Assembly (NCBI GenBank): GCA_947567625.1
Contig: CANONN010000006.1
Location: 1-64,000 of the forward strand
Source: an uncultured Roseburia sp.
GTDB lineage: Bacteria; Bacillota; Clostridia; Lachnospirales; Lachnospiraceae
Direction: 5' to 3'
Length of the DNA: 64,000 nucleotides
The translations under genes and the position numbers were made by a program. The notes below the pieces were generated by a model that saw only the letters and a list, made by a program, of their open reading frames with translations, was not told where the DNA came from and did not search any database. The first letter of the stretch is position 1. Each line of letters begins with the position of its first letter. Positions 1 to 64,000 of this stretch are shown one piece after another.

Positions 1-158
1 AGCGTGTTTGAAAATTCATTCCCGCCATCTGCACGCCCCACTTTGCGTGATATTTACGCCAAATTCAGTTGACGTAGCCCGCTACGCCGCCTTCATTTGG
101 CGTAAATCTCCCACAAATTGTAGCGTACATCTAGCAGAAAGCAATTTTCAAACACGCT
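1..158. repeat. 158-bp imperfect palindrome (MITE/RIME-like intergenic repeat)
   Basis: The first 16 bases (AGCGTGTTTGAAAATT) are the exact reverse complement of bases 143-158. Inside, the two arms stay complementary with scattered mismatches, including ATTTACGCCAAAT against ATTTGGCGTAAAT near the centre, so the whole segment can fold into one long hairpin. No credible protein is encoded. It ends just before the prfB promoter. The form is that of a small non-autonomous repeat; no second copy is seen in this window, so its dispersal is inferred. Confidence 0.7.
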
Positions 159-182
159 CTAGTGTACCGCATGAAATTTTGA

Positions 183-211
183 TTGCATGTGCGTCTGCTT
201 TCCGTTACAAT
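183..211 (+). promoter_or_regulatory. Predicted sigma-A promoter of prfB
   Basis: A -35 TTGCAT (183-188) and a -10 TACAAT (206-211) are separated by 17 bases, about 50 bases before the prfB start and just after the terminal palindrome. Confidence 0.5.
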
Positions 212-261
212 AAAACCGAACATATCAAATGATTTTATACAAAGAAAAAGAGGTGATTCTT

Positions 262-1399
262 GTGGTAGAGTTAGATCAATTTAAAGTGACCCTGAACAGT
301 TACAGGGCGCCGCTGCAGGAAGTGAGGGATTCACTTTGACCTTGCTAACAAGGAGCAGCGGATACAGGAGTTAGAGCGGGAGATGGAGGCGCCGGATTTT
401 TGGAATGACCCGGAGATTTCCCAGAACAAAATGAAACAGCTAAAGAGCATGAAGGATGATGTGGCGACTTATCGTGAACTCAAGGGCCAGTTTGAGGACA
501 TGGAGACCTTGATCGAGATGGGGTATGAGGAGAACGACGCTGCCCTGATTCCCGAGATTTCCGAATTATTGGATACCTTTGTCGAAACTTATGAGGGAAT
601 CCGCATCAAGACCCTGCTTTCCGGGGAGTATGACAGAGATAATGCCATCTTGTCCCTGCACGCGGGCGCGGGCGGTACGGAATCCTGCGATTGGGCGGCC
701 ATGCTCTATCGCATGTTTACCCGCTGGGCGGAAGACAAGGGATTTACCGTGGAGGTGCTTGATTATCTGGACGGCGACGAGGCCGGCATCAAGTCCGTCA
801 CGTTTCAGGTCAACGGAGAAAATGCTTACGGTTACTTAAAGTCGGAAAAGGGAGTGCACCGCCTGGTGCGGATTTCTCCGTTTAACGCGGCCGGAAAGCG
901 CCAGACTTCGTTTGTGTCCTGCGATGTGATGCCGGATATTGAGGAGGACGTGGACATCGAAATCAACGAAGATGAGCTGAGAATCGACACTTACCGCTCC
1001 AGCGGAGCCGGCGGACAGCACATCAATAAGACGTCGTCGGCGATTCGTATCACGCATCTGCCCACCGGCATTGTGGTTCAGTGCCAGAATGAGCGTTCTC
1101 AGTTTCAGAACAAAGACAAGGCGATGCAGATGCTTAAGGCAAAGCTCTATCTGTTAAAACAGCAGGAAAACGCCAAAAAGGCGGCGGATATCCGCGGTGA
1201 GGTGACGGAGATCGGCTGGGGCAGCCAGATACGTTCTTATGTCATGCAGCCGTATACTATGGTGAAAGACCATCGCACCGGAGTGGAGACGGGGAATGTG
1301 GACAGCGTTATGGACGGGAAGATTGATCTGTTTATCAATGGTTATCTGAAGTGGCTGTCACTCGGCTGCCCGAAACAGCTTGGTGGCGAAGATGCGTAA
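262..1399 (+). CDS. prfB: Peptide chain release factor 2, with programmed +1 frameshift
   Basis: RF2 recognises UGA and UAA codons and releases the finished peptide in the ribosome. The first 25 codons run from GTG 262 (behind AGAGGTG) to CTT 334-336, followed by an in-frame TGA at 337-339; the rest of the protein is in the +1 frame starting GAC at 338. The site is CTT-TGA-C with AGGGAT three bases upstream, the arrangement of the E. coli prfB frameshift, where UGA is also codon 26. The shifted product is about 378 residues. The RF2-type SPF tripeptide (VRISPFN) and the catalytic GGQ (SGAGGQHINK) are present. The gene is therefore intact and autoregulated, not broken. Confidence 0.97.
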
Positions 1400-2153
1400 C
1401 GGGGCAATCGTATTTCTGGCGGCCGTCGTCGTTTTGCTCGGCTGCTGCGCAGCCGCATATCTCATAATACGGCGCAGGATAAAGCGTTTTTCCAGGTGTG
1501 CGTTTGGCACAAGCTCGCTGGCTGAGGGGGTCGAGCGGCAGGCAAAGCTTTTGGCAGAGACGCCGAAATCCGTGTCGGGCATGACGAGAATCTTTGTGCC
1601 GCAGATTCAGAGAGATTTTCCGGAGTTTGACCTGGAAAAGTTTAAGAACAGGGCGGAAAATACGCTGACTGCCATGCTGCTTTCTGTGCAGGAGGAAAAG
1701 CTGCCGGATTCCCTGGCGGTATCGCCAGAGCTAAGAAAGCAGGCAAAAAGCCGGATTGAAGGAAACCGTGCGTCCGGCGTCCGGGAGCATTATCTTAATA
1801 TTAAGATACACCGGACGGAGGTGGCGGACTATAGGAAGCGGCAGGGAACCTGCACGATCGTGTTTCAGAGCGCGGTGGAGCATATTCATTATAGAGAAAA
1901 GAACGGCAGCGTAATATCCGGCAGGAAAGATTTAAAGGAGCAGACAAAATACAACGTTGAGCTGATGTATATACAGGATGCTTCTGCCGCGGGCCTTAGC
2001 AGTGCGGTGGGAACCGTCTGTCCGCAGTGCGGCGCGCCCGTGACGGCGCTTGGCAGTATGCGCTGCGAATATTGCGGGACAAAAGTGACGCCAGTGCAGG
2101 ATCGGGTCTGGAGCTTGCAGAAGTATTATGAGGTAGATTATCATCACGTTTAG
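1392..2153 (+). CDS. Membrane-anchored protein with C-terminal zinc ribbon, function unknown
   Basis: The start overlaps the end of prfB by 8 bases; an in-frame TTG at 1380 is an alternative start. One transmembrane segment follows the N-terminus (residues about 5-25), then a soluble region that resembles TIM44-like/DUF domains of secreted ribbon proteins, and a CPQCG/CEYCG four-cysteine zinc ribbon near residues 215-235. It lies 14 bases before the SPFH gene and probably belongs to the same membrane-associated operon. The zinc ribbon and anchor are seen; no function can be assigned. Confidence 0.8.
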   Translation: MRNGAIVFLAAVVVLLGCCAAAYLIIRRRIKRFSRCAFGTSSLAEGVERQAKLLAETPKSVSGMTRIFVPQIQRDFPEFDLEKFKNRAENTLTAMLLSVQEEKLPDSLAVSPELRKQAKSRIEGNRASGVREHYLNIKIHRTEVADYRKRQGTCTIVFQSAVEHIHYREKNGSVISGRKDLKEQTKYNVELMYIQDASAAGLSSAVGTVCPQCGAPVTALGSMRCEYCGTKVTPVQDRVWSLQKYYEVDYHHV

Positions 2154-2167
2154 ATCAGGAGGAGATT

Positions 2168-3427
2168 ATGGGGATTATCAGGGCAGTCGCACAGGCGATC
2201 GGAGGAGGTTTGGCCGATCAGTGGCAGGAAGTAATTGAAGCGGACGATATGGGAGAACACACCGTCTTTACCAGCGGTGTGTTGATGCGTCGGGGACAGA
2301 ATACCAAAGGGACGCCGCATACCGTGTCCAATGGTTCTGTCGTTCATGTTTACGACAATCAGTTTATGATGCTGGTGGACGGCGGCAAGGTGGTTGATTA
2401 CACGGCGGAACCGGGCTACTATAAAGTGGATAATTCTTCCATGCCGTCGATGTTTAACGGCGAGTTTGGCGAAGCCTTAAAGGAGGCGTTTCACCGCATC
2501 CGATTTGGCGGCCAGACGCCGATGGCGCAGAAGGTATATTTCATTAATCTTCAGGAGATCAAGGGAATCAAATTCGGTACGAGAAATCCGATTAATTATT
2601 TTGATAATTTCTACAATGCGGAATTGTTTCTGCGCGCCCATGGGACGTATTCGATAAAAATCACGAACCCGCTGCAATTTTATGCCGAGGCGGTTCCAAG
2701 GAACAAAGAGCAGGTGGAGATCGAGGAGATCAACGAGCAGTATATCTCCGAGTTCCTCGAGGCATTGCAGGCGTCCATCAATCAGATGTCTGCCGACGGC
2801 GTGCGCATCTCTTTCGTGACCTCCAAGGCGAGGGAGTTGGGAAGATATATGGCCGATACGCTGGACGAAGAGTGGAACCGTATGCGCGGCATGGAAATCC
2901 AGTCGGTGGGATTAGCCAGCCTTTCCTACGACGAGGAGTCACAGAAGCTTATCAATATGCGCAATCAGGGCGCAATGCTCGGTGACCCGACTGTCCGCGA
3001 GGGATATGTGCAGGGCGCGATGGCGAGAGGTCTCGAGGCGGCAGGCTCCAATGCCAACGGTGCGATGGCCGGTTTTATGGGCATGGGAATGGGCATGAAC
3101 GCGGCCGGAGGTATGATGGGAACCGCCTCCCAGACGAATCTGGCCCAAATGCAGATGCAGCAGCAGGCAGCGGCAGGGCAGGCGCGTCAGGCGGCAGCGC
3201 CCGGGTGGACTTGCGCGTGCGGGGCCGTCAATACAGGAAAGTTTTGCAGTGAGTGCGGCAAGCCGATGCCGGTAAAGACCGGATGGACCTGCAGCTGCGG
3301 CGCTGTAAACACGGGCAGATTTTGCAGTGAGTGCGGCAAGAGCGCGCCGGCCACAGAGTGGACCTGTAGCTGTGGTACGGTCAATCAGGGCAAATTTTGC
3401 GGCAACTGCGGCAAGCAGAGAGCGTGA
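2168..3427 (+). CDS. SPFH-domain (YdjI-like) protein with zinc-ribbon repeats
   Basis: The N-terminal 300 residues match the SPFH/virion-core-like family of which Bacillus subtilis YdjI is a member. A Met/Gly/Gln-rich linker (about 290-345) leads to three tandem C-terminal zinc ribbons, each with the pattern WTC-x-CG...FC-x-x-CGK. The start is set by AGGAGGAG just upstream of ATG 2168. In B. subtilis YdjI works with YdjG and YdjH at the membrane and links to the phage-shock protein PspA; here homologous neighbours follow directly but no pspA is present. Role in membrane stress is inferred from family and context. Confidence 0.85.
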   Translation: MGIIRAVAQAIGGGLADQWQEVIEADDMGEHTVFTSGVLMRRGQNTKGTPHTVSNGSVVHVYDNQFMMLVDGGKVVDYTAEPGYYKVDNSSMPSMFNGEFGEALKEAFHRIRFGGQTPMAQKVYFINLQEIKGIKFGTRNPINYFDNFYNAELFLRAHGTYSIKITNPLQFYAEAVPRNKEQVEIEEINEQYISEFLEALQASINQMSADGVRISFVTSKARELGRYMADTLDEEWNRMRGMEIQSVGLASLSYDEESQKLINMRNQGAMLGDPTVREGYVQGAMARGLEAAGSNANGAMAGFMGMGMGMNAAGGMMGTASQTNLAQMQMQQQAAAGQARQAAAPGWTCACGAVNTGKFCSECGKPMPVKTGWTCSCGAVNTGRFCSECGKSAPATEWTCSCGTVNQGKFCGNCGKQRA

Positions 3428-3472
3428 GCTAGGGGTTAGTATGTGGAACGATAACGATTAGGAGGAACGAGC

Positions 3473-4555
3473 ATGGCTTCAATCAGTTACAAATGTCCGA
3501 ATTGTGATGGCGAGCTGATGTTTGATCCGGCAACCCAAAAGTACAAGTGTCCCTACTGTGCCTCACTCTTTTCACAGCAGCAGATTTGCGCCATGCGCCC
3601 GGATACCGCAGGTGCAGGGCAGACGTCCGCCTCTGTGCAGGCGTCCGGCAGTCATTATGGGGAGGCTACGGGACAGGGAGAGGGCAGTGCCGTGCAGTAC
3701 AATTGCCCTTCCTGCGGCGCGCAGATCGTCACGGAGGAGACGACGGCGGCCACTTTTTGCTATTACTGCCATAATCCGGTGATACTCGGCGGGAAACTGG
3801 AGGGCAGATTTTTGCCGGATCAGGTGATTCCGTTTGAGATTACCAGGGAAAATGCCGTACAGGGCTTTTTGCAGTATGTGCGAAAAAAGAAGTTTGTGCC
3901 GAAAGCGTTTTGGAATAAGAGACAGATCGAGAAAATCAGCGGTGTCTATTTCCCCTACTGGGTCTATGATGTGGAGCTAAACGGCAGGGTCTTGGCGGAC
4001 GCAAGAAAGACGCGCTCCTGGCGCTCCGGCAATACCCAGTACACGGAGACGAAAATCTATTCGGTGCGCCGCGAGGGAGATATCGCGCTTAGCAATTTGC
4101 CGGAAAATGCGCTTATGAAAGCCGGCAACGTGCTGGCACAGGGGGTTTTGCCTTATCGGTATGAAAAGGCAAAAGAGTTTCATATGTCGTATCTCTCCGG
4201 CTTTCTGGCGGAGCGCAGGGATATCGAGCGTTCCCGGGTGCAGGATAAGATGCGGCAGACGATGCAGCAGTCGGCGCAGCAGATGATGAGAGAGACGATC
4301 ACGGGTTACAATTCGGTCAATATCGGAAGCGCCAGCTTTCAGCCGGTGTATGAACTTTGGAAATATGTGCTGTTTCCCGTGTGGACGATTACATATAAAG
4401 GCAGAAACGGAAAAATGTACTATTATTCGATGAACGGGCAGACCGGAAAAGTCATCGGGGAGCTGCCGATCGATTACAAAAAAGTGACGCTTGCAAGCGT
4501 ACTTGCCGCCGCAGTTGTCCTGGCGCTTGGATTGGCGGTTGGCTACATACTCTAA
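3473..4555 (+). CDS. Zinc-ribbon membrane protein, YdjG-like
   Basis: The N-terminus has a CPNCDG...CPYC ribbon, and a second CPSCG...CYYCH ribbon sits near residue 80. The middle is soluble and a single transmembrane segment closes the protein (about residues 335-358). Translation starts at ATG 3473 behind AGGAGG. B. subtilis YdjG has the same outline and forms a membrane anchor for the SPFH protein together with YdjH. Position between the SPFH gene and the TPM gene supports this. The two ribbons and the C-terminal helix are seen; the partner role is inferred. Confidence 0.8.
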   Translation: MASISYKCPNCDGELMFDPATQKYKCPYCASLFSQQQICAMRPDTAGAGQTSASVQASGSHYGEATGQGEGSAVQYNCPSCGAQIVTEETTAATFCYYCHNPVILGGKLEGRFLPDQVIPFEITRENAVQGFLQYVRKKKFVPKAFWNKRQIEKISGVYFPYWVYDVELNGRVLADARKTRSWRSGNTQYTETKIYSVRREGDIALSNLPENALMKAGNVLAQGVLPYRYEKAKEFHMSYLSGFLAERRDIERSRVQDKMRQTMQQSAQQMMRETITGYNSVNIGSASFQPVYELWKYVLFPVWTITYKGRNGKMYYYSMNGQTGKVIGELPIDYKKVTLASVLAAAVVLALGLAVGYIL

Positions 4556-4586
4556 AGCCGGATTGTGGCGGGAATGGAGGATTTCT

Positions 4587-5423
4587 ATGAAGACGAAAGG
4601 ATATCCCTGGCGTATGCCGCGCTTTTTTTGCGGTGTGCTGCTGCTGGCCCTGCTCTTTTGCGGGCAGGGGCATACCGTCTGGGCCATGCAGGAGGGCGTC
4701 TATGATGACGCCGGGCTGCTAAAGGAGCATGAGATCGCATCGCTTGCTGACGTGATCTCCTCCGTGGAAGAAGAGACGGGCTGGCATATTTTTGCGGTCA
4801 CGACCGACGATGCGGAGGGCAAGACGGCGGAAGCTTATGCCGATGACTTCTTTGACAGTCATTCGCCCGAACAGGAAGACGGCGTGGCCGTTTTGATTGA
4901 TATGGATCACAGGGAAATTTGGATGTCCACCTGCGGGGAAGCGATTCGCTATCTGACCGACGAGCGAATCGATCGGATTTTGGACGACGCTTATGCGGAT
5001 ATCAGCGGCGGCGAATACGGCGCATGCCTGTACACCATGGTGGAGGGCGTTCGGAGGGCCTATGCCGACGGAATACCGGGCGGCCAGTATAATTATGATA
5101 GGGATACGGGGGAGGTTTCCGTTTATCGGCGGATAACCATAATGGAAGCGCTCGTTGCGGCCGCTGTCGCAGCGGCAGCCGGCCTTATCGTGTTTTTTAG
5201 TATTGTGGGAAAATACCGCATCAAATTTAACCCGTATCGCTATAATCCCCGGGAATCCGGCAGGATGACACTGCGCGTCAAGGACGATCAGTTCATCAAC
5301 AGCCATACGTCGCATCGCCGGATACAGACCAGCAGCAGTACGTCGCACAGCAGCAGCGGGCGCAGCACGACACACCGCAGTAGCAGCGGCCGCTCTCACG
5401 GTGGCGGCGGCAGGCGCTTTTGA
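4587..5423 (+). CDS. TPM-domain membrane protein, YdjH-like
   Basis: Start at ATG 4587 follows GGAATGGAGG; a longer upstream reading would overlap the previous gene. A signal sequence or first membrane helix (residues about 10-32) is followed by a TPM domain (YDDAGLL...GVAVLIDMD...), a second membrane helix near 185-205, and a Ser/Thr/His-rich tail ending in a Gly/Arg stretch. TPM proteins such as YgcG and YdjH are extracytoplasmic-domain proteins of uncertain activity. It completes the YdjG/YdjH/YdjI-like set. Confidence 0.8.
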   Translation: MKTKGYPWRMPRFFCGVLLLALLFCGQGHTVWAMQEGVYDDAGLLKEHEIASLADVISSVEEETGWHIFAVTTDDAEGKTAEAYADDFFDSHSPEQEDGVAVLIDMDHREIWMSTCGEAIRYLTDERIDRILDDAYADISGGEYGACLYTMVEGVRRAYADGIPGGQYNYDRDTGEVSVYRRITIMEALVAAAVAAAAGLIVFFSIVGKYRIKFNPYRYNPRESGRMTLRVKDDQFINSHTSHRRIQTSSSTSHSSSGRSTTHRSSSGRSHGGGGRRF

Positions 5424-5494
5424 TGGCTTGTCATGTGTAACCGGCCAGCCGGTTTGAGATGTTGGTGGTTGTCTTGTTGTTTCCAATAAATTCC

Positions 5495-5523
5495 TTGCAC
5501 GGGCGTGATGTTTATGGTATTAT
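5495..5523 (+). promoter_or_regulatory. Predicted sigma-A promoter of the ACT-hom operon
   Basis: TTGCAC (5495-5500) and TATTAT (5518-5523) are separated by 17 bases and lie about 55 bases before the ACT-domain gene. Confidence 0.55.
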
Positions 5524-5577
5524 CTTTCTGGTACATACATTTGTAAGCCACGCACAAACAGTCAATGGAGGCCAAGG

Positions 5578-6021
5578 ATGAGGGATAAGGAGAACTTTTT
5601 CATAGTCAAAGAAAAAGCGGTGCCGGATATCTTATTGCGCGTGGTGGAGGCGAAGCGGCTGCTTGAGGCCGGTAAAGTGGAATCCGTTCAGGAGGCCACG
5701 GAACAGCTTGGCATCAGCCGCAGTTCTTTTTACAAATATAAGGAGGACATCTTTCCCTTTCACGAAAGGGCGAAAGAGAGAACTCTGACGATGGTGATAC
5801 AGTTGGATGACGAGCCGGGTATTTTGTCCGTGGTGCTAAAAACCGTGGCGGAGTTTCAGGCCAATATTCTGACCATTCACCAGAGTATCCCGATCAACGG
5901 AATGGCGTCCTTAACGCTCAGCGTGGATGTATTGTCGCAGACGCTGGATGTAGCCGATATGGTGGCGCACATCAAGGGACAGGAAGGAATCCACGACGTC
6001 AAAATTCTTGGGCTGGGATAG
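5578..6021 (+). CDS. ACT-domain protein (UPF0735/PheB-like)
   Basis: The 147-residue protein has an N-terminal helix-turn-helix-like part (residues about 20-55, LGISRSSFYKYK) and a C-terminal ACT domain starting near TLTMVIQLDDEPGILS. ACT domains bind amino acids, and this family is usually found next to homoserine dehydrogenase, as here (hom starts 61 bases after its stop). It is probably an amino-acid-responsive regulator or partner of the threonine/methionine branch; that role is inferred. Start is at ATG 5578 after AATGGAGGCC. Confidence 0.88.
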   Translation: MRDKENFFIVKEKAVPDILLRVVEAKRLLEAGKVESVQEATEQLGISRSSFYKYKEDIFPFHERAKERTLTMVIQLDDEPGILSVVLKTVAEFQANILTIHQSIPINGMASLTLSVDVLSQTLDVADMVAHIKGQEGIHDVKILGLG

Positions 6022-6057
6022 GCACAATATCAAAATTCTTGGGCTGATAGGCACAAT
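5999..6057 (+). repeat. Short tandem duplication at the stop of the ACT gene
   Basis: A 31-base unit beginning TCAAAATTCTTGGGCTG is repeated once immediately downstream with a 2-base deletion. The first copy includes the gene's last codons and stop; the second lies in the gap before hom. Confidence 0.8.
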
Positions 6058-6082
6058 GTAATAAAAAACGGAGGAGTCGTAA

Positions 6083-7282
6083 ATGAAAGCAGCAGTTATG
6101 GGCTATGGAACCATCGGTTCCGGCGTGGTGGAAGTGTTAGAGCGAAACAGAGAGGTGATTGCCGGGCGCGTGGGCGAGGAGATAGAGGTAAAATATGTAT
6201 TGGATTTGCGTGATTTTGAGGGAGATCCGATTCAAAAGAAAATCGTGCATGATTATAAGGTGATCGCAAAAGATCCGCAGGTACGGATTGTGGTGGAGAC
6301 GATGGGCGGCGTGGAACCGGCCTATACTTTTGTAAAAGAGATGCTTTTAGCGGGCAAGCATGTGGCGACCTCCAACAAGGCGTTAGTCGCGGTCAAGGGA
6401 GCCGAGCTTTTGGCGCTTGCGAGAGAAAAAAGCGTCAATTTTATGTTTGAGGCGAGCGTGGGCGGCGGGATTCCGATTATCCGGCCGTTAAATTCCTGTC
6501 TGACAGCCGATGTGATCGAGGAGATCACCGGCATTGTCAACGGTACGACCAACTATATGATGACCAAAATGACTGCAGAGGGGCTGGAGTTTGAGGATGT
6601 CTTAAAGGATGCGCAGGAAAAGGGCTACGCGGAGAAAGACCCCACGGCGGATATCGAAGGGTACGACGCGTGCCGCAAGATTGCTATTTTGACTTCCCTG
6701 GTATGTGGGAGACAGGTGGACTACGAGGATATTCCCACGCAGGGGATTACCGGAATCACCGCCGTGGATATCAAATATGCGAAAGCGATGGGGAAGGCGA
6801 TTAAGCTTCTGGCAACCAGCAAAAAGGCCGGCGACAGCTATGCGGTAATGGTGGCGCCGTTTTTATTGTCGCCGTCTCATCCGCTCTACAGCGTCCAGGA
6901 TGTGTTTAATGCGATTTTTGTGCACGGAAATATGCTTGGCGACGCGATGTTTTACGGCAGCGGAGCCGGAAAACTGCCGACGGCCAGCGCCGTTGTGGCG
7001 GATGTCGTGGAGATGGCTAAAAACGCGGATCATAATATTCCGGTCGAGTGGCAGCCCGCGAAACTGGAGCTTGCGGATTCCACTAAAATGGAATACCGCT
7101 ATTTCGTGCGCGCGGCGGCGGAGCGTGCCGCGGTCGAGGAGGTTTTTGGCAGGGTAGCATATATAGAGGCGGAGGATGTTGCAGGCGAGGTGGGATTTAT
7201 CACAGATTCCATGAGCGGCGCTGATTATGAGAAAAAAGCGGCTGCTCTGCCCGGTGTGATTCAGATGATACGCGTCGCATAG
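6083..7282 (+). CDS. hom: Homoserine dehydrogenase
   Basis: This enzyme reduces aspartate semialdehyde to homoserine, the branch point to threonine and methionine. The N-terminal NAD(P)-binding GYGTIGSGVVEVL is present. The catalytic domain has NGTTNYMM and EKGYAEKDPTADIEGYDA, the family hallmarks. At 399 residues it is shorter than the 430-residue forms with a complete C-terminal ACT domain; only a short ACT-like tail (residues about 330-399) follows. The separate ACT protein encoded upstream may supply the regulatory function. ATG 6083 follows GGAGGAG. Confidence 0.96.
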   Translation: MKAAVMGYGTIGSGVVEVLERNREVIAGRVGEEIEVKYVLDLRDFEGDPIQKKIVHDYKVIAKDPQVRIVVETMGGVEPAYTFVKEMLLAGKHVATSNKALVAVKGAELLALAREKSVNFMFEASVGGGIPIIRPLNSCLTADVIEEITGIVNGTTNYMMTKMTAEGLEFEDVLKDAQEKGYAEKDPTADIEGYDACRKIAILTSLVCGRQVDYEDIPTQGITGITAVDIKYAKAMGKAIKLLATSKKAGDSYAVMVAPFLLSPSHPLYSVQDVFNAIFVHGNMLGDAMFYGSGAGKLPTASAVVADVVEMAKNADHNIPVEWQPAKLELADSTKMEYRYFVRAAAERAAVEEVFGRVAYIEAEDVAGEVGFITDSMSGADYEKKAAALPGVIQMIRVA

Positions 7283-7311
7283 TGATCATAACATTATTTT
7301 TATTCTGCCGC

Positions 7312-7340
7312 TTGACAGAGTATTGTTTAGCGGTTAGAAT
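7312..7340 (+). promoter_or_regulatory. Strong sigma-A promoter for a short transcript
   Basis: TTGACA (7312-7317), a 17-base spacer and TAGAAT (7335-7340) form a near-consensus promoter in the gap after hom. Transcription would start near 7347. Confidence 0.7.
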
Positions 7341-7369
7341 ATAAGAAATTGATATCGGGAGGATGTTGC

Positions 7370-7408
7370 ATGTTAAGCATTGTGGTAATGGAGAAAATTG
7401 CAAAATAA
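7370..7408 (+). CDS. Possible 12-residue leader peptide
   Basis: ATG 7370 sits seven bases after GGGAGG and opens a 12-codon frame encoding MLSIVVMEKIAK, ending at TAA 7406-7408. It lies at the 5' end of the short terminated transcript. The Ile/Val content recalls attenuation leader peptides, but no branched-chain gene follows, so the function is open. Confidence 0.35.
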   Translation: MLSIVVMEKIAK

Positions 7409-7548
7409 TATTGCAGGGGTGACTTCGGTTTCGCGCTGAACGTCTGCCCGTTTGCCGACAGGTGTACTGTCGCTGTTTTCGCCTTACAGAATGCTTTATA
7501 TTGTGGTATCCGCTTCCAGATTCGTATCCGTATGGCTGGAAGTTTATA

Positions 7549-7590
7549 AACCATGGATTTATGCTGTTGGGGCATCCATGGTTTTTTTTG
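7549..7590 (+). terminator. Intrinsic terminator of the short transcript
   Basis: A perfect 10-bp stem AACCATGGAT/ATCCATGGTT with a 15-base loop is followed by eight T residues (7582-7589). Confidence 0.85.
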
Positions 7591-7620
7591 CGTTATCAAA
7601 CTGGCTGTCGTAGGGGGTTA

Positions 7621-7800
7621 GGTTGAAAAATCAGCTTGATAGTTGATATTATCACACGTGAATTTGTTCACGTTGGCTATAATAAGTCAGAGCCTTAAAG
7701 ATGCCCTGACCGCAGTTGAGATAATTGCAATACTGCAAGCAGTATACGAAGTTCTCAACGCGTGTCATCGCAGGAAACGGCTCTGACATGGAGGATTAAG
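7621..7800 (+). promoter_or_regulatory. Branched leader element carrying the RBS, copy A
   Basis: A hairpin (TGAAAAATCAGC arm at 7624) and a GTGAATTTGTTCAC hairpin precede a three-level stem. The outer stem is GTCAGAGCC 7686-7694 with GGCTCTGAC 7779-7787, the inner stem GTTGAGA 7715-7721 with TCTCAAC 7753-7759, and the apical stem ATACTG/CAGTAT at 7730-7745. The RBS ATGGAGGAT and the start codon of the MutS-like gene follow at once. Related copies are found before the methyltransferase, tilS and response-regulator genes. Confidence 0.65.
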
Positions 7801-9702
7801 ATGAATACAGAAAAGCAGATCGAATTTGATAAAGTAAAAGAGATGTGGGAGAACCTGGCGGTGACGGAGGGGGCCAGGGAACGAATTAGAGGCGTGTCGA
7901 TTTATCTGGAGGAGGGCGAACTAAAAAAGCAGCTTCGCGATACGACAAATGCCAGAAATATGATTGAAAAGCTGGGGACGCCGCCGTTACAGAGCGTGAC
8001 AGAGTTAAAAGAAATTATGGCGGCGGCCGAAAAGGGAGCCTGCCTGACGCCGTTTTGCCTCGAGCGGGTGGAGACGGCGCTTGTGGCGGTAAAACGGTTG
8101 AGAGACTATCTTTGCCGCGGGAAGCGCTGCGAAAACCCGCTGGCCTATTACGAAGAAAACCTGGACGCCGTGGATAGCCTGCGGGAGGAGATCGGTAGAC
8201 AAATAAGGGGCGGCCTTGTGGACGATTACGCCACAAGGGAGCTTGCGCAGCTCAGAGGTCAAATCACAAAGTGCGAGGAGCAGATGAAGCAGAAAGCGGA
8301 GCAGATCATGCGCTCGAACAAGGCGAGTATGGCCGATCATTTCTGCACGCTGCGCAACGGCAGGGTGTGCGTACCGGTAAAGAGAGAGTGTAAGCAGAAA
8401 GTGGCGGGCAGTGTCATCGACAAATCCGCAACGGGCAGCACGCTTTTTATCGAGCCGTCCGGCGTTGCAAAAATTTACGAAGAATTGCAGATGCTCAAAA
8501 TCGGTGAGGAAAATGAGGTGTATAACATTTTATATACGCTGTCCGCGATGGTCGCATCCGCTGCCCCCGTGATGGATGAAAATATAAAAATGATCGAGAA
8601 ATTGGATTTCATTTTTTCCAAAGGCAAGCTTAGCATGGATATGGACGCGGTGGAGCCGGCGATCAACACGGAACGGTATATAGTTTTCAAAGATGCGAGA
8701 CATCCGCTGATGGAACAAAAAATCAGTGTCCCGCTACAGTTTGAGATCGGGGGAGACGTGCGGGGCATTGTCATAACCGGGCCGAATACGGGCGGAAAGA
8801 CCGTAGCGATCAAGACGGTGATGCTCAATTGCATGATGGCGCAGTGCGGATTGCATGTGACCTGCCAGGAAGCGGATCTATGTATGAACAGCGCTTATCT
8901 TGGCGATATCGGAGACGGCCAGAATATCGCGGAGAATTTGTCGACCTTTTCCGCGCACATCACCAATGTGCTTAAGGTGCTCGGCGAGTTGGATAAAGAC
9001 AGCTTTGTCATTATGGATGAGCTCGGTTCGGGGACGGACCCGACGGAGGGGATGGGAATTGCCGTCGCAATTTTGGAGGAGCTTAAAAAGAGCGGCGCGC
9101 TGTTTCTTGTGACGACACATTACCCGGAGGTAAAAGAATATGCGTCTAAGACCCCGGGAATGGTCAATGCCCGAATGACATTTGACAAAGACACCTTAAT
9201 GCCTGCCTATCAGATGGTAATCGGGGAGGCGGGGGAGAGCTGCGCGTTTTATATCGCAGACAGGCTTGGTATGCCGCAGGAAATGCTGCGGGTTGCGATA
9301 GAGGCCGCATATGGCGCAGAGGCTGTAGGTTCCTATCACTTCCAAAACCGTGGAAGCGTGCCCGGGAGGGGGACAGCGAACCGGATTGTCAAGAGCAAAA
9401 AGGCAAAGAGCAGGACGGACATCGGCGCCAGATATCAGCGCGGGGACAGCGTTATGGTCTACCCCGATAAAAAGATCGGTATTGTCTGTGAGCCGGCCAA
9501 TGAGAAAGGGGTGTTAAGGGTGCAGATGCCCGATAAAAAGATATGGATTAATCACAAAAGAGTCAGGCTCCATGTGGCCGCAGCCCAATTGTATCCCGCA
9601 GATTATGATTTTTCCATTATTTTTGACACGGTGGAAAACAGGAAAATCCGGCATGATATGAATCGCAAATATACGGAGGAGACGATACGATGCGAGGAAT
9701 GA
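7801..9702 (+). CDS. MutS2-like ATPase lacking the Smr domain
   Basis: The core/lever region is followed by an intact MutS ATPase with Walker A GPNTGGKT, Walker B VIMDELGSGTDPTEG and the TTHYPEVKEY switch. At 633 residues it is shorter than MutS2 (about 780) and has no C-terminal Smr nuclease; a short KOW-like tail with YQRGDSVMVYPDKKIG ends it. MutS2 proteins act on branched DNA or collided ribosomes; without Smr it would need another nuclease. ATG 7801 was chosen because GGAGG stands directly before it; an upstream in-frame start lies inside the leader structure. Its stop abuts the convergent ibrB-like gene. Confidence 0.85.
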   Translation: MNTEKQIEFDKVKEMWENLAVTEGARERIRGVSIYLEEGELKKQLRDTTNARNMIEKLGTPPLQSVTELKEIMAAAEKGACLTPFCLERVETALVAVKRLRDYLCRGKRCENPLAYYEENLDAVDSLREEIGRQIRGGLVDDYATRELAQLRGQITKCEEQMKQKAEQIMRSNKASMADHFCTLRNGRVCVPVKRECKQKVAGSVIDKSATGSTLFIEPSGVAKIYEELQMLKIGEENEVYNILYTLSAMVASAAPVMDENIKMIEKLDFIFSKGKLSMDMDAVEPAINTERYIVFKDARHPLMEQKISVPLQFEIGGDVRGIVITGPNTGGKTVAIKTVMLNCMMAQCGLHVTCQEADLCMNSAYLGDIGDGQNIAENLSTFSAHITNVLKVLGELDKDSFVIMDELGSGTDPTEGMGIAVAILEELKKSGALFLVTTHYPEVKEYASKTPGMVNARMTFDKDTLMPAYQMVIGEAGESCAFYIADRLGMPQEMLRVAIEAAYGAEAVGSYHFQNRGSVPGRGTANRIVKSKKAKSRTDIGARYQRGDSVMVYPDKKIGIVCEPANEKGVLRVQMPDKKIWINHKRVRLHVAAAQLYPADYDFSIIFDTVENRKIRHDMNRKYTEETIRCEE

Positions 9703-10236
9703 TTAGATATCGTCCTCCATCTCGTCCGCCGGGAGCCAGGCTTTGCCGAAACCGGTATCTTTAAAAAGAGCGGCCAGTCCGGTGATCTGTTTCAGGCGCA
9801 GAATCTCATCCTTATCCATGCCCAGATGCTTGGATATCCATGCGTCGGAGCGCCCGATCTCATGCAGCTCTTTGATAATGTTGCTCATGAGGTCTACATT
9901 GTGCGAACCTCTGGCGCGGTTATGGCGTATTGTGCTTGCCATACGCTGATCGAGGGGTTTGTCAATGACGGAAACGGGCAGCATGCCTCCCTCGCGTTTA
10001 TAGATATCGTCATGATCCTGCATGATGCGGTAGCGGTGAAAGCCGTCGACGATCACATACTGATCGGCGGCTTTGTCGTAATAGCAGACGATCGGCATCG
10101 TGTAGCCGTCTTCTTTGATGCTGTCGTAGAGCAGCTTTAGTTCGGGTGGCGCCACGCTGTTGGGGTTGTAGGTATTTGGTACGATTTTCTCGATCGGTAC
10201 TGAGATGATTTGGTATACGGGACTTTTCTTTGTCAT
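9703..10236 (-). CDS. ibrB: ParB-like nuclease-domain protein, IbrB-like
   Basis: The 177-residue product begins with a ParB/Srx fold: IVPNTYNPNSV, then GYTMPIVCYYD and VIVDGFHRYRI, the GxxR-type nucleotide-binding motif. An HTH-like C-terminal part (WISKHLGMDKDEILRLKQ) follows. It overlaps the ibrA-like gene by 4 bases, indicating translational coupling. In E. coli IbrA and IbrB are paired regulators of eib genes; the same two folds occur in phosphorothioation systems (DndC-like and ParB-like). The assignment is by family and pairing; a biochemical function is not known. Confidence 0.8.
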   Translation of the reverse strand: MTKKSPVYQIISVPIEKIVPNTYNPNSVAPPELKLLYDSIKEDGYTMPIVCYYDKAADQYVIVDGFHRYRIMQDHDDIYKREGGMLPVSVIDKPLDQRMASTIRHNRARGSHNVDLMSNIIKELHEIGRSDAWISKHLGMDKDEILRLKQITGLAALFKDTGFGKAWLPADEMEDDI

Positions 10237-11555
10237 GATAACTCACCTAAATGTTGGTATTTTTCCTTTAATAAATTGACGTTTTTCTGTTGTTGTCTGT
10301 TTAAGCCGAATCCCATGAAGCGGCAGATGTGATCATTTTTTAAAATGCAGTAGCACATGCGTTTCCAGCTCGGGATGTCTTTGGTAGATTTGATGTCGTC
10401 CGTATCGTCCGGCAGCCTGCCTAAGAAGATAATGCGTGAATTGCGCATGACCGTGTAGTTGGATATGCCGTTGCGCTTAATATGGTAGCCGTGGGCGAGC
10501 AGTTCGACGATTGTCTTTTCCTCCAGGCCGCCGCCGACATTGTGCCAGAAGTAGATCGACGACTTAAACTTCTGAATGTAATTGTTGCGCAGCCTGGTCG
10601 GGAGCGTGGCCAGCAGGAATTTGGTGTAGGATTCCCAGGTGTGCCCGTTGGGAAGTGTCAGATTGCGATAGCCGAGCGCCTTTGTCCTGCCGTAGATGGC
10701 GCCGAAATTGGCGCCTCTGACACGTCCCACAAGCTTGGTCCAGATTTCGGGATCAATGACGCGGTAGAGATTGAGGCTGTCTTTGGCGTAATCGTTGAAA
10801 GGCGAGGCGACGCGCATCTGGTCCGGTTTTAAGCCGGACATATAGTACAAGTCGTACAGATGATTATAGTCGAACGAAAAGTGATAGTTTGCATACCATA
10901 CGTCGCTCAGCGTCCAGTCATAGATCGGGGAGGCGCACCACACGTCTTTGAAGAGCTTGCTGATCCAGCAGGTGTTGTCATAGCCGTATTTGCGGTTGAT
11001 AATGCCGCTGTAGCGCTGCATGGACTCCTCCGCGCGTATGCCAAGCAGGCAGATGGTCTTTTTGTCGCCATGGGACATGCGATACCAGCGCCCAAATTGT
11101 TTGGCGAGATCTTCCTGGTGCATACGGTAGTGGTAGGTGGTGATCGGGTTATTGTCCAGATTGATGACATAGGGATGGTTTGGCATGGGGCGCACCCACG
11201 CGTCTTTTTTGGTGTCGTCCCACGGATACCAGAACATCTCATAACTGCTGAGCGCGGTTCTCGTCGCCATGGGCAGGCATACCCAGTAGGGTTCCACGTC
11301 CTTTTCAATGCTGGCAAATGTCCTTTCGACATATTCGGTCGTCACACTATACTGCGCTTCAAAGTCCTGGTGGAACACGCCGATTTTTTTGTCCGGGTAA
11401 TATTTTTTCTGAAAATCCAATGTCAGATTCAGCAGAAGGCCGCTGTCCTTGCCGCCGGAGAAAGAAACAAAGATGTTTTCAAACTCTGTAAAGATGTAGT
11501 GAAGCCGCTCCTGCAGGGCTTCATAAACGTTTTGCTCCGTATATTGTTTTGTCAT
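10233..11555 (-). CDS. ibrA: PAPS-reductase-like (DUF3440) protein, IbrA-like
   Basis: The N-terminal adenine-nucleotide alpha-hydrolase fold has the PP-loop SFSGGKDSGLLLNL near residue 35, and the remainder matches DUF3440/IbrA-type proteins including a conserved Trp/Tyr-rich middle. The start at 11555 places AATGGAGAT just upstream; a Met four codons earlier overlaps that RBS and is less likely. It is the first gene of the leftward ibrA-ibrB pair. Sulphur transfer or nucleotide activation is suggested by the PP-loop, but the reaction is unknown. Confidence 0.82.
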   Translation of the reverse strand: MTKQYTEQNVYEALQERLHYIFTEFENIFVSFSGGKDSGLLLNLTLDFQKKYYPDKKIGVFHQDFEAQYSVTTEYVERTFASIEKDVEPYWVCLPMATRTALSSYEMFWYPWDDTKKDAWVRPMPNHPYVINLDNNPITTYHYRMHQEDLAKQFGRWYRMSHGDKKTICLLGIRAEESMQRYSGIINRKYGYDNTCWISKLFKDVWCASPIYDWTLSDVWYANYHFSFDYNHLYDLYYMSGLKPDQMRVASPFNDYAKDSLNLYRVIDPEIWTKLVGRVRGANFGAIYGRTKALGYRNLTLPNGHTWESYTKFLLATLPTRLRNNYIQKFKSSIYFWHNVGGGLEEKTIVELLAHGYHIKRNGISNYTVMRNSRIIFLGRLPDDTDDIKSTKDIPSWKRMCYCILKNDHICRFMGFGLNRQQQKNVNLLKEKYQHLGELS

Positions 11556-11644
11556 AGTAATCTCCATTCTGGGACAACCTCATGCCGTTATGGTTCACGG
11601 ACTGTCCATGCCGAACATATATTTGATGTTCCTGCACAAAACAA

Positions 11645-11673
11645 ATTTTACCATTTTTTTCCAATTTTTACAA
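11645..11673 (-). promoter_or_regulatory. Predicted promoter of ibrA-ibrB
   Basis: On the reverse strand TTGTAA (11673-11668) and TAAAAT (11650-11645) are separated by 17 bases, about 90 bases before the ibrA start, in an AT-rich stretch. Confidence 0.4.
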
Positions 11674-11717
11674 GTATGGACAAAAAACGACAAAATATGT
11701 AGTAACCGTTCAGCTCA

Positions 11718-11742
11718 GGACTTTGCACTCGCTGCAAAGTCC
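11718..11742. repeat. Perfect 10-bp-stem hairpin in the ibrA-lipoprotein gap
   Basis: GGACTTTGCA and TGCAAAGTCC flank a five-base loop. The surrounding gap (11556-12000) also holds a GTAACTAT-family repeat, a CAGGCG/CGCCTG hairpin at about 11873 and the promoter of the next gene; no protein-coding frame is convincing there. Confidence 0.6.
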
Positions 11743-11809
11743 GTAAGAACGCGTATATCTAGCCAAGCGGGAATCCGGCTCTTTGTCGAAGACAAACTTT
11801 AAATGAGAC

Positions 11810-11845
11810 GGATTCCGTAACTATGAAGCCGAAGGCGGAATAGTT
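11810..11845. repeat. GTAACTAT-family hairpin repeat, copy 1
   Basis: GGATTCCGTAACTATGAAG followed by CCGAAGGCGGAATAGTT can fold on itself. Nearly identical copies occur after truA and, more diverged, after the C39-like peptidase gene. Confidence 0.7.
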
Positions 11846-11942
11846 GGTAAAATATAAAATTCACAGGCGAATTTGCGCCTGTAACCCCAATAGAGCGGGC
11901 GATGGGCGGTCATTGTGTTTGTTGAACAGAGCGAAACAGGGA

Positions 11943-11972
11943 TTGCAAACGGAATGTGTGAACGGTTATAAT
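11943..11972 (+). promoter_or_regulatory. Predicted promoter of the lipoprotein gene
   Basis: TTGCAA (11943-11948) and TATAAT (11967-11972) are 18 bases apart, 28 bases before the start codon. Confidence 0.5.
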
Positions 11973-12000
11973 AAGAATAAATCAGTGTGAACGGAGGACG

Positions 12001-13524
12001 ATGGTGAAAAAAATAGTATGCTTATTGGTGGTTCTTTTGATTTGTATGTCACCCGGGTGCGCCGGGCGGAAACAGGTGGAAAGCAATACCCAGTGGGCCG
12101 TAAGCCCAATGCTCATTTTAAATGATTATGATTATGTCGCGCCGTATATGCCGGTGAGTGAGCTGCCGGACGGATATGCATATGCCGGGACACTGTCCAA
12201 TGAGGAGGCGAACAACACCGGACTGAGTGGTTGCAGCTATTATCTGCCGGAAAATGCCGGCGTCGCAAAAGATTTTTATGTATATCAGGAATGTGGCACG
12301 CCCATCGGGGAAAACATCGTCGATTCGACGAAGCTTCAGTGGGCCTATGTGCAGTGGATTTTGGTAAACGGAGCGGAGGAATCTGCCAGTTTGGACGAGG
12401 AGGAAGAGTCTGTCGGGCCCGACGGAGAGAGAGAAATGTTTGTGGTGGACGAGGAACAGTCGTTTTCCTTTGATTTGCAGCCGCTTGGAACGGTGCGCTT
12501 TCTGTCCCATATTCCGCAGGAGCCGACGGCCTGCGGCAGGGACGCCTTTTTTGAGATTGTAAAAGACGACGCAGTTGTTCAGACGTTGGATGACCCGGAT
12601 ACAGCCGCTGTAAAGTTTTTTGAGAAAATCGAGGCGGTAGCTTTTGCAGATTATAATCGCGACGGTTTGACAGATATTATTGTAATTACGAGATACGACA
12701 TTTTGGGCGGCCCAGATACGGGCACGGCAGAGTATGGGGTAAAATATTATGCGGTGGATAAAGCCGGTATGTTTACATTCGACCGCGCATTGAGCGCTGA
12801 CGCTACGGCCGGCTTGCCGGAATTTACGATTGCGGCGGCAAGAGAGTATGCGGCAGCGAATCGGTCTGCCGATGCGTCCGGGCAGGAGATTTACCGCGAG
12901 AAATACCGGGAGAGCCTTAGAAAACTGATACAGGAACATATTTTTCCAAACGGAAACCCGGCGGATGACTCTTTTATCAGCCAGGATGATTTCTCAGGCA
13001 ATCAGTTTGCCGTCTGCGATGTTGACGCGGACGGCATAGAAGAACTGCTGATTTCTTACTGTGATTCCACAACGGCGGGAATGGTTTTTTACATTTTTCA
13101 GTACGATATAGCCACAGATACGTTTGTGGAAGAACTGAGTGAGTTTCCTTCTGTTATGCTATTTGAGGGTGGTTATTTGACCGTGGGGATTTCTCACAAT
13201 CAGGGAATGGCGGGAGGCTTTTGGCCGTATAGTATTTACCGGTATGACGGCACAACGGATTCTTATCGGCAGATCGCGTTTATCGACGCGTGGGATGAAG
13301 AGATGTTCCCGGCCGATTATGAGGGAAATCCGTTTCCGGCGGATATCGACACCAGCGATTCAGGCTTTGTCTATTATATTTACAGAGACGGCAATTATGA
13401 TGAAGATACGGCTCCGGTCGATGAGACGGAACACCAAAAGCTGGTGGATGAGACATACGGCGGCAGGGAGGAGATGGAGATCGAGTATCTTGATCTGACA
13501 ATCGAGAATGTTGAGAAAATATAG
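12001..13524 (+). CDS. Secreted lipoprotein with FG-GAP/EF-hand-like segments, function unknown
   Basis: A lysine-rich start and hydrophobic segment lead to a probable lipobox ending SPGC at residue 20, so the product is likely membrane-anchored outside the cell. Two Asp-rich calcium-binding-like stretches are visible, FADYNRDGLTDIIV (about residue 217) and VCDVDADGIEELLI (about 340), typical of VCBS/FG-GAP or dockerin-like loops. The 507-residue protein starts at ATG 12001 after GGAGGACG. It is followed by a sigma/anti-sigma pair, which may or may not control it. Confidence 0.8.
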   Translation: MVKKIVCLLVVLLICMSPGCAGRKQVESNTQWAVSPMLILNDYDYVAPYMPVSELPDGYAYAGTLSNEEANNTGLSGCSYYLPENAGVAKDFYVYQECGTPIGENIVDSTKLQWAYVQWILVNGAEESASLDEEEESVGPDGEREMFVVDEEQSFSFDLQPLGTVRFLSHIPQEPTACGRDAFFEIVKDDAVVQTLDDPDTAAVKFFEKIEAVAFADYNRDGLTDIIVITRYDILGGPDTGTAEYGVKYYAVDKAGMFTFDRALSADATAGLPEFTIAAAREYAAANRSADASGQEIYREKYRESLRKLIQEHIFPNGNPADDSFISQDDFSGNQFAVCDVDADGIEELLISYCDSTTAGMVFYIFQYDIATDTFVEELSEFPSVMLFEGGYLTVGISHNQGMAGGFWPYSIYRYDGTTDSYRQIAFIDAWDEEMFPADYEGNPFPADIDTSDSGFVYYIYRDGNYDEDTAPVDETEHQKLVDETYGGREEMEIEYLDLTIENVEKI

Positions 13525-13626
13525 GGATTTTGCGCTCTCAAAAAAATGAGGATAAAAAGAAAATATGTTGTAACAAAGTGTCATTTTTATGGATAAATAA
13601 GTAAAGAAATAGAAGGGAGGGGAACC

Positions 13627-14112
13627 GTGGAGGAGTTATATGAGGAGAATGTCGGCCTGGTGTACCGCTTTCTCCTGAAAAACTGTCACAGCGAAGCCCT
13701 GGCGGAAGAACTGACCCAGGAAACGTTTTTGCAGGCCGTGAAAAATATCCATAAATATGACCATAGCTGTAAAATCAGCGTATGGCTCTGCGCCATTGCC
13801 AAGCATCTCTGGTTTCAATATCTGAGGAGACATGCCAAAGAGATACCGACGGATATCTGGCAGTTTGAGGCGGAGCGGGCCAAGGAACCGGAGAATCTTG
13901 CCATTAAAAAATATGAACTCTTGGATGTTTTAAAAGACTTGCAAAAGCTTCCGCAACAGATGAGGGAGGTTGTCTATCTGCGGGCGATGGCGGAGCTTTC
14001 CTTTCGCGATATCGGCGAGATTATGGGGAAAAGCGAGAGCTGGGCGCGGGTGACATTTTACCGGGCGAAAGAAAATCTGATAAGGAGGCGGGAAAAGTAT
14101 GATGAAAGATGA
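13627..14112 (+). CDS. ECF-type RNA polymerase sigma factor
   Basis: Region 2 (EENVGLVYRFLLKN...ELTQETFLQAV) and region 4 (LPQQMREVVYLRAMAELSFRDIGEIMG) are both complete in 161 residues. Translation starts at GTG 13627 after GAAGGGAGGGG. It overlaps the anti-sigma gene by 14 bases. A TGTAAC motif at about 13569 in the upstream gap could be part of an autoregulatory -35 element, but the -10 part is unclear. Confidence 0.93.
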   Translation: MEELYEENVGLVYRFLLKNCHSEALAEELTQETFLQAVKNIHKYDHSCKISVWLCAIAKHLWFQYLRRHAKEIPTDIWQFEAERAKEPENLAIKKYELLDVLKDLQKLPQQMREVVYLRAMAELSFRDIGEIMGKSESWARVTFYRAKENLIRRREKYDER

Positions 14113-14881
14113 ATGTGAGATTATCTGTGATTTGCTGCCATTGTATGTGGACGACGTCTGTGCAAAAAAGACATGCGCGGCAGTGGAGGAGCATATTGCG
14201 GCCTGCGGACCGTGCAGGGAAAAATATGAGCACATGAAAAATACCCGGCTGGTGGCAAAGGAGGCCAACAGGAAGCAAATCGACTTTTTGCGGGGATTAA
14301 AAAAGAGGCAGATTGTTAAAAATGTGGCCGTGTTATTGGCAATGACCGGCATTTTGCTGCTGCAACTATTGTTGGAGAATCATACGGGAAGAGATGTATT
14401 CCGTTTGGCAGTGCCGGCAATGATTATGGCGGCGATGATCGCGCTGGATTCCGACAATGGATGGGACAAGAGGTGGCAATATCTGGCGGGGGCCACAGCA
14501 GCTTTTTTGGGCATCTACGAAATTGTGCTCAATGAATATCTTGCGGGGAAGGTATGCGTCGGTGAGACTGTCTTTGGCCTGACGCAGGAAAAGCTGGGGC
14601 CGTTTCTTGCCGGTCAGATGTATGTCATTCTGGTAATTTGTGCGCTGGTATTGCTGGCAAACTGGAGATGGAAAAAAAATAATCATTACGTCAGCTGCCT
14701 ATGCGTCGCGGTGATGGGGCTTTCCTGCGCGTATGATTCCCTGTATCACAGGCTGGATACGCTGGAACTCTATTTGCAGTCGCTGCGCAGAATAGAAATT
14801 GTTATGGTTTTGGAACTGCTTGCGGCACTGACAGTTATTATTTTGTTGGAGCGGCGAAAAGGGCGGCTCAGAGGAGACTGA
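14099..14881 (+). CDS. Membrane anti-sigma factor with zf-HC2 zinc finger
   Basis: The N-terminal zinc-binding anti-sigma domain shows the H-x3-C-x2-C pattern (HIAACGPC) near residue 35, and about five hydrophobic segments follow between residues 75 and 250. Such proteins hold the cognate ECF sigma factor at the membrane until a signal frees it. The 14-base overlap with the sigma gene indicates co-translation. The inducing signal cannot be read from the sequence. ATG 14099 is immediately followed by a second ATG. Confidence 0.88.
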   Translation: MMKDECEIICDLLPLYVDDVCAKKTCAAVEEHIAACGPCREKYEHMKNTRLVAKEANRKQIDFLRGLKKRQIVKNVAVLLAMTGILLLQLLLENHTGRDVFRLAVPAMIMAAMIALDSDNGWDKRWQYLAGATAAFLGIYEIVLNEYLAGKVCVGETVFGLTQEKLGPFLAGQMYVILVICALVLLANWRWKKNNHYVSCLCVAVMGLSCAYDSLYHRLDTLELYLQSLRRIEIVMVLELLAALTVIILLERRKGRLRGD

Positions 14882-14972
14882 GGCGATGATGTCTCTTTTG
14901 GACTGGGGGAAGGAACCCGATGTTTTGTAGTGGAATTGAGTGAAAATTATGGATGGGTAAGGGAAGGCTGAG

Positions 14973-15749
14973 ATGGACAGAAATGTAAACGCGGCAACAA
15001 AACGGGTAAAATTGGTTGTGGCATACGACGGCACAAATTATAAGGGCTGGCAGGTACAGCCGAACGGCATTACCATAGAGGAGGTCTTAAACCGTGAACT
15101 GTCGGCGCTGCTGGGGGAGCAGATCACGGTCGTCGGCGCCAGCCGAACGGATTCGGGCGTCCACTCTATGGGAAATGTCGCAATTTTTGACACAGCGACG
15201 CGGATGCCGGCAGACAAAATTTCTTATGCGCTCAATCAGCGCCTGCCGCAGGATATTGTCGTGCAGGATTCCGCGCAGGTGCCGGGCGATTGGCATCCGC
15301 GCTATCAGAAAAGCCAAAAGACCTATGAATACCGGATTTTAAACCGCACCTTTCCGATGCCGATGAGGCGGTTTGACACCTATTTTTATCATCATCCGCT
15401 CGACGTGGAAAAGATGAGGCGCGCCGCCGTTTATCTGGAAGGAGAACATGATTTTAAGAGTTTTTGTGCGCTGGGCGCGCAGGTAAAGACAACGGTGCGC
15501 ACGGTCAGCCGCTGTGAAGTGATGCGCACGGGGGATATCATTGCCATTCAGGTAACCGGCAACGGTTTTCTGTACAATATGGTGCGCATTATCGCGGGGA
15601 CGCTGATCGAGGTGGGCAGTGGGAGACGTCTGCCCCAGGAGATGCGAGAGATTCTTGCCGCCTGCGACCGCTCTTTCGCGGGGCCGACTGCTCCGGCGCA
15701 CGGGCTTACGATGATAGGCATCACATACGGGGAATTCTGCAGTCTGTGA
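14973..15749 (+). CDS. truA: tRNA pseudouridine(38-40) synthase
   Basis: TruA isomerises uridines 38-40 in the anticodon arm. The catalytic aspartate lies in GASRTDSGVHSMGNVA, and the family motifs YDGTNYKGWQ at the N-terminus and NGFLYNMVRIIAGTL near the C-terminus are present. The length of 258 residues is normal. It stands upstream of rplM and rpsI as in many Firmicutes, but the ECF genes usually found before truA are 27 kb away in this window. Confidence 0.96.
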   Translation: MDRNVNAATKRVKLVVAYDGTNYKGWQVQPNGITIEEVLNRELSALLGEQITVVGASRTDSGVHSMGNVAIFDTATRMPADKISYALNQRLPQDIVVQDSAQVPGDWHPRYQKSQKTYEYRILNRTFPMPMRRFDTYFYHHPLDVEKMRRAAVYLEGEHDFKSFCALGAQVKTTVRTVSRCEVMRTGDIIAIQVTGNGFLYNMVRIIAGTLIEVGSGRRLPQEMREILAACDRSFAGPTAPAHGLTMIGITYGEFCSL

Positions 15750-15752
15750 GCC

Positions 15753-15790
15753 GGATTCCGTAACTATGAAGCCGAAGGCTGAATAGTTAC
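15753..15790. repeat. GTAACTAT-family hairpin repeat, copy 2
   Basis: Beginning four bases after the truA stop, GGATTCCGTAACTATGAAG is followed by CCGAAGGCTGAATAGTTAC; the GTAACTAT and ATAGTTAC ends pair. It is almost identical to copy 1. Confidence 0.75.
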
Positions 15791-15820
15791 CATTTTGGCA
15801 CGATTTCCACAAGAAAATGC

Positions 15821-15849
15821 TTGACACACAAGGGAACGTGTACTATAAT
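15821..15849 (+). promoter_or_regulatory. Consensus sigma-A promoter of rplM-rpsI
   Basis: TTGACA (15821-15826), 17 bases and TATAAT (15844-15849) match the full consensus, as expected for ribosomal protein genes. Confidence 0.85.
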
Positions 15850-15855
15850 ATTAAA

Positions 15856-15985
15856 GTCTGTGATAGTGAATAAATGCGGTTTCAAAGCCCCGAAACAGCA
15901 TTTTAACTATAGATAGAAGTCTTATGACATACGGCGGCAATGTGTCCGGACATTCACAGGGCCAATGTGTGAAATAACATTTTTA
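15856..15985 (+). promoter_or_regulatory. Probable L13 ribosomal protein leader
   Basis: About 130 bases separate the promoter from rplM and can form several stems. L13 leaders that mediate autoregulation are known in Firmicutes at this position. The call rests mainly on position; I cannot verify the consensus fold by eye. Confidence 0.4.
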
Positions 15986-15997
15986 GGAGGAAAATCA

Positions 15998-16426
15998 ATG
16001 AAAACTTTTATGGCTAGCCCGGCTACCATCGAAAGAAAATGGTATGTAGTTGACGCTGAAGGTATGACATTAGGACGTTTAGCATCAGAAGTTGCTAAAG
16101 TATTAAGAGGAAAGAATAAGCCGATCTTTACGCCTCACATTGACGCCGGCGATTATGTGATCGTTGTCAATGCAGAGAAGATCAAAGTGACCGGCAAGAA
16201 GCTGGATCAGAAGATTTATTACAACCACTCCGACTATGTAGGCGGTATGAAAGAGACTACATTAAAGGAAATGATTGCAAAGCATCCGGAGCGCGTGATT
16301 GAGCATGCAGTAAAGGGTATGCTTCCGAAAGGGCCTTTGGGAAGAGAGATGTATACGAAGTTGTTTGTATATGCCGGACCGGAACACAAACATGCAGCAC
16401 AGAAACCGGAAGCATTATCATTTTAA
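15998..16426 (+). CDS. rplM: 50S ribosomal protein L13
   Basis: The 142-residue product has the typical N-terminus ([21 protein letters not shown]) and the [14 protein letters not shown] and [11 protein letters not shown] motifs. ATG 15998 was chosen because TAGGAGG stands eight bases upstream; an in-frame upstream start is not credible. It assembles early in the large ribosomal subunit and is co-transcribed with rpsI. Confidence 0.98.
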
Positions 16427-16443
16427 GGAGGAGGTAAAAGAAA

Positions 16444-16836
16444 TTGGCTAACGCAAAATATTACGGAACAGGAAGAAGAAAATCATCTGTTGCCAGAGTA
16501 TATTTAGTACCGGGAACAGGCAAAATCACGATCAATAAAAGAGACATTGATGAATATCTGGGTTTGGAGACCTTGAAGGTTATCGTTCGCCAGCCTTTGG
16601 TTGCAACGGAGACCGTTGATAAATTTGACGTATTGGTAAACGTGCGCGGCGGCGGTTACACCGGCCAGGCCGGAGCAATCCGTCACGGTATCGCCAGAGC
16701 ACTGCTCACGGTGGATGCCGATTACAGACCGACATTGAAGTCCGCAGGCTATCTGACAAGAGACCCGCGCATGAAAGAGCGTAAGAAATACGGTCTCAAG
16801 GCAGCGCGCCGTGCACCGCAGTTTAGTAAGAGATAA
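16444..16836 (+). CDS. rpsI: 30S ribosomal protein S9
   Basis: The 130-residue protein starts with TTG behind AAGGAGGAGG and ends in the universal SKR tail that reaches the ribosomal P site. [15 protein letters not shown] and [19 protein letters not shown] are family signatures. Its last codons and stop form the left copy of a 32-base direct repeat whose second copy lies 5 kb downstream, which marks rpsI as a likely integration site. Confidence 0.98.
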
Positions 16837-16859
16837 TTACAAGCAGAATAGTAAGATTG
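16828..16859 (+). repeat. Direct repeat at the 3' end of rpsI (candidate attL)
   Basis: AAGAGATAATTACAAGCAG and the following GAATAGTAAGATTG overlap the rpsI stop codon. The same 32 bases with one change occur at 21803-21834. Site-specific elements often use the 3' end of rpsI, and the gene is left intact. Confidence 0.65.
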
Positions 16860-16861
16860 AT

Positions 16862-16897
16862 AAAACCCTTGAAAATCCAGTATTTTCAAGGGTTTTT
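16862..16897 (+). terminator. Intrinsic terminator after rpsI
   Basis: The stem AAAACCCTTGAAAAT pairs with ATTTTCAAGGGTTTTT around a five-base loop, and its T-rich arm forms the tail. Confidence 0.85.
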
Positions 16898-17024
16898 GGC
16901 ACTATTTGCCTAATAATAAAGTTGTAGGAGATGGCAGCGGTGCAGCATAGACAGGCTGACCCTGCAATCGGCATTTGGGTAAACCGGAAAGCTGACATGG
17001 TGGTAAGGGGAAAGGAGTGATGCA

Positions 17025-17549
17025 ATGAAGTACCCGATGAAATATGTTATAGATTTTACAGTATGGGTTTTGCTGTACGCGTTTGTCTTTTTCAAGAAGT
17101 GGAGGAACCGGGGCAGAGCCGTCCTGCTTGTCAACACGCTCATGTATGTCTATCTCTCGTTTGTGCTCTTTTTTACCATGATGCCAGTGATCACATCCAT
17201 CCCATTCATGCTGAACCATCCTTATAAGCCCATGAATCTGGTGCCGTTTATTGACGTTTCTTTGAGGAGAGGGGATTTTTTCAGACAAGTGGGCTTAAAC
17301 ATTATCATGACCCTGCCTTTCGGTTTCCTGTTTCCTCTGACCCGGGACAAAAGGGCCAAATTCGGTGCGACGGTGTTTTTCTGTTTTTTGATGAGCTTGG
17401 GTATCGAGATCTTACAGCCGTTCTTCGACCGCTCTTCGGACATCACAGACCTGATTACGAATGTGATCGGCGGTGCGCTGGGTTACGGCTTTTATGTTAT
17501 TTTTAAGCCGGTTATCTTTTGGGTCTTAGAGCGTTTGCAAACCGGATGA
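17025..17549 (+). CDS. VanZ-family membrane protein
   Basis: Five hydrophobic segments are spread over 174 residues, with the VanZ-type pattern NLVPFIDVSL...NIIMTLPFGFLFPL and a conserved LGIEILQPFF...DITDLITNVIGGALGY stretch. VanZ-like proteins contribute to lipoglycopeptide resistance in some bacteria, but most members have no known function. It follows the rpsI terminator and has its own AAAGGAG RBS. Confidence 0.85.
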   Translation: MKYPMKYVIDFTVWVLLYAFVFFKKWRNRGRAVLLVNTLMYVYLSFVLFFTMMPVITSIPFMLNHPYKPMNLVPFIDVSLRRGDFFRQVGLNIIMTLPFGFLFPLTRDKRAKFGATVFFCFLMSLGIEILQPFFDRSSDITDLITNVIGGALGYGFYVIFKPVIFWVLERLQTG

Positions 17550-17632
17550 CGGGCTCTCTTGTAGCGGCAAGTGTTGATATGGATTTTATATCGCGTTAAG
17601 ATTTCTCATGGAAAGCTGTCAAAAAAATGCCT

Positions 17633-17663
17633 TTGACTTTACCCTTACGGTAAAGTGTATACT
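17633..17663 (+). promoter_or_regulatory. MerR-type promoter with 19-bp spacer and operator dyad
   Basis: TTGACT (17633-17638) and TATACT (17658-17663) are 19 bases apart, too far for normal sigma-A use. The spacer carries the dyad TTTACC-CTTAC-GGTAAA. MerR-family activators twist such promoters to align the elements; the MerR gene immediately downstream is the likely regulator and target. Confidence 0.75.
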
Positions 17664-17691
17664 TTGAGAAAGAAAAGAGAGGTGAGAAATC

Positions 17692-18513
17692 GTGCTGTCA
17701 ATCGGTGAGTTTTCCAAAATATGCAAAGTGTCTACCAAAACGCTCAGATACTATGCTGAAATAGGACTTATTCTGCCAAGTGAAATCAATCCGGAAAATG
17801 GATATAGGTACTATGCGTTGGAACAGTTGGAAACGATGCTGCTTATTATCCGGCTAAAATCATACAATTTCTCATTGGAGGAGATAAAGCACATTATAGA
17901 ATCGGGAGAATGGAACGAGGAAAAACTGTATGTTGCCCTGACCAAAAAACGGGAAGAGATGGAAAAGCAATTACAGGAGCAGGAAAGCCGCCTGTATCAA
18001 CTGGAATGTGATATAGCAAAACTAAAAAACGGGAATCCCATCATGTCATATTTAGATGATATTGATGTGGAGCTTGTGGAAGTTCCCCAGATGTGTCTGC
18101 TTTCTGTCCGAAAAATGGTTCCGACCGATCATTTTTCGGATGAATACGGCGTTTGCTTCGGGCGACTGTCAGGCAGGATAAGAAAAGAAAATTTAACCAT
18201 AGCCAATCCCCCAATGGTTTTATTCCACAGCAGTGAATTTAGCCCGTTTGGTTTAGACACGGAATTTGCCATTCCCGTTGGAGAATATGTAACCGGAACA
18301 AGAAATTTTAAGGCAGGGTTATGTCTGAAAACGGTGGTAAAGGGAAGTTATTCGATGTTGTCTTCCGTATATGCAAAGCAGACAAAATGGGCGGAACAGA
18401 ACGGGTATGAATGTACCGGTGCATTGTTTGAAGTGTATGTGGCGGACCCCTCTGAGGTTGCGGAGGAAGAGGAGCTGATTACAGAAGTGTATTATCCGAT
18501 TAGAAAGATATGA
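17692..18513 (+). CDS. MerR-family regulator with GyrI-like effector domain
   Basis: The N-terminal winged helix reads SIGEFSKICKVSTKTLRYYA, followed by a dimerisation coiled coil (residues about 80-115) and a C-terminal GyrI/BltR-like ligand-binding half. GTG 17692 follows GAGAGGTGAG. The gene is preceded by a MerR-type promoter and followed 21 bases later by the serine hydrolase gene, so the two probably form one autoregulated operon responding to a small hydrophobic compound; the ligand is unknown. Confidence 0.9.
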   Translation: MLSIGEFSKICKVSTKTLRYYAEIGLILPSEINPENGYRYYALEQLETMLLIIRLKSYNFSLEEIKHIIESGEWNEEKLYVALTKKREEMEKQLQEQESRLYQLECDIAKLKNGNPIMSYLDDIDVELVEVPQMCLLSVRKMVPTDHFSDEYGVCFGRLSGRIRKENLTIANPPMVLFHSSEFSPFGLDTEFAIPVGEYVTGTRNFKAGLCLKTVVKGSYSMLSSVYAKQTKWAEQNGYECTGALFEVYVADPSEVAEEEELITEVYYPIRKI

Positions 18514-18534
18514 AACGGAGGTCAATCAAACAGC

Positions 18535-19512
18535 ATGAAACAGGAGCAAATAGCGTTATTAGACAGTAAAATCAAAAAAGAATATGGCAATATAGCCGGA
18601 ATCATGGTACTTAAAGATAATCATGCTGTTTACGAAAATTATTTGAATCAGTGTTCGGGTCATGAACCTATTCATGTCTTTTCGGTGACAAAAAGCATTA
18701 TTTCTATGTTAATCGGAATCGCCTTGGATAAAGGCTGCATCAAGAGCCTTGATGAGAAAGTAATCAATTTCTTTCCAAATTATCAAATTAAGAAAAGGGA
18801 AAAAACAATACAGCATGTTACAATCCGCAATCTGCTGACAATGACTGCTCCCTATAAGTATAGATTTTACCCTTATCCAAAATATTTTTCCAGTAAGGAT
18901 TGGGTAAAATCCTCTCTTGACTATTTGGGCGGAAGTGGAAAAATCGGGAAATTCAGATATGCGCCTATCATCGGAATTGATATTTTATCCGGTATACTTA
19001 TCCATACTACAGGGAAATCCGTTTTAGAATTTGCGCAGGAAAATCTGTTTTCGCCGTTGGGAATTTCGGTTGATAAAAATATATATTTTCAAAGCAAAGA
19101 AGAACAGATTGATTTTTATAAATCGAACGGTGCAAATGGTTGGGTTGCCGACCCAAACGGTACAAACACGGCTGGATGGGGATTATCCCTCACGACTGCG
19201 GATATGGCTAAATTAGGGCAGTTATATTTGAATGAGGGATATTGGGACGGCAGACCGATGATTTCCAGGAAATGGATTGCCGAGAGTACACAGGTACAAA
19301 GTGTTTGGAGAGCGCGCCATCTAAAGTACGGGTATTTGTGGTGGGTGATAGATGAAGCAGAACATTCGTATGCAGCTTTAGGTGACGGCGGAAATGCGAT
19401 CTATGTTAATCCCAAAGAAAAAATTGTGGTTGCTATTTCTTCGCTATTTGTCCCCAGGGTGAAAGACAGGGTAGATTTCATAAAAAGAGAAATCGAACCC
19501 CTGTTTCATTAA
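18535..19512 (+). CDS. Beta-lactamase-family serine hydrolase
   Basis: The class C beta-lactamase/PBP-like fold shows the nucleophile motif SVTK (about residue 51) and a second-motif Tyr in the FRYAPIIG region. A late GDGGNAIYVNP segment fits the HxG-type third motif region. No signal peptide is visible, so it is probably cytoplasmic, like many esterase-type members. It is AT-rich compared with the core genes around it. Substrate is unknown; it is unlikely to be a true beta-lactamase. Confidence 0.88.
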   Translation: MKQEQIALLDSKIKKEYGNIAGIMVLKDNHAVYENYLNQCSGHEPIHVFSVTKSIISMLIGIALDKGCIKSLDEKVINFFPNYQIKKREKTIQHVTIRNLLTMTAPYKYRFYPYPKYFSSKDWVKSSLDYLGGSGKIGKFRYAPIIGIDILSGILIHTTGKSVLEFAQENLFSPLGISVDKNIYFQSKEEQIDFYKSNGANGWVADPNGTNTAGWGLSLTTADMAKLGQLYLNEGYWDGRPMISRKWIAESTQVQSVWRARHLKYGYLWWVIDEAEHSYAALGDGGNAIYVNPKEKIVVAISSLFVPRVKDRVDFIKREIEPLFH

Positions 19513-19730
19513 CGCTCAGTCACTACCCCCCGCTCCAAGCGGGGAGATGCCATAGGTTCCCAAGGGGTCTTTGATACTTGCGCGCCTGAAAGGCGGGCGC
19601 CGCAAGTGTCTTTGCTCAAAAATATGCTCTTTTGCAATAAAATAGGGCGCATAGACCTTTTCTATACGCTCTGACGCTCTGTAACTTATTCAGTTGTGAT
19701 TGTGGTAACGGTTGACAGGTATTCTAATAT
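19513..19730. other. Hairpin-rich intergenic stretch
   Basis: The stretch holds CCCCGCTCCAAGCGGGG and GCGCCTGAAAGGCGGGCGC stems and no reading frame of interest. It separates the convergent hydrolase and lipoprotein genes and may terminate transcription or be the edge of a mobile element remnant. Confidence 0.4.
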
Positions 19731-20198
19731 TTAACCTAACTCCTTAAGTTCTCCCTCCTGAATAGAAATTTCAATATCAAATTTTGTGTTTTCACCCGCA
19801 ACAATCTTAATTCTATTATATCCACTTTCTACATTCAACGTACTTTGAATAGGTTCTGACATTTCGGTGTCACATTCAGCAATGATTGAAACATCTCCCC
19901 TTGGAGGAATCAATACAAGTTTCGCCTTACCAGAGTAAACATTTAATGCGTATGTTATATTTAAAGAGGTATCTTCCTCTGCGTCAAAAACCCAGATGGT
20001 GTCCATACCCTCCATTTTTTCAACGCTTGCTGTAAAATGTCCGTTCTCTACTGTTTGTTTATAGTTATTAAGTTTATATGAATTTGTACTGCTTGCTATT
20101 TTTATATCGTCATCATATATGGCAGCCATAGAATTTGCACAGCCTGTCATTAAACAAACAGCTATCAGTCCTGCACCAAATAAATTTTTTAATTTCAT
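19731..20198 (-). CDS. Small lipoprotein, function unknown
   Basis: The 155-residue product has a signal peptide ending in the lipobox LMTGC (Cys about residue 20). The remainder is beta-rich with no recognised domain. An RBS GGAGGTAC lies before ATG on the reverse strand. The gene is AT-rich and sits between the serine hydrolase and an intron remnant, in the accessory region. Confidence 0.75.
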   Translation of the reverse strand: MKLKNLFGAGLIAVCLMTGCANSMAAIYDDDIKIASSTNSYKLNNYKQTVENGHFTASVEKMEGMDTIWVFDAEEDTSLNITYALNVYSGKAKLVLIPPRGDVSIIAECDTEMSEPIQSTLNVESGYNRIKIVAGENTKFDIEISIQEGELKELG

Positions 20199-20424
20199 TA
20201 TGTACCTCCATAAGCTGCGATTGATTCAATTAAAATATTACCACATTGACGCTCATATTACTACTCTCAAGCGATTAAATTTCTTCCGCTCTCCGCTTAA
20301 TTTATTTGGTTGCTGTATTGGCAGCATAACGTCTGATTTCTCACATAAACATCTGCACATCCACTTTGGAATGTTCCTCCCCACTGATAAGCGCAGTTAT
20401 CTCCTGCATACGGTTTTGGCTACT

Positions 20425-20939
20425 TTTCTTTTTCTAAAAGTGAACCGAAAGAAAACAAGCGCGGCACATATCAGCAAGGTAAAATACCTTGGATACGCAT
20501 TCTACCGTTACAAAGGGAAATGCAAATATCGGGTACATCCAAAGTCAGTAGCAAAGATAAAAGATAAAATCAGAGAACTGACAAAAAGGAATAACGGATG
20601 GGGAAATGAATACAGAGCCATGAAACTGACGCAGTTTGTCAGAGGATGGGTAAATTATTTTTTACTTGCAGATATGAAAGGACTTATGAGTAAAACCGAT
20701 GAATGGCTAAGATAAGAACTATTTACTGGAAACAGTGGAAGAAAGTCAAAACAAAATTCAGGGAATTAAAGAGGATAGGTGTGGAAGAAGAAAAGGCATG
20801 GATATGTGCCAATATGCGGAATGGAAACTGGTATTGTGGTGGATATTTCGTATTACAGACTGCATTTAACAACAAGAAACTTCGTGAACTTGGATATCCA
20901 ACATTCACAGAGTTTTATCTGAAAGTATGTGAAAACTAA
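20425..20939 (+). pseudogene. Group II intron reverse transcriptase/maturase, C-terminal remnant, frameshifted
   Basis: Only the end of the intron-encoded protein remains. It reads from KVNRKKTSAAHISKVKYLGY through the maturase part ending EWLR in one frame, then continues in another frame from KIRTIYWKQWKKVKTKF to TFTEFYLKVCEN. The break near 20709 is a frameshift, and the whole reverse transcriptase domain upstream is missing. Between the lipoprotein start and 20425 nothing recognisable is left. The element can no longer be active. Confidence 0.8.
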
Positions 20940-21025
20940 GGAACCGCCGTATACGGAACCGTACGTACGGTGGTGTGGGAGGTCGGTAGATAAAATAATT
21001 ATCTAACTCCTACCCGATCTTTTGT
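20940..21025 (+). mobile_element. 3' end of a group II intron (domains V-VI region)
   Basis: Directly after the maturase stop, GAACCGCCGTATACGGAACC and CGTACGTACGGTGGTGTGGG followed by a paired GAGGTCGG...CCCGAT segment resemble the catalytic 3' end of bacterial group II introns. The 5' part of the intron was lost, so this is a remnant. Confidence 0.65.
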
Positions 21026-21084
21026 ATAAAATGCCAGTAGATATTTATCAGAAAATGAGTATACTATAAGTAAGAAGTTCAAAT

Positions 21085-21226
21085 GAACCTCTTATTATTC
21101 TGCCGGAACTGCATATCGGCATTTATAGAAAAGGTGCAGATACAAATATTTTTCGCTACCCAGCGAGCGACTAATAAATGGCTGGGATACAAATATTTGT
21201 GCCCCGCTGATTAGCGGGGCGCTTTT
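21085..21226 (+). ncRNA. Candidate type III antitoxin RNA (CptI-like)
   Basis: A 47-base unit starts GATACAAATATT at 21139 and begins again at 21186, giving one full and one partial repeat. A GC-rich terminator follows and the toxin-like gene starts just beyond. Repeats, terminator, then toxin is the standard order of type III toxin-antitoxin loci, and CptI antitoxins have about two repeats of 40-48 nt. The transcript start is not well defined; TATACT at 21060 is a possible -10. Confidence 0.6.
21201..21226 (+). terminator. Terminator between antitoxin RNA and toxin
   Basis: CCCCGCT and AGCGGGG form a stem with a four-base loop, followed by GCTTTT. In type III systems this leaky terminator sets the RNA to toxin ratio. 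Confidence 0.75.
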
Positions 21227-21242
21227 GTACATAGGAGATAAT

Positions 21243-21710
21243 TTGAATACAGGTAGTTTTTATTTTGTTAAGGATGAATATTATAAACGATTTCCTAATT
21301 GTGGATTAATGGGAAATAAAGATAAGGATGAAGCAGGAGTGCATGGGAGACCTTGTTTCTATTGTTTTGAAATGGACGGATGTTTTTGGATGGTTCCTAT
21401 ATCATCTAAAACGGAAAAGTATAAAGCATTATATGATGAAAAGAAAAAAAGATATAAGGAATATGATGGTCTGCGATTCGGATATGTAAATGGAAAATAC
21501 AGGGCTTTTCTAATTCAAAATGTCTGTCCGGTCAGTGAAGCGTATATCGATTGCCAGTATATGATTGAAAATAATACAGTTCCTGTGACTATAAATGGTA
21601 AGTTGGCAGCAGAGATTAATGGAATTGTGAGAAAGGTAATCAGATTAAATAAAAGAGGAGTCAGAATTGTTTTGACAAATATAAATTATATTTTGAATGA
21701 GTTGAATTAG
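21243..21710 (+). CDS. cptN: Type III toxin-antitoxin endoribonuclease, CptN-like
   Basis: The 155-residue protein has the size and pattern of the ToxN/CptN endoribonuclease family: an N-terminal strand (GSFYFVKDEYYKRF), RPCFYCFEMDGCFWMVPISSK in the middle and a C-terminal helix. It starts with TTG 21243, five bases after AGGAG. The upstream repeat RNA and terminator give it the typical type III layout. The toxin would cut cellular RNA and is held inactive by the repeat RNA. Assignment is from fold-like similarity and locus order, not from a database match. Confidence 0.7.
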   Translation: MNTGSFYFVKDEYYKRFPNCGLMGNKDKDEAGVHGRPCFYCFEMDGCFWMVPISSKTEKYKALYDEKKKRYKEYDGLRFGYVNGKYRAFLIQNVCPVSEAYIDCQYMIENNTVPVTINGKLAAEINGIVRKVIRLNKRGVRIVLTNINYILNELN

Positions 21711-21802
21711 ACAAAATGAGAATGCATGAATATTTATGGGTAAGTGACAGGTAACTAACAAAGTGCTTAAAAATGCTGTATTTTATGCATTTGGAACTAT
21801 GC

Positions 21803-21834
21803 AAGAGATAATTATAAGCAGAATAGTAAGATTG
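21803..21834 (+). repeat. Second copy of the rpsI 3' end (candidate attR)
   Basis: The 32 bases match 16828-16859 except C to T at one site, and include the AAG-AGA-TAA end of rpsI. They are followed by an 8-bp stem GCCACGAC/GTTGTGGC. No functional rpsI is attached, which suggests a site-specific insertion. Confidence 0.65.
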
Positions 21835-21885
21835 CCACGACCTTTGAAAGTCCAAGAGTTGTGGCGATAGGAAGTAGTTTCAGAT

Positions 21886-21927
21886 TAGGCGGTATAGCCC
21901 CGGTTACAAGGGCTGTACCGCCTTTTT
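21886..21927 (+). terminator. Intrinsic terminator after the attR-like repeat
   Basis: AGGCGGTATAGCCC pairs with GGGCTGTACCGCCT around a nine-base loop and runs into TTTTT. Confidence 0.75.
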
Positions 21928-22373
21928 GCGCTTAACGAGCGCATATTCACCTTTTCAAATAATCCCAAACGTTTGACGCTCCCGCCGCCATATTCAATCA
22001 GAACGCTGGTAGCCCCCAAATTCTTTTATCTGCTTTCCTGTAATTGAGCAAATCGGAAATAGGTTTCATGTTTGGTATAAGGTCTCACTCCTTCTGTCAT
22101 TAATATAATCTGATCTGCAGTAAAATTTAATAGCAAAATTTACAACACATGATGGGGGAGCTATCAGTCATTGCGCCCGTGTCTGTGTAATCCGCTTTGC
22201 AGCCGAGCCGTAAAAGGGAGCCGATACCATGCAAACCGAGTTTAGACTTGAAAGATGGAACGATTGTTCATGTGTATGCTGAATATAAAAAGTGAATAAA
22301 GCTTTATTTTCAATGGTCCCTAGTGTACTGTAAGAGATGATCAGAAGATTGATAGATTCAACAGCATGGCTGC

Positions 22374-22402
22374 CGCAGGTATTTCCTGCGGTTTTTTCTA
22401 TA
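22374..22402 (+). terminator. Intrinsic terminator
   Basis: CCGCAGG and CCTGCGG form a tight stem followed by TTTTTTC, upstream of the recombinase gene. Confidence 0.75.
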
Positions 22403-22547
22403 TGACGGGCATGTCTGTGTTCTGTGGTAAGAGTTTACATAGGTGTAGCTGCCGATGTATGTTATAGCGATTCCCAAGTTGCATTATGAGATGTAGGCGA
22501 GAAAAAAGCAGCGCTAAATCGTTGCTTAACGGATAGAAGCCTGATAG

Positions 22548-23207
<660 letters not shown>

Positions 23208-23406
23208 GTGGGTATTTTACAGAAAAGTGTACGTTCCTGTAAGTACCCGCTTTCTTTTTACTTATTTCATAATACTACAAAAAAGCAAGAATTTCCACAA
23301 AAAATCTATATTTTCAGATTCATATTTTCGGATGACCAAAACGTACACCATCTTGTAAAGCGTTGTGACACCATAGAAGCTGCCCGCTGGGTTAAAGGAA
23401 GAGCTT

Positions 23407-23567
23407 AGGTTGAAAAAGCAGCTTGATTGCTGTTTTTCAACCGACAATTTAAGTCAGAGCCGGGGAAATGCCCTAATCGCAGATGAGATAATCGCAATAC
23501 TGTAAACAGTATACGAATTTTTCATCGCGTGTCATCGCAGTAAACTGCTCTGACATGGAGGATTCAT
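23407..23567 (+). promoter_or_regulatory. Branched leader element carrying the RBS, copy B
   Basis: A near-perfect hairpin GGTTGAAAAAGCAGC/GCTGTTTTTCAACC at 23408-23442 is followed by the branched structure: outer stem GTCAGAGC 23453-23460 with GCTCTGAC 23547-23554, inner stem GATGA/TCATC and apical ATACTG/CAGTAT. ACATGGAGGATT and the GTG start of the methyltransferase follow. The rest of the gap after the recombinase (23208-23406) shows no gene. Confidence 0.65.
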
Positions 23568-25508
23568 GTGATTGTCAGAATACAAGATGAGATTGTGCGG
23601 TTCCATTCCATGGGGCTGCTGAAACAGCTCCTTGAAGATAAAACAACGAGGAAAAATATTATCTGGGCGACAGACGCTTATCAGGCACAAGGGGCTGAAT
23701 ATTATCGGGACAGAGAGATGCGGGTATTATTGATTATCGGGCAGAATTCGGACGTGATCAAAACACGCGCTGGGAAAGCAATGGAGCAGCAATCAGATCG
23801 TACACGAAAGCGCGCCGAAGTATTTACGCCGCGCTGGATATGCCGGAAAATGATCAGATATGCGGATGATGTCTGGTTTGGAAAAAAAGATGCCTTTTTT
23901 AAGAGCGACGGGCAATCAACAGAAAATGTTTCATTTGCGGGAAAACGCAGGTGGCAGCATTATGTAGACGCAAGGCGGCTGGAAATTACCTGTGGAGAGG
24001 CACCATATCTTGTGAACCGTTATGATGTATCGACAGGGGAGAACATTCCTCTGGAAGAGCGGGAAGGCATTTTGGACAGAAAGCTGCGGATTGTAAACGA
24101 AAACGCATGTGATGAGGCTGAGTGGGTCAAATGGGCGCTCCGTGCTTTTCAGTCTACCTACGGGTACGAATTTCAGGGAGACAATGTTCTGATTGCGAGA
24201 GTGAATCTTCTGATGACCTTTGAGGAATATCTTCATGCACGATGGAAACGAAAGCCGTCTGCGGCTGAATATCGGGAAGTTGTAAAGACTATTGTATGGA
24301 ACATCTGGCAGATGGATGGCCTGAGCGGGACGATTCCGTACCGCAAAGCTGAGGAAGAATTTCATCAAATTCATTTATTCGAGTGTATTGCAGATAAAGG
24401 GTATCAGGAAAAAATAAACCGGCAGCCGTATTGTCGTATTTATGATTGGCGGCGGGGAAACAGCTTGGAATATATAAATGTGAATAAAGGGGGCAGAAAT
24501 ATGAAGTTTGATTTTGTGATTGGGAATCCACCGTACCAAGAAGAAACTGAGAGTGATAGTACAAGGAAACCACCGATATATCATTTGTTCATGGATGAAG
24601 CTTATAAAATAGCAACTGTAGTTGAACTCATTACACCGGCTCGTTTTTTGTTTAATGCTGGATATACACCAAAGTCTTGGAATGAGAAAATGTTAAATGA
24701 TTGCCATTTTAAAGTTCAGGAGTATGAATCGGAGAGTAATAAAATATTTCCCAATACCAGTATTAAAGGGGGAGTTATTATATCTTATTGGGATGCTAAC
24801 AAAAATTTTTTGCCAATTGGTACATTTACTAAATACTCAGAGCTAAATTCCGTTTTGAAAAAGGTAAAGAATTTGTCGCAAATTTTTTTGGATGAAATTA
24901 TATACTCTCCGTTAAGTTATTCGTTGACTAATTTAATGAAGAAAGATTATCCCGATTTGCTGGATCGACTTCGTACAAGTGCGTTTACGACATTGGCTCC
25001 AATTTTTCATGAAAAGAAACCTAATGATGAACATGAGTATATTATTTTGATTGGATTGTTAAATGGAAAACGGGCGGAACGATATGTAAGAAAAGATTAT
25101 ATTAAAGATGGTTCGGGGACTCTTTATAAATATAATGTTTTGCTTCCTAAAGCAATAGGAACAGGGAAGTTTGGTGAGCCATTATCTGCAGAAATAATAG
25201 CAAAACCAGGTGTTGGGTATACACAAACTTTTATTGGAATTGGAGGATTTGATGACAATGGTGAAGTAAACAATGCAAGTAAATATATAAAAACAAAATT
25301 TGTGCGAGCAATGCTTGGTATTTTAAAAATCACGCAAGATTGTCCAGCACCTAAATGGAAATACGTTCCCCTTCAAAACTTTACCTCCAGTTCCGACATT
25401 GACTGGTCAAAACCCATTGCAGATATCGACCGCCAACTCTATAGCAAATATGGGTTGGACGATAATGAAATAGCATTTATCGAGTCCCATGTAAAGGAGA
25501 TGATATAA
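23568..25508 (+). CDS. Eco57I-type adenine-N6 DNA methyltransferase with recognition domain
   Basis: This 646-residue protein carries the motifs of gamma-type N6-adenine methyltransferases: motif X FTPRWICRKM (about residue 87), motif I LEITCGEAPYL (about 140) and catalytic motif IV IGNPPYQEE (about 320). The C-terminal half would be the target-recognition domain. GTG 23568 is directly after the leader RBS. From the NPPY motif on, the DNA becomes much richer in A+T than the first half, which suggests replacement of the recognition half. Two bases separate it from the helicase gene, so both act together as a restriction-modification-like unit. Confidence 0.88.
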   Translation: MIVRIQDEIVRFHSMGLLKQLLEDKTTRKNIIWATDAYQAQGAEYYRDREMRVLLIIGQNSDVIKTRAGKAMEQQSDRTRKRAEVFTPRWICRKMIRYADDVWFGKKDAFFKSDGQSTENVSFAGKRRWQHYVDARRLEITCGEAPYLVNRYDVSTGENIPLEEREGILDRKLRIVNENACDEAEWVKWALRAFQSTYGYEFQGDNVLIARVNLLMTFEEYLHARWKRKPSAAEYREVVKTIVWNIWQMDGLSGTIPYRKAEEEFHQIHLFECIADKGYQEKINRQPYCRIYDWRRGNSLEYINVNKGGRNMKFDFVIGNPPYQEETESDSTRKPPIYHLFMDEAYKIATVVELITPARFLFNAGYTPKSWNEKMLNDCHFKVQEYESESNKIFPNTSIKGGVIISYWDANKNFLPIGTFTKYSELNSVLKKVKNLSQIFLDEIIYSPLSYSLTNLMKKDYPDLLDRLRTSAFTTLAPIFHEKKPNDEHEYIILIGLLNGKRAERYVRKDYIKDGSGTLYKYNVLLPKAIGTGKFGEPLSAEIIAKPGVGYTQTFIGIGGFDDNGEVNNASKYIKTKFVRAMLGILKITQDCPAPKWKYVPLQNFTSSSDIDWSKPIADIDRQLYSKYGLDDNEIAFIESHVKEMI

Positions 25509-25509
25509 T

Positions 25510-28500
25510 ATGGCCGTACAAATACAATCGTTTCAACGTGTTGTTCCGATGATTTACGCCTACAATACGCCGGGTATACCTTATCACGAAGGATGGACCA
25601 AGGTAGGCTATACAGAGAAACAGTCGGTGCAGCAGAGGATACAGCAGCAGACACATACGGCAGGTATACGCTGGACGCTGGCATGGAAAGATAATGCCAT
25701 GTTCAAAGACGGTTCCGGCGAGTACTTTACAGACCATGATTTTCATGATTATCTGGAAGCGGAGCAGGTGCCAAGGGAGCCGGGGACCGAATGGTTTCAT
25801 GCGGATGGCGGGCGGCTGTTGAACTATTTCAATGACTTTGCCAGCAGGACGATGGCGAGCTTTGATGAACGATGCAGCTACGAATTGCGAAAAGAACAGC
25901 AGGATGCAGTAAGGGTGACGACGGAATATTTCCGAAACGGCGGCACGGAATTTCTGTGGAACGCAAAACCAAGGTTCGGTAAGACGCTGACTTCCTATGA
26001 CTTGATTCGACAGATGGGCTTTTCCAAGGTGCTGATTGTGACCAACCGCCCCAGCATTGCCAATTCCTGGGCGGATGATTTCCATAAATTCATCGGCTGG
26101 CGTGGGGAGCTTGCTTTTGTATCAGATACAGACGCATTAAAGGGCAGGAAAGGCGTACTTGGCAGGGAGGAATACATGAAGATAATCCTGCATGCCAAGG
26201 AGGGCCGCAGCCTGGGTATGGTAGCATTTGAATCCCTCCAGGGGCTGAAAGGCTCGGCCTATTTTGGCGGAGAATACGACAAGCTGGCGTGGATGGCGAA
26301 AGAATATACGGACTTGACCGGGAAAAAGCAAAAGGGCATGGAGTTTGACCTGCTGATCGTGGATGAAGCGCAGGAGGGTGTGGACACCATGCGCACGGAC
26401 CGGGCATTCCGAAACATCAGCCGGAAATATACATTATACCTTTCTGGGACGCCATTCAAGGCATTGGCGAGCGAAAGGTTTTTGGCAGGACAGATCTTCA
26501 ATTGGTCTTACGCCAACGAGCAGGAGGCCAAGGAATCTTGGGATAAGGACGGTTACAATCCATATGAGCCGTTGCCCCGCCTTGCCATGTATACATACCA
26601 GCTCTCGAATATGGTTTATGAGCAGGCTCAGCGGGGGATTGACTTGTCCGGGGAGGATGACAGTGTGGATTATGCGTTTGACCTGAATGAGTTTTTTTCA
26701 ACAAATGAACGTGGGACTTTTATTCATGAGCAGGAAATAGAAAAATTCCTGCATGCGTTGTCCTCCAATGAAAAATATCCATATTCGACGCCGCGGCTGC
26801 GGGATGAACTGCCCCACACGCTGTGGCTGTTAAACAGGGTTGCAAGTGCAAAAGCACTGGCCAAGCTGTTAAAGAAAGACCCTGTATTCTGCGCTTATGA
26901 AATTGTTTTGGCAGCTGGGGACGGCAGACTGGATGAGGAAGAAACGGATGAGGAAGCGTTTGACAGGGTAAAGAATGCGATTGCCAGCCATGATAAAACA
27001 ATCACGCTAAGCGTAGGACAGCTGACAGTAGGCGTTACGATACCGGAATGGAGCGGGGTGCTTATGCTGTGCAGCCTGCAAAGTCCTTCGTCTTATATGC
27101 AGGCGGCATTTCGGGCGCAAAATCCGTGTATTGTCACGAGAAACGGGCAGCGTTTTAGAAAGGAAACGGCATATGTGTTTGATTTTGATCCTGCCCGGAC
27201 GTTGATTATTTTTGATGAATTTGCAAATAATCTTTCGCTTGACACCGTGGACGGCAGAGGTACAGGGGACGCCAGGAGAGATCATATCCAGCGCCTGCTG
27301 AATTTTTTCCCGGTACTGGGCGAAGATGATCAGGGGCATATGGTGGAACTCGATGCAGCGCAGGTCTTGTCTATTCCAAGGCGTTTGAAAAGCCAGGAAG
27401 TTGTCCGGCGTGGATTTATGTCAAATTTCCTATTTCAGAATATAGGAAACGTATTTGGCGCTCCGGGTATTGTGAAAGAGATTGTTGAAAAACTCACCCC
27501 GGCGCGTGATGACCCGAAAAAAAGAGATCAGGATAATTTGCAGCGCATTGCTGAGGTGTCTGTGGACGAAAGCGGAGAAATTAATATCCCGAATGAGGTT
27601 ATTATTGGCAAGGCGCAGGGGCTGTTCGGGAAAAAATATTATGAGGACGTGAATGAGGAATTTGAATCTCGGCTATCCAATCTTGCGGAAAGCAGCAGCT
27701 TTACAGCAGTGGAGCAGTCTATTAAGAAGTTAGCGGATCAGGTCAAGGAGAAAGTCAGGCAGGAAGTCGTTGCCCCGGTGGCAAAAGCCTATGAAGTGAA
27801 AAAAGGTGTCCAGAACCGTATGGAACGGCAGGCGGAACAGGAGATTGACCGGAAGCTCGGGCAGCTTCAAGGGGATTATGCCCAGCAGGCAAACATTGCC
27901 AAGATTCAGTTTGACCGGAAGTGGCAGACTGCAAAAACAGAGTCGGAGGCTGTGGAAGCGGAGAAAGAATATAAATCCAGTATGGATGATGCACTGCGCG
28001 CATTGACGGATGCAGCGCAGACAGTCGTGCGGGATACCGTCCGGGAGAAACCGGCAGAACTGGTGGAATACATGGAAAGGCATATGGCAGAGGAGGAAAA
28101 GAAATCCATCGAAGATTCTATCCGTGCACACCTGCGGGGATTTGCAAGGACAATTCCAAGTTTTATCATGGCATATGGGGATGGGAATTTGACACTCCGT
28201 AATTTTGATGAATATACAGAAGCGGATGTGTTTGAAGAAGTGACGGGAATTACCGAGGCCGATTTTTGCTTTCTACGGGATGGCGGCGAATACACGAACC
28301 CGGAAACCGGAAAAAGAGAGTATTTTTCCGGGCATCTGTTTGATGAAACCGTATTCGATGATTCCATTAAGGAATTCTGGGAAAAGAAGCAGGAATTAGC
28401 AGATTATTTTGATGAAACACATACCGAGGACATTTTTGATTATATTCCTCCACAAAAAACAAACCAGATCTTTACACCGCGATGGGTGGTAGAAAAGATG

Positions 28501-28869
28501 GTGGACGAATTGGAAGAAAATAATCCAGGATGTTTTGACGATCCGACAAAGACATTTGCAGATTTGTATATGAAGTCAGGACTTTATATCACGGAAATTG
28601 TCAAGCGGCTGTTTCGTTCAGCGAAAATGAAAGCAAGATTTTCGGATGACGACAGCCGTATCCGCCATATCCTGAGGCATCAGGTGTATGGCATGGCTCC
28701 GACACGGATCATCTATCTGATAGCGACAAACTATATTTTGGGGTTCGATGACCAATTGAAATCTGAAACGACAAATTTTGTTCAGGCTGACGCAGCGAAA
28801 GCGGCGAAAGAAAATACACTGGAACAACTGGTAGAGGAATATTTTGGAACAATGTTTCCGGTAGAATAA
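25510..28869 (+). CDS. GIY-YIG-like nuclease + SF2 helicase + partial methyltransferase fusion
   Basis: The N-terminal 90 residues resemble a T5orf172/GIY-YIG nuclease (IYAYNTPG, then TKVGYTE and QQRIQQQTH). A superfamily 2 helicase follows: motif I PRFGKT (about 155), motif II VDEAQE (about 283), motif III LSGTPF (about 311) and a motif VI-like QAAFRAQNP (about 530). A long charged helical region spans about 700-880. The C-terminus holds a second methyltransferase start, IFTPRWVVEKM (about 987) and DLYMKSGLYITEI, without an NPPY motif. ATG 25510 follows AAGGAGATG. It probably supplies DNA cleavage and translocation to the methyltransferase encoded just upstream. Confidence 0.85.
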   Translation: MAVQIQSFQRVVPMIYAYNTPGIPYHEGWTKVGYTEKQSVQQRIQQQTHTAGIRWTLAWKDNAMFKDGSGEYFTDHDFHDYLEAEQVPREPGTEWFHADGGRLLNYFNDFASRTMASFDERCSYELRKEQQDAVRVTTEYFRNGGTEFLWNAKPRFGKTLTSYDLIRQMGFSKVLIVTNRPSIANSWADDFHKFIGWRGELAFVSDTDALKGRKGVLGREEYMKIILHAKEGRSLGMVAFESLQGLKGSAYFGGEYDKLAWMAKEYTDLTGKKQKGMEFDLLIVDEAQEGVDTMRTDRAFRNISRKYTLYLSGTPFKALASERFLAGQIFNWSYANEQEAKESWDKDGYNPYEPLPRLAMYTYQLSNMVYEQAQRGIDLSGEDDSVDYAFDLNEFFSTNERGTFIHEQEIEKFLHALSSNEKYPYSTPRLRDELPHTLWLLNRVASAKALAKLLKKDPVFCAYEIVLAAGDGRLDEEETDEEAFDRVKNAIASHDKTITLSVGQLTVGVTIPEWSGVLMLCSLQSPSSYMQAAFRAQNPCIVTRNGQRFRKETAYVFDFDPARTLIIFDEFANNLSLDTVDGRGTGDARRDHIQRLLNFFPVLGEDDQGHMVELDAAQVLSIPRRLKSQEVVRRGFMSNFLFQNIGNVFGAPGIVKEIVEKLTPARDDPKKRDQDNLQRIAEVSVDESGEINIPNEVIIGKAQGLFGKKYYEDVNEEFESRLSNLAESSSFTAVEQSIKKLADQVKEKVRQEVVAPVAKAYEVKKGVQNRMERQAEQEIDRKLGQLQGDYAQQANIAKIQFDRKWQTAKTESEAVEAEKEYKSSMDDALRALTDAAQTVVRDTVREKPAELVEYMERHMAEEEKKSIEDSIRAHLRGFARTIPSFIMAYGDGNLTLRNFDEYTEADVFEEVTGITEADFCFLRDGGEYTNPETGKREYFSGHLFDETVFDDSIKEFWEKKQELADYFDETHTEDIFDYIPPQKTNQIFTPRWVVEKMVDELEENNPGCFDDPTKTFADLYMKSGLYITEIVKRLFRSAKMKARFSDDDSRIRHILRHQVYGMAPTRIIYLIATNYILGFDDQLKSETTNFVQADAAKAAKENTLEQLVEEYFGTMFPVE

Positions 28870-28887
28870 CAAAATAATGGTGAAGCC

Positions 28888-28925
28888 AAAGGCAATCAAC
28901 GAAGAAAGGGTTGGTTGCTTTTGCT
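28888..28925 (+). terminator. Probable terminator of the methyltransferase-helicase operon
   Basis: GCAATCAAC pairs with GTTGGTTGC (one G-T pair) around a nine-base loop and is followed by TTTTGCTTT. Confidence 0.6.
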
Positions 28926-28958
28926 TTGTCCGAGTGTTACATGCGTTTTCAGTCATAT

Positions 28959-28987
28959 TTGACATTTGAAAAACTAAATGCCATAAT
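28959..28987 (+). promoter_or_regulatory. Predicted promoter of the DUF1848 gene
   Basis: TTGACA (28959-28964) and CATAAT (28982-28987) are 17 bases apart, 52 bases before the start. Confidence 0.6.
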
Positions 28988-29038
28988 GGCTAGTGCAGAA
29001 AGCCGAAAGCTTTTAGGCAGAGAGAGGATATATATACT

Positions 29039-29986
29039 ATGATTTTAAGTGTAAGCCGCAGAACCGATATTCCCAATTACTATGCGGATTGGTTTTTGAA
29101 CCGAATCAAAGACGGATATGCCTATGTGAGAAACCCTATGAACCATCATCAGGTCAGCAGGATTAATCTGTCGCCGGAGGTGGTCGACTGCATTGTTTTT
29201 TGGACAAAAAATCCAAAGCCCCTGATGGAAAGATTGGATGAGCTTGCGGCCTATCCATATTACTTTCAGTTTACATTGACCGGATATGGCAGAGATATGG
29301 AATGGAATATCCCGCATAAAAAGAAAGAAATCATTCCGGCCTTTTGCGCGCTGTCTGAAAAGATCGGGAAGGAACGCGTGATTTGGAGATACGATCCGAT
29401 CATTTTTACGCAACGATATTCACCGGAATATCATCTGCACGCATTTGAACAGATTGCAGGAGCTTTGCAGGGATATACGCAAAAATGTGTCATCAGTTTT
29501 GTCGACCAGTATGCGAAAAATAAAAAGCGGCTGGAACAAATCAATGCGTTTCAGCCGGATAAAGACGAATGGATGGCATTTGCCAAGCAGTTGAGCCGAA
29601 TTGCAAAAAAATGCGGAATAAGTATTGGGACATGTGCCGAAACAATCGATCTTGAATCATGTAATATTGCACATAATTGCTGTATAGATAGAGCGCTGAT
29701 CGAACAGATTACCGGCCGCAGGCTAAAGGTGGGAAAGGATAAAAATCAAAGAGCCGCATGTGGGTGTGTGGAAAGCGTGGAGCTTGGTGCGTACAATACC
29801 TGCAAAAATGCTTGCATATATTGTTATGCCAATGATAGTATAGAGCGTGTGCGGCGAACCTGTAGCCAGTATGACCCCATGTCTCCGATTTTGTGTGGGA
29901 CAATTTTGCCGCAGGACAGTATCAGTGAACGTAAAGTGAAGTCGCAGATTGTGGTTACGGAATCCGATATTCACAGCAAGAATTAA
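29039..29986 (+). CDS. DUF1848 protein with C-terminal radical-SAM-like cysteine motif
   Basis: The 315-residue protein begins ILSVSRRTDIPNYYADWF and carries VFWTKNPKP and WRYDPIIF, hallmarks of DUF1848. Near the C-terminus it has CGCVESVELG and CKNACIYCYAN; the latter contains a CxxxCxxC spacing like that binding the 4Fe-4S cluster in radical SAM enzymes, but at the opposite end of the protein. A nucleic-acid- or cofactor-related redox role is possible; the function is not known. It lies between two restriction-like genes. Confidence 0.85.
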   Translation: MILSVSRRTDIPNYYADWFLNRIKDGYAYVRNPMNHHQVSRINLSPEVVDCIVFWTKNPKPLMERLDELAAYPYYFQFTLTGYGRDMEWNIPHKKKEIIPAFCALSEKIGKERVIWRYDPIIFTQRYSPEYHLHAFEQIAGALQGYTQKCVISFVDQYAKNKKRLEQINAFQPDKDEWMAFAKQLSRIAKKCGISIGTCAETIDLESCNIAHNCCIDRALIEQITGRRLKVGKDKNQRAACGCVESVELGAYNTCKNACIYCYANDSIERVRRTCSQYDPMSPILCGTILPQDSISERKVKSQIVVTESDIHSKN

Positions 29987-30033
29987 AAAGAAAGAGACAA
30001 GAGAAAACAAAGAGAAACATGGGGAGGAAAACG

Positions 30034-32220
30034 ATGCCGAGAAAAACACTCGAACCACATATGTGGAATCTTGAAAATTTATTTAAGTCCATTTATGACG
30101 TCCCTGTCTATCAGAGACCGTATTCATGGGACATAGAGCAGGTCAATGTACTGCTGCTTGACATAGAAGAGGCGTACCGGTCGGAGGATAAAGAAGAGGG
30201 ATATTATACGGGAAATATCATCATATACGATAAAAATGACAAAATCAACGGCACCATTATAAAATATGATATCATTGACGGTCAACAGAGAATGGCGACC
30301 TTTTCCCTGTTACTGCTCGCGGTATATTCTCTGGCGCTCGGTGCGGGTGTTTCTGAGAACGATTTGACGTTAAATGCGGTAAAGAGCTGTCTGTGGAAAA
30401 TTGTAAACAGAGAATATCAAAGGGAGCTGTCGGTTGTCAGTCTCAACAGCATCGAAAAAAAGTGTTTCCACGATTTATTTTGTGCGGCTTACGACCAGCC
30501 CAAGGGCTTGTTAGAATATTGCAGCAGATACCAGTGTACTTCCAGGTTTGAGGAGAGGGTCAGAAATAATTTTGTCCATATCTGTCAATATTTAAAACAT
30601 CATATTATGGATACCAATGAAACTGAAATCTTAGATTATGCGGACTTTATTTTACAGCATGTGCAGTTTATTGTAATCGAGGCGAACTGCAAGGAAAACA
30701 AAGTGTTTTCTATGTTTGAATCCATCAACAGCAAAGGCAAAAAGCTCGAAGAGATCGATCTCATTAAGACTTACATATTTTCCAAACTCGACGAATCGTC
30801 TTATGCCACTTATTTAGACAAATGGGGGCAGTTGATCATTAAGACCAATGATAATCTCTACGATTACCTGTACAATTACATAAAAGCGTTTTTGTGCTTT
30901 TACAGGCAGAATATAACGATCGACAACTTTAAGACGATCAGCACCAGAGACTTGCTGCCGTACTATCAGGTGGGGAGCGAGCGGGAAGCGTTCAAGCGCC
31001 TGCTCGACGACCTGTACGATAAAGTGGATTTCTACAATATGCTTTCGTCCACGGAGGCGGCGTATGCGCTTGTGAAAAACAACAAATTCCGTTTTTTCTT
31101 TAAAGTGTTTACGGAAGTATCGTACAAGCACCCCAAGGCGCTGTTTCTTAGAACCTTGATCGAATATAAAGAGAGAAAGCTTTCAAAGGAAGATGTGATT
31201 GCGATCGTGTCTGAGACGATCGGTTTTATGATTAAGTTTTTGACGGTCAGCGGCAGAAGCAGCAAGGACGCGATTACGATGTTCTCCGGTATCATGACGG
31301 ATATCTACGCCAATGACAGGGTGGTGAAAGATACCGTTGTCAATGCGATTGCGGCGGAGTATTTGCGTCAGGGCATCACGGCCGAAAAATTAAAAGCGGA
31401 TATCCATTCCATTGACGCGTTTGAACAGAACAGAAAGCTCACGGTCGCGCTGCTGGCGCTTTATGAGTCAACGACAACCGATCATGGGCGAACGAAGATA
31501 TCGTATGACCAGGCGTATACCTTATTAGATTCTTTCAGCGATACCTTCAGTCTCGATCATTTGCTAGTGCAGACGCCGAAAGCCGATAATGCGCAGTATA
31601 AATATTATCGGAATGAGGAAAAGGATATTTTAGTATTAAAAGAGGGACATGATTTTCCCGACAATATTGTTGTCGACGGCATGGACTACGACACGTTTAC
31701 GAGAACGATCTTAAATAAGATCGGCAATCTGCGCATCTGGTACAAAGACAAAAATGCGGGAAGGCAAAATGCCGCGATCGCATTGAGAGACTACAACGTA
31801 TTTGATACCTATGCGGCGATGCAAAAGAGAAGCCGCGATCTGGCAAAGCAATTATTTGATGTGTGTCTGCCGCAGCCCGCGGTGGATATGGCCAATATGC
31901 AAAAAACGGCGAGACGGAAACAGGAGGCGTCTCTGCCCAAGATGGATAAATTGATCGAGTTTAATATTGTAAAACCCGGCGACAGGCTGTATATAACGCT
32001 GGGTTCCATCAATCAGCAGGATTCGTTGGCAACCCTGGTCGACGAAAAATATGTTTTGTATCAAAATAAAAAAATGACACTCAATGAGTGGGGGTGTAAG
32101 GTCACGGGGTGGAAGTCGATTCGCATCTACGCCTGGATAGCTAAGGAGGGGGAGATCGAAACGTTGCAGGAAAAGCGGCTTTCTTATGTGCAGGAACACA
32201 ACGAGGCCGTGAGAGAATGA
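30034..32220 (+). CDS. DUF262/DUF1524 (GmrSD-like) protein with RAMA-like C-terminal domain
   Basis: The DUF262 nucleotide-hydrolysing domain shows VPVYQRPYSWD (about residue 25) and DGQQRMATF (about 83). A DUF1524-type nuclease region follows with SLDHLLVQTP (about 507). The last 80 residues (VKPGDRLYITLGS...YVLYQNKKMTLNEWGCKVTGW) look like a RAMA domain, found on restriction and methylase-associated proteins. GmrSD enzymes cut modified phage DNA; a RAMA tail would fit a reader of modified bases. ATG 30034 was chosen because GGGGAGG is seven bases upstream. It is one of several defence-type genes here. Confidence 0.8.
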   Translation: MPRKTLEPHMWNLENLFKSIYDVPVYQRPYSWDIEQVNVLLLDIEEAYRSEDKEEGYYTGNIIIYDKNDKINGTIIKYDIIDGQQRMATFSLLLLAVYSLALGAGVSENDLTLNAVKSCLWKIVNREYQRELSVVSLNSIEKKCFHDLFCAAYDQPKGLLEYCSRYQCTSRFEERVRNNFVHICQYLKHHIMDTNETEILDYADFILQHVQFIVIEANCKENKVFSMFESINSKGKKLEEIDLIKTYIFSKLDESSYATYLDKWGQLIIKTNDNLYDYLYNYIKAFLCFYRQNITIDNFKTISTRDLLPYYQVGSEREAFKRLLDDLYDKVDFYNMLSSTEAAYALVKNNKFRFFFKVFTEVSYKHPKALFLRTLIEYKERKLSKEDVIAIVSETIGFMIKFLTVSGRSSKDAITMFSGIMTDIYANDRVVKDTVVNAIAAEYLRQGITAEKLKADIHSIDAFEQNRKLTVALLALYESTTTDHGRTKISYDQAYTLLDSFSDTFSLDHLLVQTPKADNAQYKYYRNEEKDILVLKEGHDFPDNIVVDGMDYDTFTRTILNKIGNLRIWYKDKNAGRQNAAIALRDYNVFDTYAAMQKRSRDLAKQLFDVCLPQPAVDMANMQKTARRKQEASLPKMDKLIEFNIVKPGDRLYITLGSINQQDSLATLVDEKYVLYQNKKMTLNEWGCKVTGWKSIRIYAWIAKEGEIETLQEKRLSYVQEHNEAVRE

Positions 32221-32237
32221 ACCGATAGCGAGTGATC

Positions 32238-32277
32238 GAAAGCGAGTAGGGAGGAGCCATCTTCCCTACTCGCTTTC
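32238..32277. terminator. Strong hairpin after the DUF262 gene
   Basis: A perfect 15-bp stem GAAAGCGAGTAGGGA/TCCCTACTCGCTTTC flanks a ten-base loop. There is no T run, so termination is probable but not certain; it lies between convergent genes. Confidence 0.6.
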
Positions 32278-32363
32278 AAGTCAGAAAATAGAATGTTCGA
32301 CTAGTATGTGTTGTTTAGAAGTTATAGTTTTTTATGGTTTATAGGTTTAGAATGATTTGACAG

Positions 32364-33353
32364 TTATTTTAAGATATCTTCAATCTTTTCCCGCTCGTTT
32401 GCGCTGAACGAAAGATTTTTCAGCATGCCGACGTTATCTAAGATCTGGCTTGCACGGGAGGCGCCGATCAAGACGCTTGTGATATCGCCGTCGCGCAGAA
32501 TCCAGGCGAGCGCCATCTGGGCAAGGCTCTGGCCGCGCTCCTCTGCGATGGCAGAGAGTGCGCGCACCTTGTTTAAGGTGGCTTCGTCGACGGCATTTTC
32601 CTTTAAGAACCGTCCGTCCGTGCGGATGCGGCTGTCTGCCGGGATGCCGTTTAAGTATCTGCCGGTCAACAGACCCTGTGCCAGCGGGCAGAACGTGATA
32701 ATGCCGATGCCGTTTGCCGCGGCATAGTCTTTCAGGCCGTCGGTCTCGATATCGCGGACAAACATGGAGTATTTGCGCTGGTTGATGATAAACGGTGTGC
32801 CGAGCTCACGGAACAGCCTGGCAGCCTCTATGGTCTGCTCTTTGTTGTAATTGGAAATGCCCACATAAAGAGCCTTGCCGCTGCGCACGATGCCGTCCAG
32901 CGCACGCACCGTCTCCTCCAGCGGTGTTTCCGGGTCCGGCCTGTGGTGGTAAAAGATATCGACATAGTCAAGCCCCATGCGTTTTAGGCTCTGGTCGAGG
33001 CTGGCAACCAGATATTTCTTACTGCCCCAGTTGCCGTAAGGGCCGTCCCACATTTCGTAGCCGGCTTTGGTGGAGACCACGATCTCGTCGCGGTAGGCGC
33101 CAAGGCCCTTGTCCAGGATACGGCCAAAGTTTTCTTCCGCCGCTCCGGGCACGGGGCCGTAATTGTTTGCGAGGTCAAAATGGGTGATGCCGTTGTCAAA
33201 TGCGGTAAATATCATATCCTGCATGGTCTCAAAGTTACCGTTGGAGCCGAAATTGTGCCAAAGCCCTAAAGAGACAGCGGGCAGCATCAGTCCGCTGTTT
33301 CCACAGCGGTTGTATTTCATGGTTTCATAGCGTTTGTCGTTTGCAATGTACAT
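32364..33353 (-). CDS. Aldo/keto reductase, YghZ-like
   Basis: The 329-residue TIM-barrel enzyme matches the L-glyceraldehyde 3-phosphate reductase/YghZ group: GLWHNFG, FDLANNYGPVPGAAEENFG with the catalytic Tyr, STKAGYEMWDGPYG with the Lys, and YHHRPDPETP. It uses NADPH to reduce aldehydes. GGAGGG precedes the start on the reverse strand, and the promoter is of the MerR type, suggesting induction by reactive aldehydes, possibly through the divergent MerR gene 0.7 kb away. Confidence 0.93.
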   Translation of the reverse strand: MYIANDKRYETMKYNRCGNSGLMLPAVSLGLWHNFGSNGNFETMQDMIFTAFDNGITHFDLANNYGPVPGAAEENFGRILDKGLGAYRDEIVVSTKAGYEMWDGPYGNWGSKKYLVASLDQSLKRMGLDYVDIFYHHRPDPETPLEETVRALDGIVRSGKALYVGISNYNKEQTIEAARLFRELGTPFIINQRKYSMFVRDIETDGLKDYAAANGIGIITFCPLAQGLLTGRYLNGIPADSRIRTDGRFLKENAVDEATLNKVRALSAIAEERGQSLAQMALAWILRDGDITSVLIGASRASQILDNVGMLKNLSFSANEREKIEDILK

Positions 33354-33393
33354 GTTCGTATCCCTCCTGAATAAAATTTAACTTCTATAACAA

Positions 33394-33424
33394 AATATAA
33401 CACTTCAAGTATACTTGAAGTCAA
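33394..33424 (-). promoter_or_regulatory. MerR-type promoter/operator of the aldo/keto reductase gene
   Basis: On the reverse strand TTGACT (33424-33419) and TATATT (33399-33394) are 19 bases apart, with the palindrome ACTTCAAGTATACTTGAAGT across the spacer. This is the pattern used by AdhR-like MerR regulators. Confidence 0.75.
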
Positions 33425-33439
33425 TAAAAAAATAATTTT

Positions 33440-33760
33440 TTAGGAAATATAATCATAGACAAGGCTTTCAAGCAGTTCCTGCAATTCTCTGTCCATAAAT
33501 TCATAATTATCATCAATGTTAAGGCAGATGATCGTCTTATCGGCAAGAATCGCGGGATATTTCTCTTTTATTCTCCGCAGATGTTTTTTCTCCATACAAA
33601 AAATAATGTCGGCCCACCCCAAAAGTCCGGGCGTCACTTTTATGCGGGCGTTTGCTTCGGTTCCGGCCGAGCGCGCTTTATGGCCGTTATAACCGTGAAA
33701 CATTTTTTCTGCTGTCAGACTGCGCCGCTTATTTTGGCTGCATAAAAAAAGTAGTTTCAT
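33440..33760 (-). CDS. Low-molecular-weight protein tyrosine phosphatase-like protein
   Basis: The 106-residue product starts MKLLFLCSQNKRRSLTAE, which holds the P-loop CX5R of low-molecular-weight phosphatases. A DII-containing strand (ADIIFCMEKKH) follows. It is shorter than YwlE/Wzb types (about 150) and lacks the usual DP general-acid loop, so activity may differ. It lies behind the aldo/keto reductase promoter in the same direction but probably has its own transcript. Confidence 0.8.
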   Translation of the reverse strand: MKLLFLCSQNKRRSLTAEKMFHGYNGHKARSAGTEANARIKVTPGLLGWADIIFCMEKKHLRRIKEKYPAILADKTIICLNIDDNYEFMDRELQELLESLVYDYIS

Positions 33761-34026
33761 ATGGAATCCTCTGCTGTGTGTTCCTGCTTAAGTTTCACTG
33801 TTCTGAAGTTAGCTTCAACAAATTGTATATGCGGTTTCTTAAAATATTATATCACTATTTTTGGTTCAAGGATATATGGCAGATCATAAAATGCTAACTT
33901 TTCTGTCCAAATACAAGGATTTCGTATATTAAAAAATCAGCTATGGCGGTCAGTTCCTTTTCGGTGTATAATAGACATATTCATTTGTATGCTCTTAGCG
34001 GAAAGAACGAGAAAATGAGGTAAACC

Positions 34027-34461
34027 ATGGACGAAAAAACATACACAATCCGGGAGTTTTCCAGGCGCTATCAGCTCCCCTCCTCGACGCTGCGCTATTA
34101 CGAGGAGGTGGGGCTTTTGACTGACGTTATCCACACCGATAACGGGCAGCGCCTGTATACGGATAAACATGTGGAGCGGATGGACGGAATTCTCTGCTTC
34201 AAACGGGCGGGGATGCCGATTTCCAAGATGCAGGACTATTATCATTATGAGGAGAATCTGCCGGAGAATATTGACCGGATTATCGCGCTCGTCGGCGCGC
34301 ACGAAAAAGATTTGGAGCGGCAGCTCATTGATTTGGAAGCAGATCTGGCGCATATCCGCCGGAAGGTTTATTTTTTTAACGAAGTCAAAAGAGCCTTGCA
34401 GGAGGGCAGAGAGCAGCCCAAGTGGGCGGAGATGTTCCCGCCGGAGGATTGTACAAGATGA
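34027..34461 (+). CDS. MerR-family transcriptional regulator, AdhR-like
   Basis: The winged helix YTIREFSRRYQLPSSTLRYYEE is followed by a coiled-coil dimerisation helix and ends at 144 residues without a ligand domain, as in AdhR-type sensors of aldehydes. GAGGTAAACC precedes ATG 34027. Its stop overlaps the radical SAM start by four bases. It is the best candidate regulator of the MerR-type promoter before the aldo/keto reductase gene. Confidence 0.9.
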   Translation: MDEKTYTIREFSRRYQLPSSTLRYYEEVGLLTDVIHTDNGQRLYTDKHVERMDGILCFKRAGMPISKMQDYYHYEENLPENIDRIIALVGAHEKDLERQLIDLEADLAHIRRKVYFFNEVKRALQEGREQPKWAEMFPPEDCTR

Positions 34462-36170
34462 AGCTGTTATTGACGGCGGTCAACGCAAAATACATTCATT
34501 CCAATCTGGCGGTATATTCTCTGGCGGCGTATGCCCGCGCTTACAAGCGGCAGGAGGATGGCTATGAAGTGTCGCTGGCGGAATATACCATCAACCATCA
34601 CCCCGACCAGATTTTGTCCGGCCTCTATCGGAAAAGGCCGGATGTGCTTTGTTTTTCCTGCTATATCTGGAATTTGACATGTGTCGAGGGACTGATCGAA
34701 GAGTTTCACAAATTATGTCCGCAGGTGCCGATCTGGGTCGGCGGCCCGGAGGTATCCTATGAGGCCAATGCGTTTTTAGAGAGCCATCCGGCGGTAACGG
34801 GCGTGATGATCGGAGAGGGGGAGGAGACGTTTCTGGAGTTGTGCCGGTATTATGACGGGGAAAGCGGCCCCCTTGCGGTTGCCGGACTCGTATACCGGGA
34901 CGGCAGCAGGATTCGTAACACCGGGACAAGGCTGCCGCTCGATATGAATCAAATACCGTTTTGCTATGAGCGGGCGGGGGATTTTAAGAATCGGATTATT
35001 TATTATGAATCCAGCCGCGGATGCCCGTTTTCCTGCAGTTACTGCCTTTCTTCGGTGGATAAAAAGCTGCGCTTCCGCGATATAGAGCTGGTAAAGCGCG
35101 AACTGGCATTTTTTATGGAACAGCGGGTGCCGCAGGTCAAGTTTGTAGACCGGACGTTTAACTGCAACCGCGCGCATGCCCTGGCGATCTGGCGCTTTAT
35201 CCGGGAACGCGACAACGGCGTCACCAATTTTCACTTTGAGATATCGGCCGACCTGTTGAACGAGGAGGAGCTTGCTGTGCTTGCCGCGATGCGTCCGGGA
35301 CTGGTACAGCTGGAAATCGGCGTGCAGACGACCAATCCGGCCACGATCGCAGAGATTCACCGCACGATGGAGCTGGGGCGCCTCAAAGAAACGGTACTGC
35401 GGATACGCGCAGCAGGGAATATTCATCAGCATCTCGATCTGATTGCGGGACTTCCGCGGGAGGATTACAAAACATTTGTGCGGTCGTTTGACGAGATCTA
35501 TGCGCTCAAACCAAATCAGCTGCAACTCGGGTTTTTAAAAGTACTAAAGGGCTCGTATCTGTATGAACATGCCAAAGAGTACGGCGTTATCTGTCATTCC
35601 GGCCCGCCCTACGAAGTGCTTAGGACGGACTGGCTTTCTTATGACGATATCCTGCGCATCAAGAGAGTGGAGGAAATGCTGGAGGTCTACTATAACAGCG
35701 GCCAGTTTGAGGTCACGATGAAAGTGCTGGAATGTTGTTCCCACAGTGCCTTTGCACTATTTAGTCAGTTCGGTGATTTTTATGAGCGGCAGGGATATTT
35801 TGGCATGAGCCATTCCCGCCTGCGGCGGTGCGAGATTTTGCTGGAATTTGTGGAAAATAATTACCGTGAGGCGGCAGACGTAATAAAAGAAAGTCTGATT
35901 TTTGATCTGTATTATCGGGAAAACGCGAAATCCAGGCCCGCCTGGGCGGCCAATCCGGCGGATTGGAAGCGGCAGACACGTTGTTTTTGCAAAAACGGCA
36001 GCCAGAGCCATCTGGAACGGTTTTCCTACCGCTTTCCCGGTAAATCCGTGCACACATTGTCTTCGCTGCCGTGCGCAGAGCGGCAGCCGGTGTATGTACT
36101 GTTTGATTATACGAGGCGCGACCCGCTTGATCATCAGGCACACATCGAAGAGGTAGAGCCGCCAGTGTGA
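34458..36170 (+). CDS. B12-binding-domain radical SAM protein, DUF4080 type
   Basis: The N-terminal cobalamin-binding-like domain (LLLTAVNAKYIHSNLAVYSL...IWVGGPEVS) precedes a radical SAM core with SSRGCPFSCSYCLSS binding the 4Fe-4S cluster, and a C-terminal DUF4080 region. ATG 34458 overlaps the MerR stop, so translation is coupled. Related proteins methylate or rearrange unreactive carbons; the substrate is unknown. The tail repeats at its 3' end are described separately. Confidence 0.9.
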   Translation: MKLLLTAVNAKYIHSNLAVYSLAAYARAYKRQEDGYEVSLAEYTINHHPDQILSGLYRKRPDVLCFSCYIWNLTCVEGLIEEFHKLCPQVPIWVGGPEVSYEANAFLESHPAVTGVMIGEGEETFLELCRYYDGESGPLAVAGLVYRDGSRIRNTGTRLPLDMNQIPFCYERAGDFKNRIIYYESSRGCPFSCSYCLSSVDKKLRFRDIELVKRELAFFMEQRVPQVKFVDRTFNCNRAHALAIWRFIRERDNGVTNFHFEISADLLNEEELAVLAAMRPGLVQLEIGVQTTNPATIAEIHRTMELGRLKETVLRIRAAGNIHQHLDLIAGLPREDYKTFVRSFDEIYALKPNQLQLGFLKVLKGSYLYEHAKEYGVICHSGPPYEVLRTDWLSYDDILRIKRVEEMLEVYYNSGQFEVTMKVLECCSHSAFALFSQFGDFYERQGYFGMSHSRLRRCEILLEFVENNYREAADVIKESLIFDLYYRENAKSRPAWAANPADWKRQTRCFCKNGSQSHLERFSYRFPGKSVHTLSSLPCAERQPVYVLFDYTRRDPLDHQAHIEEVEPPV

Positions 36171-36245
36171 AGCGCGGAGAGAATAGGGAACCGAGCCGCC
36201 AGTGTGCGAATTGCGGAGAGAATAGGGAACCGAGCCGTCAGTCTG
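36155..36245 (+). repeat. Imperfect tandem repeat after the radical SAM gene
   Basis: A unit beginning GAGCCGCCAGTGTG and ending GGAGAGAATAGGGAACC occurs twice with a third partial start GAGCCGTCAGTCTG. The first unit includes the stop codon. Confidence 0.7.
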
Positions 36246-36275
36246 CGGTCAGGTGGATGCGGAGGATATCAATAG

Positions 36276-36989
36276 ATGTTAGAAGACTATGTGGTGATTG
36301 ATTTGGAAATGACCGGGTTAAACCCAAAGACGGACGCGATCCTGGAAGTGGCGGCGGTGCGCGTGCGGGCGGGGAAGCCAAAGGAAACCTTTGGGTCGCT
36401 GGTTAAGACGGAGCGCAGATTGTCCGATAAAATTACGGAGCTGACCGGAATTACGGAGGCAATGACAAAAAACGCGCCGGATGCCAACGACGTGATGGCG
36501 GCGTATTTTGCGTTTGTCGGAGAGGACGTTTTGGTGGGACATAATGTCATATTTGACTATAGCTTCCTCAAACAGTGGGCGGTCAATCACAAGTTTTCGT
36601 TTGAGCGGACGGCCGTGGATACCCTCAAGCTGGCGCGCAAATTCCTGCCGCCGGAGCAGAAAAAAACATTGGAAGACCTGTGTATATATTTTGGGATTCC
36701 AAGGGAAAACGGTCACCGTGCGCTTGACGACGCGATGGAGACCGCGCGGCTGTTTGACTGTCTGCAACAGCAATTTTTTGAAACCGACAGGGGACAATTT
36801 GTACCGAAACCCTTGCAGTATAAGGTAAAAAAGCAGTCGCCGGCGACAGAATTTCAGAAAAAATATTTAAAATTGTATGCCAGTCATTTTCATCTGGCAC
36901 TGCCGCAGCCGTTAGAGGCCATGACAAAGAGCGAGGCATCGCGCCTTCGGGATGTCTGGTTTGCCCGGTATGGGCGGATGCCGGAGTAG
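36276..36989 (+). CDS. DEDDh 3'-5' exonuclease, DNA polymerase III epsilon/PolC type
   Basis: The Exo I motif DLEMTGLNP, Exo II HNVIFDYSFL and Exo III HRALDDAMET give the complete DEDDh site in the first 160 residues; the remaining 75 residues are unassigned. Such stand-alone exonucleases trim DNA or RNA ends in repair. No strong SD precedes ATG 36276 (GGAGGATATCAATAG is nearby). It converges on the next gene with 11 bases between. Confidence 0.92.
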   Translation: MLEDYVVIDLEMTGLNPKTDAILEVAAVRVRAGKPKETFGSLVKTERRLSDKITELTGITEAMTKNAPDANDVMAAYFAFVGEDVLVGHNVIFDYSFLKQWAVNHKFSFERTAVDTLKLARKFLPPEQKKTLEDLCIYFGIPRENGHRALDDAMETARLFDCLQQQFFETDRGQFVPKPLQYKVKKQSPATEFQKKYLKLYASHFHLALPQPLEAMTKSEASRLRDVWFARYGRMPE

Positions 36990-37000
36990 TGCCTTGCGGG

Positions 37001-37597
37001 TTATGCAAGATTGTCCAAATGTCCGACGATGGCGTTTTTCATGACGGAACGGAGCGCGGATGCCTGTTCTTTTAGTCGGGTAAGCGCATCGCTGTCGCCC
37101 TGTTTTTGATAAAGCTGCCCGAGCAGCAGATAGTTCTTGCTGATATCGGTGCCGCAGGAAATGCCGTATTCGAGCACTGTCTGCGCCTCCTTCTCGTAGC
37201 CAAGGTCAAGCAGACATTCGCCGTAAGCGGCGATGGTGCAGCAGAGTGCGGCGAAATTATCGTCACATTCCGAGAGTGTCGGCAGATTGGCGGCGCCGTA
37301 TTTAAGCTTTAAATCCGTGTTGCTCTCGCCCGAGAGGTTTAAGATCTGTTTGGTGGCAAGTTCCCTCAGCGTGGCCTCATAGGCCAAAAGATCACTGTTT
37401 TGACAGATTCCTATTGGAAAAGTATCCAAAGGTATGGTAATATAGGGAAGATCGCTGATATCTTTGCGTCTGGCGAAATTGGCGTCCGTTTCCCGTTTCC
37501 AGAATGCTTCGGTAGTGTCCTGCTGTTTGCGCGCCCATTTTCTGCTCGCGCCGGTGACGACGGCGATTACAATAATAAATAAACCGATAAATCTCAT
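37001..37597 (-). CDS. Membrane-anchored TPR-like protein, function unknown
   Basis: One N-terminal membrane helix (residues 4-17) is followed by a soluble domain whose C-terminal half (AYGECLLDLGYEKEAQTVLE...YLLLGQLYQKQGDSDALTRL) has the pattern of two to three TPR helices. It is transcribed away from the small membrane peptide gene. Function is unknown. Confidence 0.75.
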   Translation of the reverse strand: MRFIGLFIIVIAVVTGASRKWARKQQDTTEAFWKRETDANFARRKDISDLPYITIPLDTFPIGICQNSDLLAYEATLRELATKQILNLSGESNTDLKLKYGAANLPTLSECDDNFAALCCTIAAYGECLLDLGYEKEAQTVLEYGISCGTDISKNYLLLGQLYQKQGDSDALTRLKEQASALRSVMKNAIVGHLDNLA

Positions 37598-37656
37598 AAA
37601 GTAAAGAATCCTTTCTGGTTTTCATTTTATTCTATAGTATAAAAGGAGCGATGACA

Positions 37657-37761
37657 ATGTATAATTTTAGTAATAAAAAAAATAATAAAGTAGTTGCAGT
37701 AATCGTAATTGTATTGGTTGTGGTGATGGCGCTCTCAACAGTCCTCGCTGCACTGTTGTAA
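37657..37761 (+). CDS. 34-residue single-pass membrane peptide
   Basis: MYNFSNKKNNK leads to a Val/Ile/Leu membrane helix of about 22 residues. ATG 37657 is eight bases after GGAG; an ATG two codons earlier is too close. Too short for usual gene calling. The charged-then-hydrophobic form suggests a small membrane protein; function unknown. Confidence 0.6.
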   Translation: MYNFSNKKNNKVVAVIVIVLVVVMALSTVLAALL

Positions 37762-37914
37762 CGCCTGTGCGGCAAAGCTGCGGTGTGAGATGAGCGTGAA
37801 GAGACGAAATTACAGGTTTGACTGCGCTGTGAGCCGCACTGTTTGACGCGGCTTCATATGTAAAAATATACTAAAATAAGCGGTGCAAGTCAATCATATT
37901 CGTGGTTATGCATC

Positions 37915-37943
37915 TTGAAAAACCGTTGTTTTTCAACTATAAT
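37915..37943 (+). promoter_or_regulatory. Predicted promoter of the VanW gene, within a palindrome
   Basis: TTGAAA (37915-37920) and TATAAT (37938-37943) are 17 bases apart; the arms TTGAAAAAC and GTTTTTCAA pair across the spacer, so a DNA cruciform or bound dimer is conceivable. Confidence 0.55.
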
Positions 37944-37956
37944 GGGTCAAAAGTGC

Positions 37957-37983
37957 GAGAAGAACACAAAAGCCGTTCTTCTC
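37957..37983 (+). repeat. GAAGAAC-type hairpin in the VanW leader
   Basis: GAGAAGAAC and GTTCTTCTC form a 9-bp stem. A closely similar hairpin (GGAAGAACGC/GCGTTCTTCC) lies at 60294-60320 in the tilS leader. Confidence 0.65.
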
Positions 37984-38009
37984 ATAAATTAATAGAAACG
38001 GAGCAAAGA

Positions 38010-39500
38010 ATGAGGAATATCAAAAAAGGACTGGGAGTTTTGGCGTTGACCGGGTTTCTCGGCGCACTGTCTTTTACGGCCGGTTCCGTATATGCCGGGC
38101 AGGAAGACGACACAATTGAAAACGGTATCTATATCGGAGAGATCAATGTGGGCGGCATGACGGCGGCGGAGGCTAAAGCAGCGATCGCCGACTATGTAAA
38201 CACATTGCAGAGCGCGACGTTTACCCTTGAGACGGCCTCCGGCAGTATTGAAGTCAGCGCGCAGGATATTGGTGTGTTCTGTCAGGATGATTCTGTCGTG
38301 GAGGAGGCCATGGAGGTCTGCAAGGGCGGCAGTTTGATCAAGCGCTATACGGACAAAAAAGATCTGGAACAGGGCGAGCTGACGTTTGATATTTCTCTGG
38401 ATGTGGATAAATATGTGGTCTCGGCTTTCCTCGAGGAACAGAGCGGCTCGCTCAACCAAAGCGCGGTGGACAACGGTTTGGTGCGGGAGAACGGTGCGTT
38501 TCGTTTTATAGAGGGAAAACCGGGCGTAGAGGTCAATGTCCCGGCGTCCGTGGAGGCGATCGCTTCCTATATCGGCGAGCAGTGGGAGGGCGGCGATGCG
38601 TCCATAGAGCTGGTGGCAGAGGTTGTGGAGCCGCGGGGCAGCAGGGACGAACTGTCAAAAATCACGGACCTGCTCGGCGGGTACAGTACCAACTACCGCA
38701 CCTCTTCTGCGGGGCGCTGCACGAATATCGCAGTCGCGGCCGGAAAGATCAACGGCACCCTGCTGTATCCCGGAGAGGAGTTTTCCGTGTACGCTACGAT
38801 CGGTCCGCTGGAGGGCTCCAACGGATATGAGCTGGCGGGTTCTTACGAAAACGGACAGACCGTGGATTCCTACGGCGGCGGCGTCTGTCAGGTGTCCACG
38901 ACTTTGTATAACGCAGTTATTTTGGCGGAGCTTGAGATCACACAGCGCTCGAACCATTCGATGATTGTCACTTATGTGCAGCCGTCTATGGACGCGGCGA
39001 TTGCCGGTGATTATAAGGATTTGCGTTTTGTCAACAATTATGACACGCCGATCTACATCGAGGGATATACGGTAGGCAAAGATTTGTTCTTTAATATTTT
39101 CGGCGCGGAGACAAGACCGGCAAACCGCAAGATTTCCTTTGTCAGCGAGGTGATCTCCCAGGACGATCCGCCCACCCAGTATGTCGGAACCGGCGACCCG
39201 GCGGGCACGATGAACACGGTGCAGGGAAAACACACCGGTTATGTGGCAAGGCTCTGGAAAGTCGTGACGGTGGACGGCGTCGAGCAGAGCAGGGAACAGT
39301 TTAACAAGAGCACATACAAGGCTTCGCCTAAGATCGTCAATGTGGGGACGGCTTCACCGGACCCCAACATTTCTGCGATGATCGGGGAGGCGCTTGCCTC
39401 CGGCGACGAGGCGGCGATACAGGCAGCGGTGGCGAACGCCGCGGCGGTGGCGGCGTCGGCAGAACCGGTACAGCCGCAGAGTGAGCCGCTCCCGCAGTAA
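38010..39500 (+). CDS. VanW-family secreted protein
   Basis: A signal peptide (residues 1-30, cleaved after VYA) precedes a peptidoglycan-binding-like domain (about 60-200) and a VanW domain (about 225-360: GRCTNIAVAAGKINGTLLYPGEEFSVY...GGGVCQVSTTLYNAV...RSNHSMIVTYV). The Ala-rich tail is low complexity. VanW proteins accompany some glycopeptide-resistance clusters, but many clostridial members are not linked to resistance. ATG 38010 follows AACGGAG; the longer frame starting upstream lies in the promoter. Confidence 0.9.
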   Translation: MRNIKKGLGVLALTGFLGALSFTAGSVYAGQEDDTIENGIYIGEINVGGMTAAEAKAAIADYVNTLQSATFTLETASGSIEVSAQDIGVFCQDDSVVEEAMEVCKGGSLIKRYTDKKDLEQGELTFDISLDVDKYVVSAFLEEQSGSLNQSAVDNGLVRENGAFRFIEGKPGVEVNVPASVEAIASYIGEQWEGGDASIELVAEVVEPRGSRDELSKITDLLGGYSTNYRTSSAGRCTNIAVAAGKINGTLLYPGEEFSVYATIGPLEGSNGYELAGSYENGQTVDSYGGGVCQVSTTLYNAVILAELEITQRSNHSMIVTYVQPSMDAAIAGDYKDLRFVNNYDTPIYIEGYTVGKDLFFNIFGAETRPANRKISFVSEVISQDDPPTQYVGTGDPAGTMNTVQGKHTGYVARLWKVVTVDGVEQSREQFNKSTYKASPKIVNVGTASPDPNISAMIGEALASGDEAAIQAAVANAAAVAASAEPVQPQSEPLPQ

Positions 39501-39530
39501 GTGCAAAAAGAATTCAAAATATAAAGGCAG

Positions 39531-39564
39531 TGATGAGAAACTCTTTGTGGGAGTTTCTCATTGT
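39531..39564. terminator. Hairpin after the VanW gene
   Basis: GATGAGAAACTC and GAGTTTCTCATT form a 10-12 bp stem over a seven-base loop; the T run is weak. Confidence 0.5.
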
Positions 39565-39641
39565 GCTATATAAAGTTCGTGCGCCGCACACAGTAGATTG
39601 GGCCGGGTGGCCGGATCATGGCGCGCGGTGAGGGAGATCGT

Positions 39642-40628
39642 ATGCAGACAGGAAAGGTGCCGGAAAACGTATTACAGCGTTCCGTATTCAAACAATTACA
39701 TACAAGGCGCCCGGAGGTGCTTATGGGGGCCGGCGTCGGCGAGGACTGCGCCGCGTTAAAGTTGGCGCCCGGCGAGACTTTGATTTTATCCACCGACCCG
39801 ATCACGGGGACGGCAAAAGATATCGGCTCGCTTGCCATGCAGATTACCTTAAATGACCTTGCCAGTTCCGGCGCGGAGCCGGTCGGCGTCATGCTCACGG
39901 TTCTTCTGCCGGAGGGCACCAGAGAGATTCAGCTAAAAAAGATCATGGCCCAGGTGAGTGAGGCGTGCGCCAAGGCAAATGTGCAGGTGATGGGCGGGCA
40001 CACCGAGATCACGCCGGTGGTGAGACAGACGCTGATCAGTGTCTGCGGTGTGGGAAAGGTCAAGGATGGCTGTATGATTTCCACGGGCGGAGCAAGGCCC
40101 GGCATGGACATTCTGGTGACCAAGTGGATTGGCATAGAGGGGACGGCGATTCTCGCCAAAGAGAGGGAAGCGGAACTTGCGAAACATTTTCCGCCGTCGT
40201 TTGTGGAGGCGGCAAAGGGGTTCGATGCATACCTGTCGGTCTGCCCGGAGGCCGCAGTCGCCGTAAAGTCCGGCGTCTGTGCGATGCATGACGTGACCGA
40301 GGGCGGCATATATGGCGCGCTCTGGGAGATGGCGCAGGCATCCGGCGTCGGACTGGAGATTGACTTGAAAAAGATTCCGATTCGTCAGGAGACCGTGGAA
40401 ATTTGCGAATATTTTGGCATACACCCCTATAAATTGATCTCCAGCGGCTGTATGCTGATGGCGGCAGCAGACGGCAATCATCTGGTGCGGGAGCTGGAGA
40501 AAGAGGGGATTTTGGCGACTATTATCGGAAAAGCCACGGAGGGCAAGGACAGAGTCCTGCTGTGCGAGGATGAGAGACGGTTTTTAGAGCCGCCGAAGAC
40601 GGACGAATTATATCAGGTGATCATGTAG
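39642..40628 (+). CDS. AIR-synthase-related protein (HypE/ThiL-like fold)
   Basis: The two-domain ATP-binding fold of the PurM superfamily is visible: GVGEDCAALKLAPGE, LILSTDPITGTAKDIG, LNDLASSGAEPVGVMLTVLL and a late HDVTEGGIYGALWEMA. It is neither a complete ThiL nor HypE by context, since no thiamine or hydrogenase genes are near. It precedes an Lrp-type regulator and an aminotransferase in what is probably one operon. ATG 39642 follows AGGGAG. Confidence 0.82.
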   Translation: MQTGKVPENVLQRSVFKQLHTRRPEVLMGAGVGEDCAALKLAPGETLILSTDPITGTAKDIGSLAMQITLNDLASSGAEPVGVMLTVLLPEGTREIQLKKIMAQVSEACAKANVQVMGGHTEITPVVRQTLISVCGVGKVKDGCMISTGGARPGMDILVTKWIGIEGTAILAKEREAELAKHFPPSFVEAAKGFDAYLSVCPEAAVAVKSGVCAMHDVTEGGIYGALWEMAQASGVGLEIDLKKIPIRQETVEICEYFGIHPYKLISSGCMLMAAADGNHLVRELEKEGILATIIGKATEGKDRVLLCEDERRFLEPPKTDELYQVIM

Positions 40629-40666
40629 GAGCCGAAAAGAAAATCTGAGCAGGAATGGAGATTGAT

Positions 40667-41149
40667 ATGAGAGAAAAAATATTACTGTTTATCGAGAAGA
40701 ACAGCCGCATTGATTTAAAAGAGCTTTCCACCAGCCTTGGCGTGGACGAGGCGAGCCTTATGAACGAGCTGGAGCAGATGGAGGCGGAAAATATCATCTG
40801 CGGTTATCATACAATCATTGACTGGGATAAGGTGGGCATTGAGAAAGTGACCGCGATGATCGAGGTGCGCGTGACGCCGCAGAGAAGTATGGGGTTTGAC
40901 AATTTTGCGGAGCGCATCGCCAATTATCCAGAGGTCAATTCCGTCTATCTGATTTCGGGCGGATTTGATTTTATGGTGACGCTGGAGGGAAAAACGCTGC
41001 GCGAGGTTTCCGCCTTTGTGTCGGAAAAATTATCTATTTTAGAGCCGGTGATCAGTACCAAGACAAATTTTATCTTAAAGAAATACAAAGAGCACGGCAC
41101 GATTATCGCGGCGCCGAAAGTTGATGAAAGGATACAGATGATACCATGA
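40667..41149 (+). CDS. Lrp/AsnC-family transcriptional regulator
   Basis: The 160-residue protein has the N-terminal helix-turn-helix (NSRIDLKELSTSLGVDEASLMNEL) and the C-terminal RAM ligand domain (VTAMIEVRV...VNSVYLISGGFDFMV). Lrp-type proteins sense amino acids. The four-base overlap with the aminotransferase gene shows translational coupling, so this enzyme's substrate may be the sensed ligand. ATG 40667 follows AATGGAG. Confidence 0.9.
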   Translation: MREKILLFIEKNSRIDLKELSTSLGVDEASLMNELEQMEAENIICGYHTIIDWDKVGIEKVTAMIEVRVTPQRSMGFDNFAERIANYPEVNSVYLISGGFDFMVTLEGKTLREVSAFVSEKLSILEPVISTKTNFILKKYKEHGTIIAAPKVDERIQMIP

Positions 41150-42309
41150 GAGACCCATTGTCAAAGACTATCGTAACGATTCAGCCCTCCGGTATCCGCA
41201 AGTTTTTTGATATCGTCAGCGAAATGAAAGACGCGATTTCCCTGGGTGTGGGCGAGCCGGATTTTGATACGCCGTGGCATATCCGCGATGAAGCGATCTA
41301 TTCGCTGGAAAAAGGACGGACATTTTATACCTCCAATTCCGGCCTCAAGGAGCTTAGGGAGGAGATCAGCAATTATATAATGCGGCGCTATGATGTCTCC
41401 TATCAGCCGGAGGGGGAGATCATGATCACGGTTGGCGGCAGTGAGGCGATCGACATTGCTATGCGCGCGATGCTCGACCCTGGGGACGAGGTTTTGATAC
41501 CGCAGCCGAGCTATGTGTCCTATGAGCCCTGCTGCCTGCTGGCAAACGGTAAGCCGGTGATTATCGAGCTGCAGGCGGAGCATGAGTTTCGTCTCACGCC
41601 GCAGCAGCTTGAGGCGGCGATCACGCCGCGCACCAAGCTTTTAGTGCTGCCGTTTCCGAACAATCCCACCGGGGCCGTGATGGAGCGAAAAGATCTGGAG
41701 GCTGTGGCGAAGATCGTGGAGAAGTATGATTTATACGTGCTCAGCGATGAGATTTATGCGGAGCTGACCTATCTGGACGACTATGTTTCCATCGCGTCTT
41801 TGCCGGGTATGAGGGAGCGGACAATTTTAATCAACGGCTTTTCCAAGTCGTATGCCATGACGGGGTGGCGTCTGGGATATGCCTGCGGGCCACAGGCCAT
41901 CATCCGGCAGATGTTAAAGATTCACCAGTATGCGATCATGTGCGCGCCGACAACCAGCCAGTATGCGGCGATCGACGCGCTGCGCAACGGGGACGGGGAC
42001 GTGCAGCGCATGCGGGAGGAGTATAATACCAGGCGAAAGTATCTGATGAGGCGCTTTAAAGAGATGGGGCTGCCGTGCTTTGAGCCGTTTGGCGCTTTTT
42101 ATACGTTCCCCTGTATCAAAGAGTTTGGCATGACCTCGGAGGAGTTTGCGCAAAAGCTTTTGGATGCGCAGAAAGTGGCCGTTGTGCCGGGAACTGCGTT
42201 TGGCGCCTGCGGTGAAGGTTTTTTGCGGATTTCCTATGCGTACTCGCTGGACGATCTGCGCGTAGCGCTTGACCGTATCGAGGCGTTTATACGGCAACTG
42301 CGCTCATAG
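41146..42309 (+). CDS. Class I/II pyridoxal-phosphate aminotransferase
   Basis: The fold-type I enzyme shows SLGVGEPDFDTPWHI, PNNPTGAV, LSDEIYAEL and the pyridoxal-phosphate lysine in GFSKSYAMTGWRLGY. At 387 residues it matches the aspartate/aromatic aminotransferase subgroup (PatA/AspC-like). The exact substrate cannot be fixed from the sequence. Coupled to the Lrp-type gene. Confidence 0.93.
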   Translation: MRDPLSKTIVTIQPSGIRKFFDIVSEMKDAISLGVGEPDFDTPWHIRDEAIYSLEKGRTFYTSNSGLKELREEISNYIMRRYDVSYQPEGEIMITVGGSEAIDIAMRAMLDPGDEVLIPQPSYVSYEPCCLLANGKPVIIELQAEHEFRLTPQQLEAAITPRTKLLVLPFPNNPTGAVMERKDLEAVAKIVEKYDLYVLSDEIYAELTYLDDYVSIASLPGMRERTILINGFSKSYAMTGWRLGYACGPQAIIRQMLKIHQYAIMCAPTTSQYAAIDALRNGDGDVQRMREEYNTRRKYLMRRFKEMGLPCFEPFGAFYTFPCIKEFGMTSEEFAQKLLDAQKVAVVPGTAFGACGEGFLRISYAYSLDDLRVALDRIEAFIRQLRS

Positions 42310-42464
42310 TAATAAAACATCGGGACAAGATGATTCAAAATGATTTGTGAAGGCGTAAGGCAGTGCCCTGAAGTTTTTACATATTTGTTATGGAACACAG
42401 CGAAGAGCGGCAAAGCCGCGGCATCTTGGATGGCGGCGCAGACCGTACAGGTTGGGAGTAGGAG

Positions 42465-42971
42465 ATGGCAAGTTTAAATATTGTTTTATATGAGCCGGAG
42501 ATTCCGGCAAATACCGGGAATATCGGACGTACCTGCGTGGCGACCGGAACAAAGCTTCATCTGATCGAGCCGCTCGGTTTTCGCACGGACGAAAAGTCAT
42601 TAAAGCGCGCGGGCATGGATTACTGGAATGAGCTGGAGGTCACCCGCTACATAAACTGGGACGATTTTTGCGAACGAACCCCCGGTGCCAAAATCTACAT
42701 GGCGACGACAAAAGGGCGGCATGTGTATACGGAAGTGAGCTATGAGCCAGACTGTTATATTATGTTTGGGAAAGAGAGCGCCGGAATCCCGGAGGAGCTG
42801 CTAAAAGAAAATCCCGAAACCTGTGTGCGGATACCGATGCTCGGGGAGACGCGTTCCCTGAATCTGTCCAATGCCGTGGCGATCGTGCTGTACGAGGCAT
42901 TGCGGCAGAACCGGTTTGACCATATGAAATTGCAGGGAGAACTGCATCGGCTGAAATGGGAGGACGCGTAG
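42465..42971 (+). CDS. trmL: tRNA (cytidine/uridine(34)-2'-O)-methyltransferase
   Basis: A SPOUT-knot methyltransferase of 168 residues: N-terminal ALYEPEIPANTGNIGRTC-like motif (YEPEIPANTGNIGRTC), middle FGKESAGIPEELL and the knot MLGETRSLNLSNAVAIVLYE. It methylates the wobble ribose of certain leucine tRNAs. ATG 42465 follows GTAGGAG. Confidence 0.93.
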   Translation: MASLNIVLYEPEIPANTGNIGRTCVATGTKLHLIEPLGFRTDEKSLKRAGMDYWNELEVTRYINWDDFCERTPGAKIYMATTKGRHVYTEVSYEPDCYIMFGKESAGIPEELLKENPETCVRIPMLGETRSLNLSNAVAIVLYEALRQNRFDHMKLQGELHRLKWEDA

Positions 42972-43018
42972 TACATTTTGTTATTTTTGGAAACCGTTTG
43001 GAATGAGTGGAGATCAGG

Positions 43019-43873
43019 ATGGGAATTATCAAAGCGAGACAGTTGGTGCATGAATATATCAGACGGGATGAGGAGGGCAATGTGGAATCCATTTCCACGG
43101 CCCTGGATCATTTGAATCTCGATGTGGAACAGGGGCAGTTTATCGCTGTTCTTGGCCACAATGGCTCCGGGAAGTCTACGCTCGCCAAACACATCAACGC
43201 GCTTCTTACGCCGACGGAAGGTACCCTATGGGTGGATGGCCTGGATGTGTCCGATGAGGAAAATGTGATGACGGTGCGTGAAAATGCCGGCATGGTGTTT
43301 CAAAATCCTGATAATCAGATTATTGCCAGTGTCGTGGAGGAGGACGTCGCGTTCGGACCGGAGAATATCGGCGTCCCGACGGACGAGATCTGGGACAGGG
43401 TGGAGCAGAGCCTTAGAACGGTCGGCATGTTAAAATACCGCACCTACTCTCCCAATAAGCTGTCCGGGGGGCAGAAACAGAGGGTCGCTATCGCGGGAGT
43501 GCTCGCGATGCAGCCAAAGTGTATCGTGCTTGACGAGCCCACTGCAATGTTGGACCCCACGGGCAGACGGGATGTGATTCGCACGGCCTTGGAGTTAAAT
43601 CGGGAAAAAGGCGTTACGATCATCCTCATCACCCATTATATGGAGGAAGTGGTGGAGGCTGATCGGGTGTTTGTCATGGATGAGGGAAAGCTTGTGATGC
43701 AGGGGACGCCGCGGGAGATCTTCTCCCGGGTGGAGGAGCTGAAGCATTATCGTCTGGGCGTGCCGCAGATGACGCTGCTCGCAGATGAGCTGCGCAGGGC
43801 AGGACTGCCGCTGGCAGGTGGTATTATGACCCGGGAAGAGCTGGTGGAGGAGCTGGCAAAGCTGCGCGCATAG
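43019..43873 (+). CDS. ecfA1: Energy-coupling factor transporter ATPase EcfA1
   Basis: The ABC ATPase carries Walker A GHNGSGKST, signature LSGGQKQRVAIAG, Walker B CIVLDEPTAMLD and the switch histidine ITHYME. With EcfA2 and EcfT it drives vitamin uptake by exchangeable S components. ATG 43019 follows GTGGAGATCAGG; GTG 43007 is an alternative. Its last 51 bases are duplicated just after the stop. Confidence 0.95.
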   Translation: MGIIKARQLVHEYIRRDEEGNVESISTALDHLNLDVEQGQFIAVLGHNGSGKSTLAKHINALLTPTEGTLWVDGLDVSDEENVMTVRENAGMVFQNPDNQIIASVVEEDVAFGPENIGVPTDEIWDRVEQSLRTVGMLKYRTYSPNKLSGGQKQRVAIAGVLAMQPKCIVLDEPTAMLDPTGRRDVIRTALELNREKGVTIILITHYMEEVVEADRVFVMDEGKLVMQGTPREIFSRVEELKHYRLGVPQMTLLADELRRAGLPLAGGIMTREELVEELAKLRA

Positions 43874-43924
43874 ATTATGACCCGGGAAGAGCCGGTGGAG
43901 GAGTTGGCAAAGCTGCGCGCATAG
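43823..43924 (+). repeat. 51-bp tandem duplication of the ecfA1 3' end
   Basis: Bases 43823-43873 (last 16 codons and stop) recur at 43874-43924 with two substitutions. The second copy has its own in-frame TAG but lies outside the gene. Confidence 0.9.
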
Positions 43925-43949
43925 AAAAGGGAAAACGGGGAAGTTTTGC

Positions 43950-44795
43950 ATGTCAATCATATTGGATAAGGTAAATTATATATATAGCCCGGGCACCGCG
44001 TATCAGGTGCAGGCGTTAAACGATATTAACCTTGAGATCAGGGACGGGCAGTTTATCGGCGTAATCGGCCATACCGGTTCCGGCAAATCAACACTGATCC
44101 AGCATTTGAATGGGTTAGTCAAAGCTACCTCCGGGAATATCTATTTTAACGGAGAGGATATCTATGCGGAAGATTTTGATCTCAAAGGGCTGCGCACGCG
44201 TGTGGGGCTTGTGTTTCAGTATCCCGAGCACCAGCTGTTTGAGACGACGATATTTGACGATGTGTGCTTTGGACCGAAAAACCAGGGGCTGTCCAAGGAA
44301 AAGGCCGGCCTGCGCGCCTTTGAAGCGCTGCGCAGCGTGGGTCTTTCTGAGGAGGTCTATTATCACTCGCCGTTTGAACTCTCCGGCGGGCAAAAGCGCC
44401 GCGTGGCGATTGCCGGCGTGTTGGCGATGAAGCCCGAAGTGCTGATTTTGGACGAGCCAACGGCCGGCCTTGACCCGGCGGGACGTGATGAGATTTTGCG
44501 GCTTTTGAGGGAGCTTCACAGAGAGCGCGGGATTACGGTGATACTTGTCTCCCACAGTATGGAGGACGTGGCCGACTATGTGGAGCGCATTATTGTGATG
44601 AATCAGGGAAGCGTTATGTTGGACGATATTCCCCGGGAGGTATTTTTGCATTACCGGGAACTGGAGGCGGTGGGTCTGGCCGCGCCGCAGGTCACCTACC
44701 TGATGCATGAGCTGCGGGAGCGGGGATTGGCGGTGGATACACGCGCGACGACGTTGGCCGAGGCAAAAGATACCATATTAAAGGCTTTCGTTTAG
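43950..44795 (+). CDS. ecfA2: Energy-coupling factor transporter ATPase EcfA2
   Basis: Walker A GHTGSGKST, signature LSGGQKRRVAIAG, Walker B VLILDEPTAGLD and switch VSHSME are complete in 281 residues. It pairs with EcfA1 to form the ATP-driven motor. The gap to ecfA1 consists of the duplicated ecfA1 tail. Confidence 0.95.
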   Translation: MSIILDKVNYIYSPGTAYQVQALNDINLEIRDGQFIGVIGHTGSGKSTLIQHLNGLVKATSGNIYFNGEDIYAEDFDLKGLRTRVGLVFQYPEHQLFETTIFDDVCFGPKNQGLSKEKAGLRAFEALRSVGLSEEVYYHSPFELSGGQKRRVAIAGVLAMKPEVLILDEPTAGLDPAGRDEILRLLRELHRERGITVILVSHSMEDVADYVERIIVMNQGSVMLDDIPREVFLHYRELEAVGLAAPQVTYLMHELRERGLAVDTRATTLAEAKDTILKAFV

Positions 44796-44816
44796 GCAGC
44801 CATTTATTGACATTAA

Positions 44817-44896
44817 TAGGAAACTGCGTTGACAAACGCATGAATTCCCAAGTTGCGCAGCAATTTGCAAAGAATCAGGAAGGGATTCTTTTTTAT
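44817..44896 (+). repeat. Triple-hairpin terminator repeat, copy 1 (before ecfT)
   Basis: Three stems follow each other: GCGTT/AACGC, AAGTTGCGCAGCAATT and AGAATC...GATTCTTTTTT, the last with a T run. The same element occurs at 55832 and 60215. The rest of the 215-base gap before ecfT shows another hairpin (TAAAAACCCTCCGGGAGG). Confidence 0.7.
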
Positions 44897-45010
44897 CTTA
44901 TCAGGAAAGACTGTGATACTTTAAGATACTAAAGCGAGCAACGTTCCTATAAGATAAAAACCCTCCGGGAGGCTGCGCACTTTTTCATAGATCAGTGAGA
45001 GAGGTTTTAT

Positions 45011-45826
45011 ATGCTTCGAGATATTACGCTGGGACAGTATTATCCGGCCAATTCGGTGATTCACAGGTTAGACCCCAGAGTCAAGCTTCTGGGCACGCTG
45101 TTGTTTATTGTCAGCCTGTTCAGTTTTAAGGGCGTAACGGCGTTGGCGCTTGCGACTATATTTCTGGTAACCGTCATAAAGGTGTCTAAGGTTCCGTTTA
45201 AATTTATGGTAAAGGGTCTGCGGGCGATTGTGATTTTGATGTTGATCACCGCATTTTTTAATCTGTTTCTGACGCCGGGGGAGGCGCTGGTATCCTTCTG
45301 GAAGTTTAAAATTACCGCCCCGGGCATCAAAAATGCCGTGCTTATGGCGATACGGCTGACCTATCTGATTTTGGGGACTTCGATCATGACCCTGACTACG
45401 ACGCCGAACCAGTTGACGGCCGGGTTGGAAATGGCGCTGCGGCCGCTTAGAAAGGTCGGTGTTCCGGTGCATGCGGTCTCTATGATGATGTCGATTGCGC
45501 TGCGTTTTATCCCGATTTTGATTGAGGAGACGGACAAGATAATGAAAGCCCAGATGGCGCGTGGCGCCGACTTTGAGAGCGGCAATCTGATACGGAAGGT
45601 AAAGAGCATGGTGCCGCTGTTAGTGCCGCTTTTCGTGGCCGCTTTTCGCCGTGCCGATGACCTGGCGATGGCGATGGAAGCTCGCTGTTATCACGGTGGA
45701 GACGGGCGCACGCAGTTAAAGCCTCTGCGCTATCAGGGGCGCGACCGCCTGGCATATCTGATCTTGTTTTCATATCTTGCGGGCGTATTTTTGTGCAGGC
45801 ATTTTCTGCCGTGGCCGCAGGGGTAA
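45011..45826 (+). CDS. ecfT: Energy-coupling factor transmembrane protein EcfT
   Basis: Several membrane helices and the two coupling motifs of EcfT, MARGADFESGN and AMEARCYHG (short ARG-type segments near residues 180 and 225), which contact the ATPases, are visible. It is 271 residues, normal length. A terminator-like repeat separates it from ecfA2, so its level may be set separately. Confidence 0.93.
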   Translation: MLRDITLGQYYPANSVIHRLDPRVKLLGTLLFIVSLFSFKGVTALALATIFLVTVIKVSKVPFKFMVKGLRAIVILMLITAFFNLFLTPGEALVSFWKFKITAPGIKNAVLMAIRLTYLILGTSIMTLTTTPNQLTAGLEMALRPLRKVGVPVHAVSMMMSIALRFIPILIEETDKIMKAQMARGADFESGNLIRKVKSMVPLLVPLFVAAFRRADDLAMAMEARCYHGGDGRTQLKPLRYQGRDRLAYLILFSYLAGVFLCRHFLPWPQG

Positions 45827-46012
45827 GAGGTCGGTCTCTCATGGTAACAGTTCAACCTGCAACTGCGCATTTGCTGCGCAGTTAGCAGCCAGTAATGCCG
45901 AATAGCCAATCTGAGTCCAGGATTGTGCGTTCACAACCGAACTATGCTGCTTGATTTTTTGGGGATTGTCACGAATCAACATGCCGATAAAGCGGAGGGG
46001 ATAAGAGAAGCT

Positions 46013-46513
46013 ATGGAACGCTTGCATATTTGTATACGCGCCTGGCAGGAACAGGACTTAAAGCAAATGTCTGCGATCTGGAATGAAGTCGTGGAAGAGG
46101 GTAGGGCATTTCCGCAGGAGGAACAGTTAGACGATGCCATGGGAGCTAGTTTTTTTGCGTCGCAGAGTTATTGCGGTGTTGCGGAGGATGAAGTTACAGG
46201 TAAACTGGTGGGACTTTATATACTGCATCCCAATCACATGGGCAGATGCGGCCATATCTGCAACGCGAGTTATGCGGTGGCCACCCTGTACAGAGGGCGT
46301 CATATCGGGGAAAAACTGGTGACAGACTGCATGGAACAGGGCCGGCGCCTTGGTTTTCGCATTTTGCAGTTTAACGCCGTGGTGGCGGAAAACATACATG
46401 CAAGGCATTTGTATGAGCGTCTCGGGTTTCATCAGCTTGGCACGATTCCCGGGGGATTTCGGTGTGAGGACGGGACATATGCCGATATTTGTCCGTATTA
46501 CATTGAATTGTGA
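46013..46513 (+). CDS. GNAT-family N-acetyltransferase
   Basis: The GNAT fold is clear: RAWQEQDLKQMSAIWNEVVEE at the start, TLYRGRHIGEKLVTDCMEQ with the acetyl-CoA-binding RxxGxG-type loop (YRGRHIGEKL), and NIHARHLYERLGFHQLGTIP. ATG 46013 was preferred over longer readings because GGAGGGG lies about 12 bases upstream. Substrate unknown. Confidence 0.88.
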   Translation: MERLHICIRAWQEQDLKQMSAIWNEVVEEGRAFPQEEQLDDAMGASFFASQSYCGVAEDEVTGKLVGLYILHPNHMGRCGHICNASYAVATLYRGRHIGEKLVTDCMEQGRRLGFRILQFNAVVAENIHARHLYERLGFHQLGTIPGGFRCEDGTYADICPYYIEL

Positions 46514-46553
46514 GTTGACGTTTCACGGAGAGAGACATGGGAGGGGTGGTTGT

Positions 46554-46967
46554 ATGAGAATGAAAACAAGGGAGATACACACGATACATAAAAAAATAAC
46601 CCTGTTTGCTTCATTATTGTTTCTCTGCTGTTTCAACAGTGCCTGCCTGTTTCGCTCTTACCTGGAAGAGGCGACAGAGTATGTGCAAGAGCATGAGGAC
46701 GAAATTCGCCGGCTCATAGAGGAGCATGAGGAAAATGACCCGGAGGGTGCCAGGTTTAGGAGCCATACGGAGGATTGGGCATATGCAGAATTTGTGCTGG
46801 GCGGCATTAGTATGGGAGACGGAAGTATTTTTGGAATTTATTACACGGAGGAGGATCAGCCATGGCCAGCCAGTCATTGGAGTATATTTTACAGTGAGTG
46901 GGATGAGGTAGGGGAGTACAGCTATAAAGCATATGATCTCAGCCAGTATGGGGAGGACATGACGTAG
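46554..46967 (+). CDS. Small lipoprotein, function unknown
   Basis: The 137-residue product has a hydrophobic signal (FASLLFLCCFNSAC) whose SAC cysteine could be lipidated, then an acidic coiled-coil-like stretch (EEATEYVQEHEDEIRRLIEEHEEN is helical) and a Trp-rich C-terminal half. GGGAGGGG precedes ATG 46554. Confidence 0.65.
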   Translation: MRMKTREIHTIHKKITLFASLLFLCCFNSACLFRSYLEEATEYVQEHEDEIRRLIEEHEENDPEGARFRSHTEDWAYAEFVLGGISMGDGSIFGIYYTEEDQPWPASHWSIFYSEWDEVGEYSYKAYDLSQYGEDMT

Positions 46968-47046
46968 GAGGAAAAGGAGGCATGCACTTATTATACCCAT
47001 ACAATCAAGATCTGTGATAACTTCTGGTATTGGTGTGAGGTATACT

Positions 47047-47145
47047 AGGTTGAAAAATCAGCTTGATCGCAGTAAACTGCTCTGGCATGGAGGATTAGTG
47101 TGAAAAATCAGCTTGATAGCTGATTTTATCACACGCGAAGTATGA
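47047..47145 (+). repeat. Degenerate copy of the branched leader element
   Basis: The 5' arm AGGTTGAAAAATCAGC is joined directly to the 3' end GCAGTAAACTGCTCTGGC with ATGGAGGATTAG, so the central part is deleted. A complete palindrome GTGTGAAAAATCAGC...GCTGATTTTATCACAC follows. It no longer abuts a start codon. Confidence 0.6.
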
Positions 47146-47223
47146 GTGAGAGCAAATTTTCAATGTGAAGTGTAAATTTGCCTTTTACGCTATGCCTGTG
47201 TCTGGAAAGGAATCAGAAAAATC

Positions 47224-48057
47224 ATGAAAACAATCGACAGAGAGCATGTCAGACGGGTATTTCAGGAATATGTCGGACACTATGACTGCACCGATGAGAA
47301 GATTAGATTAAAAATCGGCCATACTTACCGGGTAGCGGAACTATGTGCGCGCATTGCGCGCGCAGAAGCGATGGCACCGGAGGATGTGGATTTGGCATGG
47401 CTGCTTGGGATGCTGCATGACGTGGGGCGGTTTGAACAGCTTAGGCGCTATCACACGTTTATCGACGCCGATTCGATCGACCATGCCGCATTGGGGGCGG
47501 ATATTTTGTTCGGCGGAGAAACGGATAAGATCATCCGCACCTATATAGAGTTTGCAGAGGAAGATACTTTGATCGAGCAGGCAATCCGTGTGCACAGCGC
47601 ATACCGTATTCCTGCAAACGTCAGTGAGAGAGAGGCAAAGTTTTGCCATATTTTGAGGGATGCGGATAAAATTGATATCCTGCGGGTGAATATCGAGACG
47701 CCTTTGGAGGAGATCTATAATACAACCACGGAGGAGCTCAAAAGCAGCGTCATATCCGATGAAGTGATGCAGGCATTTTTTGAGCATCACGCGATTCTGC
47801 GCGCGCTGCGGCATACCACGGTCGATCATCTCGCGGGTCATATATCCCTTGTATATGAACTGGTATATAAAGAGAGCCTGGTGATTGTAAAAGAACAAGG
47901 TTATTTAAGCCAATTGATGCATTTTGCTTCCGAAAATCCGGTGACAAGGGAGCAGTTTGCACGAATGAGGGATGAGATGGAGAACTTCTTGGAGGTATCC
48001 ACGGAGCGCCAGGAAAAGACCGCAGGCGGATTATTGTTTATGCCAAAAAGGCGCTAG
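47224..48057 (+). CDS. HD-domain phosphohydrolase
   Basis: HTYRVAELC and LLGMLHDVGRFEQLRR give the metal-binding histidine and HD pair, with a later HSAYRI and DADKID completing the HD site. The length is 277 residues. HD enzymes hydrolyse nucleotides or cyclic dinucleotides; the substrate is unknown. ATG 47224 follows AAAGGAATC. Confidence 0.88.
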   Translation: MKTIDREHVRRVFQEYVGHYDCTDEKIRLKIGHTYRVAELCARIARAEAMAPEDVDLAWLLGMLHDVGRFEQLRRYHTFIDADSIDHAALGADILFGGETDKIIRTYIEFAEEDTLIEQAIRVHSAYRIPANVSEREAKFCHILRDADKIDILRVNIETPLEEIYNTTTEELKSSVISDEVMQAFFEHHAILRALRHTTVDHLAGHISLVYELVYKESLVIVKEQGYLSQLMHFASENPVTREQFARMRDEMENFLEVSTERQEKTAGGLLFMPKRR

Positions 48058-48088
48058 GCAGAAAAATTAGCCGGAACGCTGATATTGT

Positions 48089-48228
48089 CACATGTGAACT
48101 TGTTCACGTTGGCTATATCGTGCTGGGGCGTTACAAATAGCACGGATGGCGCACGAACTTGTTCGTGATACGCAATAGTTGAGATTTGTGTCGCTCTGTC
48201 GCGCAAACGCCCCGGAATGGAGATTCGT
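48089..48228 (+). promoter_or_regulatory. Branched leader element carrying the RBS, diverged copy D
   Basis: A 29-base 5' module (CACATGTGAACTTGTTCACG then TTGGCTATA) matches copy A (7653-7681) except at two bases. The branched part differs in sequence but keeps pairing: outer stem GGGGCGTT 48125-48132 with AACGCCCC 48206-48213, inner CACGAAC/GTTCGTG 48152-48167. AATGGAGATTCGT and the response-regulator ATG follow. Confidence 0.6.
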
Positions 48229-48924
48229 ATGAAAGAAACGATCGTGGTCGTGGACGATGAAAAAGAAATAGCGGATTTGATGGCGCTCTATCTTGCGAGC
48301 GAGGGCTACGAGGTGCACTGCTTTTACAACGGAGCCGACGCGCTGGCGTTTATCGGTGAAAACAGGGTGGATTTGGCGGTGCTTGACATTATGCTGCCGG
48401 ATATCGACGGGTTTGCCCTGTGTAAGAAGATACGGCAAGACTATCTGTTCCCCATTATTATGCTGACGGCGAAAGTGGAGACGGTGGACAAAGTGACCGG
48501 CTTACATCTGGGCGCGGATGATTATATCACCAAGCCCTTTCTGCCGCTGGAGGTGATAGCCAGAGTAAAGACGCAGCTGCGGCGCTATAAGACCTACAAC
48601 CGTTACACGGCGGACGATGCCAATGAAATCAGCATACGCGGTCTTTCTATTTCCAAAAAAGAACATCGCTGCCTGCTCAATGAGGCGGAAGTAGCGCTGA
48701 CGCCGCTGGAGTTTGATCTGCTGTGGTATCTTTGCAGCCATGCCGGGGAAGTGATTTCTTCGGAGACGCTCTATGAGGAAATCTGGGGCGAGGATTCGCT
48801 GGAGGGCAACAATACGGTGATGGCTCACATTGCCCGTCTGCGGGAAAAGATGAAGGAGCCGGCGAGAAAGCCCAAATATATAAAGACGATCTGGGGAGTG
48901 GGATACACGATTGAGAGCACATAA
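48229..48924 (+). CDS. OmpR/PhoB-type response regulator, VanR-like
   Basis: The receiver domain has the acidic pair VDDEKE, the phospho-acceptor in VLDIMLPD and the lysine TKPF; a winged-helix DNA-binding domain with a conserved WGEDSLEGNNTVMAHI and TIWGVGYTIE ends the protein at 231 residues. The next gene, the histidine kinase, overlaps by 14 bases. VanR-type by similarity; no van resistance genes are near. ATG 48229 was chosen because AATGGAGATT precedes it. Confidence 0.93.
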   Translation: MKETIVVVDDEKEIADLMALYLASEGYEVHCFYNGADALAFIGENRVDLAVLDIMLPDIDGFALCKKIRQDYLFPIIMLTAKVETVDKVTGLHLGADDYITKPFLPLEVIARVKTQLRRYKTYNRYTADDANEISIRGLSISKKEHRCLLNEAEVALTPLEFDLLWYLCSHAGEVISSETLYEEIWGEDSLEGNNTVMAHIARLREKMKEPARKPKYIKTIWGVGYTIEST

Positions 48925-50017
48925 TCAAAACGTTTTTGAAAAAAGTAATCTGGCCAAGCGTCTGCTCGCTCAGTATCTGTTGTCGGCGACTGTATATTTT
49001 TTGTGCTTATTTGTGTGTGCGGCTGTCTCCGATCTCTGGCTGTCAAAGAAAGTCTGGCATGAGACAGATACTTTTTGGCCGTTTTTGCACTGGGTGCAGG
49101 AAAATATTATATGCTTTTTCCTTATCATACTGCTGGCGGGCTGGCTGATGATCACGCTCTTGTTTGTGCTGCGCGCGCTGTTTTATTTGAGGCGAGTGGT
49201 AGCGGCGTCGGAGCAGTTGGCGTCAGGAAAAGAAGATTTCATCCGGCTGCCGGATGCTCTAAAACAGGTGCAGGATGAATTGAATCAGGTGTGGGAGAAG
49301 TCAAAGCGCAACCGTGAACTGGCGAGAGAAGCCGAGAAGAGAAAAAACGACTTGCTGGTGTATCTGGCGCACGATTTGAAGACGCCGCTCACCAGCGTCA
49401 TCGGTTATCTGACCCTGCTGTCGGAAGAGCCGCGGCTGCCCCATGCATCGAGGGAACGGTTTACCGGGATTGCGCTGGAAAAAGCCGAGCGCTTGGAGGG
49501 ATTGATCAACGAATTTTTTGAAATTACCAGGTTTAATCTGTCCGTGATTACATTGGAGCGTGAGACGGTCAATCTATCGCGGATGATGGAACAGCTCGCA
49601 AGCGAATTTTTGCCGCTTATGCGGGAAAAAAAGCTTACCTGGGAAAATCAGATAGAGCCTGATATTCTGGTTTTCTGCGATACGCAGAAGCTGGAGCGGG
49701 TGTTTGACAACCTGATACGCAACGCGATCTTCTACAGCTACCCGCATACGCCGCTGACGATTCATCTGGCGAGAGAGGGAGCCGATGTGAAGATCATGAT
49801 GATCAACAGAGGAAAAACGATATCGCCGGAGAAATTATCGCGCATTTTTGAGCAATTTTTCCGCCTCGATGAATCGAGAGCCACCGCGCGCGGTGGCGCG
49901 GGCCTGGGGCTGGCGATCGCCAAAGAGATCGTGGAGCTGCACGGCGGCACGATTACGGCGCAGAGTGAGAACGAAACCATATATTTTTTTGTCACGCTTC
50001 CTGTTTCCGGAATGTAA
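48911..50017 (+). CDS. Sensor histidine kinase, VanS-like
   Basis: Two membrane helices (about residues 20-40 and 65-90) flank a short outside loop; a HAMP-like linker, an H-box AHDLKTPLTSVIGYL and an ATPase with NLIRNAIFYS and GGAGLGLAIAKEIVELHGG follow. It starts at TTG 48911 inside the response-regulator gene. It would phosphorylate the VanR-like partner in response to an envelope signal that is not known. Confidence 0.93.
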   Translation: MRAHNQNVFEKSNLAKRLLAQYLLSATVYFLCLFVCAAVSDLWLSKKVWHETDTFWPFLHWVQENIICFFLIILLAGWLMITLLFVLRALFYLRRVVAASEQLASGKEDFIRLPDALKQVQDELNQVWEKSKRNRELAREAEKRKNDLLVYLAHDLKTPLTSVIGYLTLLSEEPRLPHASRERFTGIALEKAERLEGLINEFFEITRFNLSVITLERETVNLSRMMEQLASEFLPLMREKKLTWENQIEPDILVFCDTQKLERVFDNLIRNAIFYSYPHTPLTIHLAREGADVKIMMINRGKTISPEKLSRIFEQFFRLDESRATARGGAGLGLAIAKEIVELHGGTITAQSENETIYFFVTLPVSGM

Positions 50018-50210
50018 CTTCATAATATTGTAAGATTTTGATAAGGAAAAACGAAAGAAGGAATCCCCTTGTTTTGCTAAGATGAAAGCAAAACAGGGGG
50101 ATTGTTTTTTGTGCAGGGACATAAAAAATGCAGACATGGCAGAGGGGAGCTGGTTTGAATGGACTGGCAGGTTGTCTGCACAGTTTTTGATTTGAGGAGA
50201 CAGGAGAAGT

Positions 50211-51773
50211 ATGAGACAGGAGATTGATATCATCGCATATGATGACATGATGATGCCGGCGGGAGCGTGGATGAGGCTGCGAAGCGCGAAAGACTGGGAG
50301 CTAAGACCGGGAAAGCGGGAAGAGCATGTGGGGCGGAGAAAGGTAAAGCTGCAAAGCGAGGAAGAGAGCGGGCCGGAACAGAGAGCCTACGAAGAGCATG
50401 TGTGGCAAAGAAAGATAAGGCTGCAAAGTGAGGAAGAGAGCGGGCCAAGCCAGAGAATCTGCGAAGAACATGTGGAGCGGAGAAAGGTAAAGCTGCAAAG
50501 CGAGGAAGAGAGCGGGCCAGAACAGAGAGCCTACGAAGAGCATGTGTGGCAAAGAAAGATAAAGCTGCAAAGCGAGGAAGAGAGCGAGCCAAGCCAGAGA
50601 ATTTGCGAAGAACATGTGGGGCAAAGAAGGATAAGGCTGCAAAGCGAGGAAGAGAACGGGCTAGAACAGAGAGCCTACGAAGAGCATGTGTGGCAAACAA
50701 AGGTAATGCCGCAAAGCGCAAGGAACAGCGTGATGAGACAGCGAAATCTGGAAGAAAGTAGTGCAGGCGGCAAGCGTGCGGGAAAAATTAACACAGGAGA
50801 GAGGGAGCGCATGGAACAATATAGGATACAGGAAAGACCGCAGGCGCCGGTAAGCCGCCGGGCGGGTATGCGGAAAAAAAGGAGGTTGCAGCGCAGAATA
50901 CGCAGGATGAAGCGAATGTTGTGTATGGCAGGCGTGTGTGTGATTCTGCTGATTGTCTTTAGCGGTGTGAAAAATTTGCTTGGCAATCTGAGCCTGCCAG
51001 GGGATGCGGGCTGGTGGCAGACAGACGGGCAGCGGGATAACGCCGACGATGGGGCGGTGGATGCGGCGCTTGTTGTGCCCAAGCTTTATACGGATACGCA
51101 GGTGGCAGAGAAGCTGCTTGATCTGTCGGCGTCATCGCAAGACTACAAGCTCATATACGAGAACATGGAAAGCTATCCAGAGGAAATGCTTGCGGCGCTC
51201 TGCAATAATGAGGAAATGCTCGAGTTTGTGCGGGATTATCCGCAGAGGAGCGAGAACGCGCAGGGCGGATTTACGGCGGAGGAACAAGAGGCGGCGATGC
51301 CGCTGCTGATGCAGTGGGACAAGCGCTGGGGCTATGTGCCCTACGGAAGCAGCTGCGTCGGTATGTCGGGCTGTGCGCCCACCTGCCTCTCGATGGTGGT
51401 GTTGGCGCTGACCGCAAACGATACGGCGACGCCGGACGCGCTCGCTGCCTACGCTTGGCAGGAGGGATATTATACCGAAGGGACAGGTACGTCGTGGAGC
51501 TTTCTCACACAGGGAGCGGCCCACTGGGGGGTCACCGGTCAGGAAATCGGGCTGGACGAGGCCAAAATAGCGGCTGAATTGGAGGCGGGACATCCGATCA
51601 TTTGCAGTATGCGCCCGGGAGATTTTACCACGGCAGGCCACTTTATTGTGCTGACCGGCATAGAAGACGGCAAAATAAGAGTCCACGATCCCAACAGCAG
51701 AGCGCGCAGCGGCAGGCTGTGGGCGTATGAGACATTGAAAGGGCAGATTAAAAATCTGTGGGCTTATCAATAA
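50211..51773 (+). CDS. Membrane-anchored C39-like cysteine peptidase with repetitive N-terminus
   Basis: The cytoplasmic N-terminal part carries about six 24-residue repeats (residues about 37-170, pattern EEHV-x-RRK-KLQSEEESGPEQRAY with alternating forms), then a basic stretch and a single membrane helix (about 235-255). The outside C-terminal domain is a papain-like C39_2 domain: GMSGCAPTCLSM with the catalytic cysteine at residue 388, AGHFIVLTGI with the histidine, and VHDPNS. The repeats are charged and likely helical. It follows the VanR/VanS-like genes. An internal ATG (50811) behind GGAG could give a form without repeats. Confidence 0.85.
   Translation: MRQEIDIIAYDDMMMPAGAWMRLRSAKDWELRPGKREEHVGRRKVKLQSEEESGPEQRAYEEHVWQRKIRLQSEEESGPSQRICEEHVERRKVKLQSEEESGPEQRAYEEHVWQRKIKLQSEEESEPSQRICEEHVGQRRIRLQSEEENGLEQRAYEEHVWQTKVMPQSARNSVMRQRNLEESSAGGKRAGKINTGERERMEQYRIQERPQAPVSRRAGMRKKRRLQRRIRRMKRMLCMAGVCVILLIVFSGVKNLLGNLSLPGDAGWWQTDGQRDNADDGAVDAALVVPKLYTDTQVAEKLLDLSASSQDYKLIYENMESYPEEMLAALCNNEEMLEFVRDYPQRSENAQGGFTAEEQEAAMPLLMQWDKRWGYVPYGSSCVGMSGCAPTCLSMVVLALTANDTATPDALAAYAWQEGYYTEGTGTSWSFLTQGAAHWGVTGQEIGLDEAKIAAELEAGHPIICSMRPGDFTTAGHFIVLTGIEDGKIRVHDPNSRARSGRLWAYETLKGQIKNLWAYQ
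50320..50720 (+). repeat. 72-bp tandem repeats in the C39-like peptidase gene
   Basis: Five to six units of 72 bases (24 codons) alternate between two forms, GGGCCGGAACAGAGAGCCTA and GGGCCAAGCCAGAGAATCTG. The reverse strand is also open through them because of the repeat composition. Confidence 0.9.
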
Positions 51774-51806
51774 CCGTAACAGTGAAGCCGCAGACGAAAT
51801 AGTTAC
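51772..51806. repeat. GTAACTAT-family hairpin repeat, copy 3 (diverged)
   Basis: CCGTAACAGTGAAGCCGCAG and ACGAAATAGTTAC follow the peptidase stop directly. The flanks and position after a gene end match the other two copies. Confidence 0.55.
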
Positions 51807-51909
51807 AAAAAATTTGGGAAAATTGTATATTTTTACTATCATTTTATATATTTTTGTGGTAAAATTGAATATAATCATAATACACCAAAATACGAGGGGG
51901 TAATTTGTT

Positions 51910-53118
51910 ATGGCAAAAGAAATGATTGCTATGCTTCTTGCCGGCGGACAGGGTTCGAGACTGTACGCTTTAACGCAGAAGCTCGCAAAACCTGCAGTTC
52001 CTTTTGGCGGCAAATATCGCATCATCGATTTTCCGCTGTCGAACTGTGTGAATTCAGGCATTGACACCGTAGGTATTCTGACACAATATCAGCCATTGGT
52101 ATTAAACGAATATATCGGAAACGGACAACCGTGGGATTTGGACCGCCTGCATGGCGGCGTACATATTCTGCCGCCCTATCAGCAGGCATCCGGTTCTGAC
52201 TGGTACAAAGGGACGGCCAACGCCATTTACCAGAACATCTCTTTCATCGAGCGCTACAATCCGCAGTACGTCATTATCTTGTCCGGTGACCAGATCTGCA
52301 AGCAGGATTACAGCGATTTCCTAAAGTTCCACAAAGAGAAAAACGCCGAGTTCAGCGTGGCGGTCATGGAAGTTCCATGGGAGGACGCTTCCCGCTTCGG
52401 CCTGATGGTGGCGGACGGAGACGACCGCATCACGGAGTTTCAGGAGAAGCCAAAGGAGCCCAAGTCCAATCTCGCATCCATGGGTATCTATATTTTCAAC
52501 TGGGATGTGCTGCGCAAGTATTTGATTGAGGACGAGGCGGACCCCAATTCCGAGAACGATTTCGGCAACAACATCATCCCCAACCTCTTAAAAGACGGGC
52601 GCAGGATGTACGCATATCATTTCAGCGGTTACTGGAAGGATGTCGGTACGATTCCGTCTCTCTGGGAGGCCAATATGGAGGTGCTCGACCCGGAGAACAG
52701 CGGTATCAACCTGTTTGACGACAATTGGAAAATCTATAGCCGCAACAGCGGTATGACCGGCCACCGCGTCAGCGCCGAGGCCGAGGTGGAAAATTCCGTG
52801 ATCACCGACGGATGCCGCATTGACGGCACGGTTAAGAACTCTGTCCTGTTTGCCGGCGTTAAGGTGGAAGAGGGCGCTAAGGTGCAGGATGCCGTTATCA
52901 TGGGCGGCAGCGTGATACGCGCGGGTGCGGTGGTTTCCCACTGTATCGTGGCGGAGAATGTTGAGATCGGCAGTAACGCCCTAGTGGGCGCGATGCCGCA
53001 GGGCGATGAAAAAGGTGTGGCAACGGTAGGACCTGGCGTAAAGGTAGGCGAGCGCGCTAAGATTGGCCCTAATGCTATGGTTAGTACTGATGTAAAGGAT
53101 GGTGAAGAACAATGGTAA
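51910..53118 (+). CDS. glgC: Glucose-1-phosphate adenylyltransferase, catalytic subunit
   Basis: GlgC makes ADP-glucose for glycogen. The nucleotidyltransferase motif [20 protein letters not shown], the GTANAIYQN segment and [11 protein letters not shown] are complete, and a left-handed beta-helix follows from about residue 290. The 402-residue length is normal. GGGGG-type RBS precedes ATG 51910. A weak promoter (TTGGGA-17-TATCAT at 51814-51842) may serve it. It overlaps glgD by 7 bases. Confidence 0.95.
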
Positions 53119-54254
53119 ATTCTAATGTGGATGCTCTGGGCATCATTTTCCCAAACAGTTACGATTCTCTTCTGCCGGAGCTGACGAGTGAGCGGTTGAT
53201 GGCTTCCATTCCTTTTGCGAGCCGTTACCGTATGATCGACTTTATTCTCTCCGGTATGGTCAATTGCGGTATTGACAATATTTCCATCGTTGTCAGAAAG
53301 AATTACCATTCGCTGTTAGACCACCTTGGCTCCGGACGCGAGTGGGATTTGGCGCGCAAGAACGGCGGCCTCAATATCATTCCGCCCTATGCGCAGAAAG
53401 CGGTTAAGATCTATCACGGCCGCGTGGAGGCATTAGCGAGTATCCTGGCATTTTTAAAGAGCCAGAAAGAAAAATATGTGGTAATGTCGGATACCAACAC
53501 CGCCGTCAACTTTGATTTCAGTTCTTTTATCGAGGCGCATATCGACAGCGGGGCGGATGTGACCGTCGCATACGCGAAAGAGGAGATTCCGGCGAAAGCG
53601 GTCAATGCGAATCCCACGAACGAGAACTTCTGGTATACGCTGGGCATAGACAACGGCCGCGTGAAAGAGATTCAGATCAATCCCAAGGAGCCGGGCGTGC
53701 AGAATTTCTCCATGAACATCTATGTCATCAGCAGAGAGCTTCTGGTGGAGCAGATTGAGGCCGCTTATGTGAAAGGCTATATTTACTTTGAGCGCGATAT
53801 CTTAGAGCCGCAGCTCGACAAGCTGAACGTGCAGGCTTATCTGTATGAGGGATATTCGGCGCGCATTTGCGACATGAAGAGTTACTTTGACGAGAACATG
53901 AAGCTTTTGGATGCGAAAAATCTGGATGCGCTGTTTGAGGGCAACCCGATCTACACGAAGATTCGTGACGACCATCCGACCCGTTACATTACCGGGTCCA
54001 AGGTCAAAAATGCCATGGTGGCGGACGGATGTATCATAGAGGGTGAAGTGGAAAACTGTATCCTGTTCCGTGGCGTTGAAGTGCGCGCGGGCGCGAAGGT
54101 GAAAAATTGTGTGCTGATGCAGGACAGCGTGATCGAGGGCGACGCGAGACTCGAATATGTGGTTTCCGACAAAAATGTACATGTCACCGAGGGCAAGGAG
54201 ATCAAGGGTACGGATACGTTCCCGGTATTTATCGCAAAGGGGCAGACGGTATAG
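53112..54254 (+). CDS. glgD: Glucose-1-phosphate adenylyltransferase, GlgD subunit
   Basis: The fold is that of GlgC, but the glycine-rich nucleotide loop is replaced ([17 protein letters not shown]), as in the regulatory GlgD subunits of Firmicutes that pair with GlgC. The beta-helix C-terminus is present. The 7-base overlap with glgC indicates a fixed ratio. No glgA, glgB or glgP follows; the pathway must be completed elsewhere. Confidence 0.94.
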
Positions 54255-54372
54255 GAGAAAGATTGAAAATAAAAATTTTTGATCGCGGGATTTGTGTCTG
54301 CGCGCTGCAAAGCCATTTATGGCTTACACAAACTCGTTATGCGCAAAAAGCAGCGCAGAAATGGATATAATC

Positions 54373-55728
54373 ATGGCATGCAATATAGTAGATTTTGGCG
54401 CCGTGGCGGACGGTGTCACCAACAATGCAAAGGCGATACAGGCCGCGATCGACGAGGCGGCCAAACAGGGCGGCCGGGTTGTAGTTCCTGCGGGCAGATT
54501 TATGAGCGGAACATTGACGTTAAAGAGCAACGTAGAGCTTCATCTGGAGATGGGAGCCGTTTTAATCAGCAGTTTGGAACCGGCGGATATCCTCGATTTT
54601 GCGGCGCTCTTTGACGATGACAATTTGACGACCGGCTGGGACGGCGGGTGTTTTCTCTTTGCCTGCCACGGCGAAAATATTGTGATTTCGGGTAACGGGA
54701 CCATCTATGGACAGGGAGACCGGGTGTTTTTTGACGATGACAGCGACGGCGGTTTCCATGAGTGTCCGCTCAATGTCACGGCGTTTCGCCCGCGTCTGAC
54801 GTTTTTTGAGGATATCGAGAATTTGACGATACGGGATGTCACGATACGGGACGCGGCGTTTTGGACATTGCATATGGCGGGATGCCGCCATGTGCAGGTC
54901 AGCGGTGTGCGCATCCTCAATGATGTGCGGGGAGCCAACAACGACGGCATTGACCCGGACAGCTGCAAGGATGTGCTTATCAGCAACTGCCTGGTCAAGA
55001 CGGGAGATGATGCGATCGTGGTCAAATCCACGAAACCGATGGCGGAGCGCTACGGTTCCAGTGAAAATATTACGATTACAGGCTGCGTGCTCTATTCCCA
55101 TGATTCCGCGCTCAAAATCGGCACCGAGACGCACGGAGACATCCGCAATCTGGTGATGGGCGATTGTGTCATCAAGGATTGCTCGAGAGGTATCGGAATC
55201 TGGGTGAGGGACGGCGCCACGATCGAAAACATTCATGTGCATCATGTGACCGGCAGTGTGCGCAAATATGCGGACGGTTATCATGAGGGACACCCGTCCA
55301 TGTGGTGGGGAAACGGGGAACCGGTGTTTATCAATGCGACTTACCGCAACAAAGAGCGGTTCGAGAGTCGGCAAAAGCCCGGTACGATACGCAATATCAC
55401 ATTCGACCACATATACATGGACGCCGAGTCGAGCGCGTTTATCGGCGGCGACGAGGGGGCTAGGATTTCTGATGTGCGCATCGAGGATTTTAAGTTTACC
55501 TATAAAAGCCAGGGAACCCAGCAAGCGGGGTATTTTGACGAACAGCCGTCAATCCGCAATGTCTATGCGCACCGTATTCCCGCGATCTATGTCCGTCAGG
55601 TGGATGGACTGTACGCCAAAGGGACGGTGTGCTTCATGGAGCCGTATTCGCTGGAACAGAATGGGCTCTGTGAGACGGAGCAGTGTACAGGCGTGCGGCT
55701 TGAGGTAGAAGTGGCCGACTGCGAATAA
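54373..55728 (+). CDS. Glycoside hydrolase family 28 (polygalacturonase-like) enzyme
   Basis: The parallel beta-helix enzyme shows NIVDFGAVADGVTNNAKAIQ at the N-terminus and the active-site set NNDGIDPDSCKDV, TGDDAIVVKS and SALKIGTETHGD. No signal peptide is visible, so it probably acts on oligosaccharides inside the cell. The start is uncertain: no good RBS stands before ATG 54373, and upstream in-frame starts (54361, 54292) exist. It follows glgD by about 120 bases with no terminator. Confidence 0.85.
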   Translation: MACNIVDFGAVADGVTNNAKAIQAAIDEAAKQGGRVVVPAGRFMSGTLTLKSNVELHLEMGAVLISSLEPADILDFAALFDDDNLTTGWDGGCFLFACHGENIVISGNGTIYGQGDRVFFDDDSDGGFHECPLNVTAFRPRLTFFEDIENLTIRDVTIRDAAFWTLHMAGCRHVQVSGVRILNDVRGANNDGIDPDSCKDVLISNCLVKTGDDAIVVKSTKPMAERYGSSENITITGCVLYSHDSALKIGTETHGDIRNLVMGDCVIKDCSRGIGIWVRDGATIENIHVHHVTGSVRKYADGYHEGHPSMWWGNGEPVFINATYRNKERFESRQKPGTIRNITFDHIYMDAESSAFIGGDEGARISDVRIEDFKFTYKSQGTQQAGYFDEQPSIRNVYAHRIPAIYVRQVDGLYAKGTVCFMEPYSLEQNGLCETEQCTGVRLEVEVADCE

Positions 55729-55771
55729 AACAACAAGATACATCAATATAATTGATAAAATCACACCTTGC

Positions 55772-55824
55772 AAAGTGCTTTGCGTCTGTGCTATCATAGG
55801 CTACAGATTCAAAGCACTTTTTTT
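55772..55824 (+). terminator. Terminator after the GH28 gene
   Basis: AAAGTGCTTTG pairs with CAAAGCACTTT, with an inner CTGTGC...GGCTACAG stem, and seven T residues follow. Confidence 0.7.
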
Positions 55825-55831
55825 ACTTTAT

Positions 55832-55911
55832 AGGAAATCGCGTCGTCAGACGCGTCAATGCCTAAGTTGCGGAGCAACTTGCAAAGAATCACGAAGTGAT
55901 TCTTTTTTATT
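55832..55911 (+). repeat. Triple-hairpin terminator repeat, copy 2 (before leuA fusion)
   Basis: GCGTCGTCAGACGC, AAGTTGCGGAGCAACTT and AAGAATCACGAAGTGATTCTT stems are followed by TTTTT. Base changes against copy 1 (GCGTC/GACGC instead of GCGTT/AACGC) keep the first stem paired. Confidence 0.75.
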
Positions 55912-55950
55912 CTGGTAGACATGTTTTAGGGAAAGGCAAGGTTATTTGAG

Positions 55951-57945
55951 ATGGATATAGCAGCAAAATATGGAAAATCATACTTTATGCCGCCGGAGAC
56001 CACCTATGATTGGGTCAAAAAGGACAGTATCACAGAGCCGCCGATCTGGTGCAGCGTCGACTTAAGGGACGGAAATCAGGCGTTGATCGAGCCTATGAGT
56101 TTAGAGGAAAAGCTGGAGTTTTTCCAGATGCTGGTCGAGATTGGCTTTAAGGAGATTGAAGTCGGTTTTCCGGCGGCATCCGACACCGAATACCAATTTA
56201 TGCGGGCGTTAATCGAGCGGGATATGATACCGGACGATGTGACGGTGCAGGTGCTCACCCAGGCGCGTGAGCATATTATCCGCAAGACCTTTGAGGCGGT
56301 AAAGGGCGCACCGCACGCGGTGATACACCTCTACAATTCCACCTCTGTCGCGCAGCGGGAGCAGGTGTTTCAAAAGAGCAGGGAGGAAGTAAAAAAGCTG
56401 GCGGTGGACGGCGCCGTTTTACTGCGCGACCTCGCGGCGGAGACAGAGGGCAACTTTACGTTCGAGTACAGCCCGGAGAGTTTTCCGGGAACCGAGGTCG
56501 ATTATGCGGTTGAGGTGTGTAATGCCGTGCTCGATGTCTGGAAGCCGGATGAAGCGCACAAGGCGATCATCAATATCCCGACCACGGTTCAGATTGCCAT
56601 GCCGCATGTCTTTGCCTGTCAGATCGAGTATATTCACAAACACTTAAAATACAGGGACAATGTAATTATCAGTGTCCATCCGCACAACGACAGGGGCTGC
56701 GGCATCAGTGACGCGGAGTTTGGCGTTTTGGCGGGCGCCGACCGCATCGAGGGCACGCTGTTTGGCAACGGAGAGCGCACCGGAAATGTCGATATTGTGA
56801 CGCTCGCCATGAATATGGTCTGCCACGGTGTCGACCCGGGGCTTGATTTTCACAATATTGCCGCCATTCGGGAAAAATATGAGCGTTTTACCAGAATGAG
56901 AGTCTATGAGCGCACGCCGTACGCCGGAGACCTCGTGTTTACCGCGTTTTCCGGCTCCCATCAGGATGCGATCTCCAAGGGGATGGCATGGCGTGAGGCG
57001 GGCAAGAGCGGCGAGCGCTGGGATGTGCCGTATCTTCCGATCGACCCCAAGGATGTGGGGCGCGAATACGAGTCCGATGTGATTCGCATCAACAGCCAGT
57101 CCGGCAAGGGCGGCGTGGCTTATATCTTAAAACAGAATTTTGGCATGTCGCTCCCCAAAGCGATGCAGGAGGAGGTCGGCTATCTGGTGAAAGGCGTTTC
57201 CGACCGTATGCATCAGGAGCTTACGCCCAAAGAGATCTATCGGATTTTTGAGGAGAACTATATCGCTCATGAGGCGGTATTCCAGATTCCCGAATGTCAT
57301 TTCGAGCAGAGAGACGGTATCACTGCCAAAGTGACGATTGAGCAGGAGAATGAGAAGCGCCTGATCGAGACGGCGGGAAACGGACGGCTCGATGCGGTCA
57401 GCAATGCGGTGAAGATGTATTTTGGCATCAGCTATGAGCTGGCTGCTTACGAGGAGCACGCGATCTCGCAGGGTTCCTCCTCGAAAGCGGCCTCCTATGT
57501 CGAAGTGATCTGCGAGGGCAGGCATTTTTGGGGCGTGGGCATTGACGAGGACATCATAAAGAGCTCGATCGACGCGCTGGTTGCGGCGGTAAATAAGGTG
57601 GTCAAGAGTAAGAATATCAGGGAGGGAAGAGAAGAGCGCATCATGGATATTATGAATTATATCCAGAAGAATTATGCCGATGTCAGCCTCGACTCTCTCG
57701 CGCAGGAGTTTAACCTTTCCAAAACTTACCTCTCCAAATATATCAAAGAAAAGTCCGGCATAACTTTTCAGGACGCCGTGAAAAAGGCGCGCATGAAAAA
57801 AGCGCGCACGATGTTAAAAGAGACCAACCAGACCGTGGAGTCGATCGCGGCCTATGTGGGTTATGAGAATGTAGAGCACTTTAACCGCCTGTTCAAGTCT
57901 GCATATGATATGACGCCGGTACAGTTTCGCAGGAAATATCAGTGA
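55951..57945 (+). CDS. leuA: 2-isopropylmalate synthase fused to an AraC-type DNA-binding domain
   Basis: Residues 1-440 form the LeuA condensing enzyme (SVDLRDGNQALIEP near residue 37, metal-binding HPHNDRG near 237), which joins acetyl-CoA and 2-oxoisovalerate in leucine synthesis. Residues about 445-550 match the LeuA allosteric domain. From residue 563 a complete AraC-type double helix-turn-helix follows: IMDIMNYIQKNYADVS, LAQEFNLSKTYLSKYIKE and ESIAAYVGYENVEHFNRLFK. The frame is continuous with no stop or frameshift. Such a fusion would couple leucine binding to transcription; that role is inferred. ATG 55951 follows AAGGCAAGG. Confidence 0.95.
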   Translation: MDIAAKYGKSYFMPPETTYDWVKKDSITEPPIWCSVDLRDGNQALIEPMSLEEKLEFFQMLVEIGFKEIEVGFPAASDTEYQFMRALIERDMIPDDVTVQVLTQAREHIIRKTFEAVKGAPHAVIHLYNSTSVAQREQVFQKSREEVKKLAVDGAVLLRDLAAETEGNFTFEYSPESFPGTEVDYAVEVCNAVLDVWKPDEAHKAIINIPTTVQIAMPHVFACQIEYIHKHLKYRDNVIISVHPHNDRGCGISDAEFGVLAGADRIEGTLFGNGERTGNVDIVTLAMNMVCHGVDPGLDFHNIAAIREKYERFTRMRVYERTPYAGDLVFTAFSGSHQDAISKGMAWREAGKSGERWDVPYLPIDPKDVGREYESDVIRINSQSGKGGVAYILKQNFGMSLPKAMQEEVGYLVKGVSDRMHQELTPKEIYRIFEENYIAHEAVFQIPECHFEQRDGITAKVTIEQENEKRLIETAGNGRLDAVSNAVKMYFGISYELAAYEEHAISQGSSSKAASYVEVICEGRHFWGVGIDEDIIKSSIDALVAAVNKVVKSKNIREGREERIMDIMNYIQKNYADVSLDSLAQEFNLSKTYLSKYIKEKSGITFQDAVKKARMKKARTMLKETNQTVESIAAYVGYENVEHFNRLFKSAYDMTPVQFRRKYQ

Positions 57946-57988
57946 AAAAGGACTGCCGCCTGAAACGTGCAGGAAATGATTTCAAGTG

Positions 57989-58030
57989 AAGCTGCCGTGG
58001 GAACCATCAACGTTCCCGCGGCAGCTTTTA
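57989..58030 (+). terminator. Intrinsic terminator after the leuA fusion
   Basis: AAGCTGCCGTGGGAAC and GTTCCCGCGGCAGCTTTT form a 15-bp stem with one G-T pair around a seven-base loop. Confidence 0.8.
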
Positions 58031-58094
58031 GCGTTAGATACTTAAACAATCTCAATGGGTTAGAACTCCTTCAAACTGACAAAGAGACAGGAAT

Positions 58095-58161
58095 TTTGGC
58101 GAAAACTTTTTGAAAATCGGTCCTTACTTTGACAAAGATTTCTTCCCGGCAAGACTATAAT
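58095..58161 (+). promoter_or_regulatory. Spo0A-type sporulation promoter of spoIIE
   Basis: TTGACA (58129-58134) and TATAAT (58156-58161) are 21 bases apart, the unusual spacing of Spo0A-activated spoIIE and spoIIG promoters in Bacillus. The -35 lies in TTTGACAAA (reverse complement TTTGTCAAA, a Spo0A box), and TTTGGCGAAA at 58095-58104 is a second box-like site. Confidence 0.8.
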
Positions 58162-58274
58162 CGTTGTCATTCAAAACACCCGTGTGCCATTGTTGAAACA
58201 TAAGGATGGTTCGCGCAGCATAACAAGTTTATGTTTTGCACAGGAAATGAGTGTTTTATTAAGAGGAGGATGGG

Positions 58275-60125
58275 ATGATGCAAAAGGCGAAGCCGAAACA
58301 AATGATATTAGGACTGGTGGGGAGTCTGTTTTGTGCGGTCAATATTATGGGATGTTATCCGCTCGTGCCCGCGTGGTACGCCGCACTCTATTTGGAGGAT
58401 GTAAGCGGACTGTTTTTGTTGGGAGTCATGTATATAGGTATGTTGTTTTTTATGCCCATGACCGCGATGATCAAATATGCCGTGGCGCTCTTGGTGCTTG
58501 TGGCGGCGATTCGGCTGGTGGAGTGGGCAAACGAGGGCTGTCCCGCATTTATGGGGGGCATCCTGGCCGCAGGTTCTACGATGATTCTGTCTTTTTGCGG
58601 CAGTCTGCTGGAATGGAAAGAGCAGCCGCACGCGGCGGCAGTTTTCATGGAAGGCGTTTTTATTTTCGGAGCTGTGATTCTGTTGAATCGATTTATGCAC
58701 ATGATTTTGGAACCGCCGGCGATTGCGGCGAGGACGGAAAAAAAGGAGCGGCCGCAGGGAGAAAAGCTTCTCAATTATGCGGATTCCTTTTTGGGGCTGT
58801 CGAAAGTGTTCCACTCTATGAGCGCGGCGGGTGCGAAAGACGCGGGCGAGGAAGTGGGACAGATTCAGAGTGAGCTGACCAGCAAGATCTGCGCGGGCTG
58901 CGACAGCTGTGCCGTCTGCTGGGAACGGGACCCCGAGCCCTTATATGGAAGCCTGGCGAAAATGATTACCACGGTCTTAAGCGGGACGGACGGGACGAAG
59001 GAGGAGGAGCGCGAGCTCGGCAGGTATTGTAAGAGAAGCCGTGATATGGTGGAGGAAGCCGTGCGGGTATTTGAGCGTGTCAGCTTAAACCGCGCGTGGT
59101 ATCGCCGCCTTCTGGAAAACCGTCAGGTCATTGCGGAGCAGTTGGACGCGATGGCATATATTATGCAGGATTGTGCCAGAGAGGAACAGATTCTGGACGA
59201 GGAAATGAAACATGCGCTGGCTGAGATTCATTATCGGGCGAAAGAGAGCGGCATTGTGATAGAGGACATGCACTTGACCCGCATGGTGGACGGCCATTAT
59301 AAACTGGAGGCAGTACTTAGGAGCAAGCGCGGCGGGTGTGTGTCGCTCAAAACTTTTTTAGCCGCGGCAAGCTACGTTCTGGGGTGCCGGATGCGGGGGG
59401 CGTCCGAGACGAAGAGCTTTATCTCCAAGGAGAAAACCGAATTTATTTTCTATGAAGATACCAGATTTCGCACGGTGCAGGGGATTGCAAGGCAAAAAAA
59501 AGAGGATGCCGCGATTTCCGGCGACAATTTCTCGTTCCTGGAGATGGATAACGGCAATCTGCTTCTGGGGCTTTCCGACGGTATGGGGTCCGGCAGTTCC
59601 GCCTGCAAGGAGAGCGAGATGGTGCTTGATTTAGTCGAGCGCTTTTTGGAGGCTGGTTTTTCGGTGGAGACGGCGATACGCATGATGAATTCGGCGATGG
59701 TAATGAAAGGGGCCGATGATATTTATTCCAGTATGGATTTGTGCCAGGTAAACCTTTACAGCGGCCGTGCCACGCTCTACAAAATCGGGGCCTCCTCCAC
59801 TTTTATCAAGAGCGGTGAGCGGGTAGAGTGCATCGCCTCCCAAACGCTCCCGGTGGGCGCGCAGGCGGCGGTCGATATCGAGATACAGGAAATCAGCCTA
59901 AAGAGCGGTGATTTTGTTGTCATGATGACGGATGGTGTGCTAGAATATCTACATGTGCCGGACGCCGAGGAGACGATGCAGGAGATTATAGAGAGCATCG
60001 AGACGAACAATCCGGGGATTCTGGCGAAAAAAATCATGGAGCGTGTGATGCTTTTTACGGGAGGCAGGGTGCAGGATGACATGACCATCCTTGCGGCCTG
60101 TATCTGGCAGAAATGTGAAGTGTGA
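58275..60125 (+). CDS. spoIIE: Stage II sporulation protein E, PP2C-type phosphatase
   Basis: Four to five N-terminal membrane helices (residues about 8-150) are followed by a linker and a C-terminal PP2C/SpoIIE phosphatase domain: SGDNFSFLEMDNGNLLLGLSDGMGSG near residue 415 and VVMMTDGVLEYL and QDDMTILAACIW at the end. SpoIIE dephosphorylates SpoIIAA to activate sigma-F in the forespore. At 616 residues it is shorter than the 827-residue Bacillus protein, mainly in the membrane part, as in other Clostridia. ATG 58275 follows GAGGAGG. Confidence 0.93.
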   Translation: MMQKAKPKQMILGLVGSLFCAVNIMGCYPLVPAWYAALYLEDVSGLFLLGVMYIGMLFFMPMTAMIKYAVALLVLVAAIRLVEWANEGCPAFMGGILAAGSTMILSFCGSLLEWKEQPHAAAVFMEGVFIFGAVILLNRFMHMILEPPAIAARTEKKERPQGEKLLNYADSFLGLSKVFHSMSAAGAKDAGEEVGQIQSELTSKICAGCDSCAVCWERDPEPLYGSLAKMITTVLSGTDGTKEEERELGRYCKRSRDMVEEAVRVFERVSLNRAWYRRLLENRQVIAEQLDAMAYIMQDCAREEQILDEEMKHALAEIHYRAKESGIVIEDMHLTRMVDGHYKLEAVLRSKRGGCVSLKTFLAAASYVLGCRMRGASETKSFISKEKTEFIFYEDTRFRTVQGIARQKKEDAAISGDNFSFLEMDNGNLLLGLSDGMGSGSSACKESEMVLDLVERFLEAGFSVETAIRMMNSAMVMKGADDIYSSMDLCQVNLYSGRATLYKIGASSTFIKSGERVECIASQTLPVGAQAAVDIEIQEISLKSGDFVVMMTDGVLEYLHVPDAEETMQEIIESIETNNPGILAKKIMERVMLFTGGRVQDDMTILAACIWQKCEV

Positions 60126-60214
60126 AGTGTGAGAAGAAAATCTAATCGCTTGCGGCAGAGGCCGCTTCGCGAAGATTTTCTACGGCGCCAAAAAACAGCG
60201 CCTGTCTAACTTTA

Positions 60215-60290
60215 TAGGAAACAGCGTCTTCAGACGCATCAATCTCAAGTTGCGGAGCAACTTAAAGAATCGCGAAGTGATTCTTTTTTA
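60215..60290 (+). repeat. Triple-hairpin terminator repeat, copy 3 (before tilS)
   Basis: GCGTCTTCAGACGC, AAGTTGCGGAGCAACTT and GAATCGCGAAGTGATTC with TTTTTT. It is closest to copy 2. The gap between spoIIE and tilS also contains a GAAGAAC-type hairpin (60294-60320) and leader copy C. Confidence 0.75.
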
Positions 60291-60344
60291 CACGGAAGAA
60301 CGCAAAAGCAGCGTTCTTCCCGGATTATTTGTGCCGCTGTAGGC

Positions 60345-60459
60345 GTCAGAGCCTTGGATATGCCCTGATCGCAGATGAGATCATCGCAATACTGCAAGCA
60401 GGATACGAATTTCTCATCGCGTGTCATCGCCGTAAACTGCTCTTACATGGAGGATGAGT
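60345..60459 (+). promoter_or_regulatory. Branched leader element carrying the RBS, copy C
   Basis: Outer stem GTCAGAGC 60345-60352 with GCTCTTAC 60439-60446 (one mismatch), inner stem GATGAGA/TCTCATC and apical ATACTG/CAGGAT are followed by ATGGAGGATGAGT and the tilS ATG. The inner stem differs from copy A by a paired change (GTTGAG/CTCAAC there). Confidence 0.65.
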
Positions 60460-61956
60460 ATGACAGAAAAGGTACTTGCCTGGATTGCGCAGGAAGATTT
60501 AATCAGGCGCCATGCCACGGTGATCGTGGGGGTGTCGGGCGGGGCGGACTCCGTCTGCCTGCTGCTGCTGCTGTGGCAGCAGCGCAGGAAGCTTGCGATC
60601 CGGGTGGTGGCGGTGCATGTGGAGCACGGCATACGCGGGGAGGAGAGTATCGCCGACGCGGCGTTCGTGCGCAAGCTGTGCGCGCGTTTAGAGATACCGC
60701 TGGAGAGTTTTTCTGTCTCTGTGCCCGCCTATGCGACGGAGCAGGGAATCGGGCTGGAGGAAGCGGCGCGCGTCCTGCGGTATGATTGTTATCGCCGCCT
60801 TGCGGCGCGCCTTGCGGCGGAGGGAGAGCCGGTGGAGGTAGCGCTGGCGCACCACGCGGACGACAACGCCGAGACTATGCTGTTTCAGATGGCGCGGGGA
60901 AGCGGAATAGAGGGGATGGCGGGGATGCGGCCCAAACGGGAGTTGGCCCCGGGTATCTTTTTGATTCGGCCGCTGCTTGCTGTCACCAGGGGAGAGATCG
61001 AGAGCTGGCTTGCAAGGCGGCGGCAGGACTATCGAACCGACAGTACGAACGCCGATCGGGCCTACAGCAGGAACCGGATACGCGGCGAACTGATGCCCGT
61101 GTTAAAAGAAATCAATGCGCAGGCCGTCGGCCACTTGAACGAGGCGGCCAGGCAGATGCGGGAGGTCTCCGATTACCTGAGCGGGCTTGAAAAAGAATTG
61201 CTGTGCGCTGTGCGTGAGAGCAGAGCGGAAGGTTTTCTCCTGCGGCGGGAGTTGGCCGCGGCGCCGCTTCTGCTACAGCGCAGAGTGATTCATACCACGC
61301 TCTCCGAGGCGGCGGGCAGCCGCAGAGATTGGGGGAGCGTGCATGTGGAGGCAGTGCTGGCGCTTTTTTTGCGGCAGAGCGGCAGGCGGTTGTCACTGCC
61401 CTACGGTTTGTGTGCGTACCGGGACTATGAGGGCGTTTTGATCGGCCGTTATCAGGAGCGGCAGCAGACGGCTGCCGGTATTTGGTCAACGGAGTTTTTT
61501 TCGTTCCCGTCGGATTTGGAGGAGATGCAGGTGCGGCTGCCGGACGGTCGCTGCCTTACCGCGAAAAAACGCAAATTTTCGGGAAAAATGGAAGAAATTC
61601 CAAAAAATAAGTATACGAAATGGTATGATTATGATAAAATAAAAGGTAGTTTGCAGATTCGGACCAGAAAGAGCGGGGATTATCTTCTCATACACGATGC
61701 CCGCGGAGTATGCCATAAGAAAAAGCTCAAAGATTATTTTATCACAGAAAAAGTACCCAGGGAATTGCGCGGCGGGCTGTGGCTTTTGACAGAGGATTCC
61801 CATGTGCTCTGGATTATCGGGGAGCGTGGGAGCGAGGCATACCGGGTCACGGAGGGGACAAAAGCAGTCATAGAGATTTCAGTGAATGGAGATACCAATG
61901 AAAATAAAGGAGATCAAGGTTCATATTACGGAAGAGGAAGTCGAGAACAGGATTAA
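60460..61956 (+). CDS. tilS: tRNA(Ile)-lysidine synthase
   Basis: TilS converts cytidine 34 of tRNA-Ile to lysidine, changing AUG to AUA reading. The PP-loop VGVSGGADSVCLLLLL and AHHADDNAETMLF are complete; the C-terminal substrate domain (RTRKSGDYLLIHD...KKKLKDYFITEKVP) is present. The start at ATG 60460 matches the RBS spacing of the leader element; ATG 60454 overlaps the RBS. The last 19 codons overlap hpt, which gives an unusual tail. Confidence 0.95.
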   Translation: MTEKVLAWIAQEDLIRRHATVIVGVSGGADSVCLLLLLWQQRRKLAIRVVAVHVEHGIRGEESIADAAFVRKLCARLEIPLESFSVSVPAYATEQGIGLEEAARVLRYDCYRRLAARLAAEGEPVEVALAHHADDNAETMLFQMARGSGIEGMAGMRPKRELAPGIFLIRPLLAVTRGEIESWLARRRQDYRTDSTNADRAYSRNRIRGELMPVLKEINAQAVGHLNEAARQMREVSDYLSGLEKELLCAVRESRAEGFLLRRELAAAPLLLQRRVIHTTLSEAAGSRRDWGSVHVEAVLALFLRQSGRRLSLPYGLCAYRDYEGVLIGRYQERQQTAAGIWSTEFFSFPSDLEEMQVRLPDGRCLTAKKRKFSGKMEEIPKNKYTKWYDYDKIKGSLQIRTRKSGDYLLIHDARGVCHKKKLKDYFITEKVPRELRGGLWLLTEDSHVLWIIGERGSEAYRVTEGTKAVIEISVNGDTNENKGDQGSYYGRGSREQD

Positions 61957-62428
61957 GGAATTGGGGGAGGAGATCAGCGCATTATACGGCGAGGAAGCCG
62001 TCTGTCTGATCTGTATTCTGAAAGGCTCCGTGTTTTTCACCTGCGAGCTGGCAAAGCGCATCACTTCGCCGGTGGAGGTAGAATTTATGTCGGTTTCCAG
62101 CTATGGGGCGGGAACCTCCTCGAGCGGCGTGGTGCGGATTGTGCAGGATTTGCAGAGCAGTATCGAGGGGAAACATGTGCTTGTGATCGAAGATATCATT
62201 GATTCCGGAAGGACGCTAAACTATCTTCTGGAGAATTTAAAAACCAGGAACCCCAAAAGTCTGCGGCTTTGTACGCTTTTGGATAAACCCGACCGCCGCG
62301 TGGTGGAGGTGCCTGTGGATTATGTGGGATTTGTGATTCCCGATCAATTTGTGGTGGGCTATGGGCTCGATTATGACCAGCGATACCGGAACCTGCCGTA
62401 TATCGGGTTTGCAGAAATAGAAGAATAG
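61898..62428 (+). CDS. hpt: Hypoxanthine phosphoribosyltransferase
   Basis: The purine salvage enzyme shows [21 protein letters not shown], the PRPP motif [14 protein letters not shown] and the C-terminal [22 protein letters not shown] 61898 follows AATGGAGATACC and lies 59 bases inside tilS, whose reading frame it overlaps. The tilS-hpt-ftsH order is conserved in Firmicutes. Confidence 0.95.
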
Positions 62429-62447
62429 AAAGGCAAGGAATAGAAGT

Positions 62448-64000
62448 TTGAATACGAAAAGAAGTGGTTACAGAGGATTTGGCATATATTTGATTCTGAT
62501 ACTGGCGGTAATCGGAATCTGGTACTGGCTGGACGGCAGCAGTTCCACGAATACTTATACGAGGGCGCAGTTTGAGGACGCCCTGGATATGGGGAAAGTG
62601 GCGCAGGTCGAGATTGTGCCAAACCAGGAGGTGCCGACAGGAAATGTATACATTACTTTTGACGACGCCTCCAAGCAGGTTTACACGGTTACCGACGTCA
62701 GCGCCGTGGAGGAGTATTTAAAGGAGCAGAATTTTAAGAATTATATTGTCCAGAATCCGCCGACTGAGAGCTGGATTGTGACCCTGCTCCCGTATCTCAT
62801 CATCTTTGCCGCGATGTTCATTTTCTTTATCATTTTGACCAACCAGTCAGCGGCCAACGCGGGCGGCGGCAACAAAATGATGAATTTTGGCAAGAGCCGT
62901 GCGAGACTGATGTCAGACGACCCGGCGAGGCGCGTGACATTTGCCAATGTGGCGGGGCTGATCGAAGAGAAGGAGGAACTCGAAGAGATCGTGGATTTCT
63001 TAAAGTCGCCGCAGAAATATACCAGGCTCGGCGCCAGGATACCAAAGGGCGTGCTTTTGGTGGGACCTCCGGGAACCGGTAAGACGCTTCTTGCGCGTGC
63101 CGTTGCGGGAGAAGCGGGCGTGCCGTTTTTCAGCATATCGGGTTCCGACTTTGTGGAGATGTTTGTCGGTGTCGGCGCTTCCCGTGTCCGCGATTTGTTT
63201 GAGGAAGCGAAGAAAAATGCGCCGTGTATCGTGTTTATCGACGAGATTGACGCCGTGGCAAGGCGCCGCGGCACCGGTATGGGCGGCGGCCATGACGAGC
63301 GCGAACAGACGTTAAATCAGATGTTAGTGGAGATGGACGGTTTTGGTGCCAACGAGGGCATTATCGTGATGGCGGCGACGAACCGTGTGGATATTTTGGA
63401 CCCCGCGATTATGCGTCCGGGACGTTTTGACAGGAAAGTGCATGTGGGCAGGCCGGATGTGCGCGGAAGAGAGGAGATCTTGCAGGTACATGCCAAAAAC
63501 AAGCCGCTGGGCGATGATGTGGACTTAAAGCAGATTGCGCAGACGACCGCAGGCTTTACCGGAGCGGATTTGGAAAATTTGTTAAATGAGGCTGCCATTC
63601 TTGCGGCGAAGGAAGACCGCGGCTTCGTGACGCAGGGGGATATCCGTCAGTCGTTTGTCAAGGTTGGAATCGGGGCGGAGAAGAAGAGCCGTGTGATCTC
63701 GGAGAAAGAAAAGCGAATCACTGCCTTTCACGAGGCGGGGCACGCGATTTTGTTCCACCTGCTTCCCGATGTCGGGCCGGTGTATTCGGTTTCGATTATC
63801 CCGACCGGTTCCGGCGCCGCCGGCTATACGATGCCGCTGCCGGAGAAAGACGAGATGTTTAACAGCAAGGGTAAGATGCTGCAGGATATTGTCGTTTCCC
63901 TGGGCGGCCGCGTTGCCGAGGAGCTGGTCTTTAACGATATCACGACAGGCGCCTCACAGGATATTAAGCAGGCGACCAGGCTGGCCAAAGACATGGTGAC
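62448..64000 (+). CDS. ftsH: ATP-dependent zinc metalloprotease FtsH (partial, runs off the window)
   Basis: The membrane-bound protease starts at TTG 62448 behind AAGGAA. Two membrane helices (about residues 8-25 and 108-130) flank an outside domain; the AAA module has Walker A GPPGTGKT (about residue 206), Walker [14 protein letters not shown] and second-region homology RPGRFDR. The zinc motif HEAGH appears near residue 427. The reading frame is open to the last base, so the C-terminus lies beyond the window. Confidence 0.96.

Follow-up and report, generated by a model that had tools for sequence, protein, structure and literature searches.

A 2-isopropylmalate synthase joined to an AraC-type DNA-binding domain: a probable leucine-responsive regulator of its own gene in Lachnospiraceae

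A leuA gene whose product ends in a DNA-binding domain raises the question whether an enzyme of leucine biosynthesis can also act as a transcription factor, and on which genes. All positions given here refer to the window, i.e. the whole 64-kb stretch of DNA that was analysed, and the features of the locus are collected in Table 1. The first-pass annotation had claimed that one frame joins LeuA to an AraC-type double helix-turn-helix (HTH). This claim holds, since the frame runs from an ATG at 55951 to a stop codon ending at 57945, encodes 664 amino acids without internal stop, and the Pfam domains are complete and in order. HMGL-like (E = 4.4e-70), IPMS_D2 (1.6e-34), LeuA_dimer (4e-27) and HTH_18 (residues 583-661, 2.8e-21, profile positions 1-79 of 80) all scored above the gathering score, and the NCBIfam model PRK03739 of a 2-isopropylmalate synthase subfamily matched residues 15-549 with 801.5 bits (cutoff 455). 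The catalytic and the LeuA_dimer domain that characterize a 2-isopropylmalate synthase are thus both present, and a single chain holds the intact enzyme together with a DNA-binding domain, as is typical for trigger enzymes.

Table 1 Features of the leuA-araC locus
Feature	Position	Strand	Basis or remark
Predicted operator, 31 bp, core ATCAATATAATTGAT at 55742-55756	55730..55760	+	PWM score 32.6; conserved in relatives
Predicted leuA promoter: TTGCAA, 18 bp, TATCAT, extended -10 TG	55768..55797	+	Columns conserved
Copy of a dispersed palindromic repeat (leuA leader)	55818..55910	+	Lies between the promoter and the start codon; its end is close to a terminator-like hairpin (55883-55905)
Fused gene leuA-araC, 664 aa	55951..57945	+	Single open frame with full-length relatives
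Catalytic HMGL-like domain with R39, D40, E176, H243, H245 (residues 32-308)	56044..56874	+	Pfam
IPMS_D2 post-catalytic domain with H337, Y361 (residues 327-394)	56929..57132	+	Pfam
LeuA_dimer allosteric (leucine) domain (residues 423-550)	57217..57600	+	Pfam
Variable linker (residues 551-561)	57601..57633	+	Low conservation
AraC-type double HTH, seven helices (residues 562-664)	57634..57942	+	Pfam, model, 6swi match
First recognition helix (residues 591-602)	57721..57756	+	Model; conserved, degenerate in L074, L079, L085
Second recognition helix (residues 641-652)	57871..57906	+	Model; conserved, degenerate in L074, L079, L085

The AlphaFold model of the full-length protein was of moderate quality (mean pLDDT 73), with a catalytic barrel that was poor in parts; pLDDT values of the DNA-binding domain were mostly 83-89 and fell to 76-77 at the domain ends. 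The last approximately 100 residues form seven helices including a long linking helix, and the domain could be superimposed on the AraC-type structure 6swi (TMt 0.77, rmsd 1.6 over 104 columns). Pfam and the AlphaFold model therefore both show the arrangement of AraC/XylS-type domains, in which a long helix connects two HTH motifs within about 100 residues. In 104 aligned sequences the mean frequency of the top residue was 0.77 in the DNA-binding domain, 0.76 in LeuA_dimer and 0.49 in residues 551-566, the least conserved stretch measured. Seven residues of the enzyme part (R39, D40, E176, H243, H245, H337, Y361), which we take from the alignment with the M. tuberculosis enzyme to have catalytic or metal-binding roles, were invariant in all 81 fused and all 37 unfused rows. 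The columns aligned to the presumed leucine pocket, also adopted from M. tuberculosis LeuA, were largely conserved. An internal start yielding a free DNA-binding domain was considered as well, because ATG codons at residues 565 and 568 are preceded by a purine-rich stretch. It was rejected, as Met is not conserved there: residue 568 is M in 72% of the rows, while residue 565 is most often V.

Within its own genome the fused gene was the sole match of 2-isopropylmalate synthase size among 25 matches; 23 others covered the AraC part only and one was a 28.6-bit stretch at residues 239-344. A search for homologues in Lachnospiraceae, as the first-pass annotation had proposed, revealed that the fusion is common. 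A match at E ≤ 1e-40 was present in 272 of 299 genomes of the family, and an uninterrupted match reaching at least residue 659 in at least 68 of them (own genome counted in both cases). Among the best 80 of 235 relatives from GTDB genomes, 79 carry the full-length fusion, L103 being the exception, and the carriers include the cultured isolates Eisenbergiella tayi, Dorea phocaeensis, Sporofaciens musculi and Faecalicatena contorta as well as Mordavella isolates. With these relatives, a sequencing or assembly artefact as the origin of the frame can be dismissed. Of 391 genomes sampled across the class, 134 had a match at E ≤ 1e-150, and three fusions were located outside the family, two in one other family (G509 and G373) and one in another (G511). 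A quick tree built from 122 enzymes requires seven changes for the fused rows, and in it the HTH-less L103, L126, L129, L130, L132 and L134 nest among fused rows, though many forks are weak. This suggests that the HTH was lost several times; since 47 of 119 inner branches of this tree are open, the number of losses is approximate.

Upstream of the fused genes we found a common site, TAAAATA(A/C)ATCAA-N6-TGATTAAAA with the short core ATCAA-N6-TGAT; downstream of it come TTGCnn, a 17-bp spacing and the extended -10 element TGnTAnnAT. The -35 and extended -10 columns are conserved across 57 aligned sites, and the exact core together with the needed flanks occurs at 62 of 80 loci (79 fused loci and the window). 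A matrix was built from 56 of the 57 sites, the window's included; the one left out was a wrong second core in L114. With this matrix the window operator (score 32.6) was the sole hit of at least 5 in the 64 kb, the site itself belonging to the training set. The predicted operator adjoins the leuA promoter on its upstream side, and from the predicted promoter transcription would start near 55804, which would place the operator centre near -55.

The locus shows some further elements. The dispersed palindromic repeat of about 90 bp has 23 matches in the genome, among them the copy in the leuA leader and those at 44803-44896 and 60209-60290. Together with the terminator-like hairpin, the leader copy may affect leuA expression in the window's strain. 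Directly 3′ of leuA a GC-rich inverted repeat with a short T run was seen by eye at 57990-58030, which suggests that leuA is a single-gene transcript. A group II intron match (RF00029, 48.5 bits) is located at 20942-21018 of the window.

How closely the site follows the domain was determined by scoring fused and unfused loci. An operator score of at least 20 within 1000 bp was obtained for 65 of the 74 fused loci with at least 300 bp of upstream DNA (79 fused loci in total), and these 74 loci supplied 55 of the 56 training sites. L117 has its site (30.9) at 1348 bp, beyond the 1000-bp limit; L078, L081, L082 and L083 have an intact HTH and kept the first half-site (scores 8.6-14.4); in L087, a close relative of L074, L079 and L085, an intact HTH stands beside a decayed site (2.2). 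Loci outside the training set behaved similarly: six of seven fused ones reached 20 (L249 scored 9.7), and three of these six, which come from two other families of the class, scored 20.2, 33.9 and 24.5. As controls 40 leuA loci were used, 37 of which had no HTH match in the DNA fetched after leuA (at least 327 bp). None of these 37 reached a score of 20, the best being at most 9.3. The remaining three (L127, L128, L140) did reach it. L127 is a fusion cut by the contig end, while L128 and L140 kept the operator upstream and carry an intact HTH directly after leuA in another frame; these two could be two-protein versions, cases of frameshifted expression or sequence errors. Unfused leuA copies in the fusion-carrying genomes G022, G108, G373 and G509 all scored between -14.2 and -3.8 (4/4), and the maximum in a background of 482 stretches of 700 bp was 6.7.

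For 118 scorable tree rows, HTH and site were both present in 72 and both absent in 41; five had the HTH only (L087, L078, L081, L082, L083) and none had the site only. This count treats the degenerate HTHs of L074, L079 and L085 as absent; if they are taken as present, the numbers for both, HTH only, site only and neither change to 72, 8, 0 and 38. When the tree is ignored the association is strong (Fisher p = 1e-26), but it is phylogenetically clustered. Well-supported branches provide only four independent pairs (3.8 concordant on average, none discordant, median sign-test p 0.125), and the tree-aware test alone is therefore not significant. L011, L012, L078, L081-L084, L086 and L091 form a clade whose second half-site is altered; no compensating change of the recognition helices was found there, and the columns that mark this clade fall outside both helices.

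Natural losses add to this picture. L074, L079 and L085 keep the open frame, have lost conserved residues of the recognition helices (in L074 LSKPYLSKYIKE instead of the conserved form LSKEELFRYIEE) and possess no operator. In the two pairs formed among them, the catalytic domain had dN values of 0.02 and 0.03, and the HTH values of 0.31 and 0.41. L103 is closely related to the window gene but has no HTH; one half of its first site is left, and a downstream site is still present as a fair copy. This is read as a recent loss of the HTH; another user of the site fits as well. Considered together, the intact, degenerate and lost cases tie the site to the AraC-type domain, which very probably binds DNA and whose target appears to be leuA itself.

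In many gut bacteria LeuA, the first enzyme of leucine synthesis, thus has a DNA-binding tail and a matching site before its gene, and it probably turns this gene on or off according to leucine supply. We consider it quite probable, judging from these comparisons of sequences, that the gene encodes a trigger enzyme that autoregulates leuA under the control of leucine, likely as an activator in its leucine-free form. In this mechanism the N-terminal part would make 2-isopropylmalate, and the C-terminal AraC-type domain would bind the 31-bp operator near -55 of its own promoter and thereby set leuA transcription. LeuA_dimer immediately precedes the DNA-binding domain; leucine bound to LeuA_dimer would inhibit the enzyme and also alter DNA binding or activation. 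Leucine gating is suggested by the presence of LeuA_dimer and its conserved residues. Activation by the leucine-free protein is the most likely mode, because the operator immediately precedes a -35 element that is poor and a -10 element of the extended type; it would then be lost when leucine is plentiful. This direction of control is less certain than the self-targeting.

It is conceivable, if less likely, that the fused domain is instead a leucine-dependent repressor. The LeuA dimer would then set its two DNA-binding domains on operators to both sides of the promoter, so that a small loop is closed or the start site is blocked. A second, downstream site scoring at least 14 was indeed found at 12 of 54 deduplicated loci, as compared to a mean of 0.8 and a maximum of 3 in 60 shuffled sets. 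It was located 73-76 bp from the first site in ten of the twelve cases, 63 bp in L248 and 59 bp in L241; with the exception of the 59 bp these spacings are near whole helical turns. Nevertheless, at 42 of the 54 loci, the window among them, no second site of at least 14 was present (12.3 in the window, a poor match by eye), and over all 54 loci the distances gave no strong peak (best z 2.5 at 36 bp). Furthermore, the usual position of AraC-type activators is upstream and next to the -35 element, as observed for the first site. In those lineages that possess it, among them ones of Dorea or Roseburia type, the second site would fit repression as well as activation. As a rather speculative extension, the two AraC-type domains of the enzyme homodimer might contact two operators at once, one on either side of the promoter and separated by about six to seven helical turns, and leucine might open or close the loop. 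End-product inhibition and DNA-loop control would then originate from one leucine pocket in one protein.

Whichever direction applies, self-regulation by the fused enzyme has to be viewed beside the T-box leaders, RNA switches that read uncharged tRNA. The T-box signature GGTACCGCG is present upstream of leuA in 30 of the 37 HTH-less controls, and those signature-bearing controls that were checked in Rfam were confirmed (4/4). In Rfam searches eight of nine signature-bearing loci reached the gathering score (L061 did not), as did none of six loci without the signature. T-box control of the window leuA was also considered and rejected, since no Rfam match at gathering score is located near the gene; the eight T-box matches of its own genome are all on contigs other than the window's. 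Many further fused genes are devoid of the signature, others carry signature and operator together, and the domain would therefore either replace the RNA switch or sit beside it. Where both are present the operator lies upstream of the T-box signature, and the site thus goes with the promoter and not with the start codon. Like a T-box leader, the fusion would confer supply-dependent control on leuA transcription, but the leader is an RNA and the fusion a protein. The best reading of these data is that the fusion replaces or supplements the T-box leader usual in unfused relatives.

The first-pass annotation had assigned the targets of the domain either to other genes or to leuA itself. The second part of this proposal is favoured by an operator that lies at the leuA promoter and tracks the domain, whereas no target elsewhere was found at leuC-like or ilvC loci. 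A scan of 13 stretches from seven fused genomes with the matrix, which covered leuC-like and ilvC loci only, detected no site of at least 8; the leuC-like hits were below the cutoff of the leuC family. In a pattern search the own genome yielded the leuA site (one mismatch) and two hits with two mismatches, and the control one hit. In a further pattern search, which included unfused genomes, four of the matches listed were without mismatch, all at leuA, and hits with one or two mismatches away from leuA occurred in unfused genomes, too. With no site at leuC-like and ilvC loci and the leuA site as the sole close match in the own genome, the protein has the appearance of a single-target self-regulator. 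A wider role in controlling branched-chain amino acid genes, which the enzyme's position at the branch to leucine and the suggestion of the first-pass annotation would favour, is improbable in the light of the same two results. On contig C15 of genome G000 (L223, 1689-11504), inspection by eye showed ilvN-ilvC, leuS, and leuC-leuD with a divergently oriented LysR-type gene; the remaining leucine pathway may be under other control.

Alternatively, the operator could serve another, trans-acting regulator, and the AraC domain could oligomerise or bind elsewhere. The 23 other AraC-part matches of the own genome and the intact HTH beside the decayed site in L087 would agree with this. We regard this alternative as still more improbable, because site and domain are missing together in several lineages, the unfused leuA copies of fusion-carrying genomes have no site, and recognition-helix residues are decayed in the three members without trace of a site. 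That the HTH is a passive, functionless remnant of a read-through fusion is hardly credible: it can be lost, as the HTH-less relatives nesting among fused rows of the quick tree illustrate, but dN values calculated for eleven pairs (the HTH being intact in nine of them and degenerate in two) point to strong purifying selection in all nine intact pairs (HTH dN 0.004-0.099, in 7/9 below that of LeuA_dimer), with the constraint relaxed only in the two pairs without operator.

If autoregulation by the fused LeuA is true, a metabolic enzyme spread through Lachnospiraceae is its own leucine-responsive transcription factor, with one predicted target, and one leucine pocket sets both flux and gene expression. 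The link between allostery and transcription could therefore be tested in one protein and at one promoter. Protein-based control would be added to, or take the place of, the T-box switch, and the genomes already hold natural loss experiments in which the domain is gone, the domain is degenerate or the operator is gone. For engineering, the pairing of an enzyme domain that senses its end product with a following AraC-type domain could also be of use as a leucine sensor.

Parts of this arrangement are known from other proteins. M. tuberculosis LeuA (1sr9, 3fig) shares the enzyme and the leucine domain (501 bits, residues 27-519), but it has no DNA-binding domain, because its chain ends at the leucine domain (query residue 550 corresponds to 642 of 644). 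Ada of E. coli, a DNA-repair methyltransferase with an AraC-type double HTH, controls the expression of its own gene. It resembles the LeuA fusion in joining an enzyme to this type of domain and in the autoregulation, which is predicted for the fusion, but belongs to an unrelated enzyme family and is switched by self-methylation and not by a metabolite. The DNA-binding fold of PutA is ribbon-helix-helix, and BirA and NadR have N-terminal DNA-binding domains of another fold. PMC8249747 describes PutA as a single-target trigger regulator of putA/putP and BirA and NadR as multi-target trigger enzymes of E. coli; PepA is also listed among enzymes with a DNA-binding function of their own. BirA and NadR are, like the LeuA fusion by prediction, metabolic enzymes that bind DNA; they represent other enzyme families and, according to that paper, have multiple targets, whereas one target was found for the fusion. 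No description of LeuA combined with an AraC domain and an operator was found in the titles and abstract openings of the open-licence papers that literature searches listed. Enzymes with a built-in DNA-binding domain are familiar, and the combination of LeuA and AraC looks new. PutA, a proline dehydrogenase, is comparable to the fusion in that the enzyme carries a DNA-binding domain and binds at the gene that encodes it, as predicted for LeuA. PutA, however, is catabolic and represses when its substrate is absent, while the LeuA fusion is a biosynthetic enzyme with the AraC domain placed behind the domain that senses the end product.
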